A DNA stretch of 64,000 nucleotides from Paucibacter sp. KCTC 42545 (GTDB taxonomy: Bacteria; Pseudomonadota; Gammaproteobacteria; Burkholderiales; Burkholderiaceae_C), in NCBI RefSeq assembly GCF_001477625.1, contig NZ_CP013692.1, positions 930,001 through 994,000 on the forward strand, read 5' to 3'. Positions 1 through 64,000 of this stretch are shown here, piece after piece; positions within the stretch are counted from its first letter, which is position 1; every line of letters begins with the position of its first letter. The notes under the pieces were generated by a model. It searched no databases, had not been told where the DNA came from, and saw only the letters and a list, made by a program, of their open reading frames with translations. Position numbers and translations under genes: made by a program.

Positions 1-2964
1 TGGACAGCATCGGGCTCTGAGCAGGTTCGAGCCAGTTTGCGCCACGAGGTCGGTGGCGGCCTGTGCTTGGACTATGACTTTGGCGGAGTCGTCGGTTACG
101 CCGTGATGCGGCGTAACTTGTCGGTGAATTGGCCTGAGCGCTTCGAGTTGTTGACCAAGCTAAAAGGCGTTGGTGGGCCCAATGATTTGCAGATCAAGCT
201 ACTTGATGGATCTGGCGAGAACGCCTGGTGGGCCAACAAGCCGGCCACTGTTTTGCCGGCCAAATACAGCGAGCTGAAACTGCGCAGCAGGCAAATTGAG
301 TTCGCTGGTGGGCCGGCGAAAGACAAGCGCTTGCGCAGCACGCAAAGCATTGAGTTTGTCATTTCCTCTGGGGCTGGAGACCGTGCCGGTGGCAAAGGCT
401 CATTGTGTTTGGCGAATCTCAGTTTGATCGAACGGGTGCCTGAGCCAATCAATGTGATCGAGCCCAAGGTGCTGGTGGACAGCGGCTTCGTCGATTTCGA
501 TTTCCATAGCCCGCGCGAGTTCAATGGTTTGGCCTTGCGTTGGCCGGCATTTGCTCGCGGGATCAATTACGAGATTTTGTCGTCCCAGGATGGCAAGGCT
601 TGGCAGTCTTTGCGCACCGTCAAGGGCAGTGACGGTGGCTTGGATGCCGTCTTTTTGCCCGACAGTGAGTCACGCTGGTTGCGCATCAAATCTAGTGTGA
701 TGGCGCAACCCTTGCTGGAGCTTCGTTCGGCTACGCAATGGCCGAATATCAATGTTGTTTTGGCGAGCTTGGCCCAGGATAAGCCTCGGGCTGAGGTGCC
801 GCGTGGTGATGTTCCGCGGGCCTGGTTGGGTGAGCAGAACTATTGGACGCTGGTAGGCGTGGACGGAGGCGGCCAACGTTCAGCCCTGATGAGTGAAGAC
901 GGTGCTCTGGAGGTCGGCCGCGGCGCCTACAGCATCGAGCCGGTTGTGAAGTTGGACGACGGCACGGTGGTTAGCTGGGCTAACGTGGCAGTGACGCAGA
1001 GCCTGCGCGATGGCTATTTGCCGCTGCCCACGGTGCATTGGCAACATCCGGCGTTCAGTCTCGACGTGGAGGCTGCAGCCGATGGCCCGCGCCAGTCGCC
1101 CAATTTGTTGGCGCGTTATGTTCTGCGCAATACGAGCGAGCGCAAGCAACTCTACACCCTCGCACTGGCTGTACGCCCCTGGCAGGTGAACCCGCCGCAG
1201 CAGTACTTGGCAATGCCGGGTGGGGCCAGCGCGGTGCGCAGCCTGCGCTGGCAGAACAATGAACTGCTGGTGAACGGTGCGGCGGGGCCTCACCCCACCG
1301 AAGTGCCGCAGTTCATCACCGGCCTGCCTTTTGACGGGGGCTTGACCCTCAAGGCCTTGCTGGGTGGCGCAAATCTTGGCAGCCTGAACGATCCGCAAGA
1401 GTTGGCTTCGGGCATGTTGCAGTTCCGCTTTTTGCTCGCCCCAGGTGAGTCCCGCACCTTGGGTTGGGTGGCGCCATTGAGTGGCTCCGACGTCAAACCC
1501 GGCAGGGTGGGGCAGCTGGGGGCCGCGGAGTTGGCCCAACGCATGGATCTGGTGGCGGCACTTTGGCGTGAGCGGCTCAATCGCGTCAGCATCCAGGCGC
1601 CGGCCCGCGCGCAGCCTATCGTCAACAGCCTGCGCAGCTCATTGGCCCATATCTTGATGTCACGCGACGGCGTGGTACTGCGCCCCGGCACTCGGTCCTA
1701 CCCACGCAGTTGGATACGCGAAGGCGCCATGATGGCTGCGGCCTTGTTGCGTATGGGCGAGTTGGAGGCTGCTCGCGATTTCGTCGACTGGTATGGCGAT
1801 CGAGTCTTCGTCGGTGGCAAGGTGCCTTGCTGCGTGGATGTGCGCGGTGTCGACCCTGTGGATGAATACGACAGCCAAGGCCAATATCTCTATGCGGTGG
1901 CTGAGGTCTGGCGGCACGGCCATGACCATGATTTCTTGCAACATCATTGGGCGCGTGTGCAGGCCGTGATGGGCTGGATGGAGAGCCTGCGACAGCGTGA
2001 GCGCAAAAGTAATAATCGCCAAATTGAGCGGGCCCATTTGTTTGGCTTGATGCCGCCATCGATCAGCCACGAGGGGTATGCGGACAAGCCGGCCTACTCT
2101 TACTGGGACGATTTCTGGGCCCTGCGTGGCTACAAGGATGCCGTCATCATGGCGCGCGTTATGGGCCAGCATCAGCAGGCAGAGCAATGGGCGGCGCAGC
2201 GGGATGAGTTTCAAGGTGAGTTGATGGCCAGCATTGCCGCAACGGCCAAACGCTTCCATATCGACACCATTGCCGGCGCTGCAGACCGGGGGGATTTCGA
2301 CCCGACCTCGTCTTCAATCGCGCTTGACCCGGCGCAGGCGCAAGACGCGCTGCCGGCCAGCTTGCTGGCGGGCACCTTTGAGCGCTACTGGAGCGAGATG
2401 AATGCGCGCAGCGAAGGCCAGCGCACCTGGACGGACTACACCCCATATGAGTTGCGCACGGTGTGTGCCTTCGTGCGCCTCGGCCAGGCGGAACGCGCGC
2501 ATGCCATGCTGGATTTCTTCTTCAAGCATCAGCGCCCGGCGGGCTGGAATCAATGGGCCGAGGTGGTACTGCCGGAGGCGCGCGAGCCGCGCTTTCTGGG
2601 TGAAATGCCGCATGCCTGGGTGTCATCCGACTTCATCCGCTCGGCCCTGGATATCTTCGCTTTTGAGCGCGAGAAGCCAGGCCAGTTGTTGATCGGCGCG
2701 GGTTTTAAGCCGGAGTGGCTGAGCCAGGGCGATGTGACCGTGCGCGGCCTTGCCACGGCTTACGGGCCCTTGAGCTATGCGCTTGAACGCACGGATTGGG
2801 GTTGGCGCTTGACGCTGGAGCAGGCCGGTGCGCCGACCCGTCTGGTTTGGCCTGGCAGCATGAGCCTGCCGCGCGCTGCAGCGGATGGCAAGCCCTTGCT
2901 GTGGGAGGGGCGTGAGTTGCCGCTGCCGGTGGCGCCGGCCACCATTTCACTCTCGGCGGATTGA
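1..2964 (+). CDS. Discoidin-like / glycosidase-like protein, 5'-truncated by the window edge
   Basis: The reading frame is open from base 1 to the TGA at 2962-2964, so the true start lies outside the window. A TTG at 37 is only the first possible start inside it. About 985 residues are visible. The first third is beta-rich and contains a stretch like an F5/8 type C (discoidin) carbohydrate-binding domain. The C-terminal half (roughly residues 540-900) has W/Y/D-rich helices such as SYPRSWIREGAMMAAALLRM and YSYWDDFWALRGYKDA, typical of an (alpha/alpha)6 glycoside-hydrolase toroid. Substrate is unknown. It ends 99 bases before the stop of the convergent J-domain gene. The fold assignment is by eye and the exact family was not determined. 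Confidence 0.7.
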   Translation, partial: WTASGSEQVRASLRHEVGGGLCLDYDFGGVVGYAVMRRNLSVNWPERFELLTKLKGVGGPNDLQIKLLDGSGENAWWANKPATVLPAKYSELKLRSRQIEFAGGPAKDKRLRSTQSIEFVISSGAGDRAGGKGSLCLANLSLIERVPEPINVIEPKVLVDSGFVDFDFHSPREFNGLALRWPAFARGINYEILSSQDGKAWQSLRTVKGSDGGLDAVFLPDSESRWLRIKSSVMAQPLLELRSATQWPNINVVLASLAQDKPRAEVPRGDVPRAWLGEQNYWTLVGVDGGGQRSALMSEDGALEVGRGAYSIEPVVKLDDGTVVSWANVAVTQSLRDGYLPLPTVHWQHPAFSLDVEAAADGPRQSPNLLARYVLRNTSERKQLYTLALAVRPWQVNPPQQYLAMPGGASAVRSLRWQNNELLVNGAAGPHPTEVPQFITGLPFDGGLTLKALLGGANLGSLNDPQELASGMLQFRFLLAPGESRTLGWVAPLSGSDVKPGRVGQLGAAELAQRMDLVAALWRERLNRVSIQAPARAQPIVNSLRSSLAHILMSRDGVVLRPGTRSYPRSWIREGAMMAAALLRMGELEAARDFVDWYGDRVFVGGKVPCCVDVRGVDPVDEYDSQGQYLYAVAEVWRHGHDHDFLQHHWARVQAVMGWMESLRQRERKSNNRQIERAHLFGLMPPSISHEGYADKPAYSYWDDFWALRGYKDAVIMARVMGQHQQAEQWAAQRDEFQGELMASIAATAKRFHIDTIAGAADRGDFDPTSSSIALDPAQAQDALPASLLAGTFERYWSEMNARSEGQRTWTDYTPYELRTVCAFVRLGQAERAHAMLDFFFKHQRPAGWNQWAEVVLPEAREPRFLGEMPHAWVSSDFIRSALDIFAFEREKPGQLLIGAGFKPEWLSQGDVTVRGLATAYGPLSYALERTDWGWRLTLEQAGAPTRLVWPGSMSLPRAAADGKPLLWEGRELPLPVAPATISLSAD

Positions 2965-3063
2965 GGTTTGCTGGGCCAAATTGGCCCTGTCGAGCGGCGA
3001 GCTTGGTTGAATGCGTGGCGAGGCCATGCCATGCCGACAGGCCCGCTCAGGGCTAACGCTGGT

Positions 3064-3975
3064 TTACAGCGGCTGCTCAGCCGGCGCACTGCGCCTGGCT
3101 TGCTGGCTGCTTGCGGCGCCAGCCATGGGGGCCACACCCATGCGTTCCACGCGGCGGCGCAAAAAGGCTTGGGCTAGGCTGGATTCGGGCAGCAGGCGCT
3201 GGCCGATGTAAAGCTCGCGGCGGCGCTCTTGGATCTGACTGCGCAGGCGGCTGGCCATCACGCACAGGGGATCCAGGCCCTTGAGTTCGGCCTGCGCAAT
3301 GGCCTGCCAGAGCTGATGCATGGGGTGAGCTTGCAGGGCGATCAAATGCGCTTGCACCACGCGCAGGCGGCCTTGCACCATTTGCTCGCTGCGGGTCAGC
3401 CAGGTCTGCATGGCGTCGGCGTTGCCGCCCATCACCCGCAAGGGGCTTTCGCCCGCAGCCAGTAGCAAGGCCTCAAGCTGCGCGCGATTATTGGCGGCAT
3501 AGGCCTCGTTGACCGTCATCATGGCCTGTTCGCGGCGCTGGCGCTCGACCGTGCTGGCGGCAAAGTCCGGGTGCATGCGCATGGCGGCGCGGCGATACAA
3601 GGTCTTCAAACTGGGTGGGGCCAGCTCGACCTGCCCGGCTTCCGGCGGGGCCGGCAGGGTCGTGCCTGTGGGCAGCTGAGGCAGCACCGGCAGGGCGGTG
3701 GCCTGCGGGGCGCGCGGCAAGGGCACTTCGATGCCATTGCGGCGCAAGGCTTCGGCGAGGTAATGGGTGGCGCAATGCAGCTGCGATTCCAGCGCGTCCA
3801 GTTCCAGGTAATGCTCGCCCAAGCTGTGCGTGTAGCGATCCACGAATGCCTGGACCTGCTCGCGCAGCGTGACAAAGACCTGCTCCTGTTGAGCCAGAAA
3901 GCGATGCAGATCATTCAGCTGGCTGCGGCGGCGTTCTAGGCCATGGCGGGACAGCGCGGAAGAGGACATCGACAT
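3064..3975 (-). CDS. J-domain (DnaJ-like) protein
   Basis: About 303 residues. Near the middle a segment reads LYRRAAMRMHPDFAAST, which carries the HPD tripeptide of J domains. It follows a coiled-coil-like N-terminal half (LAQQEQVFVTLREQVQAFVDRY) and is followed by NEAYAANNRAQLEALL. J-domain proteins stimulate the ATPase of DnaK/Hsp70; the client here is unknown. The frame is open further upstream to 4056, but that start would lie inside the hppA terminator palindrome, so an ATG at 3975 (or 3969) is preferred. No strong ribosome-binding site is visible at either. It lies downstream of hppA on the same strand. Confidence 0.75.
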   Translation of the reverse strand: MSMSSSALSRHGLERRRSQLNDLHRFLAQQEQVFVTLREQVQAFVDRYTHSLGEHYLELDALESQLHCATHYLAEALRRNGIEVPLPRAPQATALPVLPQLPTGTTLPAPPEAGQVELAPPSLKTLYRRAAMRMHPDFAASTVERQRREQAMMTVNEAYAANNRAQLEALLLAAGESPLRVMGGNADAMQTWLTRSEQMVQGRLRVVQAHLIALQAHPMHQLWQAIAQAELKGLDPLCVMASRLRSQIQERRRELYIGQRLLPESSLAQAFLRRRVERMGVAPMAGAASSQQARRSAPAEQPL

Positions 3976-4043
3976 GTGGGGCTGTTCGGGCTGCATTTTC
4001 GGATGGGCTGATTGTGGCCTGTTAGTGGGGCGCTTCAAAGTAG

Positions 4044-4067
4044 AAACAGCCCGCATGCGGGCTGTTT
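4044..4067 (-). terminator. Palindromic terminator-like hairpin after hppA
   Basis: A perfect 24-bp palindrome (AAACAGCCCGC and its complement, with no loop bases left over) lies 34 bases beyond the hppA stop. The T-run on the minus strand is weak, so termination efficiency is uncertain. Confidence 0.55.
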
Positions 4068-4100
4068 ATTCCATCGTCTGAAACTGGGTTCCTCGGCAGC

Positions 4101-6533
<2,433 letters not shown>

Positions 6534-6786
6534 GTAGCTGTCTCCCGTTCTAGTGATTGCCGTAATGGATGGAATGTCCGTATGCAAATAGGCCTGCGCC
6601 TTTTGGGGTCAGGTCACGCCACTTGAGCTTAAGGGATGGGCTTGCGGCAATGCAATTGAGGCGTGTGGGTGTTTACCCAATGTGTGCGGGTAAACAAGGG
6701 TGTGTTGATTGGAATCATCATCACGTCAGTTCTGGGCAAGGCCTGCCCTTAGAATCCGGGTTTCCCCTCGGCAAATTGACAATCCC

Positions 6787-7326
6787 ATGAGCCTGCACAA
6801 CGTGACCCCTGGCGCCAAGGCGCCCGAGCAATTCAACGTCATCATCGAGATCCCGATGAATGCCGATCCGATCAAGTATGAAGTGGACAAGGAGAGCGGC
6901 GCGCTCTTCGTCGACCGCTTCATGACCACGGCCATGCACTATCCGTGCAACTATGGCTACATCCCGCAAACGCTGTCTGACGACGGCGACCCGGTGGATG
7001 TGCTGGTGATCACCCCCTTCGCGCTGACCCCTGGTGTGGTGGTGACTTGCCGCGCTATCGGCGTCTTGCAGATGGACGACGAAGCTGGCGGCGACGCCAA
7101 GCTGCTGGCCGTGCCCATCGACAAGATCCTGCCGATGTACACCCACTGGCAAAAGCCTGAGGATGTCAATAAGATGCGCCTCAACGCGATCCAGCATTTC
7201 TTCGAGCATTACAAAGACCTGGAGCCCAATAAGTGGGTCAAGGTCAAGGGCTGGGAAGGCCCTGAAGCCGCCAAGGCCGAGATCGTCTCGGGCATGGCCG
7301 CCTACCAGGCCGCTAACAAGGCCTAA
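6787..7326 (+). CDS. ppa: Soluble inorganic pyrophosphatase, family I
   Basis: 179 residues from the ATG at 6787, the usual length. The frame is open upstream, but the homologous N-terminus starts at MSLHNVTPG. It hydrolyses cytoplasmic pyrophosphate to two phosphates with Mg2+. Visible are the active-site stretch [10 protein letters not shown], the upstream [11 protein letters not shown] and the [17 protein letters not shown] end typical of proteobacterial enzymes. It is transcribed divergently from hppA across a 253-base gap, so the cell carries both a wasteful and an energy-conserving pyrophosphatase side by side. A strong terminator follows. Confidence 0.97.
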
Positions 7327-7350
7327 GCCTTCGTTTCAAGCCTGCCCAGC

Positions 7351-7383
7351 AAAAGCGCCGCGCGAAAGCACGGCGCTTTTTTT
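7351..7383. terminator. Bidirectional terminator between ppa and the GNAT-type gene
   Basis: The stem AAAGCGCCG / CGGCGCTTT has a 10-base loop and is followed by a run of T (and preceded by A on the other side). It serves both convergent genes; the stop codon of the minus-strand gene touches it. Confidence 0.85.
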
Positions 7384-8554
7384 ATGGCTCGGGCTTGAAG
7401 GGCAGGTGGGATTCCAACTCATTGACGTAGCCGCGCATGGCCTGGCCTTCTTGGGCCAGAAAGTCCGCCACCGCGTCGCTGAAGCCGGCATGCGCCAGCC
7501 AGTGGCTGGATTGGGTGGGCACCGGCAGCAGGCCACGCGCCATCTTGTGCTCGCCCTGGGCCCCGCCCTCGAAGCGGCGGTAGCCCTTGCTAATGCACCA
7601 TTGCAGCGGCTGGTAGTAGCAGGCATCGAAGTGCAGGCAGGAGATGCTCTCCAGCGCGCCCCAGTAGCGGCCATAGGCTGCGCCGGTGCTGGGGTCAATC
7701 GCGATCAGTGATGCGGCGACCCGCTCACCATCCTCCCGTTTGGCGATGAAGAGCAGCCAGTTGGCGGCCATGTGCTCGCTCATCTGGGTGAAGAAATCGC
7801 GCGTTAGGTAGGGGGTGCTGTGGTGTGCGCGGTAGGTGAGTTGGTAGCAGCGGTAGAAAAAGTCCCAGTCAGCCGGCGTGATTTGCCCGCCTTCGCGGGC
7901 TTCAAAAACAATGCCGGCCTCGCGCACACGGCGCTGCTCTTGCTGGATCTTTTTGCGCTTCTCGCGTTGCATCGAGGCGAGAAATTCCTCGAAAGAAGCG
8001 TAGGGCAGGGGCTGGCGGTTTTGCCAATGAAACTGCACGCCGTGGCGCGCCATCCAGCCCTGATTTTGCGCGGCTGCATGGTCTTGCTCGGTGCCAAACA
8101 GCAGGTGGGCGGATGAGAGCTTTTGCTGGCTGGCCAGCGCCTGCAAGCCTTGCATCAAGGCGCTGCGCGCGGCGTCGTCCAGGGCCAGCAAGCGGCTGCC
8201 CGGCACCGGTGTGAAAGGCACCGCCACCAGCAGCTTGGGGTAGTAGGCCAGGCCATGGCGCTGGTAGGCATCGGCCCAGGCCCAGTCAAACACATATTCG
8301 CCGTAGGAGTGGCTTTTCAGATAGGCCGGGCAGGCGGCCACCAGCGTCTCGTCCAGCCACACGCTGATGAACTGCGCTTGCCAGCCACTGGCCGCCACGG
8401 CGCTGTTTGATGCGTGCATGGCCCGCAGGTATTCCAGGCGCATGAAGGGGGTGGGCTGGACGGCGGCGGTGAGCAGTGCGTTCCAGGCCTCGAGTGGCAG
8501 CGCGTGCGGGTCGCTGTGAACCCGAATGACATAATCGTGCGGCCTCGTATTCAA
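7382..8554 (-). CDS. GNAT-fold acyltransferase of the peptidogalycan/DUF482 type
   Basis: 390 residues. The segments YGEYVFDWAWADAYQRHGL, PYASFEEFLASMQREKRKKI, and FYRCYQLTYRAHHSTPYLT are characteristic of the PF04339 family (DUF482), a tandem-GNAT family related to FemAB-like aminoacyl transferases. The C-terminus has FEGGAQGEHKMARGLLPVPT, the family hallmark. Substrate is not established. The gene starts only 11 bases from the divergent nadE start, so each gene's promoter must lie in or near the other's 5' end. Confidence 0.85.
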   Translation of the reverse strand: MNTRPHDYVIRVHSDPHALPLEAWNALLTAAVQPTPFMRLEYLRAMHASNSAVAASGWQAQFISVWLDETLVAACPAYLKSHSYGEYVFDWAWADAYQRHGLAYYPKLLVAVPFTPVPGSRLLALDDAARSALMQGLQALASQQKLSSAHLLFGTEQDHAAAQNQGWMARHGVQFHWQNRQPLPYASFEEFLASMQREKRKKIQQEQRRVREAGIVFEAREGGQITPADWDFFYRCYQLTYRAHHSTPYLTRDFFTQMSEHMAANWLLFIAKREDGERVAASLIAIDPSTGAAYGRYWGALESISCLHFDACYYQPLQWCISKGYRRFEGGAQGEHKMARGLLPVPTQSSHWLAHAGFSDAVADFLAQEGQAMRGYVNELESHLPFKPEP

Positions 8555-8565
8555 TCCAAATCCTC

Positions 8566-10635
<2,070 letters not shown>

Positions 10636-10642
10636 GCTTTCG

Positions 10643-11194
10643 TCAGCGCGCGTTTTTCAGCGCGTGTTTTCTCTCGCGCTTAACCGGCAGCTGAGTGATC
10701 AGCTGCGTTCCGCACAGCACGTCATGCAAAAACTGTTTTTGCGGCAGCAGCAATGCTAGCAAGGCATAAGCGGCAATGCCGGCGAGCAGGGCGCCCATGA
10801 TGGCGCCGGTGCTGTGCAGGCCTGCAGCCCAGGCACTGAGCAGCGCGGGCACAAACCACAGATAGCTCAGCACATAGCGCGCCAAGGCGCGCGCTTGGCT
10901 CAAGGCTAGGCCTTGGCGGTCCACCACCCGGATATGCCAGGCCTTCATCGCCACCGTTTGGCCGCCGCGCGACCAAAACCAAGCGAAATAAATGCCCAGC
11001 ACCGCGAACAAAAAAGCCTGCAAGGCATGCTGGCCCTGCATGGCGTGGCGTTGTTGAGTCATGGCCGAGAAGAAATAGCCCGCCACAAAAACCACGCCGA
11101 AAAGCAGCACGCCTTCGTACATGAAGGCGGCCATGCGGCGCGCCAGCCCGGGCCGCTCAATTGGCGCGGCGCTTGTCGTCTCAATAGAACTCAT
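10643..11194 (-). CDS. RDD-family membrane protein
   Basis: 183 residues with about four hydrophobic segments. The N-terminal ERPGLARRMAAFMYEGVLLFGVVF carries the R...(D-like) pattern of the RDD family, and GGQTVAMKAWHIRVVD is the conserved second motif. Function is unknown; RDD proteins are inner-membrane proteins, some implicated in transport. The ATG at 11194 overlaps the TGA of the DUF3106 gene in an ATGA, so translation is coupled. It is the last gene of the sigma factor operon. Confidence 0.85.
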   Translation of the reverse strand: MSSIETTSAAPIERPGLARRMAAFMYEGVLLFGVVFVAGYFFSAMTQQRHAMQGQHALQAFLFAVLGIYFAWFWSRGGQTVAMKAWHIRVVDRQGLALSQARALARYVLSYLWFVPALLSAWAAGLHSTGAIMGALLAGIAAYALLALLLPQKQFLHDVLCGTQLITQLPVKRERKHALKNAR

Positions 11195-12036
11195 TGCTGG
11201 GGCGGGGGCGTGCGTTTGGGCAAGAGGGTCTTGCTGTCCACCAAGCTGGGGTCGGCAAACACCTTGGTCTGGCCGGCTTGCTGGTGGCTGGGCTGACTCA
11301 GGCGCTGGTTGATGAGCACCGTGCTGGCGCCCGACTTGGCCTGCACCACGGCAGGCGCCACCGAACGATTCGGCAAGCCCTTGCTGGTGGAGGGGATCAG
11401 GTTGGATTTGGCTTGCTGCTGTGCGCCGGCTTCTTGCTGGCCGGGCGCGGCATTGCGCTTGATCTGCTTGCTCACTGCCTTTTCGGTCAAAGCCTGGCGC
11501 TGCTCGGGCGTTAGGGCCTGGTAGGCCTCCCACTTGGCTTGACGAGCATCTGGTTTGAGTTGCTGGGCGTCTTGGAAGCTCAGGCGCGCTTGCTGGCGCT
11601 CGGCCGGGCTCATGCGAGCCCAGCTGTGCATGCGTTCTTGCAGGCGGGCCTGCTCAACCGCGGGCAGGGCGGGGTAGCGGGCCGCAATCTCCAGCCATTT
11701 GCTACGGCCGAAGTCGTCCATCTTGTTCCAGTCCCGCTCCAGGGGCTGCAAGGCCGACTGCTGGGCTGGGCTCAGGCTCTTCCAGGCTGGCGCGGACAAG
11801 AGTGGCGAGTTGGTGGTGCGCGGAATGGGTGTTGGTTTGGCTGCGATTGTGGCTGCGACCGTGGCTGGGCTCGATGCTGCCACGCCAATGGCTGGCGCTG
11901 TTGCCGGGGCCGCGCTGGCGGCGACCGCAATGCCGGCAGGGGGCGCGGCCACGGGTGCGGAGGAGCTGTCGCTGACCTGGGCCCAACTCAGCCATGGCGT
12001 GAAAACCAATGCGAAGGCGATAGCTGACTCTTTCAT
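11191..12036 (-). CDS. DUF3106 protein, probably periplasmic
   Basis: 281 residues. The N-terminus (MKESAIAFALVFTPWLSWAQ) is a signal peptide with a likely cleavage after SWA. A low-complexity Ala/Pro/Ser stretch follows, then the DUF3106 core: WKSLSPAQQSALQPLERDWNK..., MSPAERQQARLSFQ, YQALTPEQRQAL. The core resembles CpxP/Spy-like zinc-resistance repeats in its LTxxQ-type motifs, and the neighbouring sigma factor supports an envelope-stress link (inference). It starts 13 bases after the DUF3619 gene and ends in a 4-base overlap with the RDD gene. Confidence 0.85.
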   Translation of the reverse strand: MKESAIAFALVFTPWLSWAQVSDSSSAPVAAPPAGIAVAASAAPATAPAIGVAASSPATVAATIAAKPTPIPRTTNSPLLSAPAWKSLSPAQQSALQPLERDWNKMDDFGRSKWLEIAARYPALPAVEQARLQERMHSWARMSPAERQQARLSFQDAQQLKPDARQAKWEAYQALTPEQRQALTEKAVSKQIKRNAAPGQQEAGAQQQAKSNLIPSTSKGLPNRSVAPAVVQAKSGASTVLINQRLSQPSHQQAGQTKVFADPSLVDSKTLLPKRTPPPQQ

Positions 12037-12049
12037 GCAATACCCATCA

Positions 12050-12499
12050 TCACTGTTGTTCTTCGCTTAGGTATTCCGTGAAGCCGGGGTCACTGTAGGC
12101 GGCGGGCGGCAGGTGGTCGGCCAGCAAGGCGGTGTCGACCTCGGCCGAGGCGTTGATCTGTTGGTACCACTGGCTTTGCTGAATCAGCGCCAAGCCCAGC
12201 ACCAGCATCAGCAGGGGCAAAACAGAGGCGAACTTGAGCCAGCGCGGCGAAGGGCCGCCGCCAAGTGCCAAAGTGGCGCCCATTTGCACGGTGCCTTGCA
12301 CCGTTTTGGGCGCCAATTGCACCTGGGCGGCACGGGCCGAGCGGGCGCGCAGCATGGCTTGGTCGCGGGCGACGCGCAGGCGCTCGGAAATATCGTGGGG
12401 CAGGGTGTCGTTCGCCTCGCTCAGACTGGCCGCCACTTTGAGGCCAAAGCGTGCCACGCGGGCATCCAGCTCCTGCGCGAAATGTGTTGTTGTACTCAT
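12050..12499 (-). CDS. DUF3619 membrane protein, possible anti-sigma factor
   Basis: 149 residues from the ATG at 12499. AGGGGAT lies about 9 bases upstream and the ATG overlaps the sigma factor's TGA (ATGA). A cytoplasmic N-terminal half (FAQELDARVARFGLKVAASL, ISERLRVARDQAML) is followed by one membrane segment (FASVLPLLMLVLGLALI, about residues 85-105) and a ~40-residue periplasmic tail. One TM, and position directly after an ECF sigma gene, are the layout of an anti-sigma factor; that role is inferred, since the family itself is annotated only as DUF3619. Confidence 0.8.
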   Translation of the reverse strand: MSTTTHFAQELDARVARFGLKVAASLSEANDTLPHDISERLRVARDQAMLRARSARAAQVQLAPKTVQGTVQMGATLALGGGPSPRWLKFASVLPLLMLVLGLALIQQSQWYQQINASAEVDTALLADHLPPAAYSDPGFTEYLSEEQQ

Positions 12500-13113
12500 A
12501 GTGTGATCCCCTTGGCCTTCAACGATTTTGCCAATGAATGGGTGGCGCGCGAGCAGTGCGTTTTCACGCTGCCTTCCGAGCAACCCATGACGGCGGCCGT
12601 CTCCGCGACGTCCAACTCCTCCCAGTAACGCAGCAGGAAGGCTTCGCGTTGACGTTCGGGCAATTCAGCCACCTCGGCTTCGATCGCATGCAAGATCTGC
12701 ACCCGCGAAACCTCGTCGGCCGCGCTGAGCGCGCCCAGGGCGCCGTCCTGGCCCTCCAGCATCTGCATCAGGTCGAAATCGCTGTCGGGGTCGTTGGATT
12801 CGAAGTCCGACATGTTCTGCATGACGGCCGTGCGTGTCTTGCGACGACGGAACCAATCCATGGTTGCGTTCGACAAGATGCGCTGAAACAACAGCGGCAG
12901 CTCCGCCGCCGGGCGGTCGAAGTATTTTTCCGCCAGCTTGATCATGGCGTCTTGGACGATGTCCAGTGCGCCATCATCGTCACGCACCAAATAGGCGGTG
13001 CGTTTGAAGGCGCGGCGGTCCACGCTCTTCAGGAAGTCGTTGAGTTCTTTGTCGGTGGCCAAGGAGGGAAATGGGCGAACCCGATGCTGGCAAATGTGGG
13101 CGCAGTATCGCAT
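12496..13113 (-). CDS. ECF-type RNA polymerase sigma factor
   Basis: Up to 205 residues. Region 2 is seen in FKRTAYLVRDDDGALDIVQDAMIKLAEKY and FQRILSNATMDWFRRRKTR, region 4 in LPERQREAFLLRYWEELDVAETAAVMGCSEGSVKTHCSRATHSL. The start is uncertain. The ATG at 13113 adds about 17 residues not typical of the family, and a TTG at 13062 giving MATDKELNDF... is the other candidate; neither has a clear ribosome-binding site. Its stop overlaps the start of the DUF3619 gene. It heads a four-gene operon and probably controls envelope functions, but no target promoter was identified. Confidence 0.9.
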   Translation of the reverse strand: MRYCAHICQHRVRPFPSLATDKELNDFLKSVDRRAFKRTAYLVRDDDGALDIVQDAMIKLAEKYFDRPAAELPLLFQRILSNATMDWFRRRKTRTAVMQNMSDFESNDPDSDFDLMQMLEGQDGALGALSAADEVSRVQILHAIEAEVAELPERQREAFLLRYWEELDVAETAAVMGCSEGSVKTHCSRATHSLAKSLKAKGITL

Positions 13114-13181
13114 TCCGAGCGAATTGACTAGTCACTCCAGCCGGAGCTGTGCGAACTCGGTGCATAATGCTGCTTCGCACA

Positions 13182-13274
13182 ATGAATTTTCTGGTCTCAA
13201 GCTGGCTGCCCAACCGGGGCGCCATGTTTTTTGATTGCGCAGGTTCCGAGTCCACCTCACAAGGGTGCGAGTAG
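13182..13274 (+). other. Possible ilvB leader peptide and attenuator region
   Basis: A 30-codon ORF starting MNFLVSSWLPNRGAMFF lies 45 bases upstream of ilvB. It is followed by a short hairpin (GGTGC / GCACC, 13264-13281) and then GGTTTTT. The layout resembles a transcription attenuator, but the peptide has only two Leu and one Val and no Ile, so amino-acid control is not convincing from composition alone. Confidence 0.3.
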
Positions 13275-13318
13275 GAGCACCGATGGTTTTTCGTTAGAGA
13301 AATTCACAAAGGTTTTAT

Positions 13319-15112
13319 ATGGAATTGCAAAGCGCGGACTTCAAGCGTGCCTCCGCGGCACAGTCGCACATTACTCCCCCCAATTTTTCGACCTCGTCTG
13401 AGCTCAATGGCTCCGAAGCGTTGATCCGTTGTCTGCAGTCCGAAGGTGTTCAATACCTTTGGGGCTACCCAGGCGGCGCGGTGCTCTACATCTACGACGC
13501 GCTCTTCAAGCAAGAGACCATCCAGCATGTGCTGGTGCGCCATGAGCAAGCCGCCGTGCACGCCGCAGACGGCTATGCCCGTGCCACCGGCAATGTCGGC
13601 GTGGCGCTGGTGACCTCGGGCCCTGGCGTGACCAATGCCATCACCGGCATCGCCACCGCCTATATGGACTCGATCCCGATGGTGATTGTGACCGGCCAGG
13701 TGCCGACACCCGCCATTGGCCTGGATGCATTCCAGGAATGCGACACCGTCGGCATCACCCGGCCTATCGTCAAGCACAACTTCCTGGTCAAGGATGTGCG
13801 TGATCTGGCTGTGACGATGAAGAAGGCCTTCCACATCGCCCGCACCGGCCGCCCCGGCCCGGTGGTGGTGGACATCCCCAAGGATGTCTCGATGGCCAAA
13901 CTGCCTAATTTCGCCTACCCACAGCATGTGGAGATGCGCAGCTACAACCCGGTGCGCAAGGGCCACTCCGGCCAGATCCGCAAGGCTGTGCAGTTGCTGC
14001 TGCAGGCCAAGCGCCCTTATATCTATTCGGGCGGCGGCGTCATTTTGGGTGAAGCCTGCGCCGAGTTGCGCGAGCTGACCGATCTGCTGGGCTACCCGGT
14101 CACCAACACCTTGATGGGCTTGGGTGCTACGGCGGCCAGCGACCCCAAGTTCCTCGGCATGCTGGGCATGCACGGCACCTTCGAAGCCAATATGACCATG
14201 CAGAACTGTGATGTTCTGCTGGCCGTGGGCGCGCGTTTCGATGATCGGGTGATCGGCAACCCCGCCCACTTCGCTTCCGTTGAGCGCAAGATCATCCATG
14301 TGGACATCGACCCTTCGTCGATCTCTAAGCGGGTCAAGGTGGACATCCCCATCGTCGGTGATGTGAAGGATGTGCTGCAGGAATTGATCTTCCAGATCAA
14401 GGAAGCGCGCGCCTTGCCGGATTCGGCCGCCATCAACGCCTGGTGGAGCCAAATCAATGAATGGCGCCGCAAGGATTGCCTTGTCTACAAGCCGTCCACG
14501 GAGGTCATCAAGCCGCAGATGGTGGTCGAGACCCTGTGCCGCCTGACCAAAGATCGCGACACTTACATCACCTCCGATGTGGGTCAGCACCAGATGTGGG
14601 CGGCGCAGTACTACCGCTTTGAGCAGCCGCGCCGCTGGATCAACTCCGGCGGCCTGGGCACCATGGGTGTGGGCCTGCCCTACGCCATGGGCATCAAGCT
14701 GGCCAAGCCGGAATCGGATGTGTTCTGCGTGACGGGCGAAGGCTCGATCCAGATGTGCATTCAGGAGCTGTCCACCTGCCAGCAGTACAAGACGCCGGTC
14801 AAGATCGTCGCCTTGAACAACCGCTATCTGGGCATGGTGCGGCAGTGGCAGGAACTGGACTACGGCGGCCGCTACTCCCATAGCTATATGGAAGCGCTGC
14901 CCGACTTCGTCAAGTTGGCCGAGGCCTATGGCCATGTGGGCCTCTTGGTGACCCGGCCCGAAGATGTGGAGGGCGCTTTGAAAGAAGCCATCCGCTTGAA
15001 AGACCGCACGGTCTTTCTGGACATCCGCACCGACCAGACCGAAAACGTCTGGCCCATGGTGCAGGCCGGCAAGGGCATTTCCGAAATGCGCCTGGGGTCC
15101 GAAGACCTCTGA
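13319..15112 (+). CDS. ilvB: Acetolactate synthase, large (catalytic) subunit, biosynthetic
   Basis: 597 residues. It condenses two pyruvates, or pyruvate and 2-oxobutyrate, to acetohydroxy acids with ThDP, FAD and Mg2+, the first common step to Val/Leu/Ile. Visible are the ThDP-activating Glu region VRHEQAAVHAADGYARATG, GPGVTNAITGIATAYMDSIP, the FAD-binding middle domain (LLAVGARFDDRVIGN), and the ThDP motif GEGSIQMCIQELSTCQQY followed by LNNRYLGMVRQWQ. About 30 extra N-terminal residues precede the conserved start. It lies upstream of the small subunit gene and ilvC, with a 158-base spacer. Confidence 0.96.
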   Translation: MELQSADFKRASAAQSHITPPNFSTSSELNGSEALIRCLQSEGVQYLWGYPGGAVLYIYDALFKQETIQHVLVRHEQAAVHAADGYARATGNVGVALVTSGPGVTNAITGIATAYMDSIPMVIVTGQVPTPAIGLDAFQECDTVGITRPIVKHNFLVKDVRDLAVTMKKAFHIARTGRPGPVVVDIPKDVSMAKLPNFAYPQHVEMRSYNPVRKGHSGQIRKAVQLLLQAKRPYIYSGGGVILGEACAELRELTDLLGYPVTNTLMGLGATAASDPKFLGMLGMHGTFEANMTMQNCDVLLAVGARFDDRVIGNPAHFASVERKIIHVDIDPSSISKRVKVDIPIVGDVKDVLQELIFQIKEARALPDSAAINAWWSQINEWRRKDCLVYKPSTEVIKPQMVVETLCRLTKDRDTYITSDVGQHQMWAAQYYRFEQPRRWINSGGLGTMGVGLPYAMGIKLAKPESDVFCVTGEGSIQMCIQELSTCQQYKTPVKIVALNNRYLGMVRQWQELDYGGRYSHSYMEALPDFVKLAEAYGHVGLLVTRPEDVEGALKEAIRLKDRTVFLDIRTDQTENVWPMVQAGKGISEMRLGSEDL

Positions 15113-15222
15113 GTCTTGTGAGCGGGGCTGGGGCCGCTGCGTTACCGCGCACGGCCAATGGCCCGGCAAACAAGATTTCGAGTTTGGATACCTACTCCCA
15201 TCAATCGAAGAGCGTGGCCAAG

Positions 15223-15246
15223 AACCGGCAGTTACCGCTGCCGGTT
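15223..15246 (+). other. Hairpin in the ilvB-ilvH spacer
   Basis: The perfect 9-bp stem AACCGGCAG / CTGCCGGTT with loop TTACCG lies 24 bases before the ilvH start. There is no T-run, so it is more likely an mRNA-processing or stability element, or translational control, than a terminator. Confidence 0.4.
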
Positions 15247-15270
15247 TGAAGAGCGCGAAGGACGAGTCAA

Positions 15271-16834
<1,564 letters not shown>

Positions 16835-16857
16835 GCCCTGAGCTGATCAGTGCCAAG

Positions 16858-16890
16858 AGCCGCGTGCGCCTGCAGGCCACGCGGCTTTTT
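16858..16890 (+). terminator. Rho-independent terminator after ilvC
   Basis: The stem AGCCGCGTG / CACGCGGCT has an 11-base loop and is followed by TTTT, 24 bases after the ilvC stop. It separates ilvBHC from pssA, whose start is at 16922. Confidence 0.85.
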
Positions 16891-16921
16891 CCATGGCCCG
16901 TCTGCTGTATCCTTGCGCCCC

Positions 16922-17764
16922 ATGACTGAGCCAAAGACCTCCGTCGATCTTCCCGAAGACGACAACACCGAATTCCAAGAACCCCTGCGCCCGCGCCGCA
17001 AGGGTATTTACATTCTTCCCAATCTGTTCACGCTGGCGGCCTTGTTCAGCGGTTTCTACGCCATCGTGATGGCGATGAACGGGCGCTTCGAGCAGTCCGC
17101 TTTCGGCATCTTCAGCGCCATGGTGCTGGACAGCCTGGACGGCCGCGTGGCCCGCATGACCAATACCCAAAGCACCTTTGGCGAGCAGATGGACAGCCTA
17201 TCCGACATGGTGTCTTTCGGCGCCGCGCCGGCCCTGATCATGTACATCTGGGGCCTGCAAGGCTTGGGCAAATGGGGCTGGTTCGCCTCCTTTGTGTATT
17301 GCGCTGCCGCGGCCTTGCGCCTGGCACGCTTCAATACCAATCTGGCCGTGGTCGATAAACGCTTCTTCCAGGGCTTGCCCAGCCCGGCGGCTGCGGCCAT
17401 TCTGGCCGGCCTGGTGTGGGTGATGGATGAAGCCGGCTTTAAGAATGTGCATGCCCAGCCGATGCAGGCTTGGCTGGTTTTTGCGGTCACCTTGTATGCC
17501 GGCCTGACCATGGTCACCAACGTGCCGTTCTACAGCTTCAAGGACGTGAGCTTCAAGCGCTCGGTGCCCTTCATCGTGATCGTGGCGATTGCGCTCTTGA
17601 TCGCGGTGATCAATATCGACCCGCCGCGGGTGCTGTTCTTCTTGTTCTGTGTCTACGGCCTGTCGGGCTATGCCGTCTACACCTACAAAAAGCTGAAGGG
17701 CAAGCCGGTCAGCGTGATTGCGACGTCGACGGATGAGCCTGATGAAAAGGGCTTGCATCAATAA
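16922..17764 (+). CDS. pssA: CDP-diacylglycerol--serine O-phosphatidyltransferase
   Basis: 280 residues from the ATG at 16922. The CDP-alcohol phosphotransferase motif DG..AR........G...D...D is intact in DSLDGRVARMTNTQST followed by FGEQMDSLSD (about residues 62-90). About eight hydrophobic segments make it an inner-membrane enzyme of the type found in Burkholderiales, unlike the peripheral E. coli form. It makes phosphatidylserine, the precursor of phosphatidylethanolamine. It lies between the ilv and leu genes, a common neighbourhood in this order. psd is not in the window. Confidence 0.95.
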   Translation: MTEPKTSVDLPEDDNTEFQEPLRPRRKGIYILPNLFTLAALFSGFYAIVMAMNGRFEQSAFGIFSAMVLDSLDGRVARMTNTQSTFGEQMDSLSDMVSFGAAPALIMYIWGLQGLGKWGWFASFVYCAAAALRLARFNTNLAVVDKRFFQGLPSPAAAAILAGLVWVMDEAGFKNVHAQPMQAWLVFAVTLYAGLTMVTNVPFYSFKDVSFKRSVPFIVIVAIALLIAVINIDPPRVLFFLFCVYGLSGYAVYTYKKLKGKPVSVIATSTDEPDEKGLHQ

Positions 17765-17810
17765 GCTCGGGCGCCAAGCGCCTGGGCTCTCGCGTGCTAT
17801 ATTCGACGCC

Positions 17811-17867
17811 ATGAATTTCTCGTTGAACATGCTCGGTCTACTACTAGGAACCCCACGGGTTCGGTGA
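17811..17867 (+). CDS. leuL: leu leader peptide
   Basis: An 18-codon ORF encodes [18 protein letters not shown]. Five of 18 residues are Leu, three of them consecutive CTA codons (17838-17846), a codon otherwise rare in this GC-rich genome. It precedes a hairpin pair and a terminator upstream of leuA, the classic arrangement in which a ribosome stalled at Leu codons prevents terminator formation. It is short of the usual gene-calling length and was read directly from the DNA. The gene symbol is given by analogy with other leucine leaders. Confidence 0.8.
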
Positions 17868-17944
17868 TCGCGCGCGTCTCTACAAGAACGTCAATCTGAT
17901 CTCAACGGCCCGTATGCAATCTGCAGCGGGCCGTTTCTTTTTTC
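17848..17944 (+). promoter_or_regulatory. Leucine attenuator: leader hairpin and terminator upstream of leuA
   Basis: The hairpin GAACCC / GGGTTC (17848-17862) overlaps the end of the leader peptide. The terminator stem AACGGCCCG / CGGGCCGTT (17904-17935) is followed by a T-rich tract ending at 17943. Together with the Leu-rich leader peptide this is a transcription attenuator controlling the first leuA by charged tRNA-Leu. The alternative antiterminator pairing was not worked out base by base. Confidence 0.75.
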
Positions 17945-17985
17945 GTGTCTGTGGGTTGCAAATCAATCACTCTGGAGCATTCCCC

Positions 17986-19677
17986 ATGTTGAAGCAGCCA
18001 CAGACCAAGTACCGCGCTTTTGCCCCCATCGCCTTGCCCGACCGGACTTGGCCCGATGCCCAGCTGACGCAGGCGCCGCTGTGGCTGAGCACCGATCTGC
18101 GCGACGGCAATCAGGCCTTGATCGAGCCCATGGATCCGCAGCGCAAGCTGCGCATGTTCCAGATGCTGGTGAAGATCGGCTTCAAGGAAATCGAGGTCGG
18201 CTTCCCCTCCGCCTCGCAGGCTGACTTTGATTTTGTGCGCCTGTTGATCGAGCAAAACCACATCCCCGAGGATGTGACGATCCAGGTCTTGACGCAGGCG
18301 CGGCAGCCCCTGATTGAGCGCACCTTCGAATCGCTGATTGGCGCGCGCCGCGTCATCGTCCATCTCTACAACGCCGTGGCGCCGGTGATGCGCCGGGTGG
18401 TGCTGGGGCTGGATGAAGCGCAGATCGTGGCACTCGCCACCCATCACACCCGCATGGTGCGTGAACTGGCTGCCGCCCAGGCGGGCACCGAGTTTGTTTT
18501 TCAGTATTCGCCCGAGATGTTCTCTGGCACCGAGCTGGCTTTTTCCAAGCAGGTGGTGGACGCGGTGACCGAGGCCTGGGGTGCGACGCCGGAGCGCAAG
18601 TGCATCATCAATCTGCCCGCCACGGTGGAGCATTCCACGCCGAATATCTTTGCCGATATGGTCGAGTGGATGGATCGCCACTTGGCGCGCCGCGAGGCCA
18701 TCATCTTGTCGGTCCATCCGCATAACGACCGCGGCACCGGCACGGCGGCGGGTGAGTTTGCGCTGATGGCCGGGGCGGACCGCATCGAAGGCTGCTTGTT
18801 CGGCAATGGCGAGCGCACCGGCAATGTCGATCTGGTCAATATTGCGCTCAACCTCTACACCCAGGGCGTGCACCCGCAGCTGGATTTCTCGGACATCGAC
18901 GAGGTGCGCCGCTGTGTGGAGCATTGCAATCAGCTCAGCGTGCATCCGCGCCATCCCTATGTGGGCGATCTGGTCTACACCTCCTTTTCGGGCTCGCACC
19001 AAGATGCAATAAAGAAGGCCTTTGCCGCCCGTAAAGAAGGCGATATCTGGGACATGCCCTATCTGCCCATCGACCCCAAGGACTTGGGCCGCAGCTACGA
19101 CGCGGTGATCCGGGTCAACAGCCAGTCGGGCAAGGGCGGAATTTCTTATTTGCTGGAAACCGAGTACGGCTTGGAGTTGCCGCGCCGTTTGCAAATCGAA
19201 TTCAGCCAGGTGGTGCAGGCGGTGATGGACGATGCAGGCAAAGAGCTGTCCGCCGCCGATCTGTGGGGCATTTTTGAAGGCGAATACGGCCTGGCCAGCA
19301 CCAGCGTGCAAGCGCAACTCAAGGAAGCGGCGGGCGGCGCTGCCAGCCTGCGCGGCCAAGCTCAGGTGGCCGGCCAAACGCTGCAAATCGACGGGCAGGG
19401 CACCGGCCCGATCGATGCCTTTGTGGCCGGCTTGAGGAGCCAGCTCGGCGCCGCGGTGCGCGTGCTGGACTATCACGAACATGCCATTGGCAGTGGCGCC
19501 AATGCCCGCGCCGTGGCCTATCTGGAATTGCGCATCGGCGAGAGCTTGACCCTGTTCGGCGTGGGCGTCGATGCCAATATCGTGTCGGCCTCACTCAAAG
19601 CCGTGGTTTCCGGCCTGAACCGGGCGGCCGGCAAAGGCCAGCTGAGCCTGGCGCGCGCCGCCATCGCGGTCGAGTGA
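17986..19677 (+). CDS. leuA: 2-isopropylmalate synthase, long (fungal-like) type
   Basis: 563 residues from the ATG at 17986 (CTGGAG about 9 bases upstream). It joins 2-oxoisovalerate and acetyl-CoA in the first committed step of leucine synthesis. The catalytic HMGL-like TIM barrel shows [19 protein letters not shown] near the start and [20 protein letters not shown] (metal-binding HxH at about residue 245). A C-terminal LeuA allosteric (leucine-binding) domain follows at about 430-555. It belongs to the longer class, distinct from the E. coli-like enzyme encoded immediately downstream. Expression is probably set by the upstream attenuator. Confidence 0.95.
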
Positions 19678-19742
19678 TCGAACGCGCGCTTCATCGATTG
19701 AATCAATAAACTTCCGCATCCGCGACTAAAGGATCTCCAGCC

Positions 19743-21284
19743 ATGAGCCAGCAACTGATCATTTTCGACACCACCTTGCGTGACGGCGAGCAAAGCCCCG
19801 GCGCCTCCATGACCAAGGACGAGAAGCTGCGCATTGCCCGTCAGTTGGAGCGCCTGCGGGTGGATGTGATTGAGGCCGGTTTTGCCGCGTCCAGCATCGG
19901 TGACTTTGAAGCCGTCAAGGCGATTGCCGATGCGGTGCGCGAAAGCACTATCTGCTCGCTGGCACGCGCCAATGACCGCGACATTGCCCGCGCCGCCGAG
20001 GCGCTCAAGGGTGCAGCGCGTTCGCGCATCCACACCTTCATTGCCACCAGCGAGTTGCATATGGAGAAGAAGCTGCGCATGACGCGCGAGCAGGTGCTGG
20101 AGCAAGCCATTCTGGCGGTGCGCTTTGCTCGCAACCTGACGGATGACGTGGAGTTCTCGCCCGAAGATGGCTATCGCTCGGACCCGGAGTTTCTGGCTCG
20201 GGTCGTCGAGGCCGTCATCAAGGAAGGCGCGCGCACCATCAATATCCCTGACACGGTGGGTTACGCCATTCCCGAGCTGTACGGCAATTTCATCAAGACT
20301 CTGCGCGAGCGCGTGCCCAACTCGGATCAGGCGATCTGGTCGGTGCATTGCCATAACGACCTGGGCATGGCGGTGGCCAATTCCTTGGCTGGCGTGCAAA
20401 TCGGCGGTGCGCGCCAGATCGAGTGCACCATCAACGGCCTGGGTGAGCGGGCGGGCAATTGCTCGCTGGAAGAGGTGGTGATGGCGGTCAAGACCCGGCG
20501 CGACTACTTCGGCCTGGACTGCAATATCGACGCCTCCCACATCGTGGCCGCTTCCCGCCTGGTCTCGCAGACCACCGGTTTTGTGGTGCAGCCCAATAAG
20601 GCGGTGGTGGGGGCGAACGCTTTTGCGCACGCCTCGGGCATCCATCAGGACGGCGTGCTCAAGGCGCGCGACACCTACGAAATCATGCGCGCCGAAGACG
20701 TGGGCTGGGCTGCCAACAAAATCGTGCTGGGCAAGCTGAGCGGCCGCAATGCCTTCAAGCAACGCCTGCAGGAGTTGGGCATTGCCTTGGAGTCAGAGGC
20801 CGAGGTGAATGCCGCCTTTGTGCGCTTCAAGGATCTGGCCGACCGCAAGAACGAAATCTTCGACGAAGACATCATCGCCCTGGTGATGGATGAGTCGGTC
20901 ACCGCCGAGCAAGAGCATTACCGCCTGGTGGCCTTGGCGCAGCGCTCCGAAATGGGCGAGCGGCCGCACGCCAGCGTCGTCTTCGCGGCCGGTGAGGCGG
21001 AGCACCGCACCGAGAGTGAGGGCAACGGCCCGGTGGATGCCGTGCTCAAGGCGATTGAGTCGGCCGCCCAAAGTGGTGCCGAGATGTTGCTCTATTCGGT
21101 CAATGCCATCACCAGTGGCAGCACAGAATCGCAAGGCGAGGTGACAGTTCGCTTGCAGCATGCCGGCCGCGTCGTCAATGGCGTGGGGGCTGATCCCGAC
21201 ATCGTGGTTGCGTCCGCCAAAGCGTATTTGAGCGCGCTGAACAAGCTGCGCAGCAAGCTGGAGCGTGTGGCGGCGCAGGGTTAG
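19743..21284 (+). CDS. leuA: 2-isopropylmalate synthase, E. coli-like type (second copy)
   Basis: 513 residues, the standard length. The N-terminus ([25 protein letters not shown]) and [22 protein letters not shown] show the catalytic arginine/aspartate and HxH metal site, and [21 protein letters not shown] is the LeuA-specific block. The C-terminal regulatory domain ends in [21 protein letters not shown]. It starts 65 bases after the long-type leuA and is probably in the same transcript. Citramalate synthase or homocitrate synthase are related, but the full set of LeuA motifs and the neighbour favour isopropylmalate synthase. Confidence 0.9.
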
Positions 21285-21420
21285 GGAAGTCCCGGCCCCA
21301 CTTAGTCATCGGTCGGGCCGACATGTGCGTTAGATTTGGGGTCGTCGATGAACACGTATTTGGACGAGGCTTGACTTTAAGAGCCGCGTTTAAGCGATTG
21401 ATCTTGCGTGTGTTTTCCTG

Positions 21421-21439
21421 ATCACTTAAACTGAGTGAT
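21421..21439. promoter_or_regulatory. Small inverted repeat upstream of the D,D-endopeptidase gene
   Basis: ATCACT / AGTGAT with a 7-base spacer lies 18 bases before the TTG start. It could be an operator or an mRNA hairpin; there is no further support. Confidence 0.25.
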
Positions 21440-21456
21440 AGTCGCTGGGGACCGAG

Positions 21457-22512
21457 TTGAAGAACATTTATTCATTGTTGTCGCGCACCGTCTTGTGCGC
21501 CGCTTTGGCGGCCACGGGTCTGGTGGCGCCCGCGCAAGCCGAGGCGACACGCGCCAAATCCAAGGTTTCCACGGCGGCCAAGTCTGATGCCCAGAAGCCG
21601 CAAGTCAAAAGCGTGCGCAAAGCCAAGACCACGGTGCAAGCGCGCTCCGGCGTTCGCAAGGCCGCGGTTGTTGGTGCTGCTGTCGTGGCTGCTAAGCCGA
21701 CTTATGGCCAGTTGTATGGTTTGCATGCGGTGGAAGACCCGCTGGATCTGAAGTCCAGCGTCGCGCTGGTCTTAGATCAAGACACCAACGAGGTGCTGTT
21801 CTCCAAGAATCCTTCGGCCGTGTTGCCGATCGCCTCGATCACCAAGCTGATGACAGCCTTGGTGGTGGTGGATGCCGGCCAGGCCATGGACGAAAAGCTG
21901 AGCATCACCGACGAAGACATCGATTCGGAGAAGGGCACCCGCTCGCGCCTGTCCGTCGGCACTACGCTGACGCGCGGCGAGATGATGCACTTGGCCTTGA
22001 TGTCCTCGGAAAACCGTGCCGCCAATGCGATGGGGCGCAATTATCCCGGTGGCTTGAGCGCTTTTGTGGCGGCCATGAACCAGAAGGCCTTGAGCCTGGG
22101 CATGACCGACACGCATTATGTTGAGCCCACCGGCCTGTCTAGCCGCAACCAGTCCAGCGCCAAGGATTTGGCCGCCCTGGTGAAGGTGGCGCATGAGGTG
22201 CCGCTGCTGCGCGAGCTGTCTACCTCGCGTGAATATCAGGTCGCGCTGGGTCGTCGCCAGGTTAATTTCCACAGCACCAATGGCTTGCTGAGTAATCCGG
22301 GCTGGGATATTGGTCTGCAGAAAACTGGCTTCATCAACGAGGCAGGTCGCTGCCTAGTGATGCAGGCCCGCATGGCCGGCCGCAAGCTGATCATGGTGTT
22401 CCTGGATTCGACCGGCAAGTATTCGCGGATTGGCGATGCAGAGCGGGTGCGCAAGTGGATCATCAGCAACCCTGCTGAACTCAATCACAGCAAAATCAAG
22501 GTTGCGGGCTGA
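21457..22512 (+). CDS. D-alanyl-D-alanine endopeptidase / low-molecular-weight penicillin-binding protein
   Basis: 351 residues. The start is a TTG with GGGGA 6 bases upstream. A signal peptide (cleavage near APAQAEA) and a Lys/Ala-rich linker precede the S11 peptidase domain. The three active-site motifs are intact: SITK (about residue 126), SEN (about 184) and KTG (about 289). By length and by DIGLQKTGFINEAGRC it resembles PbpG (PBP7), a periplasmic enzyme that cuts peptidoglycan cross-links. The long basic linker of ~50 residues before the domain is unusual. Confidence 0.9.
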   Translation: MKNIYSLLSRTVLCAALAATGLVAPAQAEATRAKSKVSTAAKSDAQKPQVKSVRKAKTTVQARSGVRKAAVVGAAVVAAKPTYGQLYGLHAVEDPLDLKSSVALVLDQDTNEVLFSKNPSAVLPIASITKLMTALVVVDAGQAMDEKLSITDEDIDSEKGTRSRLSVGTTLTRGEMMHLALMSSENRAANAMGRNYPGGLSAFVAAMNQKALSLGMTDTHYVEPTGLSSRNQSSAKDLAALVKVAHEVPLLRELSTSREYQVALGRRQVNFHSTNGLLSNPGWDIGLQKTGFINEAGRCLVMQARMAGRKLIMVFLDSTGKYSRIGDAERVRKWIISNPAELNHSKIKVAG

Positions 22513-22567
22513 AGGTTGGCCTGAGCATTGGCCTCAGTGATTCCGCCAGCTGCGGAATCCCCAAATG

Positions 22568-22596
22568 AAAAGCGCGCTCGATGAGCGCGCTTTTTT
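22568..22596. terminator. Bidirectional terminator between the endopeptidase and iclR-type genes
   Basis: A 12-bp perfect stem AAAAGCGCGCTC / GAGCGCGCTTTT with a 3-base loop and flanking A/T runs serves both convergent genes. A second small hairpin (GATTCCGC...GCGGAATC, about 22540-22560) precedes it. Confidence 0.85.
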
Positions 22597-22618
22597 GTGG
22601 CCGCTTGGCGCTTGTGGC

Positions 22619-23389
22619 TCAGCCGCCCCGGTAGCCCAGCTCGGCTGAAATTTGCCCGGCGGTTTCCTTCAGCCGCACCATCCAAGACTCCTCCAGCCGG
22701 TCGGCCGGGGCGGAGATCGACAGGCCGGCAATCAGCTTGGCTTGGTCGTCGTAGATGCCGGCGGCCATGCAGCGCACGCCGAGCTCCAGTTCTTCATCGT
22801 CGCGCGCCACGCCGCGCTGGCGCACCAGGGCCATTTCGCGCTCCAGCGCTTGAATATCGGTGAGGCTGTTGCGGGTGTGGCCGGCCAGGCCCGTGCGGGC
22901 CGCATAGCTGCGCACGCGCGCGGGGTCATCGCTGGCCAGGAAGAGCTTGCCCACCGAGGTGAGGTGCAAGGGCGCGCGGCCGCCTACAGCGCGCACCACC
23001 TGCATGCCCGAGCGTTCGCTGTAGGTGCGCTCGATGTAGACGATTTCGTCGCCTTGGCGAACCGATAGATTGACGGGCTGGTGGGTGAATTTGTGCAACT
23101 CGCGCATCGGCCCGATGGCGGCGTCGCGCACATCCAGCCGGGCTTTGACCAGATTGCCCAGCTCCAGCATGCGCATGCCCAAGCGATAACTACCGGCTTC
23201 GGGCCGGTCAACGAAGCGGCCAATCGCCAAGTCGTTGAGAATGCGGTGGGCCGTGGAGGGGTGCAGGCCGGTGCTGGCGCTGATTTCCTTCAGCGAGACC
23301 GGATCCTGGTGGCTGGCCAACACATCCAGCAGCGAAAACATGCGCTCCAAAACCTGGATGGCAGGCGTTTTTTCCTCTGTGTTTTTCAT
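22619..23389 (-). CDS. IclR-family transcriptional regulator
   Basis: 256 residues from the ATG at 23389; the frame is open upstream but MKNTEEKTPAIQVLERMFSLLDVL is the natural N-terminus. A winged helix-turn-helix occupies residues ~10-70 (VSLKEISASTGLHPSTAHRI). The C-terminal ligand-binding domain shows VGGRAPLHLTSVGKLFLA and GVARDDEELELGVRCMAAGI. It is divergent from the TIGR03790 gene with 108 bases between starts, so it may control that gene or itself. Ligand is unknown. Confidence 0.92.
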   Translation of the reverse strand: MKNTEEKTPAIQVLERMFSLLDVLASHQDPVSLKEISASTGLHPSTAHRILNDLAIGRFVDRPEAGSYRLGMRMLELGNLVKARLDVRDAAIGPMRELHKFTHQPVNLSVRQGDEIVYIERTYSERSGMQVVRAVGGRAPLHLTSVGKLFLASDDPARVRSYAARTGLAGHTRNSLTDIQALEREMALVRQRGVARDDEELELGVRCMAAGIYDDQAKLIAGLSISAPADRLEESWMVRLKETAGQISAELGYRGG

Positions 23390-23497
23390 GCGTTGATTGT
23401 GCGGGAGATTTCTTTGTTTTGTATTGCGAAAAGTAGATTCGCCCCTCGATATGGTGACCGCTCCGCAACAGCTTGGCGGCAGGCGGCAGGCCGGGCC

Positions 23498-24703
23498 ATG
23501 ATGCTGCTGGCGGGCCTGCTGGCGCTGGAGCTGGTTGTGACGCAGGCGCAGGCGCAATCGCCATCAGCATCAGCATCAGCATCAGCATCAGCATCAGCAT
23601 CAGCATCAGCATCAGCATTAGCATCAGCATCAGCATCAGCGCCGGCCGGCGGGGCGACCCCCGCTTCCACCCCGCCTGCCAGTGCGGCGCCAAGTCAAAC
23701 TGCAGCGGCGCCCACTTGGTTGCGCATGCCCCGCCTGCAAGGCCGCATCACGGCGGCCGAGCTGGGTTTGGTGATCAACACGGCCGACCCCTACTCAGTC
23801 GCCGTGGGCGAGTATTACGCCCGCCGGCGCGGCATTCCCGAAGCCCATGTGCTGCGGCTTCCATTGCCGGTGCGGGCCAGCTTGACGATCGATGAGTTCG
23901 AGGCCTTGCAGGCGCAGATCAAAAGCAAGCTTGGGCCCGAGGTACAGGGCCTGGCCCTGGCCTGGACGCAGCCTTTCGCCGTGGTCTGCAACTCCATCAC
24001 CGGCGCGCTGGCGCTGGGCTATCAGGCGGAGCTCTGCAGCAATGGCTGCGCGCCGTCCAAGCCCTCGCCTTATTTCAGCTATCAGGGTGCCAAGCCATTT
24101 GGCGATTTGGGCCTGCGGCCGTCCATGTTGCTGGCGGCGCGCACCGTGGAGAGTGCACAAGCCTTGATTGAGCGTGGCATTGCGGCCGACCAAAGCCTGC
24201 CTGGCTTCCTCCCCGCCAATGCCTATTTCGTCAGCACGGCGGACACGGCGCGCAATGTGCGATCCACCCTGTTTCCCCCGGCGAGCTCGCTGCGCGGCCT
24301 GGGTGTGGACGCGCACACGCCGGCGCACAAAGAGTTGCCGCCGCTACGCCGCACCTTGATCTACCAAACTGGGCTGGCGGTGGTGCCAGGTCTTGACCAG
24401 GTGGATTGGTTGCCGGGCGCCCTGGCCGATCACCTGACCTCCTTTGGCGGTCAGCTGGAGCGCCGCCCCGACAGTGGCCAGATGAGTGCCCTCGATTGGC
24501 TGGAGGCAGGCGCCACCGCCAGCTATGGCACGGTCAGCGAGCCCTGCAACCATCGCCAGAAGTTCCCTCATCCTCAAGTCTTGCTGCTGAGCTATGTGCA
24601 GGGCTTGTCGGCCTTGGAGGCCTACTGGCATAGCGTGTTGTGGCCCGGGCAGGGCGTGTTCATCGGCGAGCCTTTGGCGGCGCCGTTTGCGCCGAAGTTC
24701 TAG
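23498..24703 (+). CDS. TIGR03790-family secreted protein with Ser-Ala repeat
   Basis: 401 residues from the ATG at 23498. A signal peptide (MMLLAGLLALELVVTQAQA) is followed by a Ser-Ala repeat encoded by a TCAGCA hexamer array, then an Ala/Pro/Thr linker. The globular part begins at about residue 80 with LGLVINTADPYSVAVGEYYARRRGIP, the hallmark of the TIGR03790 family, whose function is unknown. Later blocks are DWLEAGATASYGTVSEPCNH and SYVQGLSALEAYWHSVLWPGQG. Four Cys are visible in the core. It is divergent from the IclR-type gene and convergent with hpnE. Confidence 0.85.
   Translation: MMLLAGLLALELVVTQAQAQSPSASASASASASASASASALASASASAPAGGATPASTPPASAAPSQTAAAPTWLRMPRLQGRITAAELGLVINTADPYSVAVGEYYARRRGIPEAHVLRLPLPVRASLTIDEFEALQAQIKSKLGPEVQGLALAWTQPFAVVCNSITGALALGYQAELCSNGCAPSKPSPYFSYQGAKPFGDLGLRPSMLLAARTVESAQALIERGIAADQSLPGFLPANAYFVSTADTARNVRSTLFPPASSLRGLGVDAHTPAHKELPPLRRTLIYQTGLAVVPGLDQVDWLPGALADHLTSFGGQLERRPDSGQMSALDWLEAGATASYGTVSEPCNHRQKFPHPQVLLLSYVQGLSALEAYWHSVLWPGQGVFIGEPLAAPFAPKF
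23563..23640 (+). repeat. Hexanucleotide microsatellite (TCAGCA)n in coding sequence
   Basis: About 13 near-perfect tandem copies of the hexamer, with one TTAGCA variant, encode alternating Ser-Ala after the signal peptide. Copy-number change by slippage would keep the reading frame and alter linker length by two residues per unit. Confidence 0.9.
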
Positions 24704-24736
24704 TCGATCTCAGCCCATATCGCTGCCGCTGAGTCG

Positions 24737-26032
24737 CTAACGCAAGGCCTGTGCGGCAGCCGCTTGCCCGGCACGCACCGCACCTTCCAGCGTGGCGGGG
24801 TAGGGGCCGGCAACATAGTCACCCGCTGCCCACAGGCCCGGCGCAATCGCCATAGGCGGGCGCGACAGGCCCGGTGTGCAGGCGAAGGTGGCGCGTTTTT
24901 CTGCCAGCACGCGGTACACCGTTGGTGGTGTGGCCCAGTCGAATTCCTGAATGGCTTGCGCCAGGGTGTAGCGGCCGCTCTCGGCCAAGCCATGCCCGAC
25001 CCACGGCGCCGCACCGCTGATGACGAAAGCGAACAGCCCCGGCTGGGTGCCCAACTGCCCCAGATCGAAGGCGAACTGCGCGGGAGCTTGCGGGCCTTCT
25101 TGCAAGGCCACCATCGGTGCCGGCAAGCGGCTGCCCGGGCTGTGCAGGTAGACGGTTAGGATGGGCTCGAAGCGTAGGGTTTGGGCCTGCTGTGACCAGG
25201 CCGGCGCAATGTCGCGGCACAGCCGGGCTGCCTCTACCGAGGTGCAGGCCAGCACGACTTGGTCGAAAAACTCACCGTCCAGGCGCCAGCCCGCCCCGTC
25301 GGCCTGCAGGCTTTGCGCCCGATGGCTCAGGCGCAGCTCGGCGCCATGCGCGAGCAACCAGTTCTGTGCCGGCGTGGCCAGCAAGGCGCTGAGCGGCAAA
25401 CGCGGCAGCAGCAAGTCGGCGCTGCCTGGGCCGCTGAACAAGGCGTCGCGCAGCACGCGTAAGAAAGTGCTGGCGCTGGCTTGCGCGGCCGGGGTGTTGA
25501 GGGCAGCCACGCACAGCGGTTCAATCAGGCCTTCTCGCACGCAGCGGGGTAGATCGGCGCATAGGGTGCTAACGCTCCAGTCCGGCGGGCACTGGAAGCC
25601 TTTGAGCAGCCAGCGGCCGGCGGTCATCAGCAAACTCAGGCGTGCCGACAAGGGCCAATCCTGGTTGGCCAGCACCCCGCGCGTGAAACTGATCAGCGGG
25701 GCGCCGCTGGGCAAGCGCAAGCCTTCGTGGCGCGGGTAGCGCAGACGCAAAGGCGTGCGCAAAAAAGCGTGTTCGGGATCGACCCCCAGGGTCTGCAGCA
25801 AGGTCAGGCTCTGGGTGTAGGCGCCGATCAGGATGTGCTGGCCGTTGTCCAGCAGCGCTTGCTTGTCGTCAGCTGCCAGGCTGCGGGCGCGGCCGCCCAG
25901 TTGTGGGGCCATCTCCAGCAAGCAGACCTCGGCGCCGCCCTGGACCGCGCTGACGGCGGTCGCCAGCCCGGCCCAACCGCCGCCGATGATGGCGAGCTTG
26001 CGCCCGCGCTGCTGCGGAGGCGTTGGGCTCAA
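24737..26032 (-). CDS. hpnE: Hydroxysqualene dehydroxylase
   Basis: 431 residues. The N-terminal FAD-binding Rossmann motif is AIIGGGWAGLATAVSAVQGGAEV followed by LLEMAPQLGGRA. The C-terminal FAD block (GLWAAGDYVAGPYPATLEGAVRAG) is intact. HpnE reduces hydroxysqualene to squalene, the last step of the HpnCDE route. Its ATG overlaps the stop of hpnD by 4 bases (26029-26032), so the two are translationally coupled. Confidence 0.93.
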   Translation of the reverse strand: MSPTPPQQRGRKLAIIGGGWAGLATAVSAVQGGAEVCLLEMAPQLGGRARSLAADDKQALLDNGQHILIGAYTQSLTLLQTLGVDPEHAFLRTPLRLRYPRHEGLRLPSGAPLISFTRGVLANQDWPLSARLSLLMTAGRWLLKGFQCPPDWSVSTLCADLPRCVREGLIEPLCVAALNTPAAQASASTFLRVLRDALFSGPGSADLLLPRLPLSALLATPAQNWLLAHGAELRLSHRAQSLQADGAGWRLDGEFFDQVVLACTSVEAARLCRDIAPAWSQQAQTLRFEPILTVYLHSPGSRLPAPMVALQEGPQAPAQFAFDLGQLGTQPGLFAFVISGAAPWVGHGLAESGRYTLAQAIQEFDWATPPTVYRVLAEKRATFACTPGLSRPPMAIAPGLWAAGDYVAGPYPATLEGAVRAGQAAAAQALR

Positions 26033-26877
26033 CGGCCCGTCCAGTTGGTGCGCATGGCGATCCAGAGCTTGCGCACCGGGGTCAGTGAGATGCGCTGCTC
26101 CAGCACGCGGAAGTTTTCCGCCTCAATCTCGCGCAGCAAGGCGCGGTAGATATTGGCCATCATCAGCCCCGGCTTTTGCGTGCGGCGGTCGGCCTCGGGC
26201 AGCAGGGCAAAGGCTTCGTCGTAAAGGCGGTGGGCGCGCTCGGCCTGGAACTTCATCAAGGCGGTGAAGCGCTCGCTATAGCCCCAGGGCTTTTGGCGCT
26301 GCAGGATTTCGTGCGCCTTGACTTCGAACTGCTGCAGCTCCGACACCGGCAGGTAGATGCGGCCCCGGCGGGCGTCGTCGCCAACGTCGCGGATGATATT
26401 GGTCAGCTGCATCGCCTGGCCCAGCTTATGGGCGTAAGCGGTGGTTTGCGGCTGGGTCTGGCCGAAGATGCAGGCCGCCACTTCGCCCACCACGCCGGCC
26501 ACCAGGTGGCAGTAGCGCTGCAGGCCGGGGAAGTCGAGGTAACGGGTCTGCTCCAGATCCATCTGGCAGCCGTCGATGACGGCGTTCAGGTGCTCTAGGC
26601 GGATGTCATAGCTCTGGCAATGGGGCATCAAGGCCCGCATCACCGGATGCTGGGGTTGGCCGGCGAAGGCGCTGGCGGCTTCCTTACGCCACCAGGCCAG
26701 CTTGGTCGCGGCCACGCCGGCGTCTTGTGTTTCGTCCACCACATCGTCCACCTCGCGGCAGAAAGCGTAAAAGGCGGTGATGGCGGCGCGCCGGGGTGGC
26801 GGCAAAAACAAGAAGGCGTAGTAAAAACTAGAGCCACTCTTGGCTGCCTTGTCCTGCACGTACTGCTCGGGACTCAC
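26029..26877 (-). CDS. hpnD: Presqualene diphosphate synthase
   Basis: 282 residues. It is a trans-isoprenyl diphosphate synthase of the squalene/phytoene synthase family. The two Asp-rich motifs are visible in FCREVDDVVDET and NIIRDVGDDARRGRIYLP. It condenses two farnesyl diphosphates to presqualene diphosphate. Overlaps of 4 bases with both hpnC (26874-26877) and hpnE make a tight hpnCDE operon. Phytoene synthase is the main alternative, but the three-gene context decides for HpnD. Confidence 0.93.
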   Translation of the reverse strand: MSPEQYVQDKAAKSGSSFYYAFLFLPPPRRAAITAFYAFCREVDDVVDETQDAGVAATKLAWWRKEAASAFAGQPQHPVMRALMPHCQSYDIRLEHLNAVIDGCQMDLEQTRYLDFPGLQRYCHLVAGVVGEVAACIFGQTQPQTTAYAHKLGQAMQLTNIIRDVGDDARRGRIYLPVSELQQFEVKAHEILQRQKPWGYSERFTALMKFQAERAHRLYDEAFALLPEADRRTQKPGLMMANIYRALLREIEAENFRVLEQRISLTPVRKLWIAMRTNWTGR

Positions 26878-27725
26878 GAGGTTTCCTTCTGGTTGGATTG
26901 GGGGCGCATCAGCATGGCGCGAAGCAGCAGTCGCGGCGCGTCCAGCGCACCGATCTGAGGCCGCTGAGTCAGGCTGGCAAATTGCATGGCGCGGATTCTC
27001 TCAAGAATGCGCAGCCCGCCTTGCACCACCAAGCGCAATTCCCAGCCGGCCCGGCCTGGAATCTGGTGGACCAGGGGCGCGCCCTGGTGCATCAAGTCCT
27101 CCGCCCAGGTGCAAAGCTCGGCAATCAGGGTGCGTGCGGCGGGGCTGTCTTGGCATCGGCGCAGCTGATCTTCGTTGAGGCCGTGGCGCTGCAGGTCGGC
27201 GCGCGGGGCGTAGACGCGGCCACGCGGCCCGTCGCGGCTGAAGTCCTGCCAGAAGTTGATCAGCTGCAGGCTGCTGCAAATGGCGTCGGAGCGCTGCAGG
27301 GCCAGGGCGTCATCAATGCCGTAGAGATGCAGCAGCAAGCGGCCCACTGGGTTGGCCGAGCGGCGGCAGTAGTTCAGCAGTTCGGGCCGGTCGGCGTAGC
27401 TGTTTTGGTGCAGGTCTTGCTCGAAGGCGTCGAGCAAATCGTCAAGCAGGCGCAGGGGCAGCCGATATTGCAGGCTGGCGTGGCGCAGCGGCTCAAACAC
27501 CTGGGCGGCCCAGCGCGGCGAGCAAGCCTGGCCTTGGAAGATGGCGTGCAGGTCGGCGCGATAGGCTTGCAAATCGGCCTGGCGTTGCGCGGTGCTGACA
27601 TCGCCTTCATCGGCCAGATCGTCGGCCGTGCGCGCGAAATGGTAGATGGCCGCGATGGGCGGGCGCAGCGGCTTGGGGCACAGCCAGGAGGCGACGGGAA
27701 AGTTTTCGTAGTGGTCAATGTTCAC
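26874..27725 (-). CDS. hpnC: Hydroxysqualene synthase
   Basis: 283 residues. It is a squalene-synthase family protein with degenerate but recognisable Asp motifs, FARTADDLADEGD and NFWQDFSRDGPRGRVYAP. HpnC converts presqualene diphosphate to hydroxysqualene. It is the first gene of hpnCDE. Squalene feeds hopanoid synthesis, but squalene-hopene cyclase is not in this window. Confidence 0.93.
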   Translation of the reverse strand: MNIDHYENFPVASWLCPKPLRPPIAAIYHFARTADDLADEGDVSTAQRQADLQAYRADLHAIFQGQACSPRWAAQVFEPLRHASLQYRLPLRLLDDLLDAFEQDLHQNSYADRPELLNYCRRSANPVGRLLLHLYGIDDALALQRSDAICSSLQLINFWQDFSRDGPRGRVYAPRADLQRHGLNEDQLRRCQDSPAARTLIAELCTWAEDLMHQGAPLVHQIPGRAGWELRLVVQGGLRILERIRAMQFASLTQRPQIGALDAPRLLLRAMLMRPQSNQKETS

Positions 27726-27846
27726 GGGCGAGATTGTGTCGGGGAATTGGGCCGGTCAGCGGCTTGGCTGCCTGTCAAGGCGCATTTACGCCTGAGTTGG
27801 CAGCGCGAACTGCTGGTTTGACAGGCACTAGCCCCTTGCATACATT

Positions 27847-27860
27847 ACTGACCAATCAGT
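27847..27860. promoter_or_regulatory. Palindromic operator candidate upstream of the RND operon
   Basis: ACTGA-CCAA-TCAGT is an inverted repeat 83 bases before the adaptor gene. Palindromes of this type are bound by TetR/AcrR regulators of efflux pumps. No such regulator gene is adjacent, so the assignment is tentative. Confidence 0.35.
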
Positions 27861-27942
27861 CAATAAGGGTTCTGGCCCCGCATGACGCTGCCTTTTTGGG
27901 TGGCGCTGATGCGCGCCTGAGTTCTGCATCTCGGGGTTATCC

Positions 27943-29085
27943 ATGTCTTTGCGATCTTCCAGGTTCTTGCGCTTGGCGCCTGTTTTCAGCCTGAGCGTGC
28001 TGCTCGTGGCCTGCGGCAAACCAGAACCGGCGGCTGAACCCGAACGGGCTGTGCGCACCCTGGTGCTGCGGACGGCGCCGGTGGGCACGAGTTTTGAATA
28101 CGCGGCGGAAGTGCGCGCGCGGGTCGAATCCCGCCTGTCCTTCCGCGTGGGTGGCAAGCTGCTGTCGCGCAAGGTCAATCTGGGGGATGCCGTCAAGCCG
28201 GGGCAATTGCTGGCACAACTCGACGCGCAAGATCTGGTGCTGGCCCGCAGCGCCGCCGATGCCGCCGTGGCCGCCGCTAGAACGAATCGCGATCAGGCCG
28301 CCGCCGATTACAAGCGTTTCATCGATCTGCAACAGCAGGGCTTCATCAGCGCTGCGGAGTTGGAGCGCCGCAACAGCGCCTTCAAGGCTGCGCAGTCGCA
28401 GCTCGACCAAGCCAGGGCGCAGGGCGAGGCGCAGGGCCATCAGACCGAGTACGCCAGCTTGCTGGCCGATGCGGCGGGCGTGGTGACCGGCGTGGACGCC
28501 GAGCCGGGCATGGTGGTGTCGGCCGGCACACCGATTGTGCGCATCGCACAAGACGGGCCGCGCGATGTGGTGTTTGCCGTGCCTGAGGATCAGCTGGATC
28601 AGTTCCGCGCCGCGGCCAGCCAGCCAGGCTCTTTGAAGTTCACGCTGTGGGGCTCGGGCCAGCCGCCGCGTGCGGCGGTGCTGCGTGAGTTGTCCGCGGC
28701 GGCCGACCCGGTCACGCGCACCTTCATGGTCAAGGCCGATGTGGCACGCCTGGACACCAAGCTAGGTCAGACCGCCACCGTGACCCTGCAAACCCCCCGT
28801 GTCGAGCAAGTCATCAAGCTGCCGCTGGCCGCACTGCGCCAGGATCAGGGCAATAGTTCGGTCTGGGTGCTGGACCCGGCCAGCATGACCTTGAAGGCGC
28901 AGCCGGTGCAAGTGGGTGGTGCCGATGGCAATGAGGTGCTGATCGCTGGCGGCCTGGTGGCTGGCCAGGAGGTGGTGGTGGCGGGTGTGCATGTGCTCAA
29001 GGCTGGCCAGAAGGTCTGCCGCTATGTGCAGCCCGCTGCGGCGGGCGCGACCGTGTCGAGTGCGGCCCCTGCGGCTTCCAAGTAA
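27943..29085 (+). CDS. RND efflux periplasmic adaptor (membrane fusion) lipoprotein
   Basis: 380 residues. The N-terminus has a lipoprotein signal with lipobox LLVAC (Cys about 24). It contains the barrel-sandwich/lipoyl halves (RVGGKLLSRKVNLGDAVKPGQLLAQLD and AEPGMVVSAGTPIVRIAQ) around a coiled-coil hairpin, then beta-barrel and membrane-proximal domains (KLPLAALRQDQGNSSVWVLD). It links the inner-membrane RND pump encoded next (17 bases downstream) to an outer-membrane channel. No TolC-like gene is adjacent. Substrate is unknown. Confidence 0.93.
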   Translation: MSLRSSRFLRLAPVFSLSVLLVACGKPEPAAEPERAVRTLVLRTAPVGTSFEYAAEVRARVESRLSFRVGGKLLSRKVNLGDAVKPGQLLAQLDAQDLVLARSAADAAVAAARTNRDQAAADYKRFIDLQQQGFISAAELERRNSAFKAAQSQLDQARAQGEAQGHQTEYASLLADAAGVVTGVDAEPGMVVSAGTPIVRIAQDGPRDVVFAVPEDQLDQFRAAASQPGSLKFTLWGSGQPPRAAVLRELSAAADPVTRTFMVKADVARLDTKLGQTATVTLQTPRVEQVIKLPLAALRQDQGNSSVWVLDPASMTLKAQPVQVGGADGNEVLIAGGLVAGQEVVVAGVHVLKAGQKVCRYVQPAAAGATVSSAAPAASK

Positions 29086-29102
29086 GCCCGGAGTCCGCCT
29101 TC

Positions 29103-32100
29103 ATGAGCAGCAAGCCAGTCAAGTCATCCAAGCCCGCAGGCGCCGGTGGACGCCGAAATTTCAATGTCTCGCGCTGGGCCCTGGAGCATCCGGCGCTGAC
29201 GCGCTATCTCTTGGTCGTGTTGATGCTGATGGGCTTTGCGGCCTATTTCCAGCTCGGTCAGGATGAGGATCCGCCCTTCACTCTGCGCCTGATGGTGGTC
29301 CAGGCTTTCTGGCCCGGCGCCACCGCCGAGCAGGTGGCTGAGCAGGTCACCGACAAGATCGAGAAGACCTTGCAGGAAGTGCCCTTCGCCGACCGGGTGC
29401 GCAGCTACACCAAGCCGGGTGAATCGCTAACCATCTTCCAGCTCAAGGAGCACACGCCGGCTGGCGAGGTGCCCAATGTCTGGTACCAGGTGCGTAAGCG
29501 CGTCGGTGACATGGCGCACACCTTGCCGCAAGGCGTGGTCGGTCCGGTCTTCAATGACCAGTTTGGCGATGTCTACGGCAGTATTTTTGCGCTCTCGGCG
29601 CAGGGCTTCTCGTTTGATGAGTTGCGTGCCCATGCGGACCGGGTGCGCTCGGCTCTGCTCAAGGTGACCGATGTGGCCAAGGTGGAGCCTTTCGGCGTGC
29701 AGGCCGAGAAGGTGTTTGTTGAGATCTCGCAAAAGCGGGTCGCCACCATGGGCCTGGATTTCAACCAGGTGATTGCCCAGATCGGCGCGCAAAACGCGAT
29801 CGAAGGCGGCGGTGTCCTGGATGCTGGCAGCGGCAACCTGCAAGTGCGGGTGCAGGGTCAGTTCCAGTCGGTGCAGGCACTGAAGGACTTCCCGATCCGA
29901 GCTGTCAATGCAACAACCGGCCAGGCCAGCAGCCTGCGCCTGTCGGATATTGCCGAGGTCACGCGCGGCTACGCCGATCCGCCGGCCGTCATGGTGCGGC
30001 ATCAGGGCAAGGATGTGATTGCGCTGGGGGTGTCCATGGCCAAGGGCGGTGACATCGTGGCCATGGGCAAGGCCTTGCAGGCGACTGCCGCGCAGATCCG
30101 CGCCCAGTTGCCGGCCGGCATTGAACTGGAGCAGATTCAGGATCAGCCCCGAGCCGTGACCCGCTCGGTGAACGAATTCATCAAGGTGCTGATCGAAGCA
30201 GTGGTGATCGTGCTGGCGGTCAGCTTCATCTCGCTGGGTCTGCACACCAAGCCGCTGCGCATCGACATCTGGCCCGGCATGGTGGTGGCCATCACCATTC
30301 CGCTGGTGCTGGCGATCACCTTTGTGACCATGTTTTATTGGGGCGTGGGTCTGCACAAAATCTCGCTAGGCTCCCTGATCATCGCGCTGGGCTTGTTGGT
30401 GGATGACGCCATCATTGCTGTCGAGATGATGGTGCGTAAGCTGGAGGAGGGTTACGACAAGATGACGGCGGCCACCTTCGCCTACGACGCTACGGCCATG
30501 CCCATGTTGACCGGCACCTTGATCACCGCGGCCGGCTTCCTGCCCATCGGCCTGGCCAAGTCACAAACGGGTGAGTACACCTTCGCCATCTTTGCGGTCA
30601 CCGCCGCGGCGCTGGTGATCAGCTGGCTGGTGTCGGTCTATTTCGTGCCCTATCTGGGTGCCTTGCTCTTGCGTACTCACAAGTCCAACGAGGGTGGCGA
30701 GGCGCATGAGTTGTTTGACACCCCGTTCTACAACCGCTTCCGCAGCCTGGTGCGTTGGTGCGTGCTGAATCGCTGGAAAACCATTGGCTTGACGGTACTG
30801 ACCTTTGCGCTGGGCATGGTCGGCATGGGCCGTGTGCAGCAGCAGTTCTTCCCAGATTCATCGCGGCCGGAAATTCTGGTCGACCTGAGCCTGCCCGAAG
30901 GCTCCACCATTTTGCAAAGCCGCGAAGTCGCCAAGCGCTTCGAGGCCCGCATGCTCAAGGAGCAGGGCGTGGAGTCGGTCAGCACCTGGATCGGTAGCGG
31001 CGTGCCGCGTTTCTACTTGCCGCTGGATGTGATCTTCCCGCAGGCCAATGTCAGCCAGGCCATCATCCTGAGCAAGGATTTGCATGAGCGCGAGGACCTG
31101 CGCAAGCGCTTGCCGACGCTGGTGGCGGCCGAGTTCCCGGAGGTGCGGGCTCGCGTCAAGCTGCTGCCCAATGGGCCGCCGGTGCCTTACCCGGTTCAGT
31201 TCCGTGTCGCCGGGCCGAATGCGCAAGAGGTGCGCCAATGGGGTGACCAAGCCAAGGTCATTCTGGCCGCCAACGCGAATATGCGTGGCGTCAATGACAA
31301 CTGGAACGAGCCGATCAAGGTCTTGCGCCTGGAGGTTGATCAGGACAAGGCGCGCGCCCTGGGTGTGAGCAGCCAGGCGCTGGCGCAGGCCGCGCGCACC
31401 ATGTTCTCGGGCAGCACGATTGGTCAGTACCGCGATGGCGATCGCCTGATCGACATCGTGCTGCGTCAGCCCTTGAATGAGCGCAATGCGATCAGCGATA
31501 TTGGCAATGCCTATGTGCCCACGTCCAGTGGCCGTTCCATTCCACTGGCGCAAATCGCCAAGGTCAGCTTTGCCTGGGAGCCCGGCGTGCTGTGGCGCGA
31601 AGCGCGTGATTACGCGGTGACCGTGCAGGGCGATGTGGCTGAGGGCATGCAGGGCGCCACTGTCACCGCCCAGGTGTGGCCGCAGCTGCAGGCCTTGCAG
31701 GCCAAGATGCCGGTGGGCTACAGCATCTCGGTGGCCGGCGCGGTGGAAGAAAGCAGCAAGGGCCAGGGCTCGATCGCGGCCGGTGTGCCGATGATGTTGT
31801 TCCTCATCTTCACCTTGCTGATGCTGCAGCTGCAAAGTTTCTCGCGCGCCATGCTGGTGTTCCTGACCGGCCCGCTGGGTATTGCTGGTGTGGCTGCAGC
31901 CTTGTTGATCTTCAATCAGCCCTTCGGCTTTGTGGCGCTGCTGGGCGTGATTGCCTTGATGGGCATGATCATGCGCAACTCGGTGATCCTGATCGACCAG
32001 ATCGAGCAAGACCGCGCACGTGGCGTGCCCGATTGGTCGGCTGTTGTCGAGTCAGCAGTGCGGCGTTTCCGCCCCATTGTGCTGACGGCTGCCGCCGCTG

Positions 32101-32249
32101 TGCTGGCCATGGTGCCGCTGTCCCGCAGCGTGTTCTGGGGCCCGATGGCCGTGGCCATCATGGGCGGTTTGATCGTAGCCACGGCGCTGACTTTGCTGGC
32201 GCTGCCGGCCATGTACGCGGCCTGGTTCCGTATCAAACGGCCCGAGTAA
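29103..32249 (+). CDS. RND efflux transporter permease (AcrB/MexB superfamily)
   Basis: 1048 residues, the normal RND length. The first transmembrane helix is at residues ~35-55, two large periplasmic loops follow helices 1 and 7, and TM4 carries LGLLVDDAIIAVEMMVRKLEEG with the proton-relay Asp pair. The C-terminal VALLGVIALMGMIMRNSVILIDQIE is the repeated motif of TM10-11. It pumps small molecules using the proton gradient. The sequence is of the short-loop class related to multidrug rather than metal (CusA/CzcA) pumps, but substrate cannot be predicted. Confidence 0.94.
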   Translation: MSSKPVKSSKPAGAGGRRNFNVSRWALEHPALTRYLLVVLMLMGFAAYFQLGQDEDPPFTLRLMVVQAFWPGATAEQVAEQVTDKIEKTLQEVPFADRVRSYTKPGESLTIFQLKEHTPAGEVPNVWYQVRKRVGDMAHTLPQGVVGPVFNDQFGDVYGSIFALSAQGFSFDELRAHADRVRSALLKVTDVAKVEPFGVQAEKVFVEISQKRVATMGLDFNQVIAQIGAQNAIEGGGVLDAGSGNLQVRVQGQFQSVQALKDFPIRAVNATTGQASSLRLSDIAEVTRGYADPPAVMVRHQGKDVIALGVSMAKGGDIVAMGKALQATAAQIRAQLPAGIELEQIQDQPRAVTRSVNEFIKVLIEAVVIVLAVSFISLGLHTKPLRIDIWPGMVVAITIPLVLAITFVTMFYWGVGLHKISLGSLIIALGLLVDDAIIAVEMMVRKLEEGYDKMTAATFAYDATAMPMLTGTLITAAGFLPIGLAKSQTGEYTFAIFAVTAAALVISWLVSVYFVPYLGALLLRTHKSNEGGEAHELFDTPFYNRFRSLVRWCVLNRWKTIGLTVLTFALGMVGMGRVQQQFFPDSSRPEILVDLSLPEGSTILQSREVAKRFEARMLKEQGVESVSTWIGSGVPRFYLPLDVIFPQANVSQAIILSKDLHEREDLRKRLPTLVAAEFPEVRARVKLLPNGPPVPYPVQFRVAGPNAQEVRQWGDQAKVILAANANMRGVNDNWNEPIKVLRLEVDQDKARALGVSSQALAQAARTMFSGSTIGQYRDGDRLIDIVLRQPLNERNAISDIGNAYVPTSSGRSIPLAQIAKVSFAWEPGVLWREARDYAVTVQGDVAEGMQGATVTAQVWPQLQALQAKMPVGYSISVAGAVEESSKGQGSIAAGVPMMLFLIFTLLMLQLQSFSRAMLVFLTGPLGIAGVAAALLIFNQPFGFVALLGVIALMGMIMRNSVILIDQIEQDRARGVPDWSAVVESAVRRFRPIVLTAAAAVLAMVPLSRSVFWGPMAVAIMGGLIVATALTLLALPAMYAAWFRIKRPE

Positions 32250-32305
32250 AGAGTTGAAAAAGGGTCCGAAAAAGGGCCCCAAGAAAGCGGGCTGACGCAG
32301 ATTTC

Positions 32306-32328
32306 CGACCCGGGGTTTCACCGGGTCG
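32306..32328. terminator. Hairpin after the RND operon
   Basis: The 8-bp perfect stem CGACCCGG / CCGGGTCG has a 7-base loop, 56 bases after the permease stop. There is no T-run, so this is a possible terminator only. Confidence 0.35.
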
Positions 32329-32452
32329 CGAAAATCGGCTCCGCAAGTGGCTACAATCCACGGTTTGCCGAAATGCCGCAGGCTTGCTCGGTTGTGTTGG
32401 TGCCAGAAGTCTGGCGCCAATCAGCCGGAAGAGCGGGCCTGAAATCCTTCTA

Positions 32453-32539
32453 GCGCGGGTGGCGAAATTGGTAGACGCACCAGGTTTAGGTCCTGACGCC
32501 TTCACCGGCGTGCCGGTTCGAGTCCGGCCCCGCGCACCA
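32453..32539 (+). tRNA. tRNA-Leu(TAG)
   Basis: An 87-base gene with a 7-bp acceptor stem GCGCGGG / CCCGCGC, anticodon TAG in the loop of CAGGTTTAGGTCCTG, a long class II variable arm, T-arm GGTTCGAGTCC and an encoded CCA end. It lies 23 bases upstream of tig. Confidence 0.96.
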
Positions 32540-32562
32540 GATAACTTTGTATTGAGTCAACT

Positions 32563-33879
32563 ATGGCTGTCACCGTCGAAACCCTCGAAAAGCTCGAACG
32601 CCGCATCACGCTCACGCTGGCGGCTGCTGACATCAACAGCGAAGTCGAGCAACGTCTGAAGAAACTCGCTCGCACCGTCAAGGCCGATGGCTTCCGCCCC
32701 GGCAAGGTGCCGATGAGCGTGGTCACACAACGTTATGGCTACTCCGTCCAGTACGAAGTCATGAACGACAAGCTGGGTGAGGCCTTCTCGGCCGCCGCCA
32801 ACGAAGCCGCGCTGCGCGTGGCCGGCGCCCCCCGCATCGCCCAGAAGGACGAGTCGCCTGAAGGCCAGATGGCTTTCGACGCCACGTTCGAGGTCTACCC
32901 GGAAGTCAAGATCGGTGATCTGGCTAACGCCGACGTCGAGCGCGTTGTCAGCGAAGTGACCGAAGAAGCCATCGACAAGACGGTTGAGATCCTGCGCAAG
33001 CAGCGTCGCAGCTTCGCCCAGCGCGGCGCAGCCGATGTGGCCGGCGACACCGATCGCGTCACCATCGACTTCGAAGGTAAGCTCGATGGCGAGCCCTTCC
33101 AAGGCGGCAAGGCCGAAGGCTTCCAATTCATCATCGGCGAAGGCCAGATGCTGGAAGCGTTCGAGAAGGCCGTGCGCGGCATGAAGGCTGGCGATTCCAA
33201 GACCTTCCCGTTGGCGTTCCCTGAGGATTACCACGGCAAGGACGTCGCTGGTAAGGAAGCCGACTTCCTGGTCACGGTCAAGAAGATCGAGTCCCAGCAT
33301 CTGCCGGAAGTGAACGAGGCTTTTGCCAAGTCCCTGGGCATCACCGACGCCAGCGTTGAAGGCCTGCGCGCCGACATCAAGAAGAACCTCGAGCGCGAAG
33401 TCAAGTTCCGCGTGCTGGCTCGCAACAAGGGCGCCGTGATGGACGCTCTGGTCGCTGCCGCTGAACTCGACGTGCCCAATGCCCTGATCGCCGGTGAGAC
33501 CGAGCGCATGGTGGCTGCGGCCCGTGAAGACCTGAAGAAGCGTGGCGTGAAGGATGCTGACAAGGCGCCGATCCCCGAAGAAATCTTCCGCCCGCAAGCC
33601 GAGCGTCGCGTGCGCCTGGGTCTGGTGGTGGGTGAGTTGGTTCGCTCCAACAACCTGCAAGCCAAGCCTGAGCAACTGCAAGCCCATATCGAAGACCTGG
33701 CTCAGAGCTACGAGAAGCCCGCCGAAGTCGTGCGCTGGTACCTCAGCGACCGCAATCGCCTGGCCGAAGTGGAGGCCGTTGTGGTTGAAAACAACGTCAC
33801 CGACTTCGTGTTGGCCAAGGCCAAGGTCAGCGACAAGGCTCTGCCTTTCGACGAACTGATGGCTCAACAAGCCAACTGA
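32563..33879 (+). CDS. tig: Trigger factor
   Basis: 438 residues. The ribosome-binding N-terminal domain carries GFRPGKVPMSVVTQRYG (the GFRxGxxP signature at about residue 45). The FKBP-type prolyl isomerase domain is at ~150-245 (DRVTIDFEGKLDGEPFQGG, GEGQMLEAFEKAVRGMKAG), and a helical C-terminal chaperone domain follows. It binds nascent chains at the ribosome exit. It heads the conserved tig-clpP-clpX-lon set. Confidence 0.97.
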   Translation: MAVTVETLEKLERRITLTLAAADINSEVEQRLKKLARTVKADGFRPGKVPMSVVTQRYGYSVQYEVMNDKLGEAFSAAANEAALRVAGAPRIAQKDESPEGQMAFDATFEVYPEVKIGDLANADVERVVSEVTEEAIDKTVEILRKQRRSFAQRGAADVAGDTDRVTIDFEGKLDGEPFQGGKAEGFQFIIGEGQMLEAFEKAVRGMKAGDSKTFPLAFPEDYHGKDVAGKEADFLVTVKKIESQHLPEVNEAFAKSLGITDASVEGLRADIKKNLEREVKFRVLARNKGAVMDALVAAAELDVPNALIAGETERMVAAAREDLKKRGVKDADKAPIPEEIFRPQAERRVRLGLVVGELVRSNNLQAKPEQLQAHIEDLAQSYEKPAEVVRWYLSDRNRLAEVEAVVVENNVTDFVLAKAKVSDKALPFDELMAQQAN

Positions 33880-33906
33880 TCCTCACCCGATCATCAGCTT
33901 GAAGAG

Positions 33907-33941
33907 AGCGCCGTACCGCAAGGGCGGCGCTTTTTGCTTTT
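33907..33941 (+). terminator. Rho-independent terminator after tig
   Basis: The stem AGCGCCG / CGGCGCT is followed by TTTTGCTTTTT. The remaining ~260 bases up to clpP hold no convincing gene. A weak heat-shock-like promoter (CTTGTGG, 12-13 bases, CCCCAACA at about 34143-34170) is the only other signal noticed there. Confidence 0.8.
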
Positions 33942-34142
33942 TGGCTCGGAACTCTTGTCCGGTTTTTTCGGCGGAGGGCGGCGAGCTGATTTGGGCTCGG
34001 GGCAGGGCGCCGATGGCAACTAGCAACGCAGGGCTTGACCCCGCGGTATTGCGCGCATTGGCGCTTGTGCCCAGGGCTCGGTTTCGGGCTCAGCTGAATC
34101 GTGCCAAGTTGCGGATAAGCTCCAAATTCAAAGGGTCAGGTC

Positions 34143-34171
34143 TTGTGGCGACATAATCAGCCCCAACACCT
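34143..34171 (+). promoter_or_regulatory. Possible sigma-32 type promoter for clpP
   Basis: CTTGTGG, about 12 bases, then CCCCAACA resembles the heat-shock consensus (CTTGAAA, 13-15 bases, CCCCATNT), 30 bases before the clpP start. clpP is a classic heat-shock gene. The match is partial. Confidence 0.25.
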
Positions 34172-34202
34172 GATCCATAGAGACTTTCTTCAGAGGACCT
34201 AC

Positions 34203-34811
34203 ATGAGCGCGCTGGAAATCAACAATCTGGGCATGGTGCCCATCGTCATCGAACAGTCGGGCCGCGGCGAGCGTGCCTACGACATCTACAGCCGCCTGCT
34301 GCGCGAGCGCATTATTTTCTTGGTGGGCCCCGTCAATGACGCGGTCGCCAACCTGGTGGTGGCGCAAATGTTGTTCCTCGAGAGCGAGAACCCGGACAAG
34401 GACATCTTCTTGTACATCAACTCGCCCGGCGGCAGCGTCTCGGCCGGCATGTCCATCTTTGACACCATGAACTTCATCAAGCCCGAGGTCTCGACCTTGT
34501 GCATGGGCATGGCCGCCAGCATGGGCGCCTTCTTGCTGGCTGCGGGTGCCAAGGGCAAGCGCTTTGCGCTGCCCAATGCCAAGGTGATGATTCACCAGCC
34601 GCTGGGTGGCACACAGGGCCAGGCCACGGACATCGAGATTCATGCGCGCGAGATTCTCAAAACTCGTGAACAACTCAACCGCATCCTGGCTGAGCGTTCG
34701 GGCCAGACCCTGGAGAAAATCCAGGCCGACACCGAGCGTGACTACTACATGTCCGCCGCCGAAGCGCAGGCCTACGGGCTGGTTGATGGTGTGCTTGAGA
34801 AGCGCCCCTGA
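34203..34811 (+). CDS. clpP: ATP-dependent Clp protease, proteolytic subunit
   Basis: 202 residues from the ATG at 34203 (AGAGGA about 7 bases upstream). The catalytic triad is visible: Ser in [11 protein letters not shown] (about 105), His in [10 protein letters not shown] (about 130), Asp in [10 protein letters not shown] (about 179). The first residues ([18 protein letters not shown]) are a short propeptide. It forms tetradecamers that degrade substrates unfolded by ClpX, encoded 118 bases downstream. Confidence 0.97.
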
Positions 34812-34846
34812 TCCGCTGAATTGCCGCTTCTAACAGCGAGCGTAAG

Positions 34847-34872
34847 GGGGCCCTTTTCAAGCTAAGGGCCCC
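34847..34872 (+). other. Stable hairpin between clpP and clpX
   Basis: A perfect 9-bp GC-rich stem (GGGGCCCTT / AAGGGCCCC, loop of 8) lies 57 bases before clpX. Without a T-run it is more likely an mRNA-processing or partial-termination element setting the clpP:clpX ratio (inference). Confidence 0.45.
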
Positions 34873-34929
34873 GTATGCGTTTGAACTATCATCACAGCAG
34901 GCATTAACGCCTGAAAGACAAGCAGATCC

Positions 34930-36198
34930 ATGGCCGAGAAAAAAGGCAACTCCAGCGAAAAAGTCCTGTACTGCTCCTTCTGCGGCAAGAGCCAGCATGA
35001 AGTGAAGAAGTTGATTGCTGGCCCGTCGGTATTCATTTGTGATGAATGCATCGAGCTGTGCAACGACATCGTGCGCGACGAAGTGCCTGCCGACACGCCG
35101 GCGGCGCGCGCCAGCAAGTCGGACTTGCCCGTGCCCAGCGAGATCAAGGCCAGCCTTGACCAGTATGTGATTGGCCAGGATGTTGCCAAGCGCACGCTGT
35201 CGGTGGCGGTTTACAACCACTACAAGCGCCTGCGCCATATGGCTGGCACCAAGGACTCGGTTGAGTTGGCCAAGAGCAATATTCTCTTGATCGGCCCCAC
35301 CGGTTCCGGCAAGACCTTGTTGGCTCAGACGCTGGCCCGCCTGCTCAACGTGCCGTTTGTGATCGCCGATGCGACCACCCTGACCGAGGCGGGTTATGTC
35401 GGTGAGGATGTTGAAAACATCATCCAGAAGCTGCTGCAGAACTGCAATTACGACGTCGAGCGCGCCCAGCGCGGCATCGTCTACATCGACGAAATCGACA
35501 AGATCTCCCGCAAGGCCGACAACCCCTCCATCACCCGCGATGTGTCGGGCGAAGGCGTGCAGCAAGCCTTGCTGAAGCTGGTGGAAGGCACGATGGCCTC
35601 GGTGCCCCCGCAGGGCGGCCGCAAGCACCCGAATCAGGACTTCTTGCAGATCGACACGACCAATATCTTGTTCATCTGCGGCGGTGCGTTTGATGGCCTG
35701 GAGAAGGTCATCCAGAACCGTTCCGAGAAAACCGGCATTGGCTTCGGTGCCTCGGTGAAGAGCAAGGACGAGCGTCGCGTGTCCGAGATCTTCCGCGAGG
35801 TGGAGCCGGCCGACTTGATCAAGTTCGGCATCATCCCCGAACTGGTGGGCCGACTGCCTGTGGTGGCGACCTTGGGCGAGTTGACCGAAGACGCGCTGAT
35901 TCAGATCCTGACCGAGCCCAAGAACGCCCTGGTGAAGCAGTACCAGCAATTGTTCGCGATGGACGGCGTGGAGTTGGAGATTCGTCCCTCGGCCCTGACC
36001 GCTATTGCCAAGAAGGCGCTGGCGCGCAAGATCGGCGCACGTGGCCTGCGCTCCATCATGGAGCTCTCGCTGATCGACACCATGTTCGAGCTGCCCGCGC
36101 TGGACGGCGTGGCCAAAGTGGTGCTGGATGAGCACACCATCGACGAGAACGCCAAACCTCTGCTGGTTTACCGAGAGCAAGCCAAGGCCAGCGCCTAA
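34930..36198 (+). CDS. clpX: ATP-dependent Clp protease, ATP-binding subunit ClpX
   Basis: 422 residues. The N-terminal C4 zinc-binding domain is [16 protein letters not shown]...[13 protein letters not shown] (residues ~15-45). The AAA+ module has Walker A GPTGSGKT at about 121, Walker [11 protein letters not shown], the GYVGEDVEN pore loop region, the RKH loop ([10 protein letters not shown]) and the IGF loop (KTGIGFGAS) that docks on ClpP. It unfolds tagged substrates for ClpP. Confidence 0.97.
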
Positions 36199-36230
36199 GC
36201 ATCAATCAACCAATCTATCTAGCCCCGAAT

Positions 36231-36262
36231 GAACAGGTGAATCACCGCCTGTTCTGTTTTGT
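36231..36262 (+). terminator. Terminator-like hairpin between clpX and lon
   Basis: The stem GAACAGG / CCTGTTC is followed by TGTTTTGTT, 32 bases after the clpX stop. lon therefore probably has its own promoter as well. Confidence 0.6.
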
Positions 36263-36320
36263 TCGGCGTCTTGCAATTGCCCGCTCAGCCCGCAGCTAGG
36301 GCTGAGAAAGAGAGGTTTAC

Positions 36321-38729
36321 ATGTCTGGTCATCCCGTTCTGCCTGCGGAACTCATCACGCTGCCGCTCTTGCCCTTGCGCGATGTGGTGGTGTTCCCGCA
36401 TATGGTGATCCCGCTGTTCGTGGGGCGCCCGAAGTCCATCAAGGCCCTGGAAGCGGCGATGGAAGCTGGCCGTCAAATTATGCTGGTGGCACAGAAAGCC
36501 GCCGGCAAGGATGAGCCCAAGTCGGACGATATGTTTGAAGTGGGTTGCGTCTCCAGCATCCTGCAAATGCTCAAGCTGCCCGACGGCACCGTCAAGGTGT
36601 TGGTGGAAGGCCTGCAGCGCGCCACCACGCAAACCATCACCGACGGCGAGGAACACTTCGTCGCCGAGGTCATGCCCATCCCGCCCGAGCCGGACACCAA
36701 GCCCGAGATCGAGGCCCTGCGCCGCGCCGTGACGCAGCAGTTTGACCAGTACGTCAAGCTGAACAAAAAGATTCCTCCCGAGATCCTGACCTCCATCGGT
36801 GGCATCGATGACGCCGGTCGTCTGGCCGACACCATTGCTGCGCATCTGCCGCTCAAGCTCGACGCCAAGCAATCGGTGCTGAACTTGTCCGAGGTCGGCA
36901 AGCGTCTGGAGACGCTGCTGGATCTGCTGGAGCATGAGGTCGACATCCTGCAGGTGGAAAAGCGCATCCGTGGCCGCGTCAAGCGCCAGATGGAAAAGAG
37001 CCAGCGCGAGTATTACCTCAACGAGCAGGTCAAGGCGATCCAGAAGGAACTGGGCGACGGCGAAGAAGGTGCTGATCTGGAAGAGCTGGATAAGAAGATC
37101 CAGGCCGCCAAGATGCCCAAGGACGCCCGCAAAAAGGCCGATGGCGAGCTGAAGAAGCTCAAGCTGATGTCGCCGATGTCGGCCGAGGCCACCGTGGTTC
37201 GCAACTACATCGAGACCTTGGTCAATCTGCCCTGGAGCAAGAAGACCAAGATCAAGCACGATCTGGTCAACGCCGCTCAAGTGCTGGACGAAGATCATTA
37301 CGGTCTTGACCGGGTCAAGGACCGCATCCTTGAGTACCTCGCGGTGCAAACCCGCGTGGACAAGGTCAAGGCGCCGATTCTTTGCCTGGTCGGCCCTCCG
37401 GGCGTGGGCAAGACCTCGCTGGGGCAGTCCGTGGCGCGCGCCACCGGCCGCAAGTTCGTGCGCATGGCCTTGGGTGGCGTGCGTGACGAAGCCGAGATTC
37501 GTGGCCACCGCCGCACCTATATCGGCTCCATGCCGGGCAAGGTGCTGCAGAGCTTGTCCAAGGTCGGCACGCGCAATCCGCTGTTCCTGCTGGACGAGAT
37601 CGACAAGCTGGGCATGGACTTCCGTGGCGACCCGTCTTCGGCCCTGCTGGAAGTGCTGGACCCCGAGCAGAACCACACCTTTGGCGACCATTATGTGGAG
37701 GTCGACTTCGACCTGTCCGACGTGATGTTCATCGCCACTTCGAACTCGATGAATATTCCGCCAGCGCTGCTGGACCGGATGGAAGTGATCCGCCTGTCGG
37801 GTTACACCGAGGACGAGAAGGTCAATATCGCTCAGCGCTACTTGTTGCCCAAGCAGTGCAAGAACAACGGCGTGCTGGACTCGGAGATGGAAGTCACCGA
37901 ATCCGCCATCCGCGGCATCATTCGCTACTACACACGCGAAGCCGGCGTGCGCTCGCTGGAACGCGAAGTCTCCAAGATCTGCCGTAAGGTGGTGAAGGGC
38001 ATCGCGCTCAAGACGATCGAGGGCAAGGCCGTCGTCACCGAAGACAATCTGAACGACTTCCTGGGCGTGCGCAAGTACGACTTCGGCCGCGCCGAGAAGA
38101 AGAATCAGGTCGGCCAAGTGGTGGGTCTGGCTTGGACCGAAGTGGGTGGCGATCTGCTGACCATTGAAGCCACGGCCATGCCGGGCAAGGGCAATATCAT
38201 CCGCACCGGCTCGCTGGGCGATGTGATGAAGGAATCGGTCGAGGCTGCTCGCACGGTGGTTCGTTCACGCGCCCGCCGCTTAGGCATCAAGGACGAGCTC
38301 TTTGAGAAGCGCGATGTGCACGTCCACGTGCCTGACGGCGCCACGCCCAAGGATGGCCCCAGTGCAGGTGCAGCCATGACCACGGCCTTTGTGTCGGCTC
38401 TGACGGGCATTCCCGTGCGCGCTGATGTGGCCATGACGGGTGAGATCACCTTGCGCGGGGAAGTCACTGCCATCGGCGGCTTGAAAGAGAAGCTGTTGGC
38501 GGCTCACCGCGGCGGCATCAAGACGGTGATGATTCCCGAGGACAACGTCAAGGACTTGCAAGACATCCCCGAGAACGTCAAGAACCAGCTTGAGATCGTG
38601 CCGGTGCGTTGGATCGACCGGGTGCTGGAAGTGGCCCTGGAATCCATGCCTCAGCCCCTGCCGGATGAAGAGCCCGCCGTGGCGGCCAAGCCCGGTGATG
38701 TGGTGGCCGCGCCTGCGGCTACACATTGA
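36321..38729 (+). CDS. lon: ATP-dependent protease La
   Basis: 802 residues, class A Lon. The N-terminal substrate-binding LON domain ([22 protein letters not shown]) is followed by a coiled coil ([23 protein letters not shown]), an AAA+ domain with Walker [11 protein letters not shown] at about 357, and the protease domain with the catalytic Ser in [11 protein letters not shown] (about 680) and Lys in [15 protein letters not shown] (about 722). It degrades misfolded and regulatory proteins in the cytoplasm. An Ala/Val-rich tail of about 25 residues ends the protein. Confidence 0.97.
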
Positions 38730-38799
38730 TCTCGGTTTGAGGTTCGAGCCGGGTTGAAGTGGAGAGATTGAAAGATTTTTGAAGAAATCTCTCAAAAGC

Positions 38800-38829
38800 T
38801 TGCAAAGGCACTTAAATCCGGCATACAAT
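38800..38829 (+). promoter_or_regulatory. Sigma-70-like promoter of the tRNA cluster
   Basis: TTGCAA and TACAAT are separated by 18 bases, 108 bases upstream of the first tRNA-Gly, in an otherwise gene-free AT-richer stretch after lon. Confidence 0.5.
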
Positions 38830-38936
38830 CTTGGTCTTGCTTCGAAACGCGCAAGTTTGTAAATAAGTCAAAAACTTCGGTTCTTGATAAATCAGCAAAT
38901 ACTACGCGGGAAGAAGTGAGGTGTCGTCAAGACAAT

Positions 38937-39012
<76 letters not shown>

Positions 39013-39024
39013 AAATTTGAAAGA

Positions 39025-39048
39025 AAGGAAGCTCAGGCTTCCTTTTTT
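39025..39048 (+). terminator. Terminator after tRNA-Gly copy 1
   Basis: The stem AAGGAAGC / GCTTCCTT with loop TCAG is followed by TTTT. A very similar hairpin ends the third tRNA-Gly, consistent with duplication. Confidence 0.8.
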
Positions 39049-39087
39049 AGTCCGGGTTTCACCAAGACCCAGACTAACAGTTCTTAA

Positions 39088-39161
39088 GGCGCGATAGCAA
39101 AGCGGTTATGCCCCGGATTGCAAATCCGGTTAGTCCAGTTCGACTCTGGATCGCGCCTCCA
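39088..39161 (+). tRNA. tRNA-Cys(GCA)
   Basis: 74 bases, acceptor stem GGCGCGA / TCGCGCC, anticodon GCA in GGATTGCAAATCC, CCA encoded. Confidence 0.95.
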
Positions 39162-39171
39162 AGAAATCACT

Positions 39172-39247
<76 letters not shown>

Positions 39248-39312
39248 GAGAAATCTGGGGAATTTTTAGTACCAAGCATGGCAGTGAGTCGCAAGTCTCA
39301 TTGACCGGCAAT

Positions 39313-39388
<76 letters not shown>

Positions 39389-39394
39389 AATACG

Positions 39395-39423
39395 AAAAGG
39401 GAAGCCATACGGCTTCCCTTTTT
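39395..39423 (+). terminator. Terminator after tRNA-Gly copy 3
   Basis: The stem AAAAGGGAAGCC / GGCTTCCCTTTT with loop ATAC runs into further T residues. Confidence 0.85.
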
Positions 39424-39476
39424 CAGTTGGAAAATCAGCTTTGCGATGCGGTGATAATCTCGCGCAAAGCACGCCC

Positions 39477-39532
39477 GCCCGGGTGGTGAAATTGGTAGAC
39501 GCAGCGGACTTAAAATCCGCTATCCGGCTGTT
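39477..39532 (+). pseudogene. Truncated tRNA-Leu(TAA), 5' part only
   Basis: The acceptor 5' strand GCCCGGG, a D-arm (GTGGTGAAATTGGTAGACG) and a complete anticodon arm with TAA (GCGGACTTAAAATCCGC) are intact. After that no T-arm GTTCGA block and no CCCGGGC-ACCA 3' acceptor strand can be found. It is the left-over 5' half of a tRNA-Leu whose 3' part was displaced. It shares a 13-base core (GGACTTAAAATCC) with the intact tRNA-Leu 121 bases on. Confidence 0.85.
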
Positions 39533-39597
39533 ATTGCTTAGTTGACGAGATTCGGCTGAATCCATAGTATGTACACATCATCATTGATGTGTCCGTT

Positions 39598-39684
39598 GCC
39601 GGCGTGGCGAAATTGGTATACGCAAGGGACTTAAAATCCCTCTTCTTTGCGGAAATGCGGGTTCAAGTCCCGCCGCCGGCACCA
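39598..39684 (+). tRNA. tRNA-Leu(TAA), intact and probably island-borne
   Basis: 87 bases with a perfect acceptor stem GCCGGCG / CGCCGGC, anticodon TAA, class II variable arm, T-arm GGGTTCAAGTCCC and encoded CCA. The acceptor stem differs from the truncated tRNA-Leu just upstream, so it is a different gene rather than its restored 3' half. It abuts the recombinase operon and may have come in with it. Confidence 0.92.
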
Positions 39685-39701
39685 CGGATGCGGCCTTTGT
39701 C

Positions 39702-41147
39702 GTGTCTATCGAAGCGCAGTCGACCTCAGTCTTCACGCTCCCCAGGCTAAGGCTGACGGTAGCGTCGGACCGAGCCGGTCCGGGTTGTTTGCCGGTCGAT
39801 CACTGGCACGGGGGGAGGCATGTCAAGTACTGGCGTGCTCCGTGGAACCATAGCCAGGCACGCTGGACCTCGTTTGCGACGTTTCCTTTAGTTCTTGGCA
39901 GCGATGGCGCCCCCTGGGCGCCCGCGTGTCTATGGCTTATTGAGCGAGCGCGCGCCAAGCCGCTAGGCATAGCGTCTCTGAGACCAGTTGCCCAGGATCT
40001 GGCGGCCTACAAGGCATATCTCGACGAGGTGGCCTTGGAGTGGGATGATTTCTCAGCCATCGATAAGTATCTGCGCCCTACGTATTTTTTCCGCACCCAT
40101 TTGATTGAGCAGATCAACGCTCGTGAACTCGCGCCGAACACCGCAAAGCGGCGCATGTCGAACGTAGTTGGCCTCTACCGTTTCCTGATGACGGACCCGC
40201 GCCTGGGATTCGCGCCAGCGAATGCGCCGTGGGTCGACAGGAGCGTTGGCATTCGATACCGGGATTCGACGGGCTTCAATCAAGTCGCGCAGGTTACGAC
40301 GACCGACGTTTCAATCAAGGCCCCGAGGCGTGAGGACGCCTGGGACGAGACCATTGATGACGGCGCCAAGCTCCGTCCGCTGTCAGTCGAAGAGCAGAAG
40401 GCTTTGATTGCCGCGCTCAAGCGGTTGGACAACCTGGTGTGCAATCTGATGCATCTGGTCGCGCTATTCTCGGGGGCTCGGGAAATGACCGTGCTAACGC
40501 TGCGTGTGCGAGATTTTGTTCGCCCATCGAGTGAAGTCAGGCAATGGCCCTACAAGCTACGCTGCGGGCCAGGTACCGGCATCGATACCAAGCGCGACAT
40601 CACGGGCGTGTATCTCACGATGGGGCGTGAGCTGTATGAGATGTTGCACGCCTACGCAGTGTCGGAGCAGGCCCGCAGGCGACGCAGTCGATCTCAGTTG
40701 GGTGAAGATCCCTTTAACTACCTTTTCCTCACGCAGCATGGGCAGCCCTACTACGAGTCGAAGGAGGATCGGAACGTCTTGCGTGATACCGGCATGCCGT
40801 TGCGGCGTTCGGCGAGGGATGGCAGACGCCTGCGCGAGTTCATAGAATCCGCAGTTATCCCTGAAGTTCGCAAGACCTTGCCGAGCTTCCAGTATCGGTT
40901 TCACGACCTGCGCGCAACATTCGGCATGAACTGGGTCGATCACGCAACACGCGTTGATGGTTCAGAAGGTGTTGAAGCATCCCGCTCAAGCTACCTCCTG
41001 GCACGGGAACAACTGCGTAAGCTCATGTGGCACAAGAATTCGCGCACGACTGACAACTATCTGGAGTACCGGGAACGAGTACATCACATTGAGCGTGCCC
41101 AGGCTGGCTGGGGCAGTCACCTAATTGGCTTTCTCCAGGGACTGTGA
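39702..41147 (+). CDS. ginA: Tyrosine recombinase 1 of a three-recombinase (GInt-like) module
   Basis: 481 residues from a GTG start 17 bases after tRNA-Leu; the start is uncertain and no good ribosome-binding site is seen. The C-terminal catalytic domain has the Arg I region FSGAREMTVLTLRV, HDLRATFG (HxxR) and MWHKNSRTTDNYLEYRE with the nucleophilic Tyr. The three consecutive recombinase genes followed by a small one match the ginABCD operon of GInt islands (Bardaji and colleagues) and are also similar in layout to RIT elements. The symbol is by this analogy. Together the products should integrate and excise the island at tRNA-Leu. Confidence 0.85.
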   Translation: MSIEAQSTSVFTLPRLRLTVASDRAGPGCLPVDHWHGGRHVKYWRAPWNHSQARWTSFATFPLVLGSDGAPWAPACLWLIERARAKPLGIASLRPVAQDLAAYKAYLDEVALEWDDFSAIDKYLRPTYFFRTHLIEQINARELAPNTAKRRMSNVVGLYRFLMTDPRLGFAPANAPWVDRSVGIRYRDSTGFNQVAQVTTTDVSIKAPRREDAWDETIDDGAKLRPLSVEEQKALIAALKRLDNLVCNLMHLVALFSGAREMTVLTLRVRDFVRPSSEVRQWPYKLRCGPGTGIDTKRDITGVYLTMGRELYEMLHAYAVSEQARRRRSRSQLGEDPFNYLFLTQHGQPYYESKEDRNVLRDTGMPLRRSARDGRRLREFIESAVIPEVRKTLPSFQYRFHDLRATFGMNWVDHATRVDGSEGVEASRSSYLLAREQLRKLMWHKNSRTTDNYLEYRERVHHIERAQAGWGSHLIGFLQGL

Positions 41148-41148
41148 A

Positions 41149-42981
41149 GTGGCCGTGCCAAGAGTCGCTTCGCGAGCCCCGGGCTGGATGCAGAACAGGC
41201 CAAGCCTTGTGGCGACCTTCGCTTCCGTCAAGTTCCCCTTCGATCTGCCGCCCGAGATTCTTGTGCCGGAGCGTACCGTGCTTGATCTTGCAGATCGGCT
41301 GCGGGCCCACATACACCTCTGGTGCTATCTGCGCCGCAAGTCGGGCCGTGGCGGCAGCGCCATGTTCGACTGCTCTTCACTGTCGTCGGCCCGAGTTGCT
41401 GTGATGCCGGCTGTGCTTGACCGCCTGTCGAAGTGGTGCCGGCACGACAACGCCCGCCCGGCCTCAGTCGATGGTCGCCTCAAGTGTTTATCGAGTTTCC
41501 TCGCCTGGGCAGACCAGGCCGAACACCATGGGCAGTTCGAGCGGGTGCTGAGCGACCCCGAGATCGCGTTTCAGGCGCTTCGGGACTACCACTCCTACCT
41601 ACGCGCGCGTCTGCAGAGCCATCAACTATTGCCCGGCAGCGTGGCGAAGCGCGATCACAACGCGATCGCCTGTTTGTCGGTGATTCATGACCGCAACTAC
41701 CTGGACCGTCTTGAGCCGCTAGCCTACCGGCAGTGGGTCGGTACAGCTGCTCCGGTAGATGACGCTGTGCAAGCTTTTGTGTCGATGGTGCAGGCAGTCT
41801 TTGATTCCGCAGCAGGGATAGTGCTGCGCGAGATCGCGGGCGAAAACTCCCTTGGATCGGCACGGTGTTTGCACCTGTCTGCGGGGGGCGACCCGCGCAT
41901 CTACGAGCTGCCCGAGTGCTACACAGACGCCCGTGTAATGGACTTGGCGTGCGTCGCTTTCGCAGTCCTTGTACTAGCTGACTCGGGCGCGAATCTCTCG
42001 GTGCTGCAGGGCTTTGAGGAGCCCGAGGACTTGAACGACCAGTTGTCGCAACCCGACAAGGTGAGCCTGAGGTACCGGGCAGTCAAGTTCCGTGCTGGCG
42101 GCCAACTCGTACCAGTGCACTTGACCGCCCTAACGGCGACGCGGTTGCCGACGTACCTGCGTATTCGCAAGCGGTTCATAGAGCACCTCGGCTGCGACGA
42201 CATCGGCCCGCTGTACGTGCAGGGCGGGTACAGCGATGTGTACTCACAGCTCCGCAGCGTGATCAGCCCAACTTCCGTCCAACCGCTCGCACGCTATTTC
42301 CTTCAAAGCCTTCGCAAGAAGTTCTCGTCGATTGGTGCGAAGCTGCCGCCGGTGACGCTGCGGCAGTTGCGCGCCTACAAGCAGCAGCACCTTGTACGCC
42401 GCGAAACAGTCGCGGTGGCGGCGGCGGTCATGGGGCACAGTGTGGAGACGGCTGTACGTGCCTACTGCAAGGCGCAGGAGGGCTTGCGTGCGGTCGAGCT
42501 GGGGCAGTATCTCGGCTCCCTGGAGAAGACCATCCTTGCGAGCTCTGCTGGCAATCTGGCGTCATCTGCCACTGAGTCCGTTCCGGCGGGAGCTTGTGCG
42601 GACTATGGCAATCCCTCTCCGTTCCGCTCTACTCTGCAGGTACAGCCTGACTGCAACAAGGTCGAGGGCTGCTTCTTCTGCGACAACTACCGCCTGCACG
42701 CCGATGAGGTGGACTTGCGCAAACTGATGTCTTGCCGCGCGGCGCTCAAACGTATCGTCCCGCTTCAGTTCGACTCGGTCATAGTTGAGCGTGTTTATCT
42801 TGCTATCGTCGATCGCATCGATGCCCTTCTGGGAGAGATCCGGCTGCGAGTGCCTAAGATCTATGAAGATGTGCGATACGACGTCGACGAGGGCGGCAAC
42901 TTGACTAGCTACTGGTCGTCGAAACTGCAGCAGCTGCATCTGCTGGGGATGCTGTCCGACCGCTCGGGTGAAGCGTTGTGA
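41149..42981 (+). CDS. ginB: Recombinase 2 of the module, catalytically degenerate
   Basis: About 610 residues from a GTG with AGGGA 8 bases upstream; a TTG at 41125 would overlap the previous gene. The fold follows tyrosine recombinases and the C-terminus has LRQLRAYKQQHLVRRE, then MGHSVETAVRAYCKAQ with His and Tyr in place. The usual first Arg is not evident (DSGANLSVLQGFEEP) and HxxR is replaced by RxxR. A Cys-rich tail (CNKVEGCFFCDNYRLHADEVD) may bind metal. It probably acts as a structural partner rather than an independent recombinase (inference). Confidence 0.8.
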   Translation: MAVPRVASRAPGWMQNRPSLVATFASVKFPFDLPPEILVPERTVLDLADRLRAHIHLWCYLRRKSGRGGSAMFDCSSLSSARVAVMPAVLDRLSKWCRHDNARPASVDGRLKCLSSFLAWADQAEHHGQFERVLSDPEIAFQALRDYHSYLRARLQSHQLLPGSVAKRDHNAIACLSVIHDRNYLDRLEPLAYRQWVGTAAPVDDAVQAFVSMVQAVFDSAAGIVLREIAGENSLGSARCLHLSAGGDPRIYELPECYTDARVMDLACVAFAVLVLADSGANLSVLQGFEEPEDLNDQLSQPDKVSLRYRAVKFRAGGQLVPVHLTALTATRLPTYLRIRKRFIEHLGCDDIGPLYVQGGYSDVYSQLRSVISPTSVQPLARYFLQSLRKKFSSIGAKLPPVTLRQLRAYKQQHLVRRETVAVAAAVMGHSVETAVRAYCKAQEGLRAVELGQYLGSLEKTILASSAGNLASSATESVPAGACADYGNPSPFRSTLQVQPDCNKVEGCFFCDNYRLHADEVDLRKLMSCRAALKRIVPLQFDSVIVERVYLAIVDRIDALLGEIRLRVPKIYEDVRYDVDEGGNLTSYWSSKLQQLHLLGMLSDRSGEAL

Positions 42982-43000
42982 ACAGCGGGGGGGCTGGAGC

Positions 43001-44911
43001 ATGATTAGCCCCGACCTGCGTCTCACCATGCCCTCCGCTTCGCTTGTTGGCACCTTCCCGGCCTATTTCCCCGCCGAGACAATTGTCAGCCGCGATGCGG
43101 AGGGGAGGGTGGTTTCGCGCTACGGAGATGTCTCCTGGAATCTCACCAGCATGAGTGCCGACGGCACGTCAGCGCTCATGCTGCACTTCCTAGCTGCTGG
43201 GGGCTCGACCGGCCCCGAGCTGGCTGCTCGCATACGTGAGCAGCACAAGGCGTTGATGTGGCTCTATATCGACGCAGGTAAAGTCCGAGCGCCAATGAGC
43301 ATCAGGATTGCGAACTATGCGATTGCCGCTTGGTGGGGCAAGGCCAGCCACCGCGGCGTGGATCTATTCACGCTGCTTACGAACCCAAAGTGGGTCTCCG
43401 AGGATTCGGAATCTCTGACCACCTCTTACATCGAACTGATGCCAGGTTTGATACAGACACTCTGGCGCCACAGCGAGGCGCTGGGTCTGGAGCCAGGAAT
43501 CGAACTCAAAGCGCTTAGGCAGGCGCTGCGCTCGACGACGGATGCGCGCCCCGATTCCCGCCAGACACCTCTTATCCCCTCTCGCGTCTACTGCGGCATC
43601 CTTGCGGGATTGGCTGCGCACATGGATCTGGTCGAACGCGATATCGATGTGCTCCTCAATGCATATCACTGCAGCATGGCAGCGTCCCGGGCTATTCCCA
43701 TCGGGGCTTCGCCATCGAAGCGAAAGACCTACCGCGCCAAGGCGCTAGCCGACGTGATAGCGACTCTGCGACCTCTTGGCTATGACCCTGCTTCGATGGT
43801 GTCGCTCGAACACTACATAGCCGGACGCATCAGTGAATGCCAGGTTGGGCTAATGCTCAATGTCGCAGCCTTCAGCGGCATGCGGAAAGGTGAAGTTTTC
43901 ACCCTTCCGCTGCAGGGATGCATCCGTACATTTGAGCACCTAGGCGCGACACATTACGAGCTCCACGGCTTTACCCAAAAGCTGAACAACGGTCAGAAGA
44001 CACCGGCCTCCTGGATTACGAGTCGCCAGGGGGGGCGGGCCGTCGAACTGGCAAAGCGCATTGCCCGGACTATCCTGGCCGAAACGAAGGCTCTCCCAAA
44101 CGGCAGTCAGCAGGCCCTTCTCTTCCCCTCGACTGCGAGCCCATTCAGATGCAAGAACGGCCAAACCCTAGTTGCTGCCTTTGCCCTGCTGCGCAATCGC
44201 TTGTGCCCATTGGTCGAGCAGGCGGACATCGACGAACTTGACAGGTTGGAGCTGGAACGAGACTGGCAGCGTGACGATATAAAGGTAGGCAACCGCTGGC
44301 CGCTGGCCTTCCACCAGTTACGACGAAGCTTGGCGGTTTACGCCCACCGTTCTGGCATGGTGACCTTGCCTGCACTTAAGGCGCAGCTACAACACATCAC
44401 GCAGGAGATGACGTCCTACTACGCTGACGGCTACTCACGCGCCATCAACCTGGTCTTTGATAAGGATCACTTCAGCCACGAATGGAGTGCTTCTAAGACG
44501 GAGAGTAGCTACTTCGGCTACATCCTCGGCTTGCTGTTCTCCGACGAGAACTTCTTTGGTGGCGTGGGTGTGCAGCGGATGTCGGGCGTTCTGGAATCAC
44601 GTAGCCGCGCGGCTACTCTTAGGCTGTTCACGGAGAAAAAACTCGCCTTTCGTGAAACCGTACTGGGTGGCTGTGTCTCGACGGAGGAATGCAAGGTCCA
44701 GCCGCTGGAGCCCATCCCATACGACTGCCTGGAGTCCAACTGCCCAAACATGGTGGTCTTCTCCAAGAGGCTGCAGGCAGTCGTGCGGTCTCAGAAAACG
44801 TTAGTGCTCACCCTGGAGCGAGAGATGTGCGGAAGCGTCGAGCATCGGCTTGAGGCGCGACATCTGGAGGTGCTTCTCAAGGCGCAAGCTCATCTGGAGG
44901 GAGGTAGTTAA
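43001..44911 (+). CDS. ginC: Recombinase 3 of the module
   Basis: 636 residues from the ATG at 43001 with GGAG just upstream; a GTG at 42968 would overlap the previous gene. Catalytic elements are SGMRKGEVFTLPLQ (Arg I), HQLRRSLAVYAHRSG (HxxR) and LQHITQEMTSYYADGYS (His and Tyr). A Cys-containing tail follows (CVSTEECKVQPLE, DCLESNCPNMVVF). The TAA stop shares its last A with the ATG of the fourth gene, so translation is coupled. Confidence 0.83.
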   Translation: MISPDLRLTMPSASLVGTFPAYFPAETIVSRDAEGRVVSRYGDVSWNLTSMSADGTSALMLHFLAAGGSTGPELAARIREQHKALMWLYIDAGKVRAPMSIRIANYAIAAWWGKASHRGVDLFTLLTNPKWVSEDSESLTTSYIELMPGLIQTLWRHSEALGLEPGIELKALRQALRSTTDARPDSRQTPLIPSRVYCGILAGLAAHMDLVERDIDVLLNAYHCSMAASRAIPIGASPSKRKTYRAKALADVIATLRPLGYDPASMVSLEHYIAGRISECQVGLMLNVAAFSGMRKGEVFTLPLQGCIRTFEHLGATHYELHGFTQKLNNGQKTPASWITSRQGGRAVELAKRIARTILAETKALPNGSQQALLFPSTASPFRCKNGQTLVAAFALLRNRLCPLVEQADIDELDRLELERDWQRDDIKVGNRWPLAFHQLRRSLAVYAHRSGMVTLPALKAQLQHITQEMTSYYADGYSRAINLVFDKDHFSHEWSASKTESSYFGYILGLLFSDENFFGGVGVQRMSGVLESRSRAATLRLFTEKKLAFRETVLGGCVSTEECKVQPLEPIPYDCLESNCPNMVVFSKRLQAVVRSQKTLVLTLEREMCGSVEHRLEARHLEVLLKAQAHLEGGS

Positions 44912-45021
44912 TGAGCGCTAAGAGTCAGGTGGGCAAGTACTTCGAAGCTCTTGGACGATTGAAGGCGTTGGGAGCGACAATCAATAGCGATGCAGTAGCC
45001 CTGGAGGCTGGCTCCGGTTGA
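44911..45021 (+). pseudogene. ginD: Fourth gene of the recombinase module (ginD-like), cut by an IS3 element
   Basis: The 36 codons read MSAKSQVGKYFEALGRLKALG... and DAVALEAGSG, matching the N-terminal part of the small helix-forming proteins that follow such recombinase trios. The frame runs into the terminal TGA of the IS at 45019. No continuation was found on the far side of the IS. If ginD is essential, as reported for GInts, the island can no longer move by itself. Confidence 0.75.
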
Positions 45022-45077
45022 CCTGCACCCTCCCAGCCGTACCAGCGTAATGGAGAGGAAGTCCATCAACCAGGAGA

Positions 45078-45353
45078 ATGATGGACATGAAGAAGAGCAG
45101 ATTCACCGAGGAACAAATCATTGGGTTCCTGAAGCAGGCCGAGGCCGGCATGCCGATCAAGGAGCTGTGCCGGCAAGGCGGCTTCAGCGACGCCACGTTC
45201 TACAAGTGGCGGGCCAAGTACGGCGGCATGCAGGCCACGGATGCCAAGCGACTGCGCGAGCTCGAAGGCGAGAACGCCAAGCTCAAGCGCCTGCTGGCAG
45301 AGGCCCACCTGGACATCCACGCGCTCAAGGACGTCTTCGGCGTAAAGCCCTAG
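45078..45353 (+). CDS. IS3-family transposase OrfA
   Basis: Up to 91 residues; the ATGs at 45081 and 45087 are better spaced from AGGAG (45072). It has the helix-turn-helix of IS3 OrfA (FTEEQIIGFLKQAEAGMPIKELCRQGG, DATFYKWRAKYGGM) and a leucine zipper (RLRELEGENAKLKRLLAE). The frame relationship fits production of an OrfAB fusion by -1 frameshifting. Confidence 0.92.
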   Translation: MMDMKKSRFTEEQIIGFLKQAEAGMPIKELCRQGGFSDATFYKWRAKYGGMQATDAKRLRELEGENAKLKRLLAEAHLDIHALKDVFGVKP

Positions 45354-45385
45354 CCCCGCAGGTCAGGCGCGACGCGGCGACCCAG

Positions 45386-46213
45386 ATGATTGCCCAGCAC
45401 CATCTGTCCGAACGCCGCGCGTGCCGCCTGGTGGGGCTCTCCAGAGACAGCTATCGCAACCCGCCCGTGGTCGATGAGGCCACGCAGCAACTCAGCGCCA
45501 AGATCGTCGAGATCGCACAGGTGCGGCGCCGCTTCGGCTATCGCCGCATCCATGACCTGCTGCGCCCACAGTTCCCTGGCGTCAATCACAAGCGCGTCTA
45601 TCGGTTGTACAGCCAGTCGCAGTTGGCGGTGCGCAAGCGCAAGAAGATCAGACGGGCAGCCAGCGAGCGCGTTCCGCTCACCGTGCCGACCCGAGTCAAT
45701 GAGGTGTGGAGCATGGACTTCGTTTCCGACAGCCTGGCCAATGGCCGGCGTATCAAGTGCCTGACTGTGGCCGACGACTTCACGCACGAGTGTGTGGACA
45801 TCGCCGTGGACTACGGCATCTCGGGCCAGTACGTGACGCGGTTGCTGGACCGGGCCGCGATCTTCAGGGGCTACCCTGCGGCGGTGAGAACCGACAACGG
45901 GCCGGAGTTCACCTGCCGGGCCTTCATCGCTTGGGCGCAAGCTCACGACGTGCGGCACATCCTCATCCAGCCAGGGCGGCCCATGCAGAACGGCTACATC
46001 GAGAGCTTCAACGGCAAGTTCCGCGACGAGTGCTTGAACGAGCACTGGTTCCAGACGCTGCCGCAGGCGCGCTCGGAGATCGCCATCTGGCGGCAGGACT
46101 ACAACGAGGTGAGGCCGCACAGCAGCCTGGGTCGGATACCGCCGGCTGAGTTCGCGCAGCGCCACCGCACCAAGAACCAGGCGCCACCGGCTACACGCAA
46201 CGAGATCAAGTAA
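45386..46213 (+). CDS. IS3-family transposase OrfB (DDE integrase)
   Basis: 275 residues from the ATG at 45386; the frame is open further upstream, overlapping orfA, as expected for a frameshift fusion. The DDE motif is visible: Asp in VWSMDFVSDSL, Asp in RTDNGPEFTCRAF, Glu in IESFNGKFRDECLN. The length and HSSLGRIPPAEFA ending are normal, so it appears intact. Confidence 0.93.
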   Translation: MIAQHHLSERRACRLVGLSRDSYRNPPVVDEATQQLSAKIVEIAQVRRRFGYRRIHDLLRPQFPGVNHKRVYRLYSQSQLAVRKRKKIRRAASERVPLTVPTRVNEVWSMDFVSDSLANGRRIKCLTVADDFTHECVDIAVDYGISGQYVTRLLDRAAIFRGYPAAVRTDNGPEFTCRAFIAWAQAHDVRHILIQPGRPMQNGYIESFNGKFRDECLNEHWFQTLPQARSEIAIWRQDYNEVRPHSSLGRIPPAEFAQRHRTKNQAPPATRNEIK

Positions 46214-46263
46214 CCTTCAACCGGGACTTCCGCATGGCTGGTACGGCGGGAGGGGGCAGGTCA

Positions 46264-46796
46264 TGAGGAGTGTCCAGCACCATCTCCTGCGTCTCGCGTG
46301 GATAGGCCACCACAAACATCTGCCGGCTATAGGCCAAACGAAAGTGCGCGACTTTGACGGTTTGCACGACGCCGTCAATGTCCACCTGCTCCTGGCTCCA
46401 GTCAAATTGGCAGGCGTCTCCCGGCACGAACACCAGCGGCACGAATGCGCCCTTGATGCTTGGCGCCAACTGCGCGGACTTCCATTGCTTCACGCAACGC
46501 TGCACGCTGTCATAGGCCCCGCGATAGCCTTCGCTCTGCAAGCCTTCAAACAAACGCTTGGCTGTGCGCCGCTGAGCCTTGGGCAGGTGGCGCTCGGTTT
46601 GCAGCCAACTCTCCAGCGTGGCTTGAAAGCAGCCCAGCTTGGGCGCAGGCTGATGCTGGCGAACATAACCCAGCGCTTCAATAGTTTGTAGATGCTTGCG
46701 CACCGTGGGCTGCGACAAGTTCAGATCCCGCGCGATGGAGCTGATGCTCTCCTTGCTGACCAAATGCCGCCGCCGGATCTCGGCAATAACTTCCAT
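46264..46796 (-). pseudogene. istA: IstA transposase fragment (IS21 family)
   Basis: The N-terminal ~178 residues are present: the helix-turn-helix MEVIAEIRRRHLVSKESISSIARDLNLSQPTVRKHL and the beginning of the DDE domain (FVPGDACQFDWSQEQVDIDG, YPRETQEMVLD). The rest is replaced by the IS3 terminus. istB is absent. Confidence 0.88.
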
Positions 46797-46911
46797 GTTT
46801 AACACCCCAGATTCCCCGGCGAAAACGCCGGATGGTTGCACACCCCAGGGTGGAAACTATTGGACGCTGTTTACCCCGGGAATCTGGAAAGTTTTGCACG
46901 CTGTTTCAGAA
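46264..46911 (-). mobile_element. IS21-family remnant (5' end with start of istA)
   Basis: It contains the istA start (ATG 46796) and a terminal region with repeated CACCCCAG-type motifs up to about 46911. It is cut on one side by the IS3 element at 46263 and on the other joins an IS5 fragment. Confidence 0.8.
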
Positions 46912-47071
46912 TGAGTGCGTCTGCAACGCGGAAAACCACAGGACCCCGGCCTGAATTCGGTCGCCAAGGACCGCCTGCTCATCAAATCGCGGCCCATGGC
47001 GAGTACATGCGCACCAGATGCTGCGAGCTGTCGTCACCCAAGCTCGGATTTACCGGTTTTGAACACCATCC
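46912..47071 (+). mobile_element. IS5-family right-end remnant
   Basis: Its first ~64 bases match those following the IS5 transposase stop at 51016-51079 (one difference seen). It ends in the terminal repeat TTTTGAACACCATCC, flanked by CTAG. The transposase gene itself is missing. Confidence 0.8.
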
Positions 47072-47245
47072 CTAGCACAGAGTCTGGTGGATTGCTACCC
47101 CTGCAAGATGGGGGAGTGCGAGTTCGTGATTTTGCCGTTAGATTTGTCATACGGTCAGCAGTTCATGAGCAAAGTCATGGAGTGCCAGCAAAGTTGCTTC
47201 GGCTTCTTTGCGATCAGGACAAGGCTCATACCCAAATGGGGAGGG

Positions 47246-47359
47246 CCTGAATCGCAAACCCGGCGCGAGCCGGCGACGCAAAGCCTCCGGTGTTGGAGGG
47301 TTCCGTTTTAAACACGGGACCTTCGCAAGATAGCGGGGTTGCCGGTCTGAGTTCCTCAG
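47246..47359 (+). promoter_or_regulatory. Cyclic-di-GMP-I (GEMM-I) riboswitch, copy 1
   Basis: The sequence has the GEMM-I core: TCGCAAACC, a P2-type hairpin capped by a GCGA tetraloop (CCGG-CGCGAG-CCGG), GACGCAAAGCCTCCGG, a longer side arm with TTTTAAACACGGG, and AGATAGCGGGGTTGCCG. A small hairpin CTGAG-TTC-CTCAG (47347-47359) follows as possible expression platform. It lies 60 bases upstream of the truncated adaptor gene. No terminator T-run is visible, so translational or antitermination control is possible. Confidence 0.88.
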
Positions 47360-47419
47360 GTCGTCATCAAGCTCAGCGTTAGTCGGCCCGCCTTCGAATC
47401 CTTTGAGGGTTCAGAGAGC

Positions 47420-48212
47420 ATGGCTTTGACGCAAGCGTTGTTCAGGCAAGAAGTGATGCAGGCCAGCCAAGCTCAATGGCTCGGCAGTATTCGCATCGGC
47501 CGCCCACCCAGCTTTGCCTGGGTCACCGGCTTGTCACTTTGCATGGCAGTGGCCTTGGTGAGCTACGCCATCTGGGGTGAAGTGACCCGCAAGGCCAAGC
47601 TGCCAGGCCTGCTGATGCCGACAGCGGGCATGCTGACCGTCAGCGCCCCACAAGTCGGGGTTGTGACTGAGTTGCTGGTCAAGGAAGGTGAGTTGGTCGC
47701 AGCGGGTCAGCCGGTGATTCGGCTGCGAAGCGATCGCACCACATCGCTGGGTGATGCAGCAATCCTCAACGCCCAGGCCTTGGCTCAGCGCCGGCAAACG
47801 CTAGAAACCGAACGGCTACTGACGCAACAGCAGCAACGTCAACGACAGCAAGCGCTCAATGATCGACTGCGCAGCTTATCCGCCGAAGAACGTCAGGCTC
47901 AGGCTGAGCTGGAAACCAACCGTTTGCGAGCTGGCCTGGCGGCTAAGAGTCTGACCCGCTACGTCGAATTAGAGAAAGACAGCTTTGTCTCGGCCGTGCA
48001 ATTGCAGCAGAAGCAAGAAGAACTACTGGATGTGCAACTTCGTGAGCGCAACGCCGAGCGAAGCTTGGCCGCTCTGCAGCGCGACATTCAGGCAACCAAA
48101 GCAGAACTGCTCAACAACGAAACCAGTAGCAGCACCAGTCTGGCTCAAGTCGATCGTGGGCTGGCTAGCCTCAGCCAGGAATTCACTGAAAACGATGCAC
48201 GTGGTGGACTAA
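47420..48212 (+). pseudogene. HlyD/CvaA-type secretion adaptor, truncated
   Basis: About 264 codons match the intact adaptor at 52124 through its TM segment and coiled coil (SFAWVTGLSLCMAVALVSYAIWGEV; LTQQQQRQRQQALNDRLRSL; AVQLQQKQEELLDVQLRERN). The match stops after ENDARGGL, where a 73-bp MITE is inserted. The C-terminal beta domains are lost, so the protein should not work. It belongs to the decayed export operon 1. Confidence 0.92.
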
Positions 48213-48285
48213 GGATGGTGTTCAAAACCGGTAAAGCCGAGCTGTCGTCACCCCAGCTCGGCTTTACCGGTTTTGAACACCATCC
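48213..48285. mobile_element. 73-bp palindromic MITE related to the IS5 element
   Basis: It has two perfect 32-bp inverted arms (48213-48244 and 48254-48285) around a 9-base loop, ends GGATGGTGTTCAAAACC, and is flanked by the 4-base direct repeat CTAA (48209-48212, 48286-48289). The right arm and loop closely match the right end of the IS5 remnant at about 47029-47071, so it is a non-autonomous derivative. Confidence 0.92.
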
Positions 48286-48376
48286 CTAAAAATGTAGACG
48301 AATATTTGAAGAATATCCTTGTTTCTAAGGTTATTGGGTAAAGTTAGCCGTTTCTAGATTTTTTAAAGGTCGTACA

Positions 48377-48787
48377 ATGCGAATTATAGCTCCTGAAGAA
48401 ATTTCATCTGTCTCTGGTGGCGAGTTCGAGTGTGTTTTTCAACGTTTTTCTGATGATGGTGGTAGTGCCGGCGGTGGTGGATATGTTTCGTGTTGGGATT
48501 CAAGTATAGGAGTGTCATTCACCTTTACCGTTCAAGTCCTGTCAAATAATAGTACACAAATCACCGGCTACGCGAATGTCAATGGACAGACTGCGACCTA
48601 TACGACCAACTCTGCGCAACAACTTGGCGCATTTGTATTGGGAGCAGGAGTCACTGCAACAGTAGTCGGACTTGGTGGCGGCGCCACGTTAGCTGGGGCA
48701 GTTGGCCTTGCAGCGAAAACAGGCTATTCACAACTCTGGGGCATGGGGAATCAACGGCCTCGGATTCCTCAGCCGCCTAGCTATTAA
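48377..48787 (+). CDS. Double-glycine-leader peptide, glycine-rich (bacteriocin-like precursor)
   Basis: 136 residues; AAAGG lies 9 bases before the ATG. The leader MRIIAPEEISSVSGG fits the double-glycine consensus (hydrophobic at -12, E at -8, I at -7, V at -4, GG at -2/-1), so a C39 peptidase should cut after residue 15. The mature part has two Cys near its start, a Gly-rich stretch, a Ser/Thr/Asn-rich middle and a hydrophobic Gly/Ala segment (GAFVLGAGVTATVVGLGGGATLAGAVGLA), like class II microcins or pore-forming bacteriocins. The antibacterial role is inferred. It is AT-richer than the core genes. Confidence 0.75.
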   Translation: MRIIAPEEISSVSGGEFECVFQRFSDDGGSAGGGGYVSCWDSSIGVSFTFTVQVLSNNSTQITGYANVNGQTATYTTNSAQQLGAFVLGAGVTATVVGLGGGATLAGAVGLAAKTGYSQLWGMGNQRPRIPQPPSY

Positions 48788-48845
48788 CTTTTTGCATCAA
48801 CTTGTGAGGTTGAATATCGACATTGCAAGTTTTTATAGGTTTTAT

Positions 48846-49133
48846 ATGCGATACTTGTTTCCAGCTTTGATGGGTGTTATTGATTTTGTTGTCGTTGGGT
48901 TGGTTGCGTTGTTTTTTAGTAGGTTATTCAGGCGGAGGAATTCATCAAGAAGGCTTGCCTCATTTTCGTATTTGTGGTTATTTATTTTGCTAGTGGGGGT
49001 GGGTATGATCGCTATTGGTGGGGCGGTTTACGGGGATCATTTAATTGAATTGGGTTCGTCTCTGGTTTGTCTTGGAGTATTTTCTGGATTTTCAAAGCTA
49101 CTCAAGAAGAAGAGTGATGATTCTCCAGTCTGA
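48846..49133 (+). CDS. Small membrane protein, candidate immunity protein
   Basis: 95 residues from the ATG at 48846; an upstream ATG in the same frame (48702) would overlap the leader peptide gene and is less likely. About three hydrophobic segments are seen (LMGVIDFVVVGLVALFF, YLWLFILLVGVGMIAIGGAVY, SLVCLGVFSGF) with a basic loop RLFRRRNSSRR. No family is recognised. Its place between a double-glycine peptide and an exporter gene is where immunity genes usually sit. Its last 17 bases overlap the start of the exporter remnant. Confidence 0.55.
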   Translation: MRYLFPALMGVIDFVVVGLVALFFSRLFRRRNSSRRLASFSYLWLFILLVGVGMIAIGGAVYGDHLIELGSSLVCLGVFSGFSKLLKKKSDDSPV

Positions 49134-49184
49134 ATCCAGCGAATGCGCACTCGCAGCCCTTGCTATGATCTGCAGTGCACATGG
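49117..49184 (+). pseudogene. C39-peptidase ABC exporter, first 22 codons only
   Basis: The codons give MILQSESSECALAALAMICS, then AHG. This matches the N-terminus of the intact exporter at 55610 (VVLQSTSSECALASLAMISYAHG), including the catalytic Cys. The match ends exactly at the terminus of an IS6-type element at 49185. It shows that operon 1 once had its own exporter. Confidence 0.82.
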
Positions 49185-49440
49185 GGTTCTGTCGCATTAA
49201 GCGTTTGAGACAATGGCCGCCATGGACGATTTCCACAAAGTCGCAATCAACGCCGCCCTTCGCCGAGTGCTCAAGCGCATGCACTTTCCGCTGGAAATCA
49301 TGATGACTTGCGTGCGCTGGTACGCGGCTTATCCATTGAGCTTTCGCCACCTGGAGGAAATGATGTCCGAGCGCGGCGTGTCGGTCGATCATGCGACGGT
49401 CCATCGCTGGGCGGTCAAGATGTTGCCGGTGTTGGCCAAG
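49185..49440 (+). mobile_element. IS6-family remnant with transposase N-terminus
   Basis: The left end GGTTCTGTCGCATTAAGCG is followed by a transposase start at 49213 or 49222 (FPLEIMMTCVRWYAAYPLSFRHLEEMM, VDHATVHRWAVKMLPVLAK), the N-terminal zinc-finger/HTH region of IS6/IS26-like transposases. Similarity ends at about 49440, so the DDE domain and right end are missing. 49440-49620 shows nothing recognisable. Confidence 0.78.
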
Positions 49441-49819
49441 TCTTCCGTCAACGCAAACACCAGGTCGAGACCGCTGCATAACCCGTTCCGCAAACTCGCG
49501 CACCTCAGCGGCAGCCGTTGGGCTAGCTCGCCGAGCAAATTCTATTTTGGAAGACTTGCTCGAAAGGCACTCGCCCTTTTTTAACGTGCGGCATGCCAAT
49601 TTCTTGCGCCACAAAGGGCGAGGCTGCGCTTCAATTCTGAAAATTGACTAGAAACTTGTCATTAATTTTTGCCAACCACTTTTTCAGCCGACCCTGAAAA
49701 ACTTCATCATTATTTTTGTAATTACCCCATGTTATTTCTGGTGACTTTGGGGGAAATATGCCCGGGCAAGCGGAGGACCCGATTGACATTCCTCCTATTT
49801 TTACTTTCAAAGGACTTAT

Positions 49820-49832
49820 ATGCGAAACCTAG
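49820..49832 (+). pseudogene. Start of a further double-glycine-leader gene, cut by a MITE
   Basis: After AAAGGACTTAT the codons ATG CGA AAC CTA give MRNL, the same M-R-x-[L/I/V] start as the other three leader genes here. The frame is then interrupted at CTAG by the 150-bp element. The 200 bases upstream are AT-rich and hold no other gene. Only four codons support this. Confidence 0.35.
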
Positions 49833-49982
49833 CAGGCTGCTGGAATACTGTTTTTATGCTGCCCGTGGCAAAAGTTCGACCTCATAGAACGGCCTACAAG
49901 CCATTTTTCTGAGCCTAGCAAGGGGTAGATGACCATCGGAAGTGTCAATTTTCCAGTTGTCGGGAGGTATTTCAGCAGCCTG
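49833..49982. mobile_element. 150-bp MITE-like element with CTAG duplication
   Basis: The ends CAGGCTGCTGGAATAC and GTATTTCAGCAGCCTG are inverted repeats (one mismatch). CTAG flanks both sides (49829-49832, 49983-49986). It has no coding capacity. The right-hand CTAG also abuts the IS5 terminus at 49987. Confidence 0.75.
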
Positions 49983-49986
49983 CTAG

Positions 49987-51084
49987 GGATGGTGTTCAAA
50001 ACCCGCACTTGTCCCGGTGGTGTCGAGGCGTGAAGGTTAGAAGAATTTCGGCATGAAGCAAGACGATCTTGGCCTGGAATTGAGCAAGAGGAAAACACGC
50101 AAGCGCGTGTTTCTCGACGAGATGGAACGCGTGGTGCCGTGGGGCGAATTGCTGGCTGTGATTACGCCCCACGCGCCGGTGGCGAAGACCGGAAGGCCGC
50201 CATTTGAGCTGCAGACGATGCTGAGGATTCACTTCATGCAGCAGTGGTTTGGCTTGAGCGACATGGCCATGGAAGAGGCGCTGTTCGATGTGGCGCTGTA
50301 CCGGGAGTTCGCGGGCCTGGGCCGAATGAGCCGGATGCCTGATCGTGTCAGCATCCTGCGCTTTCGGCACCTGCTGGAGAAGCACGAGCTGAGCCAGAAA
50401 ATGCTCGAGGAGGTGAATGCCACGCTGGCAGCCAAGGGGCTGATGCTCAAGGAAGGCACGGCGGTCGACGCCGCGCTGATTGCCGCGCCGAGTTCGACCA
50501 AGAACAAGGACGGCAAGCGCGACCCCGAGATGCATCAAACCAAGAAGGGCAACCAATGGCACTTTGGCATGAAGGCACACATCGGCGTCGATGCTGAATC
50601 CGGGCTGGTGCACACGGTCGTGGGCACGGCGGCCAACGTCAGCGATGTGACCCAAGCACACGCGCTGGTGCATGGCCAAGAGAGCGATGTCTTCGCCGAT
50701 GCCGGCTACCAGGGCGCCGACAAGCGCGACGATGCCAAGGACATTCAGGCCTCCTGGCACGTGGCCATGCGGCCCGGCAAGCGGCGCGCGCTGGACAAGA
50801 CGCGCGCCAGCCATCAGCTCATCGACCAACTGGAGAAGCTCAAGGCCAGCATTCGAGCCAAGGTCGAACACCCGTTCCGCGTGGTCAAGCGCCAGTTCGG
50901 CCATGTGAAGGTACGCTATCGCGGCCTGGCCAAGAACACGGCGCAACTGGTCACGCTGTTTGCGCTGAGCAATCTGTGGATGGCCAGGAAACGGATATTG
51001 CAGGCGGCGCAGGCATGAGTGCGTCTGCAACGCGCAAAACCACAGGACCCCGGCCTGAATTCGGTCGCCAAGGACCGCATGTTC
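49987..51084 (+). mobile_element. IS5-family element, right end missing
   Basis: The left terminal repeat GGATGGTGTTCAAAACC follows CTAG. The transposase gene is complete, but the element stops about 66 bases after it at another IS end (51085). The missing right end is known from the remnant at 46912-47071. Confidence 0.88.
50053..51018 (+). CDS. IS5-family transposase
   Basis: 321 residues. The N-terminal DUF772-type domain (PPFELQTMLRIHFMQQWFGLSD, DVALYREFAGLGR) precedes the DDE domain: Asp in EGTAVDAALIAAPSS, Asp in VFADAGYQGADKR, Glu in AKVEHPFRVVKRQFGHVKVRYRGL. It is full length and probably active in trans on the 73-bp MITE and other copies. Confidence 0.94.
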   Translation: MKQDDLGLELSKRKTRKRVFLDEMERVVPWGELLAVITPHAPVAKTGRPPFELQTMLRIHFMQQWFGLSDMAMEEALFDVALYREFAGLGRMSRMPDRVSILRFRHLLEKHELSQKMLEEVNATLAAKGLMLKEGTAVDAALIAAPSSTKNKDGKRDPEMHQTKKGNQWHFGMKAHIGVDAESGLVHTVVGTAANVSDVTQAHALVHGQESDVFADAGYQGADKRDDAKDIQASWHVAMRPGKRRALDKTRASHQLIDQLEKLKASIRAKVEHPFRVVKRQFGHVKVRYRGLAKNTAQLVTLFALSNLWMARKRILQAAQA

Positions 51085-51143
51085 TGTTGGCGCCGACCGA
51101 ATATTGAGCCACCGGGGATGCGGACAAAAACTTGGACTGGTTA
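51085..51143 (+). mobile_element. Composite IS-end fragment (IS21-like end joined to IS3 end), copy 1
   Basis: TGTTGGCGCCGACCGAAT... (about 28 bases) is followed by GGGGATGCGGACAAAAACTT up to a TTA that matches the stop codon and right end of the IS3 element at 61863. The same junction recurs at 61835-61893, so a joined structure existed before both copies formed. Confidence 0.7.
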
Positions 51144-51410
51144 ACACCCGCCAGACCCGCTTGTGGTTCCATGGCCGACCATCCAGGCGCAGACGGTCAA
51201 AGCACTTCCAGAATCCCCAGCGACCGTTGCGCTCGACGATGCCGTTGAGCGCATCAATGACCTCGGCATCCTTCTCCTGTGGCAACGGTGGCACCTTGTA
51301 GTACGCCGCCCGTGACAAGCCCGCGGCGTGGCAGGCTCGCGTGATCGACAAGCGGTGCTCGGTCACCATGACCTCGACCGCCTGCCGCTTCACGGACGGC
51401 GTCAGAATTT
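51144..51410 (-). pseudogene. IS3 OrfB fragment (N-terminal)
   Basis: About 88 residues remain (LTPSVKRQAVEVMVTEHRLS, ACHAAGLSRAAYYKVPPLP, GRWGFWKCFDRLRLDG). The DDE core is lost at the junction with the composite IS-end fragment. Confidence 0.85.
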
Positions 51411-51668
51411 TTTTGACAGTACGTCCTTGATCGCGGCATTCTCCAATGCCAAGTCCGCGTACATGCGCTTGAGCCGCGCGTTCTCTGTCTCCAGCTCGCG
51501 CATGCGCGTCAGGTCCGACACCGTCGCGCCCGCGTACTTGCACTTCCACGCGTAATACGTCGGCGCGCTGATGGCGTGCTTACGGCACACCTCCGCCACA
51601 GGCATGCCTGCCTCGCCTTCTTTGAGGATCGCCACGATCTGGCTCTCCGTGAACTTGCTCTTCCTCAT
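51402..51668 (-). CDS. IS3-family transposase OrfA
   Basis: 88 residues (MRKSKFTESQIVAILKEGEA, ISAPTYYAWKCKYAGA, LTRMRELETENARLKRMYAD): helix-turn-helix plus leucine zipper. orfB follows in the -1 frame across a TTTTTTT/AAAAAAA tract at about 51410, the probable frameshift site. Confidence 0.9.
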   Translation of the reverse strand: MRKSKFTESQIVAILKEGEAGMPVAEVCRKHAISAPTYYAWKCKYAGATVSDLTRMRELETENARLKRMYADLALENAAIKDVLSKKF

Positions 51669-51949
51669 GGGCCTCTTCCTTTCGGGTTGGGCCGCATTCT
51701 CTGATTTCAGTTGTCTACTTGGTGGGGGAGCTTACGCGACCTCGCTAAGTTACCGTTCCTTGGATTGAGTGTCGCTTTATCACATGGCGACATATTCTGA
51801 TACCCCCTCGATGTAGGGCCTACCAAGTTTTCAGTTCGAAAGTTAGATTGCTCGCCAGATCAGCATTTCATGAACAAAGTCATGGATTGCCAACAAAGTT
51901 GCATTGGCAGCTTTGGAATCAAGACAAGGCCGACGCCTCTTAGGGCAGG

Positions 51950-52063
51950 TCTTAATCGCAAACCCGGCGCGAGCCGGCGACGCAAAGCCTCCGGTGTTGG
52001 AGGGTTCCGTTTTAAACACGGGACCTTCGCAAGATAGCGGGGTTGCCGGTCTGAGTTCCTCAG
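51950..52063 (+). promoter_or_regulatory. Cyclic-di-GMP-I (GEMM-I) riboswitch, copy 2
   Basis: It is nearly identical to copy 1 over the aptamer and the following ~75 bases, with the same GCAAACC, GCGA-capped hairpin, GACGCAAAGCCTCCGG and AGATAGCGGGGTTGCCG elements. It precedes the intact adaptor gene by about 60 bases. The 215 bases between the IS end (51735) and the aptamer must hold the operon promoter; no convincing -35/-10 pair was picked out. c-di-GMP binding would couple expression of the exporter operon to the surface/biofilm signalling state. Confidence 0.9.
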
Positions 52064-52123
52064 GTCGTCATCAAGCTCAGCGTTAGTCGGCCCGCTTTCG
52101 AATCCTTTGAGGGTTCAGAGAGC

Positions 52124-53404
52124 ATGGCTTTGACGCAAGCGTTGTTCAGGGAAGAGGTGATGGAGGCCAGCCAAGCTCAATGGCTCGGCAGCATTCGCAT
52201 TGGCCGGCCACCCAGTTTTGCATGGGTCACCGGTATCTCGCTGAGCATGGCAGTGGCCTTGGTGAGCTACGCCATCTGGGGTGAAGTGACCCGCAAGGCC
52301 AAGCTGCCAGGGTTGCTGATGCCGACGGCCGGCATGTTGACTGTGAGTGCGCCGCAGGCTGGCGTCTTGACGGAGGTGCTGGTTCATGAGGGTGAACTGG
52401 TGCAAGCCGGGCAGGTGTTGATGCGCTTGAAGAGTGAGCGCAACACTCCCTTGGGCGATGCTGCCACCCTCAACGCCCAAGCCTTGGCCCAACGCCGTGC
52501 CAGCTTGGACACCGAACGCTTGTTGACGCAACAGCAGCAACGCCAGCGTCAAGACGCTTTGAATGACCGGCTGCGCAGTCTGGCCGCCGAGGAACGCCAA
52601 GCGCAAGGCGAGCTGGATGCAAACCGCCTGCGCGCTGACTTGGCCGCCAAGAGCTTGGCCCGTTACACCGAACTAGAGAAAGAAAGCTTTGTCTCCGCCG
52701 TGCAATTGCAGCAAAAGCAGGAAGAGTTGCTGGATGTACAACTGCGCGAGCGCAATGCCGAGCGAAGCCTAGCAGCCTTGCAAAGAGGCATTCAAGCCAC
52801 TCGCGCCGAAATGCTCAACAACGAAACTGCCAGCCACACCAACCTGGCTCAGGTGGATCGCGGACTGGCCAGCCTCAGCCAAGAGACCACAGAAAACGAC
52901 GCTCGGGGTGGACTGACGCTGATGGCCTCCCAGGCAGGCCGAGTCACTGCGCTCGACATTCACCCTGGTCAAGCTGTGCAAGCAGGTCAAACCTTGCTGA
53001 GCTTGGTGCCAGAAAGTAAAGGACACGCAAATTCAGAGTTGGAAGCCCAACTTTACGCCCCCAGCCGAACGGCAGGCTTTGTAAAGCCCGGTCAGTCCGT
53101 TTGGCTGCGTTACGCGGCGTACCCCTACCAAAAGTTCGGAATGGCAGAAGGTGCAGTGAAAAGCATCAGCCAGACGCCGATTGCCGCGCAGGATTTACCA
53201 GTTGGTCAGGGCCAGGCGCTCATGGCGGCGGCGCAGACAAATGAGCCGCTTTATCGAATCAGCGTGAAGTTAAAAAAGCAAGAAATCAAAACCTATGGCA
53301 GCACTCAGGTGCTCAAAGTCGGCATGGCCCTCGAAGCGGATGTGACCCAGGACAAAAGAGCAATCTGGGAATGGATATTAGAGCCGCTACTTACGTTGAA
53401 ATGA
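52124..53404 (+). CDS. HlyD/CvaA-type secretion adaptor (membrane fusion protein)
   Basis: 426 residues with CAGAGAG before the ATG. One TM segment (SFAWVTGISLSMAVALVSYAIWG, about 30-53) is followed by a lipoyl half (MLTVSAPQAGVLTEVLVHEGELVQAG), a long coiled coil (residues ~130-270), the second lipoyl half and a beta-barrel (SVWLRYAAYPYQKFGMAEGAVKSI). Like colicin V CvaA it should bridge the C39 ABC exporter to an outer-membrane TolC-type channel; no TolC gene is in the window. It is the first gene behind the riboswitch. Confidence 0.93.
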   Translation: MALTQALFREEVMEASQAQWLGSIRIGRPPSFAWVTGISLSMAVALVSYAIWGEVTRKAKLPGLLMPTAGMLTVSAPQAGVLTEVLVHEGELVQAGQVLMRLKSERNTPLGDAATLNAQALAQRRASLDTERLLTQQQQRQRQDALNDRLRSLAAEERQAQGELDANRLRADLAAKSLARYTELEKESFVSAVQLQQKQEELLDVQLRERNAERSLAALQRGIQATRAEMLNNETASHTNLAQVDRGLASLSQETTENDARGGLTLMASQAGRVTALDIHPGQAVQAGQTLLSLVPESKGHANSELEAQLYAPSRTAGFVKPGQSVWLRYAAYPYQKFGMAEGAVKSISQTPIAAQDLPVGQGQALMAAAQTNEPLYRISVKLKKQEIKTYGSTQVLKVGMALEADVTQDKRAIWEWILEPLLTLK

Positions 53405-53474
53405 AATCACCAAAGAATACCGCAACCAGAATCGGGAGTCCCGACCGACCTTTCGGGAAATCATTGGAGACCCT

Positions 53475-53840
53475 ATGAGGAAGCTCACCACCGTAGAACT
53501 TGATTCAGTTTCTGGAACAGGAACAATCACACTTGAAAACGTCCAGCTAGTTCGCCCTATCGAGCCTACAGGCATAGCCCCCCTGGTGTTGGCAGAATTG
53601 CAAAATGAATTCAGAAACTATGACCTATATGAGACCAAAGTATACAGAAAATTAATTATGAGCGAAATTCCGGCATCATGGAATCTAGGTAATGCGCTAG
53701 GGCTGAATGGGAGTACCATAAACATCTCAAATTCAAGCATAAAATTATCCGCAGCCTATGATGCGCAAAGCAGACTCTCACATTCAACTACGTGGCAAGA
53801 AGTAGAACCCCAGGAACCCAAATCCCTTGATAAAACCTGA
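53475..53840 (+). CDS. Leader-peptide protein A, new paralogous family
   Basis: 121 residues, GGAGA 8 bases before the ATG. The N-terminus MRKLTTVELDSVSGT fits the double-glycine-type leader with L at -12, E at -8, L at -7, V at -4, G at -2, but T instead of G/A at -1. The mature part (~106 residues) is polar and aligns by eye with the next gene: LVRPIEPTG, LIMSEIPASW, GLNGSTI, KLSAAYDAQS. No Cys and no transmembrane segment. Family not recognised. AT-rich coding sequence suggests transfer from another source. Presumed substrate of the exporter at 55610. Confidence 0.75.
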   Translation: MRKLTTVELDSVSGTGTITLENVQLVRPIEPTGIAPLVLAELQNEFRNYDLYETKVYRKLIMSEIPASWNLGNALGLNGSTINISNSSIKLSAAYDAQSRLSHSTTWQEVEPQEPKSLDKT

Positions 53841-53924
53841 AATAGTTGCTCATTAACAACCATTTATATTTCCAGAATATCTGGAGGCGGAATTCCTGAC
53901 TGCGTCTTCAGGAAAAGGAGAGCT

Positions 53925-54290
53925 ATGAGAAGCGTATCGACACATGAACTAAGCTACGTTAGCGGAGCTGGTAATGGCCTTGACAATGGCACCGTTCTGC
54001 TGGTCAAGCCAGTCGAACCAGTTCAATTAGAAAGAGTGGTAATTGAAGGCGTCCGAAGTTTTTGCCCCCCAGGATTTACCTATGGAACAAACACGGATCA
54101 TACGCTAGTGATGAACGACGTCCCCTCCGCGTGGGAAGTTGAAGGGTCGGGGGGGCTCAACGGTAAAGTTGTTGCTTTTGGAGATGCCAGCTTCAAACTA
54201 GCTGTTACATACGACTCAGCCAAACAAACAATGACAGTGTATTGTAAAGCGATTCGACCTGTGCCCCCGCGTGGCACCCAGATTCCTTGA
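53925..54290 (+). CDS. Leader-peptide protein B, paralogue of protein A
   Basis: 121 residues, AAAAGGAGAG just before the ATG (a strong ribosome-binding site). The leader MRSVSTHELSYVSGA fits the C39-processing consensus (V -12, E -8, L -7, V -4, GA at -2/-1). Blocks shared with protein A are LVKPVEPVQ, LVMNDVPSAW, GLNGKVV and KLAVTYDSAK. Unlike A it has two Cys (SFCPPGF and VYCKAIR) that could form a disulfide after export. Function unknown; two related secreted proteins in tandem suggest a two-component effector, which is inference. Confidence 0.75.
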   Translation: MRSVSTHELSYVSGAGNGLDNGTVLLVKPVEPVQLERVVIEGVRSFCPPGFTYGTNTDHTLVMNDVPSAWEVEGSGGLNGKVVAFGDASFKLAVTYDSAKQTMTVYCKAIRPVPPRGTQIP

Positions 54291-54389
54291 GATGGTCTAA
54301 AGGTTGGGCGCCGACGCGCGCCCAATTTTTATAGCCAGGCATGGCCTTAAACAGCCACCAAGTTTCTTAACTGGTAACTAATTGCGATC

Positions 54390-55580
54390 ATGAGACGTTG
54401 CATCTTTCTAGTCTTGATCTATTGTTTCTTGATTTCTTGCAATGCGCAAACAATTCAACAAAGCCAACAACTAATTACATACAAAATTAGTGATGGCGTG
54501 GGAATTTGGGAGCAGCCCGGCCACAAACTCGGAACTATCCTTTTTGTCCCCGGCAGCGATGGAATGGAGGCTAGTTTTTATTGCTTTAAAAACAATTTTT
54601 GTCAATTCAAAGAAGATCGACTTATTGATCCACTCATAGTAACTTTACTAGAGCAGGGTTGGCGCGTCGCAAGTTTCAGTTTTGGCGGGATTAAATCAAT
54701 ACAGAATTGTCTCGCAGAAAATTCACAACAGCTCGAAAAGTGGAAATATATTCAAGAAATTTGCCTACAGAAAAGTGACTTCGAAAAACAAACGCTTATT
54801 GACTTTGAATTCGACACGGCAGAGGCTATTCGGCTAATCGAGGAAAGATTTGCAGGCCCCCTTCTTTTGGTCGGCGACTCACTAGGCGGCTTCCTCGCAT
54901 CAAAAATAATCAGTCAAAAAAGGGCAAAAATCGATGCGTTTATCGGAATAGCCTCACCGACAAAAAGCTTGCAAGATACGATTCTCTATCAAAAGAATTA
55001 CCCTGCAATATTTCATGCGGTTAATGAACTGATAAGAAGCAACAAACAGGGTCGGATATTCAGTCGCATCGAAATTTACAACACAGCAAAAGCGGCCGAT
55101 CCAGGAGAAGTCGATGAATTTGAAGCCCAAGTATTGAACGCAATTCAACCCGCTGGCGATAAATACACGAAAGAATTTTTTGATATCGTACAAGGCTGGT
55201 TCATCAGTCGAAGAATGGATAAAATGAAATCTACAATGACAGAGGATTGGCCGGAAAATTTAATATTTACAGGGACGGAATATCAAAAACGCAGATATCT
55301 ACAGTGGAGCACAGACACAACGCCCATTTCTGACCGGTTGAGCACTTTTGAAGGCCCAGTATTTTTTGTGCATGGCAGCTTGGATTGGCTCGCAGAGCCT
55401 CCATCAAAGGACCTTTGCAACGAAATATTTCCTAGATCACGATATGCGCCGTGCGAGGTAAGAATTATTGAAAACAGTCTTCACGGGGGCAGAACATCTA
55501 ACCTTGATGAGGCTTTGCGCTGGACACGGGAAATACTTGAGGTTGTCAATAAATCAGCGCAATGGATAAGCCACAAATAA
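54390..55580 (+). CDS. Alpha/beta-hydrolase lipoprotein in the export operon
   Basis: 396 residues. The N-terminus has a lipoprotein signal with lipobox LISC (Cys17). The catalytic triad of an alpha/beta hydrolase is readable: nucleophile Ser164 in VGDSLGGF, Asp332 in FVHGSLDWLAEP, His365 in NSLHGGRT, plus an oxyanion-type LFVPGSDG at 51-58. It should be a periplasmic, membrane-anchored serine hydrolase; family and substrate are not recognised. It lies between the leader-protein genes and the exporter gene. Possible roles are immunity (destroying or modifying the effector's target) or effector maturation; both are inference. The gene is AT-rich. Confidence 0.8.
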   Translation: MRRCIFLVLIYCFLISCNAQTIQQSQQLITYKISDGVGIWEQPGHKLGTILFVPGSDGMEASFYCFKNNFCQFKEDRLIDPLIVTLLEQGWRVASFSFGGIKSIQNCLAENSQQLEKWKYIQEICLQKSDFEKQTLIDFEFDTAEAIRLIEERFAGPLLLVGDSLGGFLASKIISQKRAKIDAFIGIASPTKSLQDTILYQKNYPAIFHAVNELIRSNKQGRIFSRIEIYNTAKAADPGEVDEFEAQVLNAIQPAGDKYTKEFFDIVQGWFISRRMDKMKSTMTEDWPENLIFTGTEYQKRRYLQWSTDTTPISDRLSTFEGPVFFVHGSLDWLAEPPSKDLCNEIFPRSRYAPCEVRIIENSLHGGRTSNLDEALRWTREILEVVNKSAQWISHK

Positions 55581-55609
55581 GCGAGAACCGCGTGACCATT
55601 CATTAAATT

Positions 55610-57736
55610 ATGGCTATAAAAGTAGTACTGCAAAGCACCTCGTCAGAATGCGCATTGGCAAGTCTTGCCATGATTAGCTACGCTCACGGGCTAAATCTAG
55701 ATCTTGCTGAGTTGCGGCGTCGCTTTTCAGTCAGCATCAAAGGTGCCACACTTCAACAACTGATTGCCCATGCGGCAGTGCTAGGCTTTTCCTCGAGACC
55801 CATCCGTCTCGAACTAGATGAACTTCATGAGTTACAAACACCCTGCATTCTCCATTGGGATTTAAACCATTTCGTTGTACTCAAGAAGGTCACGCGATCT
55901 GGCAAAGCCGTCATAATTTTGGATCCTGCAGTAGGCGAGCGTCGCCTGAGTATGATTGAGGTTTCTCGCCACTTTACTGGCGTGGCTTTGGAGTTGAGCC
56001 CAAATGCAGAGTTCAAGTCCCAAGCCCCGGCGAAGCAAGTGTCATTGAGTGCGCTGACAGGAAAAGTTTCAGGCCTTAAACGATCGCTATTCCAAATCTT
56101 CGCGGTGACCGTGGTGCTGGAAATGTTTGTGATTGTTGCCCCGCTGTTTAATCAGATGGTAGTTGACGATGTACTAACGTCAGGGGACAGAAACATGCTC
56201 GGGGTGCTAGTCATTGGTTTTGGCCTGCTCTTGCTAGTGCAACCGGCGATTGGCTTAGCCCGTTCTTGGATGGTGATGGTTCTAGGCCAAACTCTCTCAC
56301 TGCAATGGACTGGAAACGTGTTTTCTCACCTGGTGCGTCTGCCAGTCGACTTCTTTGAGAAACGCAACCTCGGCGATATCACGTCGCGATTTGGTTCAGT
56401 CGGGGCAATTCAACATACCCTGACCACAGCAGTGATTGAGGCAGTGCTGGACGGTCTAATGGCTTTGGCTGCCTTGGTAATGATGTTGATCTATGCACCA
56501 ACCTTGTGCGCGTTGACAGTGACCGCTGTCGCAGCCTACGGCCTCCTGCGCTGGGCGGCCTACCGGCCCTTCCGTGACGCAGCCGCCGTGCGCCTGGTGG
56601 TCGCCGCCAAAGAGAACACCCATTTTCTGGAAACCCTGCGCGCCATCACCCCGCTCAAACTATTCGGACGGGAAGAAGAGCGCCGCGCCCGTTGGCAGAA
56701 CCTGATCGTGGATGTGCAAAACCGCGATGTGCGCACGGCCAAGATGAGCATTGGCTTTTCGACGGCCAACACCTTCATCTTCGGGCTGGAGAACTTGCTG
56801 GTGCTGTGGCTGGGTGCCAAGCTCATCATGACGGGCCAGCAAGCCGGGACGGTGACGATGACCGTGGGCATGCTGTTCGCCTACCTCAGTTACAAAGGCC
56901 AGTTCACCGGCCGAGTATCTGCACTGATCAACTACGCCGTAGAACTCAAGATGCTGGGCCTGCATGCGGAGCGCCTGGCCGACATTGCCTTGGAGCCGCC
57001 CGAAAAGGACGACGCGCCTGCCAACGATTTGCCGCACTTGGTGCCCAGCATCGAACTCAAAGACGTCAGTTTCCGTTACGGCGAGGGTGAGCCCTGGATT
57101 CTGCGCAATGCCAACTTCCGCGTGGAAGCGGGTGAGAGCGTAGCCGTCACCGGCCCCTCCGGCGCAGGCAAGACGACCCTGCTCAAGATTGCGTTGGGCC
57201 TGCTCAAACCCAGCGAGGGCGAGGTCTTGTTCGGTGGCATGCCGGTCCGCCAATTGGGCCTGCAGAACTATCGCCGTCAGATCGGCACGGTGATGCAGGA
57301 AGATGCTTTGCTAACGGGCTCACTCAGCGACAACATCGCCTTCTTCGATGTGCAGCCCGATCAGGCCCGAATTCAGGCCTGCGCGGAATTGGCGCAACTT
57401 CATGCAGACATTTGCCGCATGCCCATGGGCTACCAGACCTTGGTGGGCGACTTGGGCTCGGGTCTGTCGGGAGGACAGAAACAGCGGCTCTTGCTGGCAC
57501 GGGCCTTGTACAAGATGCCGCGCATCTTGGCTTTGGACGAAGCGACGAGTCATTTGGATTTGCAGAACGAGCGCGCAGTGACTGCGGCATTGAGCAGTTT
57601 GCCTCTGACTCGATTGATCATCGCCCACCGACCGGAAACGATTGCTGGCGCACAGCGGGTGGTGATCGTGCGTGACGCGCAAGTGATGGAACTTGCGAGA
57701 GCTGTACCCGCCTCTACTGAAACTTGGCAGGCGTAG
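55610..57736 (+). CDS. C39-peptidase ABC exporter (LagD/CvaB type)
   Basis: 708 residues. The N-terminal C39 peptidase has catalytic Cys14 (STSSECALASLAM), His87 (NHFVVLKK) and Asp105 (LDPAVGE). Six membrane helices follow (residues ~155-430). The ATPase has Walker A GPSGAGKTT at about 514, LSGGQKQRLLLARALY at about 618 and Walker B ILALDEATSH. It cuts double-glycine leaders while exporting the cargo across the inner membrane. From about 56540 on the codon use is much GC-richer than before, so the gene looks like a mosaic of foreign and host-like halves. Confidence 0.95.
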   Translation: MAIKVVLQSTSSECALASLAMISYAHGLNLDLAELRRRFSVSIKGATLQQLIAHAAVLGFSSRPIRLELDELHELQTPCILHWDLNHFVVLKKVTRSGKAVIILDPAVGERRLSMIEVSRHFTGVALELSPNAEFKSQAPAKQVSLSALTGKVSGLKRSLFQIFAVTVVLEMFVIVAPLFNQMVVDDVLTSGDRNMLGVLVIGFGLLLLVQPAIGLARSWMVMVLGQTLSLQWTGNVFSHLVRLPVDFFEKRNLGDITSRFGSVGAIQHTLTTAVIEAVLDGLMALAALVMMLIYAPTLCALTVTAVAAYGLLRWAAYRPFRDAAAVRLVVAAKENTHFLETLRAITPLKLFGREEERRARWQNLIVDVQNRDVRTAKMSIGFSTANTFIFGLENLLVLWLGAKLIMTGQQAGTVTMTVGMLFAYLSYKGQFTGRVSALINYAVELKMLGLHAERLADIALEPPEKDDAPANDLPHLVPSIELKDVSFRYGEGEPWILRNANFRVEAGESVAVTGPSGAGKTTLLKIALGLLKPSEGEVLFGGMPVRQLGLQNYRRQIGTVMQEDALLTGSLSDNIAFFDVQPDQARIQACAELAQLHADICRMPMGYQTLVGDLGSGLSGGQKQRLLLARALYKMPRILALDEATSHLDLQNERAVTAALSSLPLTRLIIAHRPETIAGAQRVVIVRDAQVMELARAVPASTETWQA

Positions 57737-57759
57737 TTCTTGACGACCAAACACCCAAT

Positions 57760-57790
57760 GAAGCCCGGCCTTGCGCCGGGCTTCGTCTTT
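57760..57790 (+). terminator. Rho-independent terminator of export operon 2
   Basis: The stem GAAGCCCGGC / GCCGGGCTTC with loop CTTGC is followed by GTCTTT, 24 bases after the exporter stop. Confidence 0.8.
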
Positions 57791-57804
57791 GGCGGTGGGC
57801 TCTC

Positions 57805-57992
57805 GTAAGCTCCCCTGTCAAGAGGACAGTTGATTTCTAGAGTCTGCAGCAGTTGTGGTGATCAGTCTGGGCATGAACTGCTTGGGCGGTACGCCCCCAA
57901 GTGCGTCATGCGGTCGGTACTCGTTGTATTGGGTCAGCCAATCGTCGGCGATGGCTTGGACTTGTTCGATGGAGCTGAACAGGTAGAGGTCG
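57805..57992 (-). mobile_element. IS3-family element, 3' part, right flank of export operon 2
   Basis: The terminal repeat GTAAGCTCCCCTGTC is at 57805. The last ~58 codons of orfB lie at 57818-57992 (LYLFSSIEQVQAIADDWLTQ, YNEYRPHDALGGVPPKQFM). The gene is interrupted upstream by a group II intron. Confidence 0.82.
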
Positions 57993-58216
57993 ATCGCGGT
58001 AGGGATGCCCATTGCTGAGCACCCCCCGCACAGATCCGTACTGCGTATTTCAGCCCATCCCGGCCACCCATTTCAGCGGAACGCGGACAGCGTTTCAGAC
58101 GAAGGCGGACACCATTTCAGGCTGATCGCGGACAGCGTTTCAAACTGATCCCGGACACCCCTGGCGCGCGCAAGTGACCTGAGCCGTAGGCATGCTGACC
58201 GATTTTTCGGTCCGTC

Positions 58217-59767
58217 ATGCCCACTCCCAGGATTCACATGCGCAAACTTCGACAAACCCTTCGACTTCACCTTGAATCTGGCCTGAGCATGCGCGAGTGT
58301 TCGCGCGTGCTTGGCATCGCCAAGTCGACCGTCAATAGCGTCGTTATGAAGGCCCGCGCCGCCGGTGTGGACTGGGCCGCCGCCCAGACGCTGGACGATG
58401 CCGCCTTGGAGGCTCGCTTGTACGGCCCCGCTGTGCCTCGGTCCAGCACCCAGCTTGAGCCCGACTTCGCCCTCGTCCACCAGGAACTCAAGCGCCCCGG
58501 CGTCACCTTGCAATTGCTCTGGGAGGAGTACCAGCGCGGTCTGACCGACGCCGGCTCGCAAGCCTACAAGTACACCAGCTTCTGCGTGAAGTACCGCGCC
58601 TGGGTCGCCGGCCTCAAGCGCTCGATGCGCCAGGTCCACCCGGCCGGCGAGCGCCTGTTCATTGACTACGCCGGCCAGACTGTGCCCTTGGTGGACGCTG
58701 CCACCGGCGAGATCCGGCAAGCGCAGATCTTCGTGGCCGTCCTCGGCGCCTCGAACTACACCTTCGCCTGCGCCACGCCGACACAGACAGCAGCCGACTG
58801 GGTCGGCGCCATCATGGATGCGCTGGAGTTCATGGGTGGCGTGCCCCGGCTGATCGTGCCGGATCAGGCGCGCGCCCTGATCGCCAGGCCCGACCGCTAC
58901 GAGGCCACGCCTAGCCGTCTGGTCGAAGAGTTCTGCGACCACTACGACGTGGCGATGCTGCCCGCGCGTCCGGCTCATCCCCGCGACTAGCCCAAGGTGG
59001 AGGTCGGCGTGCAAATCGTCGAGCGTTGGATTCTGGCGCGGCTGCGGCACCGGCGCTTCTTCACCCTGGCTGAGCTCAACGCCGCTGTCCGGGAGTTGCT
59101 GGTGGACCTGAACGCTCGGCCGTTCAAGAAGCTACCCGGCTGTCGGGCCAGCGCCTTCGCGGCCTTGGATCGGCCGCTGCTCAAACCCCTGCCGGCAGCG
59201 CGCATGCCCATCGCCCGCTTCAAGCGCGCCCGGGTCAATATTGACTATCACGTTGAACTCGATGGCCATTACTACAGCGTGCCGCACCGGCTGGTGCGCG
59301 AGCAGGTCGAGTTGCGCATCACTTCGACCACGGTGGAGATTCTGGCGGGCCAGCAACGCGTGGCCGTGCACGCCTACAGCGTCCGGCGCGGGGCGCACAC
59401 GACGGCGCCCGAGCACATGCCGGCCTCCCACCGGGCGCACCGAGAGTGGACCCCAGCCAAGCTCATCGCTTGGGGTGAGCACATCGGCGTGGCCACAGCC
59501 GCCGTGGTGCGCTGGCAGATGGAACACCGGCCGCACCCCGAGCAAGGCTACCGCTCCTGCCTCGGCCTGCAAAGCCTGGCGCGCCAGTTCGGCCACGAGC
59601 GGCTGGAAGCGGCCTGCGTTCGCGCCATGTCGATTCGCTCGCCGACCTACCAAAGCGTCAAGTCGATCCTGGCCACCGGCTTGGACCGGCAAGCCGCGCC
59701 GGCCCAAGCCACGCAGGCCGCACTCCCGCTGCATGACAACGTGCGCGGCCCCGATTACTACCACTGA
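58217..59767 (+). pseudogene. istA: IstA transposase with an in-frame amber codon
   Basis: The reading frame is continuous from 58217 to 59767 except for TAG at 58988-58990 (residue 258), between PARPAHPRD and [13 protein letters not shown]. IstA proteins have PKVE preceded by Lys here, so one base change (AAG to TAG) explains it. Helix-turn-helix (RECSRVLGIAKSTVNSVV) and DDE pieces (FIDYAGQTVPLVD, VPDQARALIARPDRYE) are intact on both sides. About 516 codons in all. Without readthrough the element should be immobile. Confidence 0.9.
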
Positions 59768-59790
59768 CCCCACTGAAGAAGGAGAAGCTC

Positions 59791-60528
59791 TTGCTCAACG
59801 AACACACCCTGGATCAACTGCGCAGCCTGCGCCTAGACGGCATGGTGCAGGCGCTTACCGATGGCGCCACCCGCACGGCAGCGGCCGAGCTGTCCTTCGA
59901 GGAGCGGCTGGCCATGCTGGTGCAACGCGAGGTCGATTGGCGCGACGGCAAACGCCTGGCCCGGCTGCTCAAGGCGGCCAAGCTCAAGGTCAGCAGCGCC
60001 TGCATCGAGGACATCAACTGGCGAGGCTCGCGCGGGCTGGATCGCAGCCTCATCACCCAACTGGCGGGCTGCGACTGGCTGCGCCACGGCCACAACGTGT
60101 TGCTCACCGGGGCCACGGGTTGCGGCAAGACCTGGCTCGCATGCGCGCTGGCCCAGCAGGCGGCACGCCAGGGATTCGCGGTGTTGTACACGCGGGCGCC
60201 GAGGCTGCTGGAAGAGCTGCGGGTGGCCCACGGCGACGGCTCCTTCGGCCGGCGCCTGGCACAACTGGCGCGCATTGACCTGCTGGTCATCGATGACTTT
60301 GCGATTGCACCGGTCACGGCGGCCGACCGTAACGACCTGCTGGAGTTGCTCGACGACCGGGTCGGCAGCCGCTCGACGCTCATCACCAGTCAGCTACCCG
60401 TCTCAAACTGGCACCAATGGTTGGATGACCCGACATTGGCCGATGCCATCTTGGACCGGATCGTCCATTCGGCACAAAAGATCGCGCTCAAGGGCGAGTC
60501 GCTGCGCAAGAAACAGGACTCGGTATGA
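59791..60528 (+). CDS. istB: IstB helper ATPase (IS21 family)
   Basis: 245 residues from a TTG start with GAAGGAG 6 bases upstream. It is an AAA+ ATPase with Walker [19 protein letters not shown], Walker [14 protein letters not shown] and sensor residues in [18 protein letters not shown]. It assists IstA by remodelling target DNA. It starts 23 bases after istA. Confidence 0.94.
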
Positions 60529-60730
60529 GCACCAAACCAACCACCGCAGAACCGTCCGGGCCAGCCCAATTCAGGCTGATCGCGGACACCTGAGCTACCA
60601 TCAACCCAGGCACTTGCGCGCACCCAACCTGTCCGCGATCAGTTTGAAACGCTGTCCGCCATCACGCTGAAATGACTGTCCGGGATCGCTGAAATCCGCA
60701 CCGTACTTGCAGAATTCCCGCATACGGCTC

Positions 60731-61834
60731 CTATCTCGGGTACTTGACGGCAAATCGCTGCTGCGGCCACGGGTGAAGGATTTTGGGAGCTGGGAGCCAA
60801 GAATCTGCGATGCGCTTCATGCGTTCCCATGTCATGCCGTCTTTTTGGCTGCGCTGCCGGAGCGTGCGCCGCCATAGGTCGGTGACGTGGTGTCGAAACG
60901 CACCCAGTGCCCGCACGTTCGTGGGCACGGCGTGGTATGCAAAGTAGCCCGTCACCACAGATTTGAGCCATCGCCCTTGATCTGCAATTGGGGCATGCAT
61001 GCGTTTGCGCAGCGTCGCCTTGATGTCTTGAAGCCTCGCTCTCATCCTGTCGCCTCTTGTTTTACGCAGTAGCAGGAACGCTCCACGCCGAGACTTTCCG
61101 CATATGAAGACGAACCCCAAGAACGCAAAGGTTTTCGGCTTTCCTAAACCGCGCTGCTTACGCCGCTCAGCCGCATGGCGGCCAAACTCCAACAACCGTG
61201 TTTTCTCCGCGTGCAGTTCGAGCCCAAACTGCTCGAGGCGTACTCGCATCGCATCCCAGAAGCGCCTTGCATCGCCTTCGTGCTCGAAACCCACAACCAC
61301 ATCGTCGGCATAGCGCACGACGATCATGTTGCCACGGGCTTCTCGCCGTCGCCATTGCTTGGCCCACAGGTCAAACACGTAGTGCAGGTATACGTTTGCA
61401 AGCAACGGTGAAATCACTGCTCCTTGCGGCGTACCCTGATCACTAACGCTGAGTTGACCTTCTTCCAACACGCCCGCCTTGAGCCATTTGCGCACAAGAC
61501 GGATGATGCGCTCGTCGCCTATCCGGTGCTCTAAAAATTTGACTAGCCAGTTTTGGTTAATCGTATCGAAGAATCCCTTGATATCCGCATCGAGCACCCA
61601 GTTCACCTTCGTATCGCTAACCGCCACTGCCAGTGCATCAAGCGCATCGTGTTGGCCTCTTGCGGGCCGGAACCCATACGAGAAGCCGAGGAATTCTTCC
61701 TCGTAGATGGCATTGAGCACAGCAACTAGCGCGCGCTGGACGATTTTGTCCTCCAGTGCGGCAATACCAAGCGGGCGCCGCTTACCGTCAGGCTTTGGTA
61801 TGTACTGCCGCCTAACGGGCGTTGCCCGGTATGC
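60731..61834 (-). pseudogene. Group II intron reverse transcriptase/maturase, 5'-truncated
   Basis: The frame is open without a start up to the junction with an IS end at 61834, so the N-terminus (about 100 residues) is lost. The first readable residues are AYRATPVRRQYIPKPDGKRR. Next come LGIAALEDKIVQRAL, LDADIKGFFDTI, QGAVISPLLANVYLH, the catalytic YADD (IVVRYADDVVVGFE), and the maturase domain X (RGRWLKSVVTGYFAYHAVP-like). A GTG at 61720 could give a 329-residue product. Domain V RNA starts at its stop codon. Confidence 0.88.
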
Positions 61835-61862
61835 TGTTGGCGCCGACCGAAAACTGAGCCAC
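61835..61862 (+). mobile_element. Short IS21-like terminus (composite junction, copy 2)
   Basis: TGTTGGCGCCGACCGAAAAC then TGAGCCAC, similar in sequence and orientation to the IS21 end at 63471 (TGTGCCGACCCAAAATTGAG) and to 51085-51112. It abuts the complete IS3 element. Confidence 0.65.
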
Positions 61863-63459
61863 TGGGGATGCGGACAAAAACTTGGACTGGTTATGCGGCG
61901 ATGCCAACTTGCCGACGGTGCTGCGCCGGGCTGCGAAAGCCAAGTGAACTCTTAATCCGGACCTCGTTGTACCAGCGAATGTATGCATCCAACGCAGCAA
62001 TGAACTCCTCGATGCTTGTCGAGAGCCAGTTGCGAGCGAAGAACATCTCGGTCTTGAGCCGACCGAAGAAGCCCTCGCATGCCGCGTTGTCCGGCGAGCA
62101 TCCCTTGCGTGACATCGAGCGGACCAGCTTGGCTTCAGAGATTCGAGCTAGCCAGCCTGGCCATCGATAGTGGCCGCCCCGATCGGAATGCACCACCGGC
62201 TTTTCGCCACTTGCTGCGACCTTCTCGATCGCAGCGTCCAGCATCGTATTGACCAACTCCGCGTTCGGCCGAGTGCCGATCGACCAACTCACGACCATGC
62301 CGTCGAAGCAATCAATCATCGGAGATAGATATACCTTGCCGGCCGGAATTTGGAACTCCGTGATGTCGGTGAGCCACTTCTCATTCGGCGCGCCGGCATT
62401 GAAGTCTCGGTTCAGCACGTTGTCGGGCGCTGGACTGATCTCGCCCATGTAGGAGCCATACCGACGGCGTTTGCTTGTCGCGGCGATCAAGCACTCCTGC
62501 TTCATCAGGCGGCGCACGACCTTCTCCGAGATACGCACGCACTGATCGCTCAACGACGCGTGGAGCCGCCGGTAGCCGTAGCAGCCATAGTTCTGCTCGA
62601 AGATGTTGGTCATCGCCTGACGCACGTCCGCGTACTTGTCATCCACCCCCAGCCGTGCCCGATGGTAGAAGTAGGAACTGCGCGGCAGGTCCACTTCGCA
62701 CAGCAGTTCGGTCACCGTGTAGGTGGACCTCAGGGCATCAACCAGCAGCGTCTTCTCCCGGTTCGTCAGACGCTGCTGATCGATGCCCAGCTCTTTTTTT
62801 AAGAACTCATTCGCCTTCTTCAGCACGTCCTTCTCGAGCTGCAGCCGGCGAATGTCGTGTTGCAGCGTTTCGAGCTGTTGTGCCAAGTCTGCCCGGTCTG
62901 GGCTATCAAGGGCGCGTTGCTTGAGCTTCATGGATGCGGGTGCGTCATGGCCGAGTAATTGATTCTTCCACTTGTACAGCGAGCCCCGCGACACGCCGAC
63001 CTCGTCGGCGACTGCCTGCGCGCTGGCCGGGCGCGTGCACAAGGCAATCACTGCAGACTGCTTGGCTTCCGGCGCCAGTTCCTGCATTCGACCGACGACG
63101 CGCGTTGGCTGGGGGTGAAGCTCTTGCAGCCACGCGTGTAGCAATGACCGGCAGGGATAGCCCAGAGCCTTGACGGTCACAGCGATGCACCGGCCGTGCT
63201 CAAGGTAATGCTCGACAGCGAGCAGCCTATCCCCCTGAGAAAACTTTGCAGTCCTGTTGTAGCCGGCGCGTAGGTCTTGGCTCTGTTCGTACTCGCGGTA
63301 CCAGGTCTTGAGCGCGTTCTTCGTCGGATATCCCAGCTGCCGAATGGTCAAGCCGACTCGCTTGCCCAGCTTGATGTACAGCTGCACTGCTCGAAGCCGA
63401 TCCTCGTATGTGTACATGAACTACCTCCAGGTAGTCCAAGAAATCGTCCGCATCCCCAC
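61863..63459 (-). mobile_element. IS3-family insertion sequence with single transposase frame
   Basis: The terminal repeats TGGGGATGCGGACAAAAACT (61863) and the complement TGGGGATGCGGACGATTTCT (63459) bound one long transposase gene. No flanking 3-4 bp duplication was found (CAC versus CTT). Confidence 0.82.
61891..63417 (-). CDS. IS3-family transposase, fused OrfAB
   Basis: 508 residues in a single frame. It has two N-terminal helix-turn-helix regions (GLTIRQLGYPTKNALKTW; SAQAVADEVGVSRGSLYKWK), a coiled coil (LAQQLETLQHDIRRLQLEKDVL), then the rve core: Asp in WLTDITEFQIP, Asp in VVHSDRGGHYR, Glu in ACEGFFGRLKTEMF. A run of seven A (minus strand, 62794-62800) sits at the OrfA/OrfB boundary where other members frameshift; here the frames are already joined. 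Confidence 0.92.
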   Translation of the reverse strand: MYTYEDRLRAVQLYIKLGKRVGLTIRQLGYPTKNALKTWYREYEQSQDLRAGYNRTAKFSQGDRLLAVEHYLEHGRCIAVTVKALGYPCRSLLHAWLQELHPQPTRVVGRMQELAPEAKQSAVIALCTRPASAQAVADEVGVSRGSLYKWKNQLLGHDAPASMKLKQRALDSPDRADLAQQLETLQHDIRRLQLEKDVLKKANEFLKKELGIDQQRLTNREKTLLVDALRSTYTVTELLCEVDLPRSSYFYHRARLGVDDKYADVRQAMTNIFEQNYGCYGYRRLHASLSDQCVRISEKVVRRLMKQECLIAATSKRRRYGSYMGEISPAPDNVLNRDFNAGAPNEKWLTDITEFQIPAGKVYLSPMIDCFDGMVVSWSIGTRPNAELVNTMLDAAIEKVAASGEKPVVHSDRGGHYRWPGWLARISEAKLVRSMSRKGCSPDNAACEGFFGRLKTEMFFARNWLSTSIEEFIAALDAYIRWYNEVRIKSSLGFRSPAQHRRQVGIAA

Positions 63460-63470
63460 TTTTAGGGGTT

Positions 63471-64000
63471 GTGCCGACCCAAAATTGAGCCAGGTGTTTC
63501 ACCTACTCTGCTGCTTTTTTAAGCAGCGGGGTGCAAGGAGTGATCACCATGGACATGATTGGCAAGATCCGGCGTTTGCACCGCCGAGACAAGAAGTCGG
63601 TGCGCGAGATTTCGCGCATGACTGGCTTGTCCCGCAACACGGTGGCGAAGTGGCTGAATGGCCCGGCGCCGTCGGCCAGCCCAAAGTACAGCAGGGCTGA
63701 GCAGGCCAATAAGCTGACGGCTTTCCACGAGACGATCAGGCAAGCCCTGAAGGCTGACGGGCATCGCCCGAAGCATGAGCGTCGCACGGGTCGAGCCTTG
63801 TTCGCAGAGATCAAGGCTGCCGGCTACGAGGGCAGCTATTCGCGCCTCACCGACTTCATCCGCGATTGGCGTCAGGGCGAAGGCCAGGCGGCATTGGTGA
63901 GTGCCTTTGTACCGCTGACGTTTGAGTTGGGCGAAGCCTTCCAGTTCGACTGGAGCGAGGAAGGTTTGGTTGTAGGCGGCATCTATTACCGCATGCAGGT
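63471..64000 (+). mobile_element. IS21-family insertion sequence, left end, continuing past the window
   Basis: The terminus TGTGCCGACCCAAAATTGAG lies 78 bases before an istA start and resembles the short ends at 51085 and 61835. The right end is outside the window. Confidence 0.75.
63549..64000 (+). CDS. istA: IstA transposase (IS21 family), 3'-truncated by the window edge
   Basis: It starts at the ATG at 63549 with AAGGAG 9 bases upstream and is open to base 64000 (150 codons seen). Helix-turn-helix: IGKIRRLHRRDKKSVREISR then MTGLSRNTVAKWL. The start of the DDE domain follows (FVPLTFELGEAFQFDWSEEG). It is a different IS21 from the one at 58042. Confidence 0.9.
   Translation, partial: MDMIGKIRRLHRRDKKSVREISRMTGLSRNTVAKWLNGPAPSASPKYSRAEQANKLTAFHETIRQALKADGHRPKHERRTGRALFAEIKAAGYEGSYSRLTDFIRDWRQGEGQAALVSAFVPLTFELGEAFQFDWSEEGLVVGGIYYRMQ

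Follow-up and report, generated by a model that had tools for sequence, protein, structure and literature searches.

The closest described relatives of the RNA analysed here are the GEMM-I riboswitches. With the Vc2 aptamer of V. cholerae (RF01051), it shares the fold, the conserved P2 and P3 cores, A47, C92, the C44-G83 pair and the GNRA loop in P2 (positions as given in a passage of PMC3764141). It differs from Vc2 by a C in place of G20, a C.C mismatch as the outer P2 pair, a long P3, a P1 shifted by one base (in our hand reading) and an export operon downstream. In the GEMM-Ib riboswitches of Geobacter, which are specific for 3',3'-cGAMP, base 20 is changed as well, and one decayed leader copy of the genome studied here (copy G) has an A20. 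In contrast to GEMM-Ib, five copies carry C, and the 28 GGDEF domains that we read include no Hypr signature. The variants c-di-GMP-I-GGC (RF03167) and c-di-GMP-I-UAU share the GEMM-I architecture and have an altered core. We take these names to spell three core bases, whereas the core here is C-A-C; furthermore, the clan variant RF03167, which a 351-base search with laxer filters printed instead of RF01051 (by E-value), scores 40.3 bits against its own cut-off of 59.

The protein-coding part of the locus resembles class II microcins (MccV, MccH47, MccE492) in its double-glycine-like leaders, HlyD adaptor and C39 exporter, and relatives of the locus in the same genome have HlyC-like and MchC-like genes. 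We take these HlyC-like proteins to be of the MceI type. According to passages of PMC10233263, whose class II microcin parts list fits the architecture of the cassette, known cores have 60-90 aa, several known microcins are iron-regulated, and few class II microcins have been confirmed outside enterics. The locus studied here (cassette B) contains a C39 exporter together with a membrane fusion protein (Pfam, motifs), as class II microcins do, whereas its cores are longer (about 105 aa), its leader is a riboswitch, a hydrolase lipoprotein takes the place of a known immunity protein, and the cassette is serially duplicated with exchange of cargo. The exporter and adaptor superfamilies are also those of NHLM/NHLP bacteriocin export; we rejected the NHLM bacteriocin system, as exporter and adaptor score well under the NCBIfam cut-offs (TIGR03796, 443 vs 853.3; TIGR03794, 88.8 vs 156.2).

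On balance, we think that the locus is probably a class II microcin-type export cassette from a duplicated family with swapped cargo, whose mRNA is headed by a variant GEMM-I aptamer.

Organisation of the locus

We analysed a window of 64 kb (the whole stretch of DNA, 64,000 nucleotides) from a 5.17 Mb genome of the Burkholderiales. A sequence-only reading had placed a GEMM-I aptamer directly ahead of an adaptor, two small proteins with leader motifs, a hydrolase lipoprotein and a C39 ABC exporter, and had named an Rfam covariance search as a check. This search returned RF01051 on the forward strand above its gathering score of 35 (E = 1.1e-5 over the 64 kb window), separated by 73 bases from the adaptor gene, and the open reading frames together with Pfam confirmed the gene order (Table 1). 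The adaptor matches HlyD_3 with 59.6 bits, and the exporter matches Peptidase_C39 (113.9 bits), ABC_membrane (123.4 bits) and ABC_tran (103.8 bits). The catalytic residues and ABC motifs that had been claimed for the exporter are present as Cys14, NHFVVL, LDPA, Walker A and LSGGQ, and an alignment to 4ry2_A, a chain of an ABC-type bacteriocin transporter, spans residues 8-695 (E = 5.7e-90).

The two small proteins, which start with MRKLTTVELDSVSGTG and MRSVSTHELSYVSGAG, respectively, share 29% identity (E = 2e-18), which marks them as relatives. Both have what look like the double-glycine leaders that had been proposed, with one departure: the leader ends VSGA in small protein 2 and VSGT in small protein 1, that is, with GT and not with GG or GA. 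They contain no glycine zippers and have no match in Pfam, NCBIfam or PADLOC; a search among 5.8 billion proteins, which requires shared 5-residue words, found no homologue. For the hydrolase, this type of search likewise found no homologue and PADLOC gave no match. Its scores lie just under the Pfam cut-offs (Hydrolase_4, 24.8 vs 27; Abhydrolase_1, 23.5 vs 25.8), and it has a GDSLG nucleophile motif at residues 162-166 and a lipobox-like LISC.

A promoter scan gave no match to the sigma-70 consensus in the block upstream of the aptamer. The terminator-like hairpin behind the exporter is weakly supported, as the consensus scan yields 9 sites in the region and 7.6 (sd 2.7) in shuffles.

Table 1. 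Features of the riboswitch-headed export cassette and of the broken cassette A in the window
Feature	Position	Strand	Basis
Upstream block common to six leaders, presumed to contain the promoter	51860..51946	+	alignment, blastn coverage
P1 5' strand CAGGUC, partner 52048-52053	51946..51951	+	pairing checked in five copies
GEMM-I (c-di-GMP-I) aptamer, extended P3	51947..52050	+	RF01051, 45.5 bits
C equivalent to Vc2 G20, ligand-selectivity position	51957	+	RF01051 model position 11; survey of 57 aptamers
A equivalent to Vc2 A47, kept	51984	+	alignment to RF01051
C equivalent to Vc2 C92, kept	52046	+	alignment to RF01051
Alternative hairpin (anti-P1) GGUCUGAG-UUC-CUCAGGUC, captures P1 3' strand	52048..52066	+	folding
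Hairpin immediately 5' of start codon, over likely ribosome-binding site	52094..52123	+	folding
HlyD-family adaptor (membrane fusion protein), 426 aa	52124..53404	+	Pfam HlyD_3, Biotin_lipoyl_2
Leader-bearing small protein 1, 121 aa, MRKLTTVELDSVSGT/G	53475..53840	+	ORF reading
Leader-bearing small protein 2, 121 aa, MRSVSTHELSYVSGA/G	53925..54290	+	ORF reading
Alpha/beta-hydrolase lipoprotein, 396 aa, immunity candidate	54390..55580	+	sub-threshold Pfam, GDSLG motif
C39 peptidase-containing ABC exporter, 708 aa	55610..57736	+	Pfam, motifs, 4ry2_A alignment
Terminator-like hairpin 3' of exporter	57767..57782	+	consensus scan, weak
Second GEMM-I aptamer, broken cassette A	47243..47346	+	RF01051, 44.0 bits; C at G20 position
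Cassette A adaptor, then cut off	47420..48289	+	homologous over first 268 residues only (contig match 977420-978223)
Cassette A double-glycine-leader cargo (MRIIAPEEISSVSGG), 136 aa	48377..48787	+	no curated family above cut-off
Cassette A small protein, membrane-like look, possible immunity protein	48846..49133	+	no curated family above cut-off
Cassette A C39 exporter start, cut by apparent insertion element, end approximate	49117..49187	+	sequence reading

Related cassettes and the probable exchange of cargo

Seven related cassettes or remnants (A-G) are found in this genome, including the studied operon. The genome contains eight GEMM-I aptamers, six of which lie ahead of a copy of this adaptor; the adaptor is intact in three of these six cassettes. 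The association thus goes beyond chance. Cassette A, which is apparently broken by an IS, lies inside the same window (47243-49190) and had been missed by the earlier reading. Leader RNA, adaptor and exporter of the studied operon (51860-53386 and 55646-57738) have 69-87% DNA identity to sister cassettes, and the middle (53387-55645) matches no other cassette by blastn. These conserved flanks around an unrelated middle favour a family with swapped cargo. Furthermore, RF01051 scores above its cut-off ahead of three intact adaptor genes and three further copies, which favours the explanation as a riboswitch-headed export cassette.

Glycine-rich cargo occurs in sister cassettes that share the protein-coding flanks. 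Cassette E, also with these flanks, encodes TraB, a protein of the HlyC family (36.4 bits against a cut-off of 25) and a 517-aa MchC/SelO-like protein, which has members of PF02696 (SelO/YdiU) among its homologues; a passage of PMC3281104 describes MchC proteins as a branch of SelO that matures microcins. Cassettes D and F encode CPBP proteins, and either CPBP or small membrane-like proteins are possible immunity partners in the sister cassettes. The second cargo of cassette F and its partner co-occur in another genus (L120; 47% and 32% identity). An additional remnant, H, includes a cargo with a marginal match to Bacteriocin_IIc (27.4 vs the Pfam cut-off of 27.1), an HlyC-family protein (43.7 bits) and a homologue of the 517-aa protein of cassette E (46%). 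Since remnant H is flankless, with neither adaptor nor exporter, its Bacteriocin_IIc match is not counted as coming from a same-flank cassette.

In other genomes, GEMM-I was present in the flanking DNA ahead of 0 of 19 related adaptors, so that conservation across species gives the coupling no support. This ortholog test is stronger than our survey of 300 genomes from the order for the co-occurrence of RF01051 and PF03412, which was read by eye and is weak because aptamers like those here (E about 1e-7) are not among the matches listed. Among the matches listed, and with the own aptamers placed by the separate search of this genome, GEMM-I lies upstream of C39 within 10 kb in the own genome only; in one further genome (G300), it lies within 5 kb of C39 on the downstream side. 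The earlier suggestion of a new system goes too far for the export part, which belongs to an established type (class II microcin); a limited literature search found no published account of the riboswitch coupling of such cassettes or of the variant core.

Elsewhere in the genus, GEMM-I aptamers precede curlin-repeat and peptidase genes and, by appearance, chemotaxis receptor genes.

Proposed function of the exported proteins

We propose that a rise of a cyclic dinucleotide, most likely c-di-GMP bound at reduced affinity, would stabilise P1 and prevent the anti-P1 hairpin, and that the expression of the whole operon would change. The adaptor and the C39 exporter, together with a presumed TolC-like channel, would then remove the leaders and secrete both small proteins. 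The hydrolase lipoprotein may be the cassette's own partner, most likely for immunity. The likely sense would be the release of antagonistic proteins on the switch to an attached, high-signal state. The GEMM-I family reads the decision between attached and motile life, and its position before export cassettes would couple antagonism to this decision at the RNA level. The constant flanks and unrelated middles also suggest a route by which one regulated export platform may gain new cargo.

Relatives of the cassette within this genome strengthen the earlier description of the proteins as possibly antibacterial, although one of these, remnant H, lacks adaptor and exporter. The HlyC-like, MchC/SelO-like and TraB proteins of cassette E, the CPBP proteins of D and F and the Bacteriocin_IIc match of H appear to point to class II microcins. 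Against microcins stand the cores of about 105 aa, the missing glycine zippers and family matches, the GT leader end, and that the Bacteriocin_IIc match is marginal and occurs in a remnant without the common flanks.

It is possible, but not likely, that the cargo is not antibacterial and consists of matrix, adhesion or signalling proteins that are exported by the C39 system in the biofilm state, with the hydrolase acting on the cargo or the envelope. The cargo here, without a bacteriocin-like glycine zipper and without a family match, would agree with this, as would the genes behind the other GEMM-I aptamers of the genus; double-glycine peptides with roles in communication or biofilms exist, as a passage of PMC10233263 states. 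The gene content of the same-flank sister cassettes (HlyC-like, MchC/SelO-like, TraB and CPBP genes, glycine-rich cargo) argues against such a role, and so does the extreme turnover of cargo between similar flanks. Such turnover is typical of antagonism genes.

The variant core and its ligand

The sequence-only reading had combined two proposals, that a GEMM-I riboswitch precedes genes for a set of secreted proteins and that c-di-GMP controls them. The first is well supported, whereas control by c-di-GMP is not shown: the ligand-selecting G20 is a C here (51957), a change that the earlier reading had not noted, and sensing of c-di-GMP can thus not be assumed. The alignment contains A47, C92, C44-G83 and the GNRA loop in P2, and all of these as well as the P2/P3 architecture and anti-P1 (8/8 pairs in all six copies) are kept in every leader copy of this genome. 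The core reads C20/A47/C92, where aptamers for c-di-GMP have G/A/C and those for cGAMP have A/A/C. Thus, the aptamer has neither the G20 of the c-di-GMP-specific GEMM-Ia nor the A20 of GEMM-Ib, which is found in the decayed copy G only.

Further points against the main explanation are the C.C outer P2 pair and the results on folding and termination. In all six copies, the exposure predicted for the ribosome-binding region in the P1 fold lies within 0.07 of that in the free or anti-P1 fold, and in B the two are equal. Folding thus neither demonstrates nor supports a translational switch, and we claim neither an ON nor an OFF direction. In a consensus scan, no intrinsic terminator was seen 3' of the aptamer.

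Published values bear on the possible effect of the C. The G20 equivalent is called a selectivity factor (PMC9262584), and mutation of G20 in Vc2 is reported to lower c-di-GMP binding 30,000-fold (PMC4744006); binding of cGAMP has been described for a G20A mutant (PMC7288161). With a wild-type KD of 0.011 nM (PMC9049102), a 30,000-fold loss would yield about 0.3 micromolar, at which c-di-GMP could still be sensed in cells.

To place the C20 among GEMM-I aptamers, we read 59 loci and excluded two of them (L131, L146), in which the start was misplaced owing to the edge of the contig. The remaining 57 aptamers have 46 G, 9 C and 2 A, where the loci from the order are the best-scoring ones, with a bias toward G. 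C20 aptamers of 63-73 bits precede subtilase-like genes in five relatives, of which four are other species of this genus and one belongs to another genus (G107, 71.3 bits); one of these five genes was checked and is a Peptidase_S8. The presence of C20 in otherwise strong aptamers of five relatives suggests that it is not just decay. Across 398 genomes of the phylum, we found 22 exact matches to a C20 pattern, 6 of which have a paired P2 and a GNRA loop (five in the own genome and one in G107), and 41 to a G20 pattern, 19 of which have both features; as the pattern fixes part of P2, other aptamers are missed.

These data bear on a rather unlikely alternative, in which the aptamer is a ligand-specificity variant (C20/A47/C92) for another cyclic dinucleotide or a related nucleotide and the microcin-type operon answers that signal. 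The identity of base 20 in the six copies (five C, one A), the strong C20 aptamers of the relatives, the role ascribed to G20 in selectivity and the reported cGAMP binding of the G20A mutant are all consistent with it. However, the estimated KD could still serve c-di-GMP. Furthermore, the genome has 59 GGDEF matches, and in the best 30 of these, 28 were readable (L174 and L178 were not, with the pattern used), all 28 with an ordinary GHxxGD. A Hypr cGAMP synthase is expected to carry a Ser in the GGDEF signature; none of the 28 does, and we rejected this candidate for the domains read.

We also consider a wider version, which is unlikely: C20/A47/C92 would be a natural GEMM-I variant with a ligand other than c-di-GMP, placed in this bacterial family before secreted proteases and before serially duplicated, cargo-swapped microcin cassettes. 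If true, a small-molecule RNA sensor would directly gate interbacterial weapons that diversify through cargo exchange behind a constant riboswitch-adaptor block. The C20 core is a ready test of how ligand choice or affinity evolves in GEMM-I.

Lastly, it is very improbable that the riboswitch is a hitch-hiking relic that was captured once before the adaptor and copied with the cassette, its sensing lost: although GEMM-I was seen before this adaptor in the own genome only, G20 and the outer P2 pair are altered and several cassettes are broken, the leader of copy G is 82.6% identical over 350 bases while its adaptor consists of short fragments only, the other core elements and anti-P1 are kept in all copies, and aptamers with C20 persist in five other species. 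The main explanation is further favoured by copy G, the most divergent leader, in which the inner P3 helix still forms 7 standard pairs; a comparison with B by hand shows that both bases differ in one of these pairs and a single base in two others. Against it, the gapped MAFFT alignment assigns copy G two non-standard pairs in P1 and three in P3.

Cassettes and riboswitches in the genome

The sequence-only reading placed a GEMM-I aptamer before the export operon of cassette B. The Rfam covariance search of the window confirmed this with an RF01051 match of 45.5 bits (cut-off 35), and the operon gene order given by that reading is correct. A second RF01051 match in the window, at the start of cassette A, had been missed. 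Under laxer filters, the clan variant RF03167 was printed instead of RF01051 for a 351-base stretch (40.3 bits, below its own cut-off of 59); the family reported at curated thresholds is RF01051.

The genome is a single contig of 5,169,161 bases, in which the window occupies 930001-994000. It contains eight GEMM-I aptamers, six of which have an adaptor copy of the cassette B kind downstream; of the remaining two, one lies upstream of a gene that by look encodes a secreted lipoprotein and the other upstream of one that by look encodes a chemotaxis receptor. From the adaptor and exporter copies we delimited seven cassettes or remnants, A to G (see the table). When comparing cassette B to its sister cassettes at the DNA level, we observed that it is matched on both sides of its middle only. 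The cassettes form a family that keeps its flanks and swaps its middle. In cassette F, a C39 exporter's N-terminal half is fused in frame to an HlyD adaptor's C-terminal part, which is the outcome expected from recombination between tandem cassettes.

Positions of the cassettes and related features
Feature	Scale	Position	State or content
Cassette A	window	47243-49190	GEMM-I (47243-47346, 44.0 bits) before adaptor copy; broken
Cassette B	window		GEMM-I (51947-52050) before adaptor; intact
B, shared stretches	window	51860-53386; 55646-57738	69-87% DNA identity to sister cassettes
B, middle	window	53387-55645	no DNA match in other cassettes
B, P1 strands	window	51946-51951; 52048-52053	paired
B, anti-P1 strand	window	52059-52066	alternative 8-bp hairpin with 3' strand of P1
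tRNA cluster	window	38937-39681	five tRNA genes
Cassette C	genome	1798384	GEMM-I before adaptor; adaptor reading frame broken
Cassette D	genome	1802347	GEMM-I before adaptor; adaptor intact; exporter interrupted by insertion
Cassette E (L046)	genome	1821761-1829756	no GEMM-I found before adaptor, transposase-like gene at that place, just upstream; adaptor and exporter intact
Cassette F	genome	4623300-4632466	GEMM-I (4623300) before adaptor; adaptor intact; C39-HlyD fusion; second cargo; full exporter
Fusion in F (L047)	genome	4626528-4628255	C39-HlyD
Cassette G	genome	4580643	GEMM-I before adaptor; adaptor reduced to fragments
Remnant H (L186)	genome	1007731-1011416	maturation-type genes and a cargo gene, with transposase-like genes on both sides; no adaptor, no exporter
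L048	genome, minus strand	4364293-4367942	separate C39 exporter and adaptor

The separate exporter and adaptor at L048 are 49% and 38% identical, respectively; the exporter match contains one in-frame TGA, and the pair adjoins a leader peptide of 60 aa in which the motif PRGGW is repeated. Of the 18 genomes of the genus, 14 have adaptors at 37-38% identity.

Aptamer fold, base 20 and ligand

We checked the GEMM-I conserved positions, as given in excerpts of PMC3764141, on the cassette B alignment. The aptamer keeps A47-A49, C44 and G83, G42, C92 and the GNRA loop in P2. The anti-P1 hairpin is complete in all six cassette copies. In the most divergent copy, G, folding gives seven standard pairs in the inner P3 helix; read by hand without MAFFT's gap, one of these pairs is altered on both sides relative to B and two on one side. 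Counted with the MAFFT gap, G has two non-standard pairs in P1 and three in P3, five in all, against one each in A and F.

Five of the six copies have C at position 20; copy G has A. Across the genus and order, 57 GEMM-I loci could be read at this position, with G in 46, C in nine and A in two. Outside the five cassette copies, C20 was found in four aptamers upstream of subtilase-like genes in other species of the genus, and in another genus (G107) upstream of a subtilase-looking gene. One of the genes in the genus was tested and matches S8 (200.7 bits). The C20 aptamers before subtilase-like genes (L074, L077, L078, L079 and L192) span five species and two genera.

According to excerpts of PMC4744006, mutation of G20 in Vc2 lowers c-di-GMP binding 30,000-fold, and the equivalent change in Vc1 does not fully abolish it; a passage of PMC9262584 describes the equivalent base as a selectivity factor and not a hard filter. 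Multiplying this loss by the wild-type KD of 0.011 nM quoted in part of PMC9049102 gives about 0.3 micromolar. Because of this value, the likeliest ligand of the cassette B aptamer would still be c-di-GMP, at reduced affinity. The C20 core is the element most likely to surprise.

In folding predictions, the ribosome-binding region of cassette B has an exposure of 0.25 whether P1 or anti-P1 is enforced, and in the other copies the two states differ by at most 0.07. No intrinsic terminator was seen 3' of the cassette B aptamer.

Comparison with class II microcins

The cassettes agree with the class II microcin parts list of PMC10233263 in their exporter, adaptor, leader-bearing cargo and partner. 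In cassette B the cargo is atypical, with cores of about 105 aa and no glycine zipper. Its two small proteins are related in sequence, and no homologues of them or of the hydrolase turned up among the roughly 5.8 billion proteins searched. Our guess is that the hydrolase is the immunity protein.

Cassette E encodes TraB (TraB/GumN), an HlyC-family protein and a 517-aa protein; its cargo contains cysteine, and the core lacks lysine. Remnant H, about 14 kb beyond the window, has a glycine-zipper cargo narrowly over the Pfam Bacteriocin_IIc cut-off (27.4 vs 27.1), an HlyC-family protein (43.7 bits) and a 501-aa protein with 46% identity to the 517-aa protein of E. The HlyC-family proteins in E and H agree with MceI being HlyC-like. 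Neither long protein itself had a reported Pfam family; homologues of the 517-aa protein include ones annotated as PF02696 (SelO/YdiU). MchC, which matures microcins, is a distant SelO subfamily according to part of PMC3281104. In this Burkholderiales genome, the HlyC-family and MchC/SelO-like proteins of H resemble a maturation pair of the siderophore-microcin type. CPBP proteins occur in cassettes D and F, and the second cargo of F was found with its partner in another genus (L120) and by itself in G013 (L096), a genome of the same genus.

Distribution and novelty

Related adaptors (45-76% identical) occur in five of 17 other genomes of the genus and in 13 further genomes of the family (14 loci); the family search covered 250 genomes, among them our own and several congeners. 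No GEMM-I was found at any of the 19 loci in the examined flank of up to 1.5 kb (five loci searched at the cut-off; the other 14, and the G015 contig again, at E up to 0.5). Many contain an adaptor, leader-bearing cargo, an accessory gene and an exporter. At L112-L114, the adaptor adjoins the exporter with no cargo between, and at L095 and L096 the contig stops before any exporter. The export cassette is therefore spread over several genera of this family, whereas the riboswitch is probably an addition made in our lineage.

The suggestion that this may be a new system goes too far for the export part, which belongs to a type already known. No report of such a cassette under the putative control of a GEMM-I variant, in several copies, was found in the literature searched.

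In three related cassettes (L092, L116 and L119), a secreted protein that by look is ClpP/S49-like stands at the place of the cassette B hydrolase. By look, accessory genes often resemble periplasmic hydrolases, perhaps as an enzymatic form of immunity. A tandem GEMM-I pair (L073 and L080, G001:C23:503377-504299) has each member upstream of a near-identical gene, and the one product tested has curlin repeats. Within the window, three of the clustered tRNA genes are identical, and the cluster adjoins tyrosine-recombinase-looking genes.
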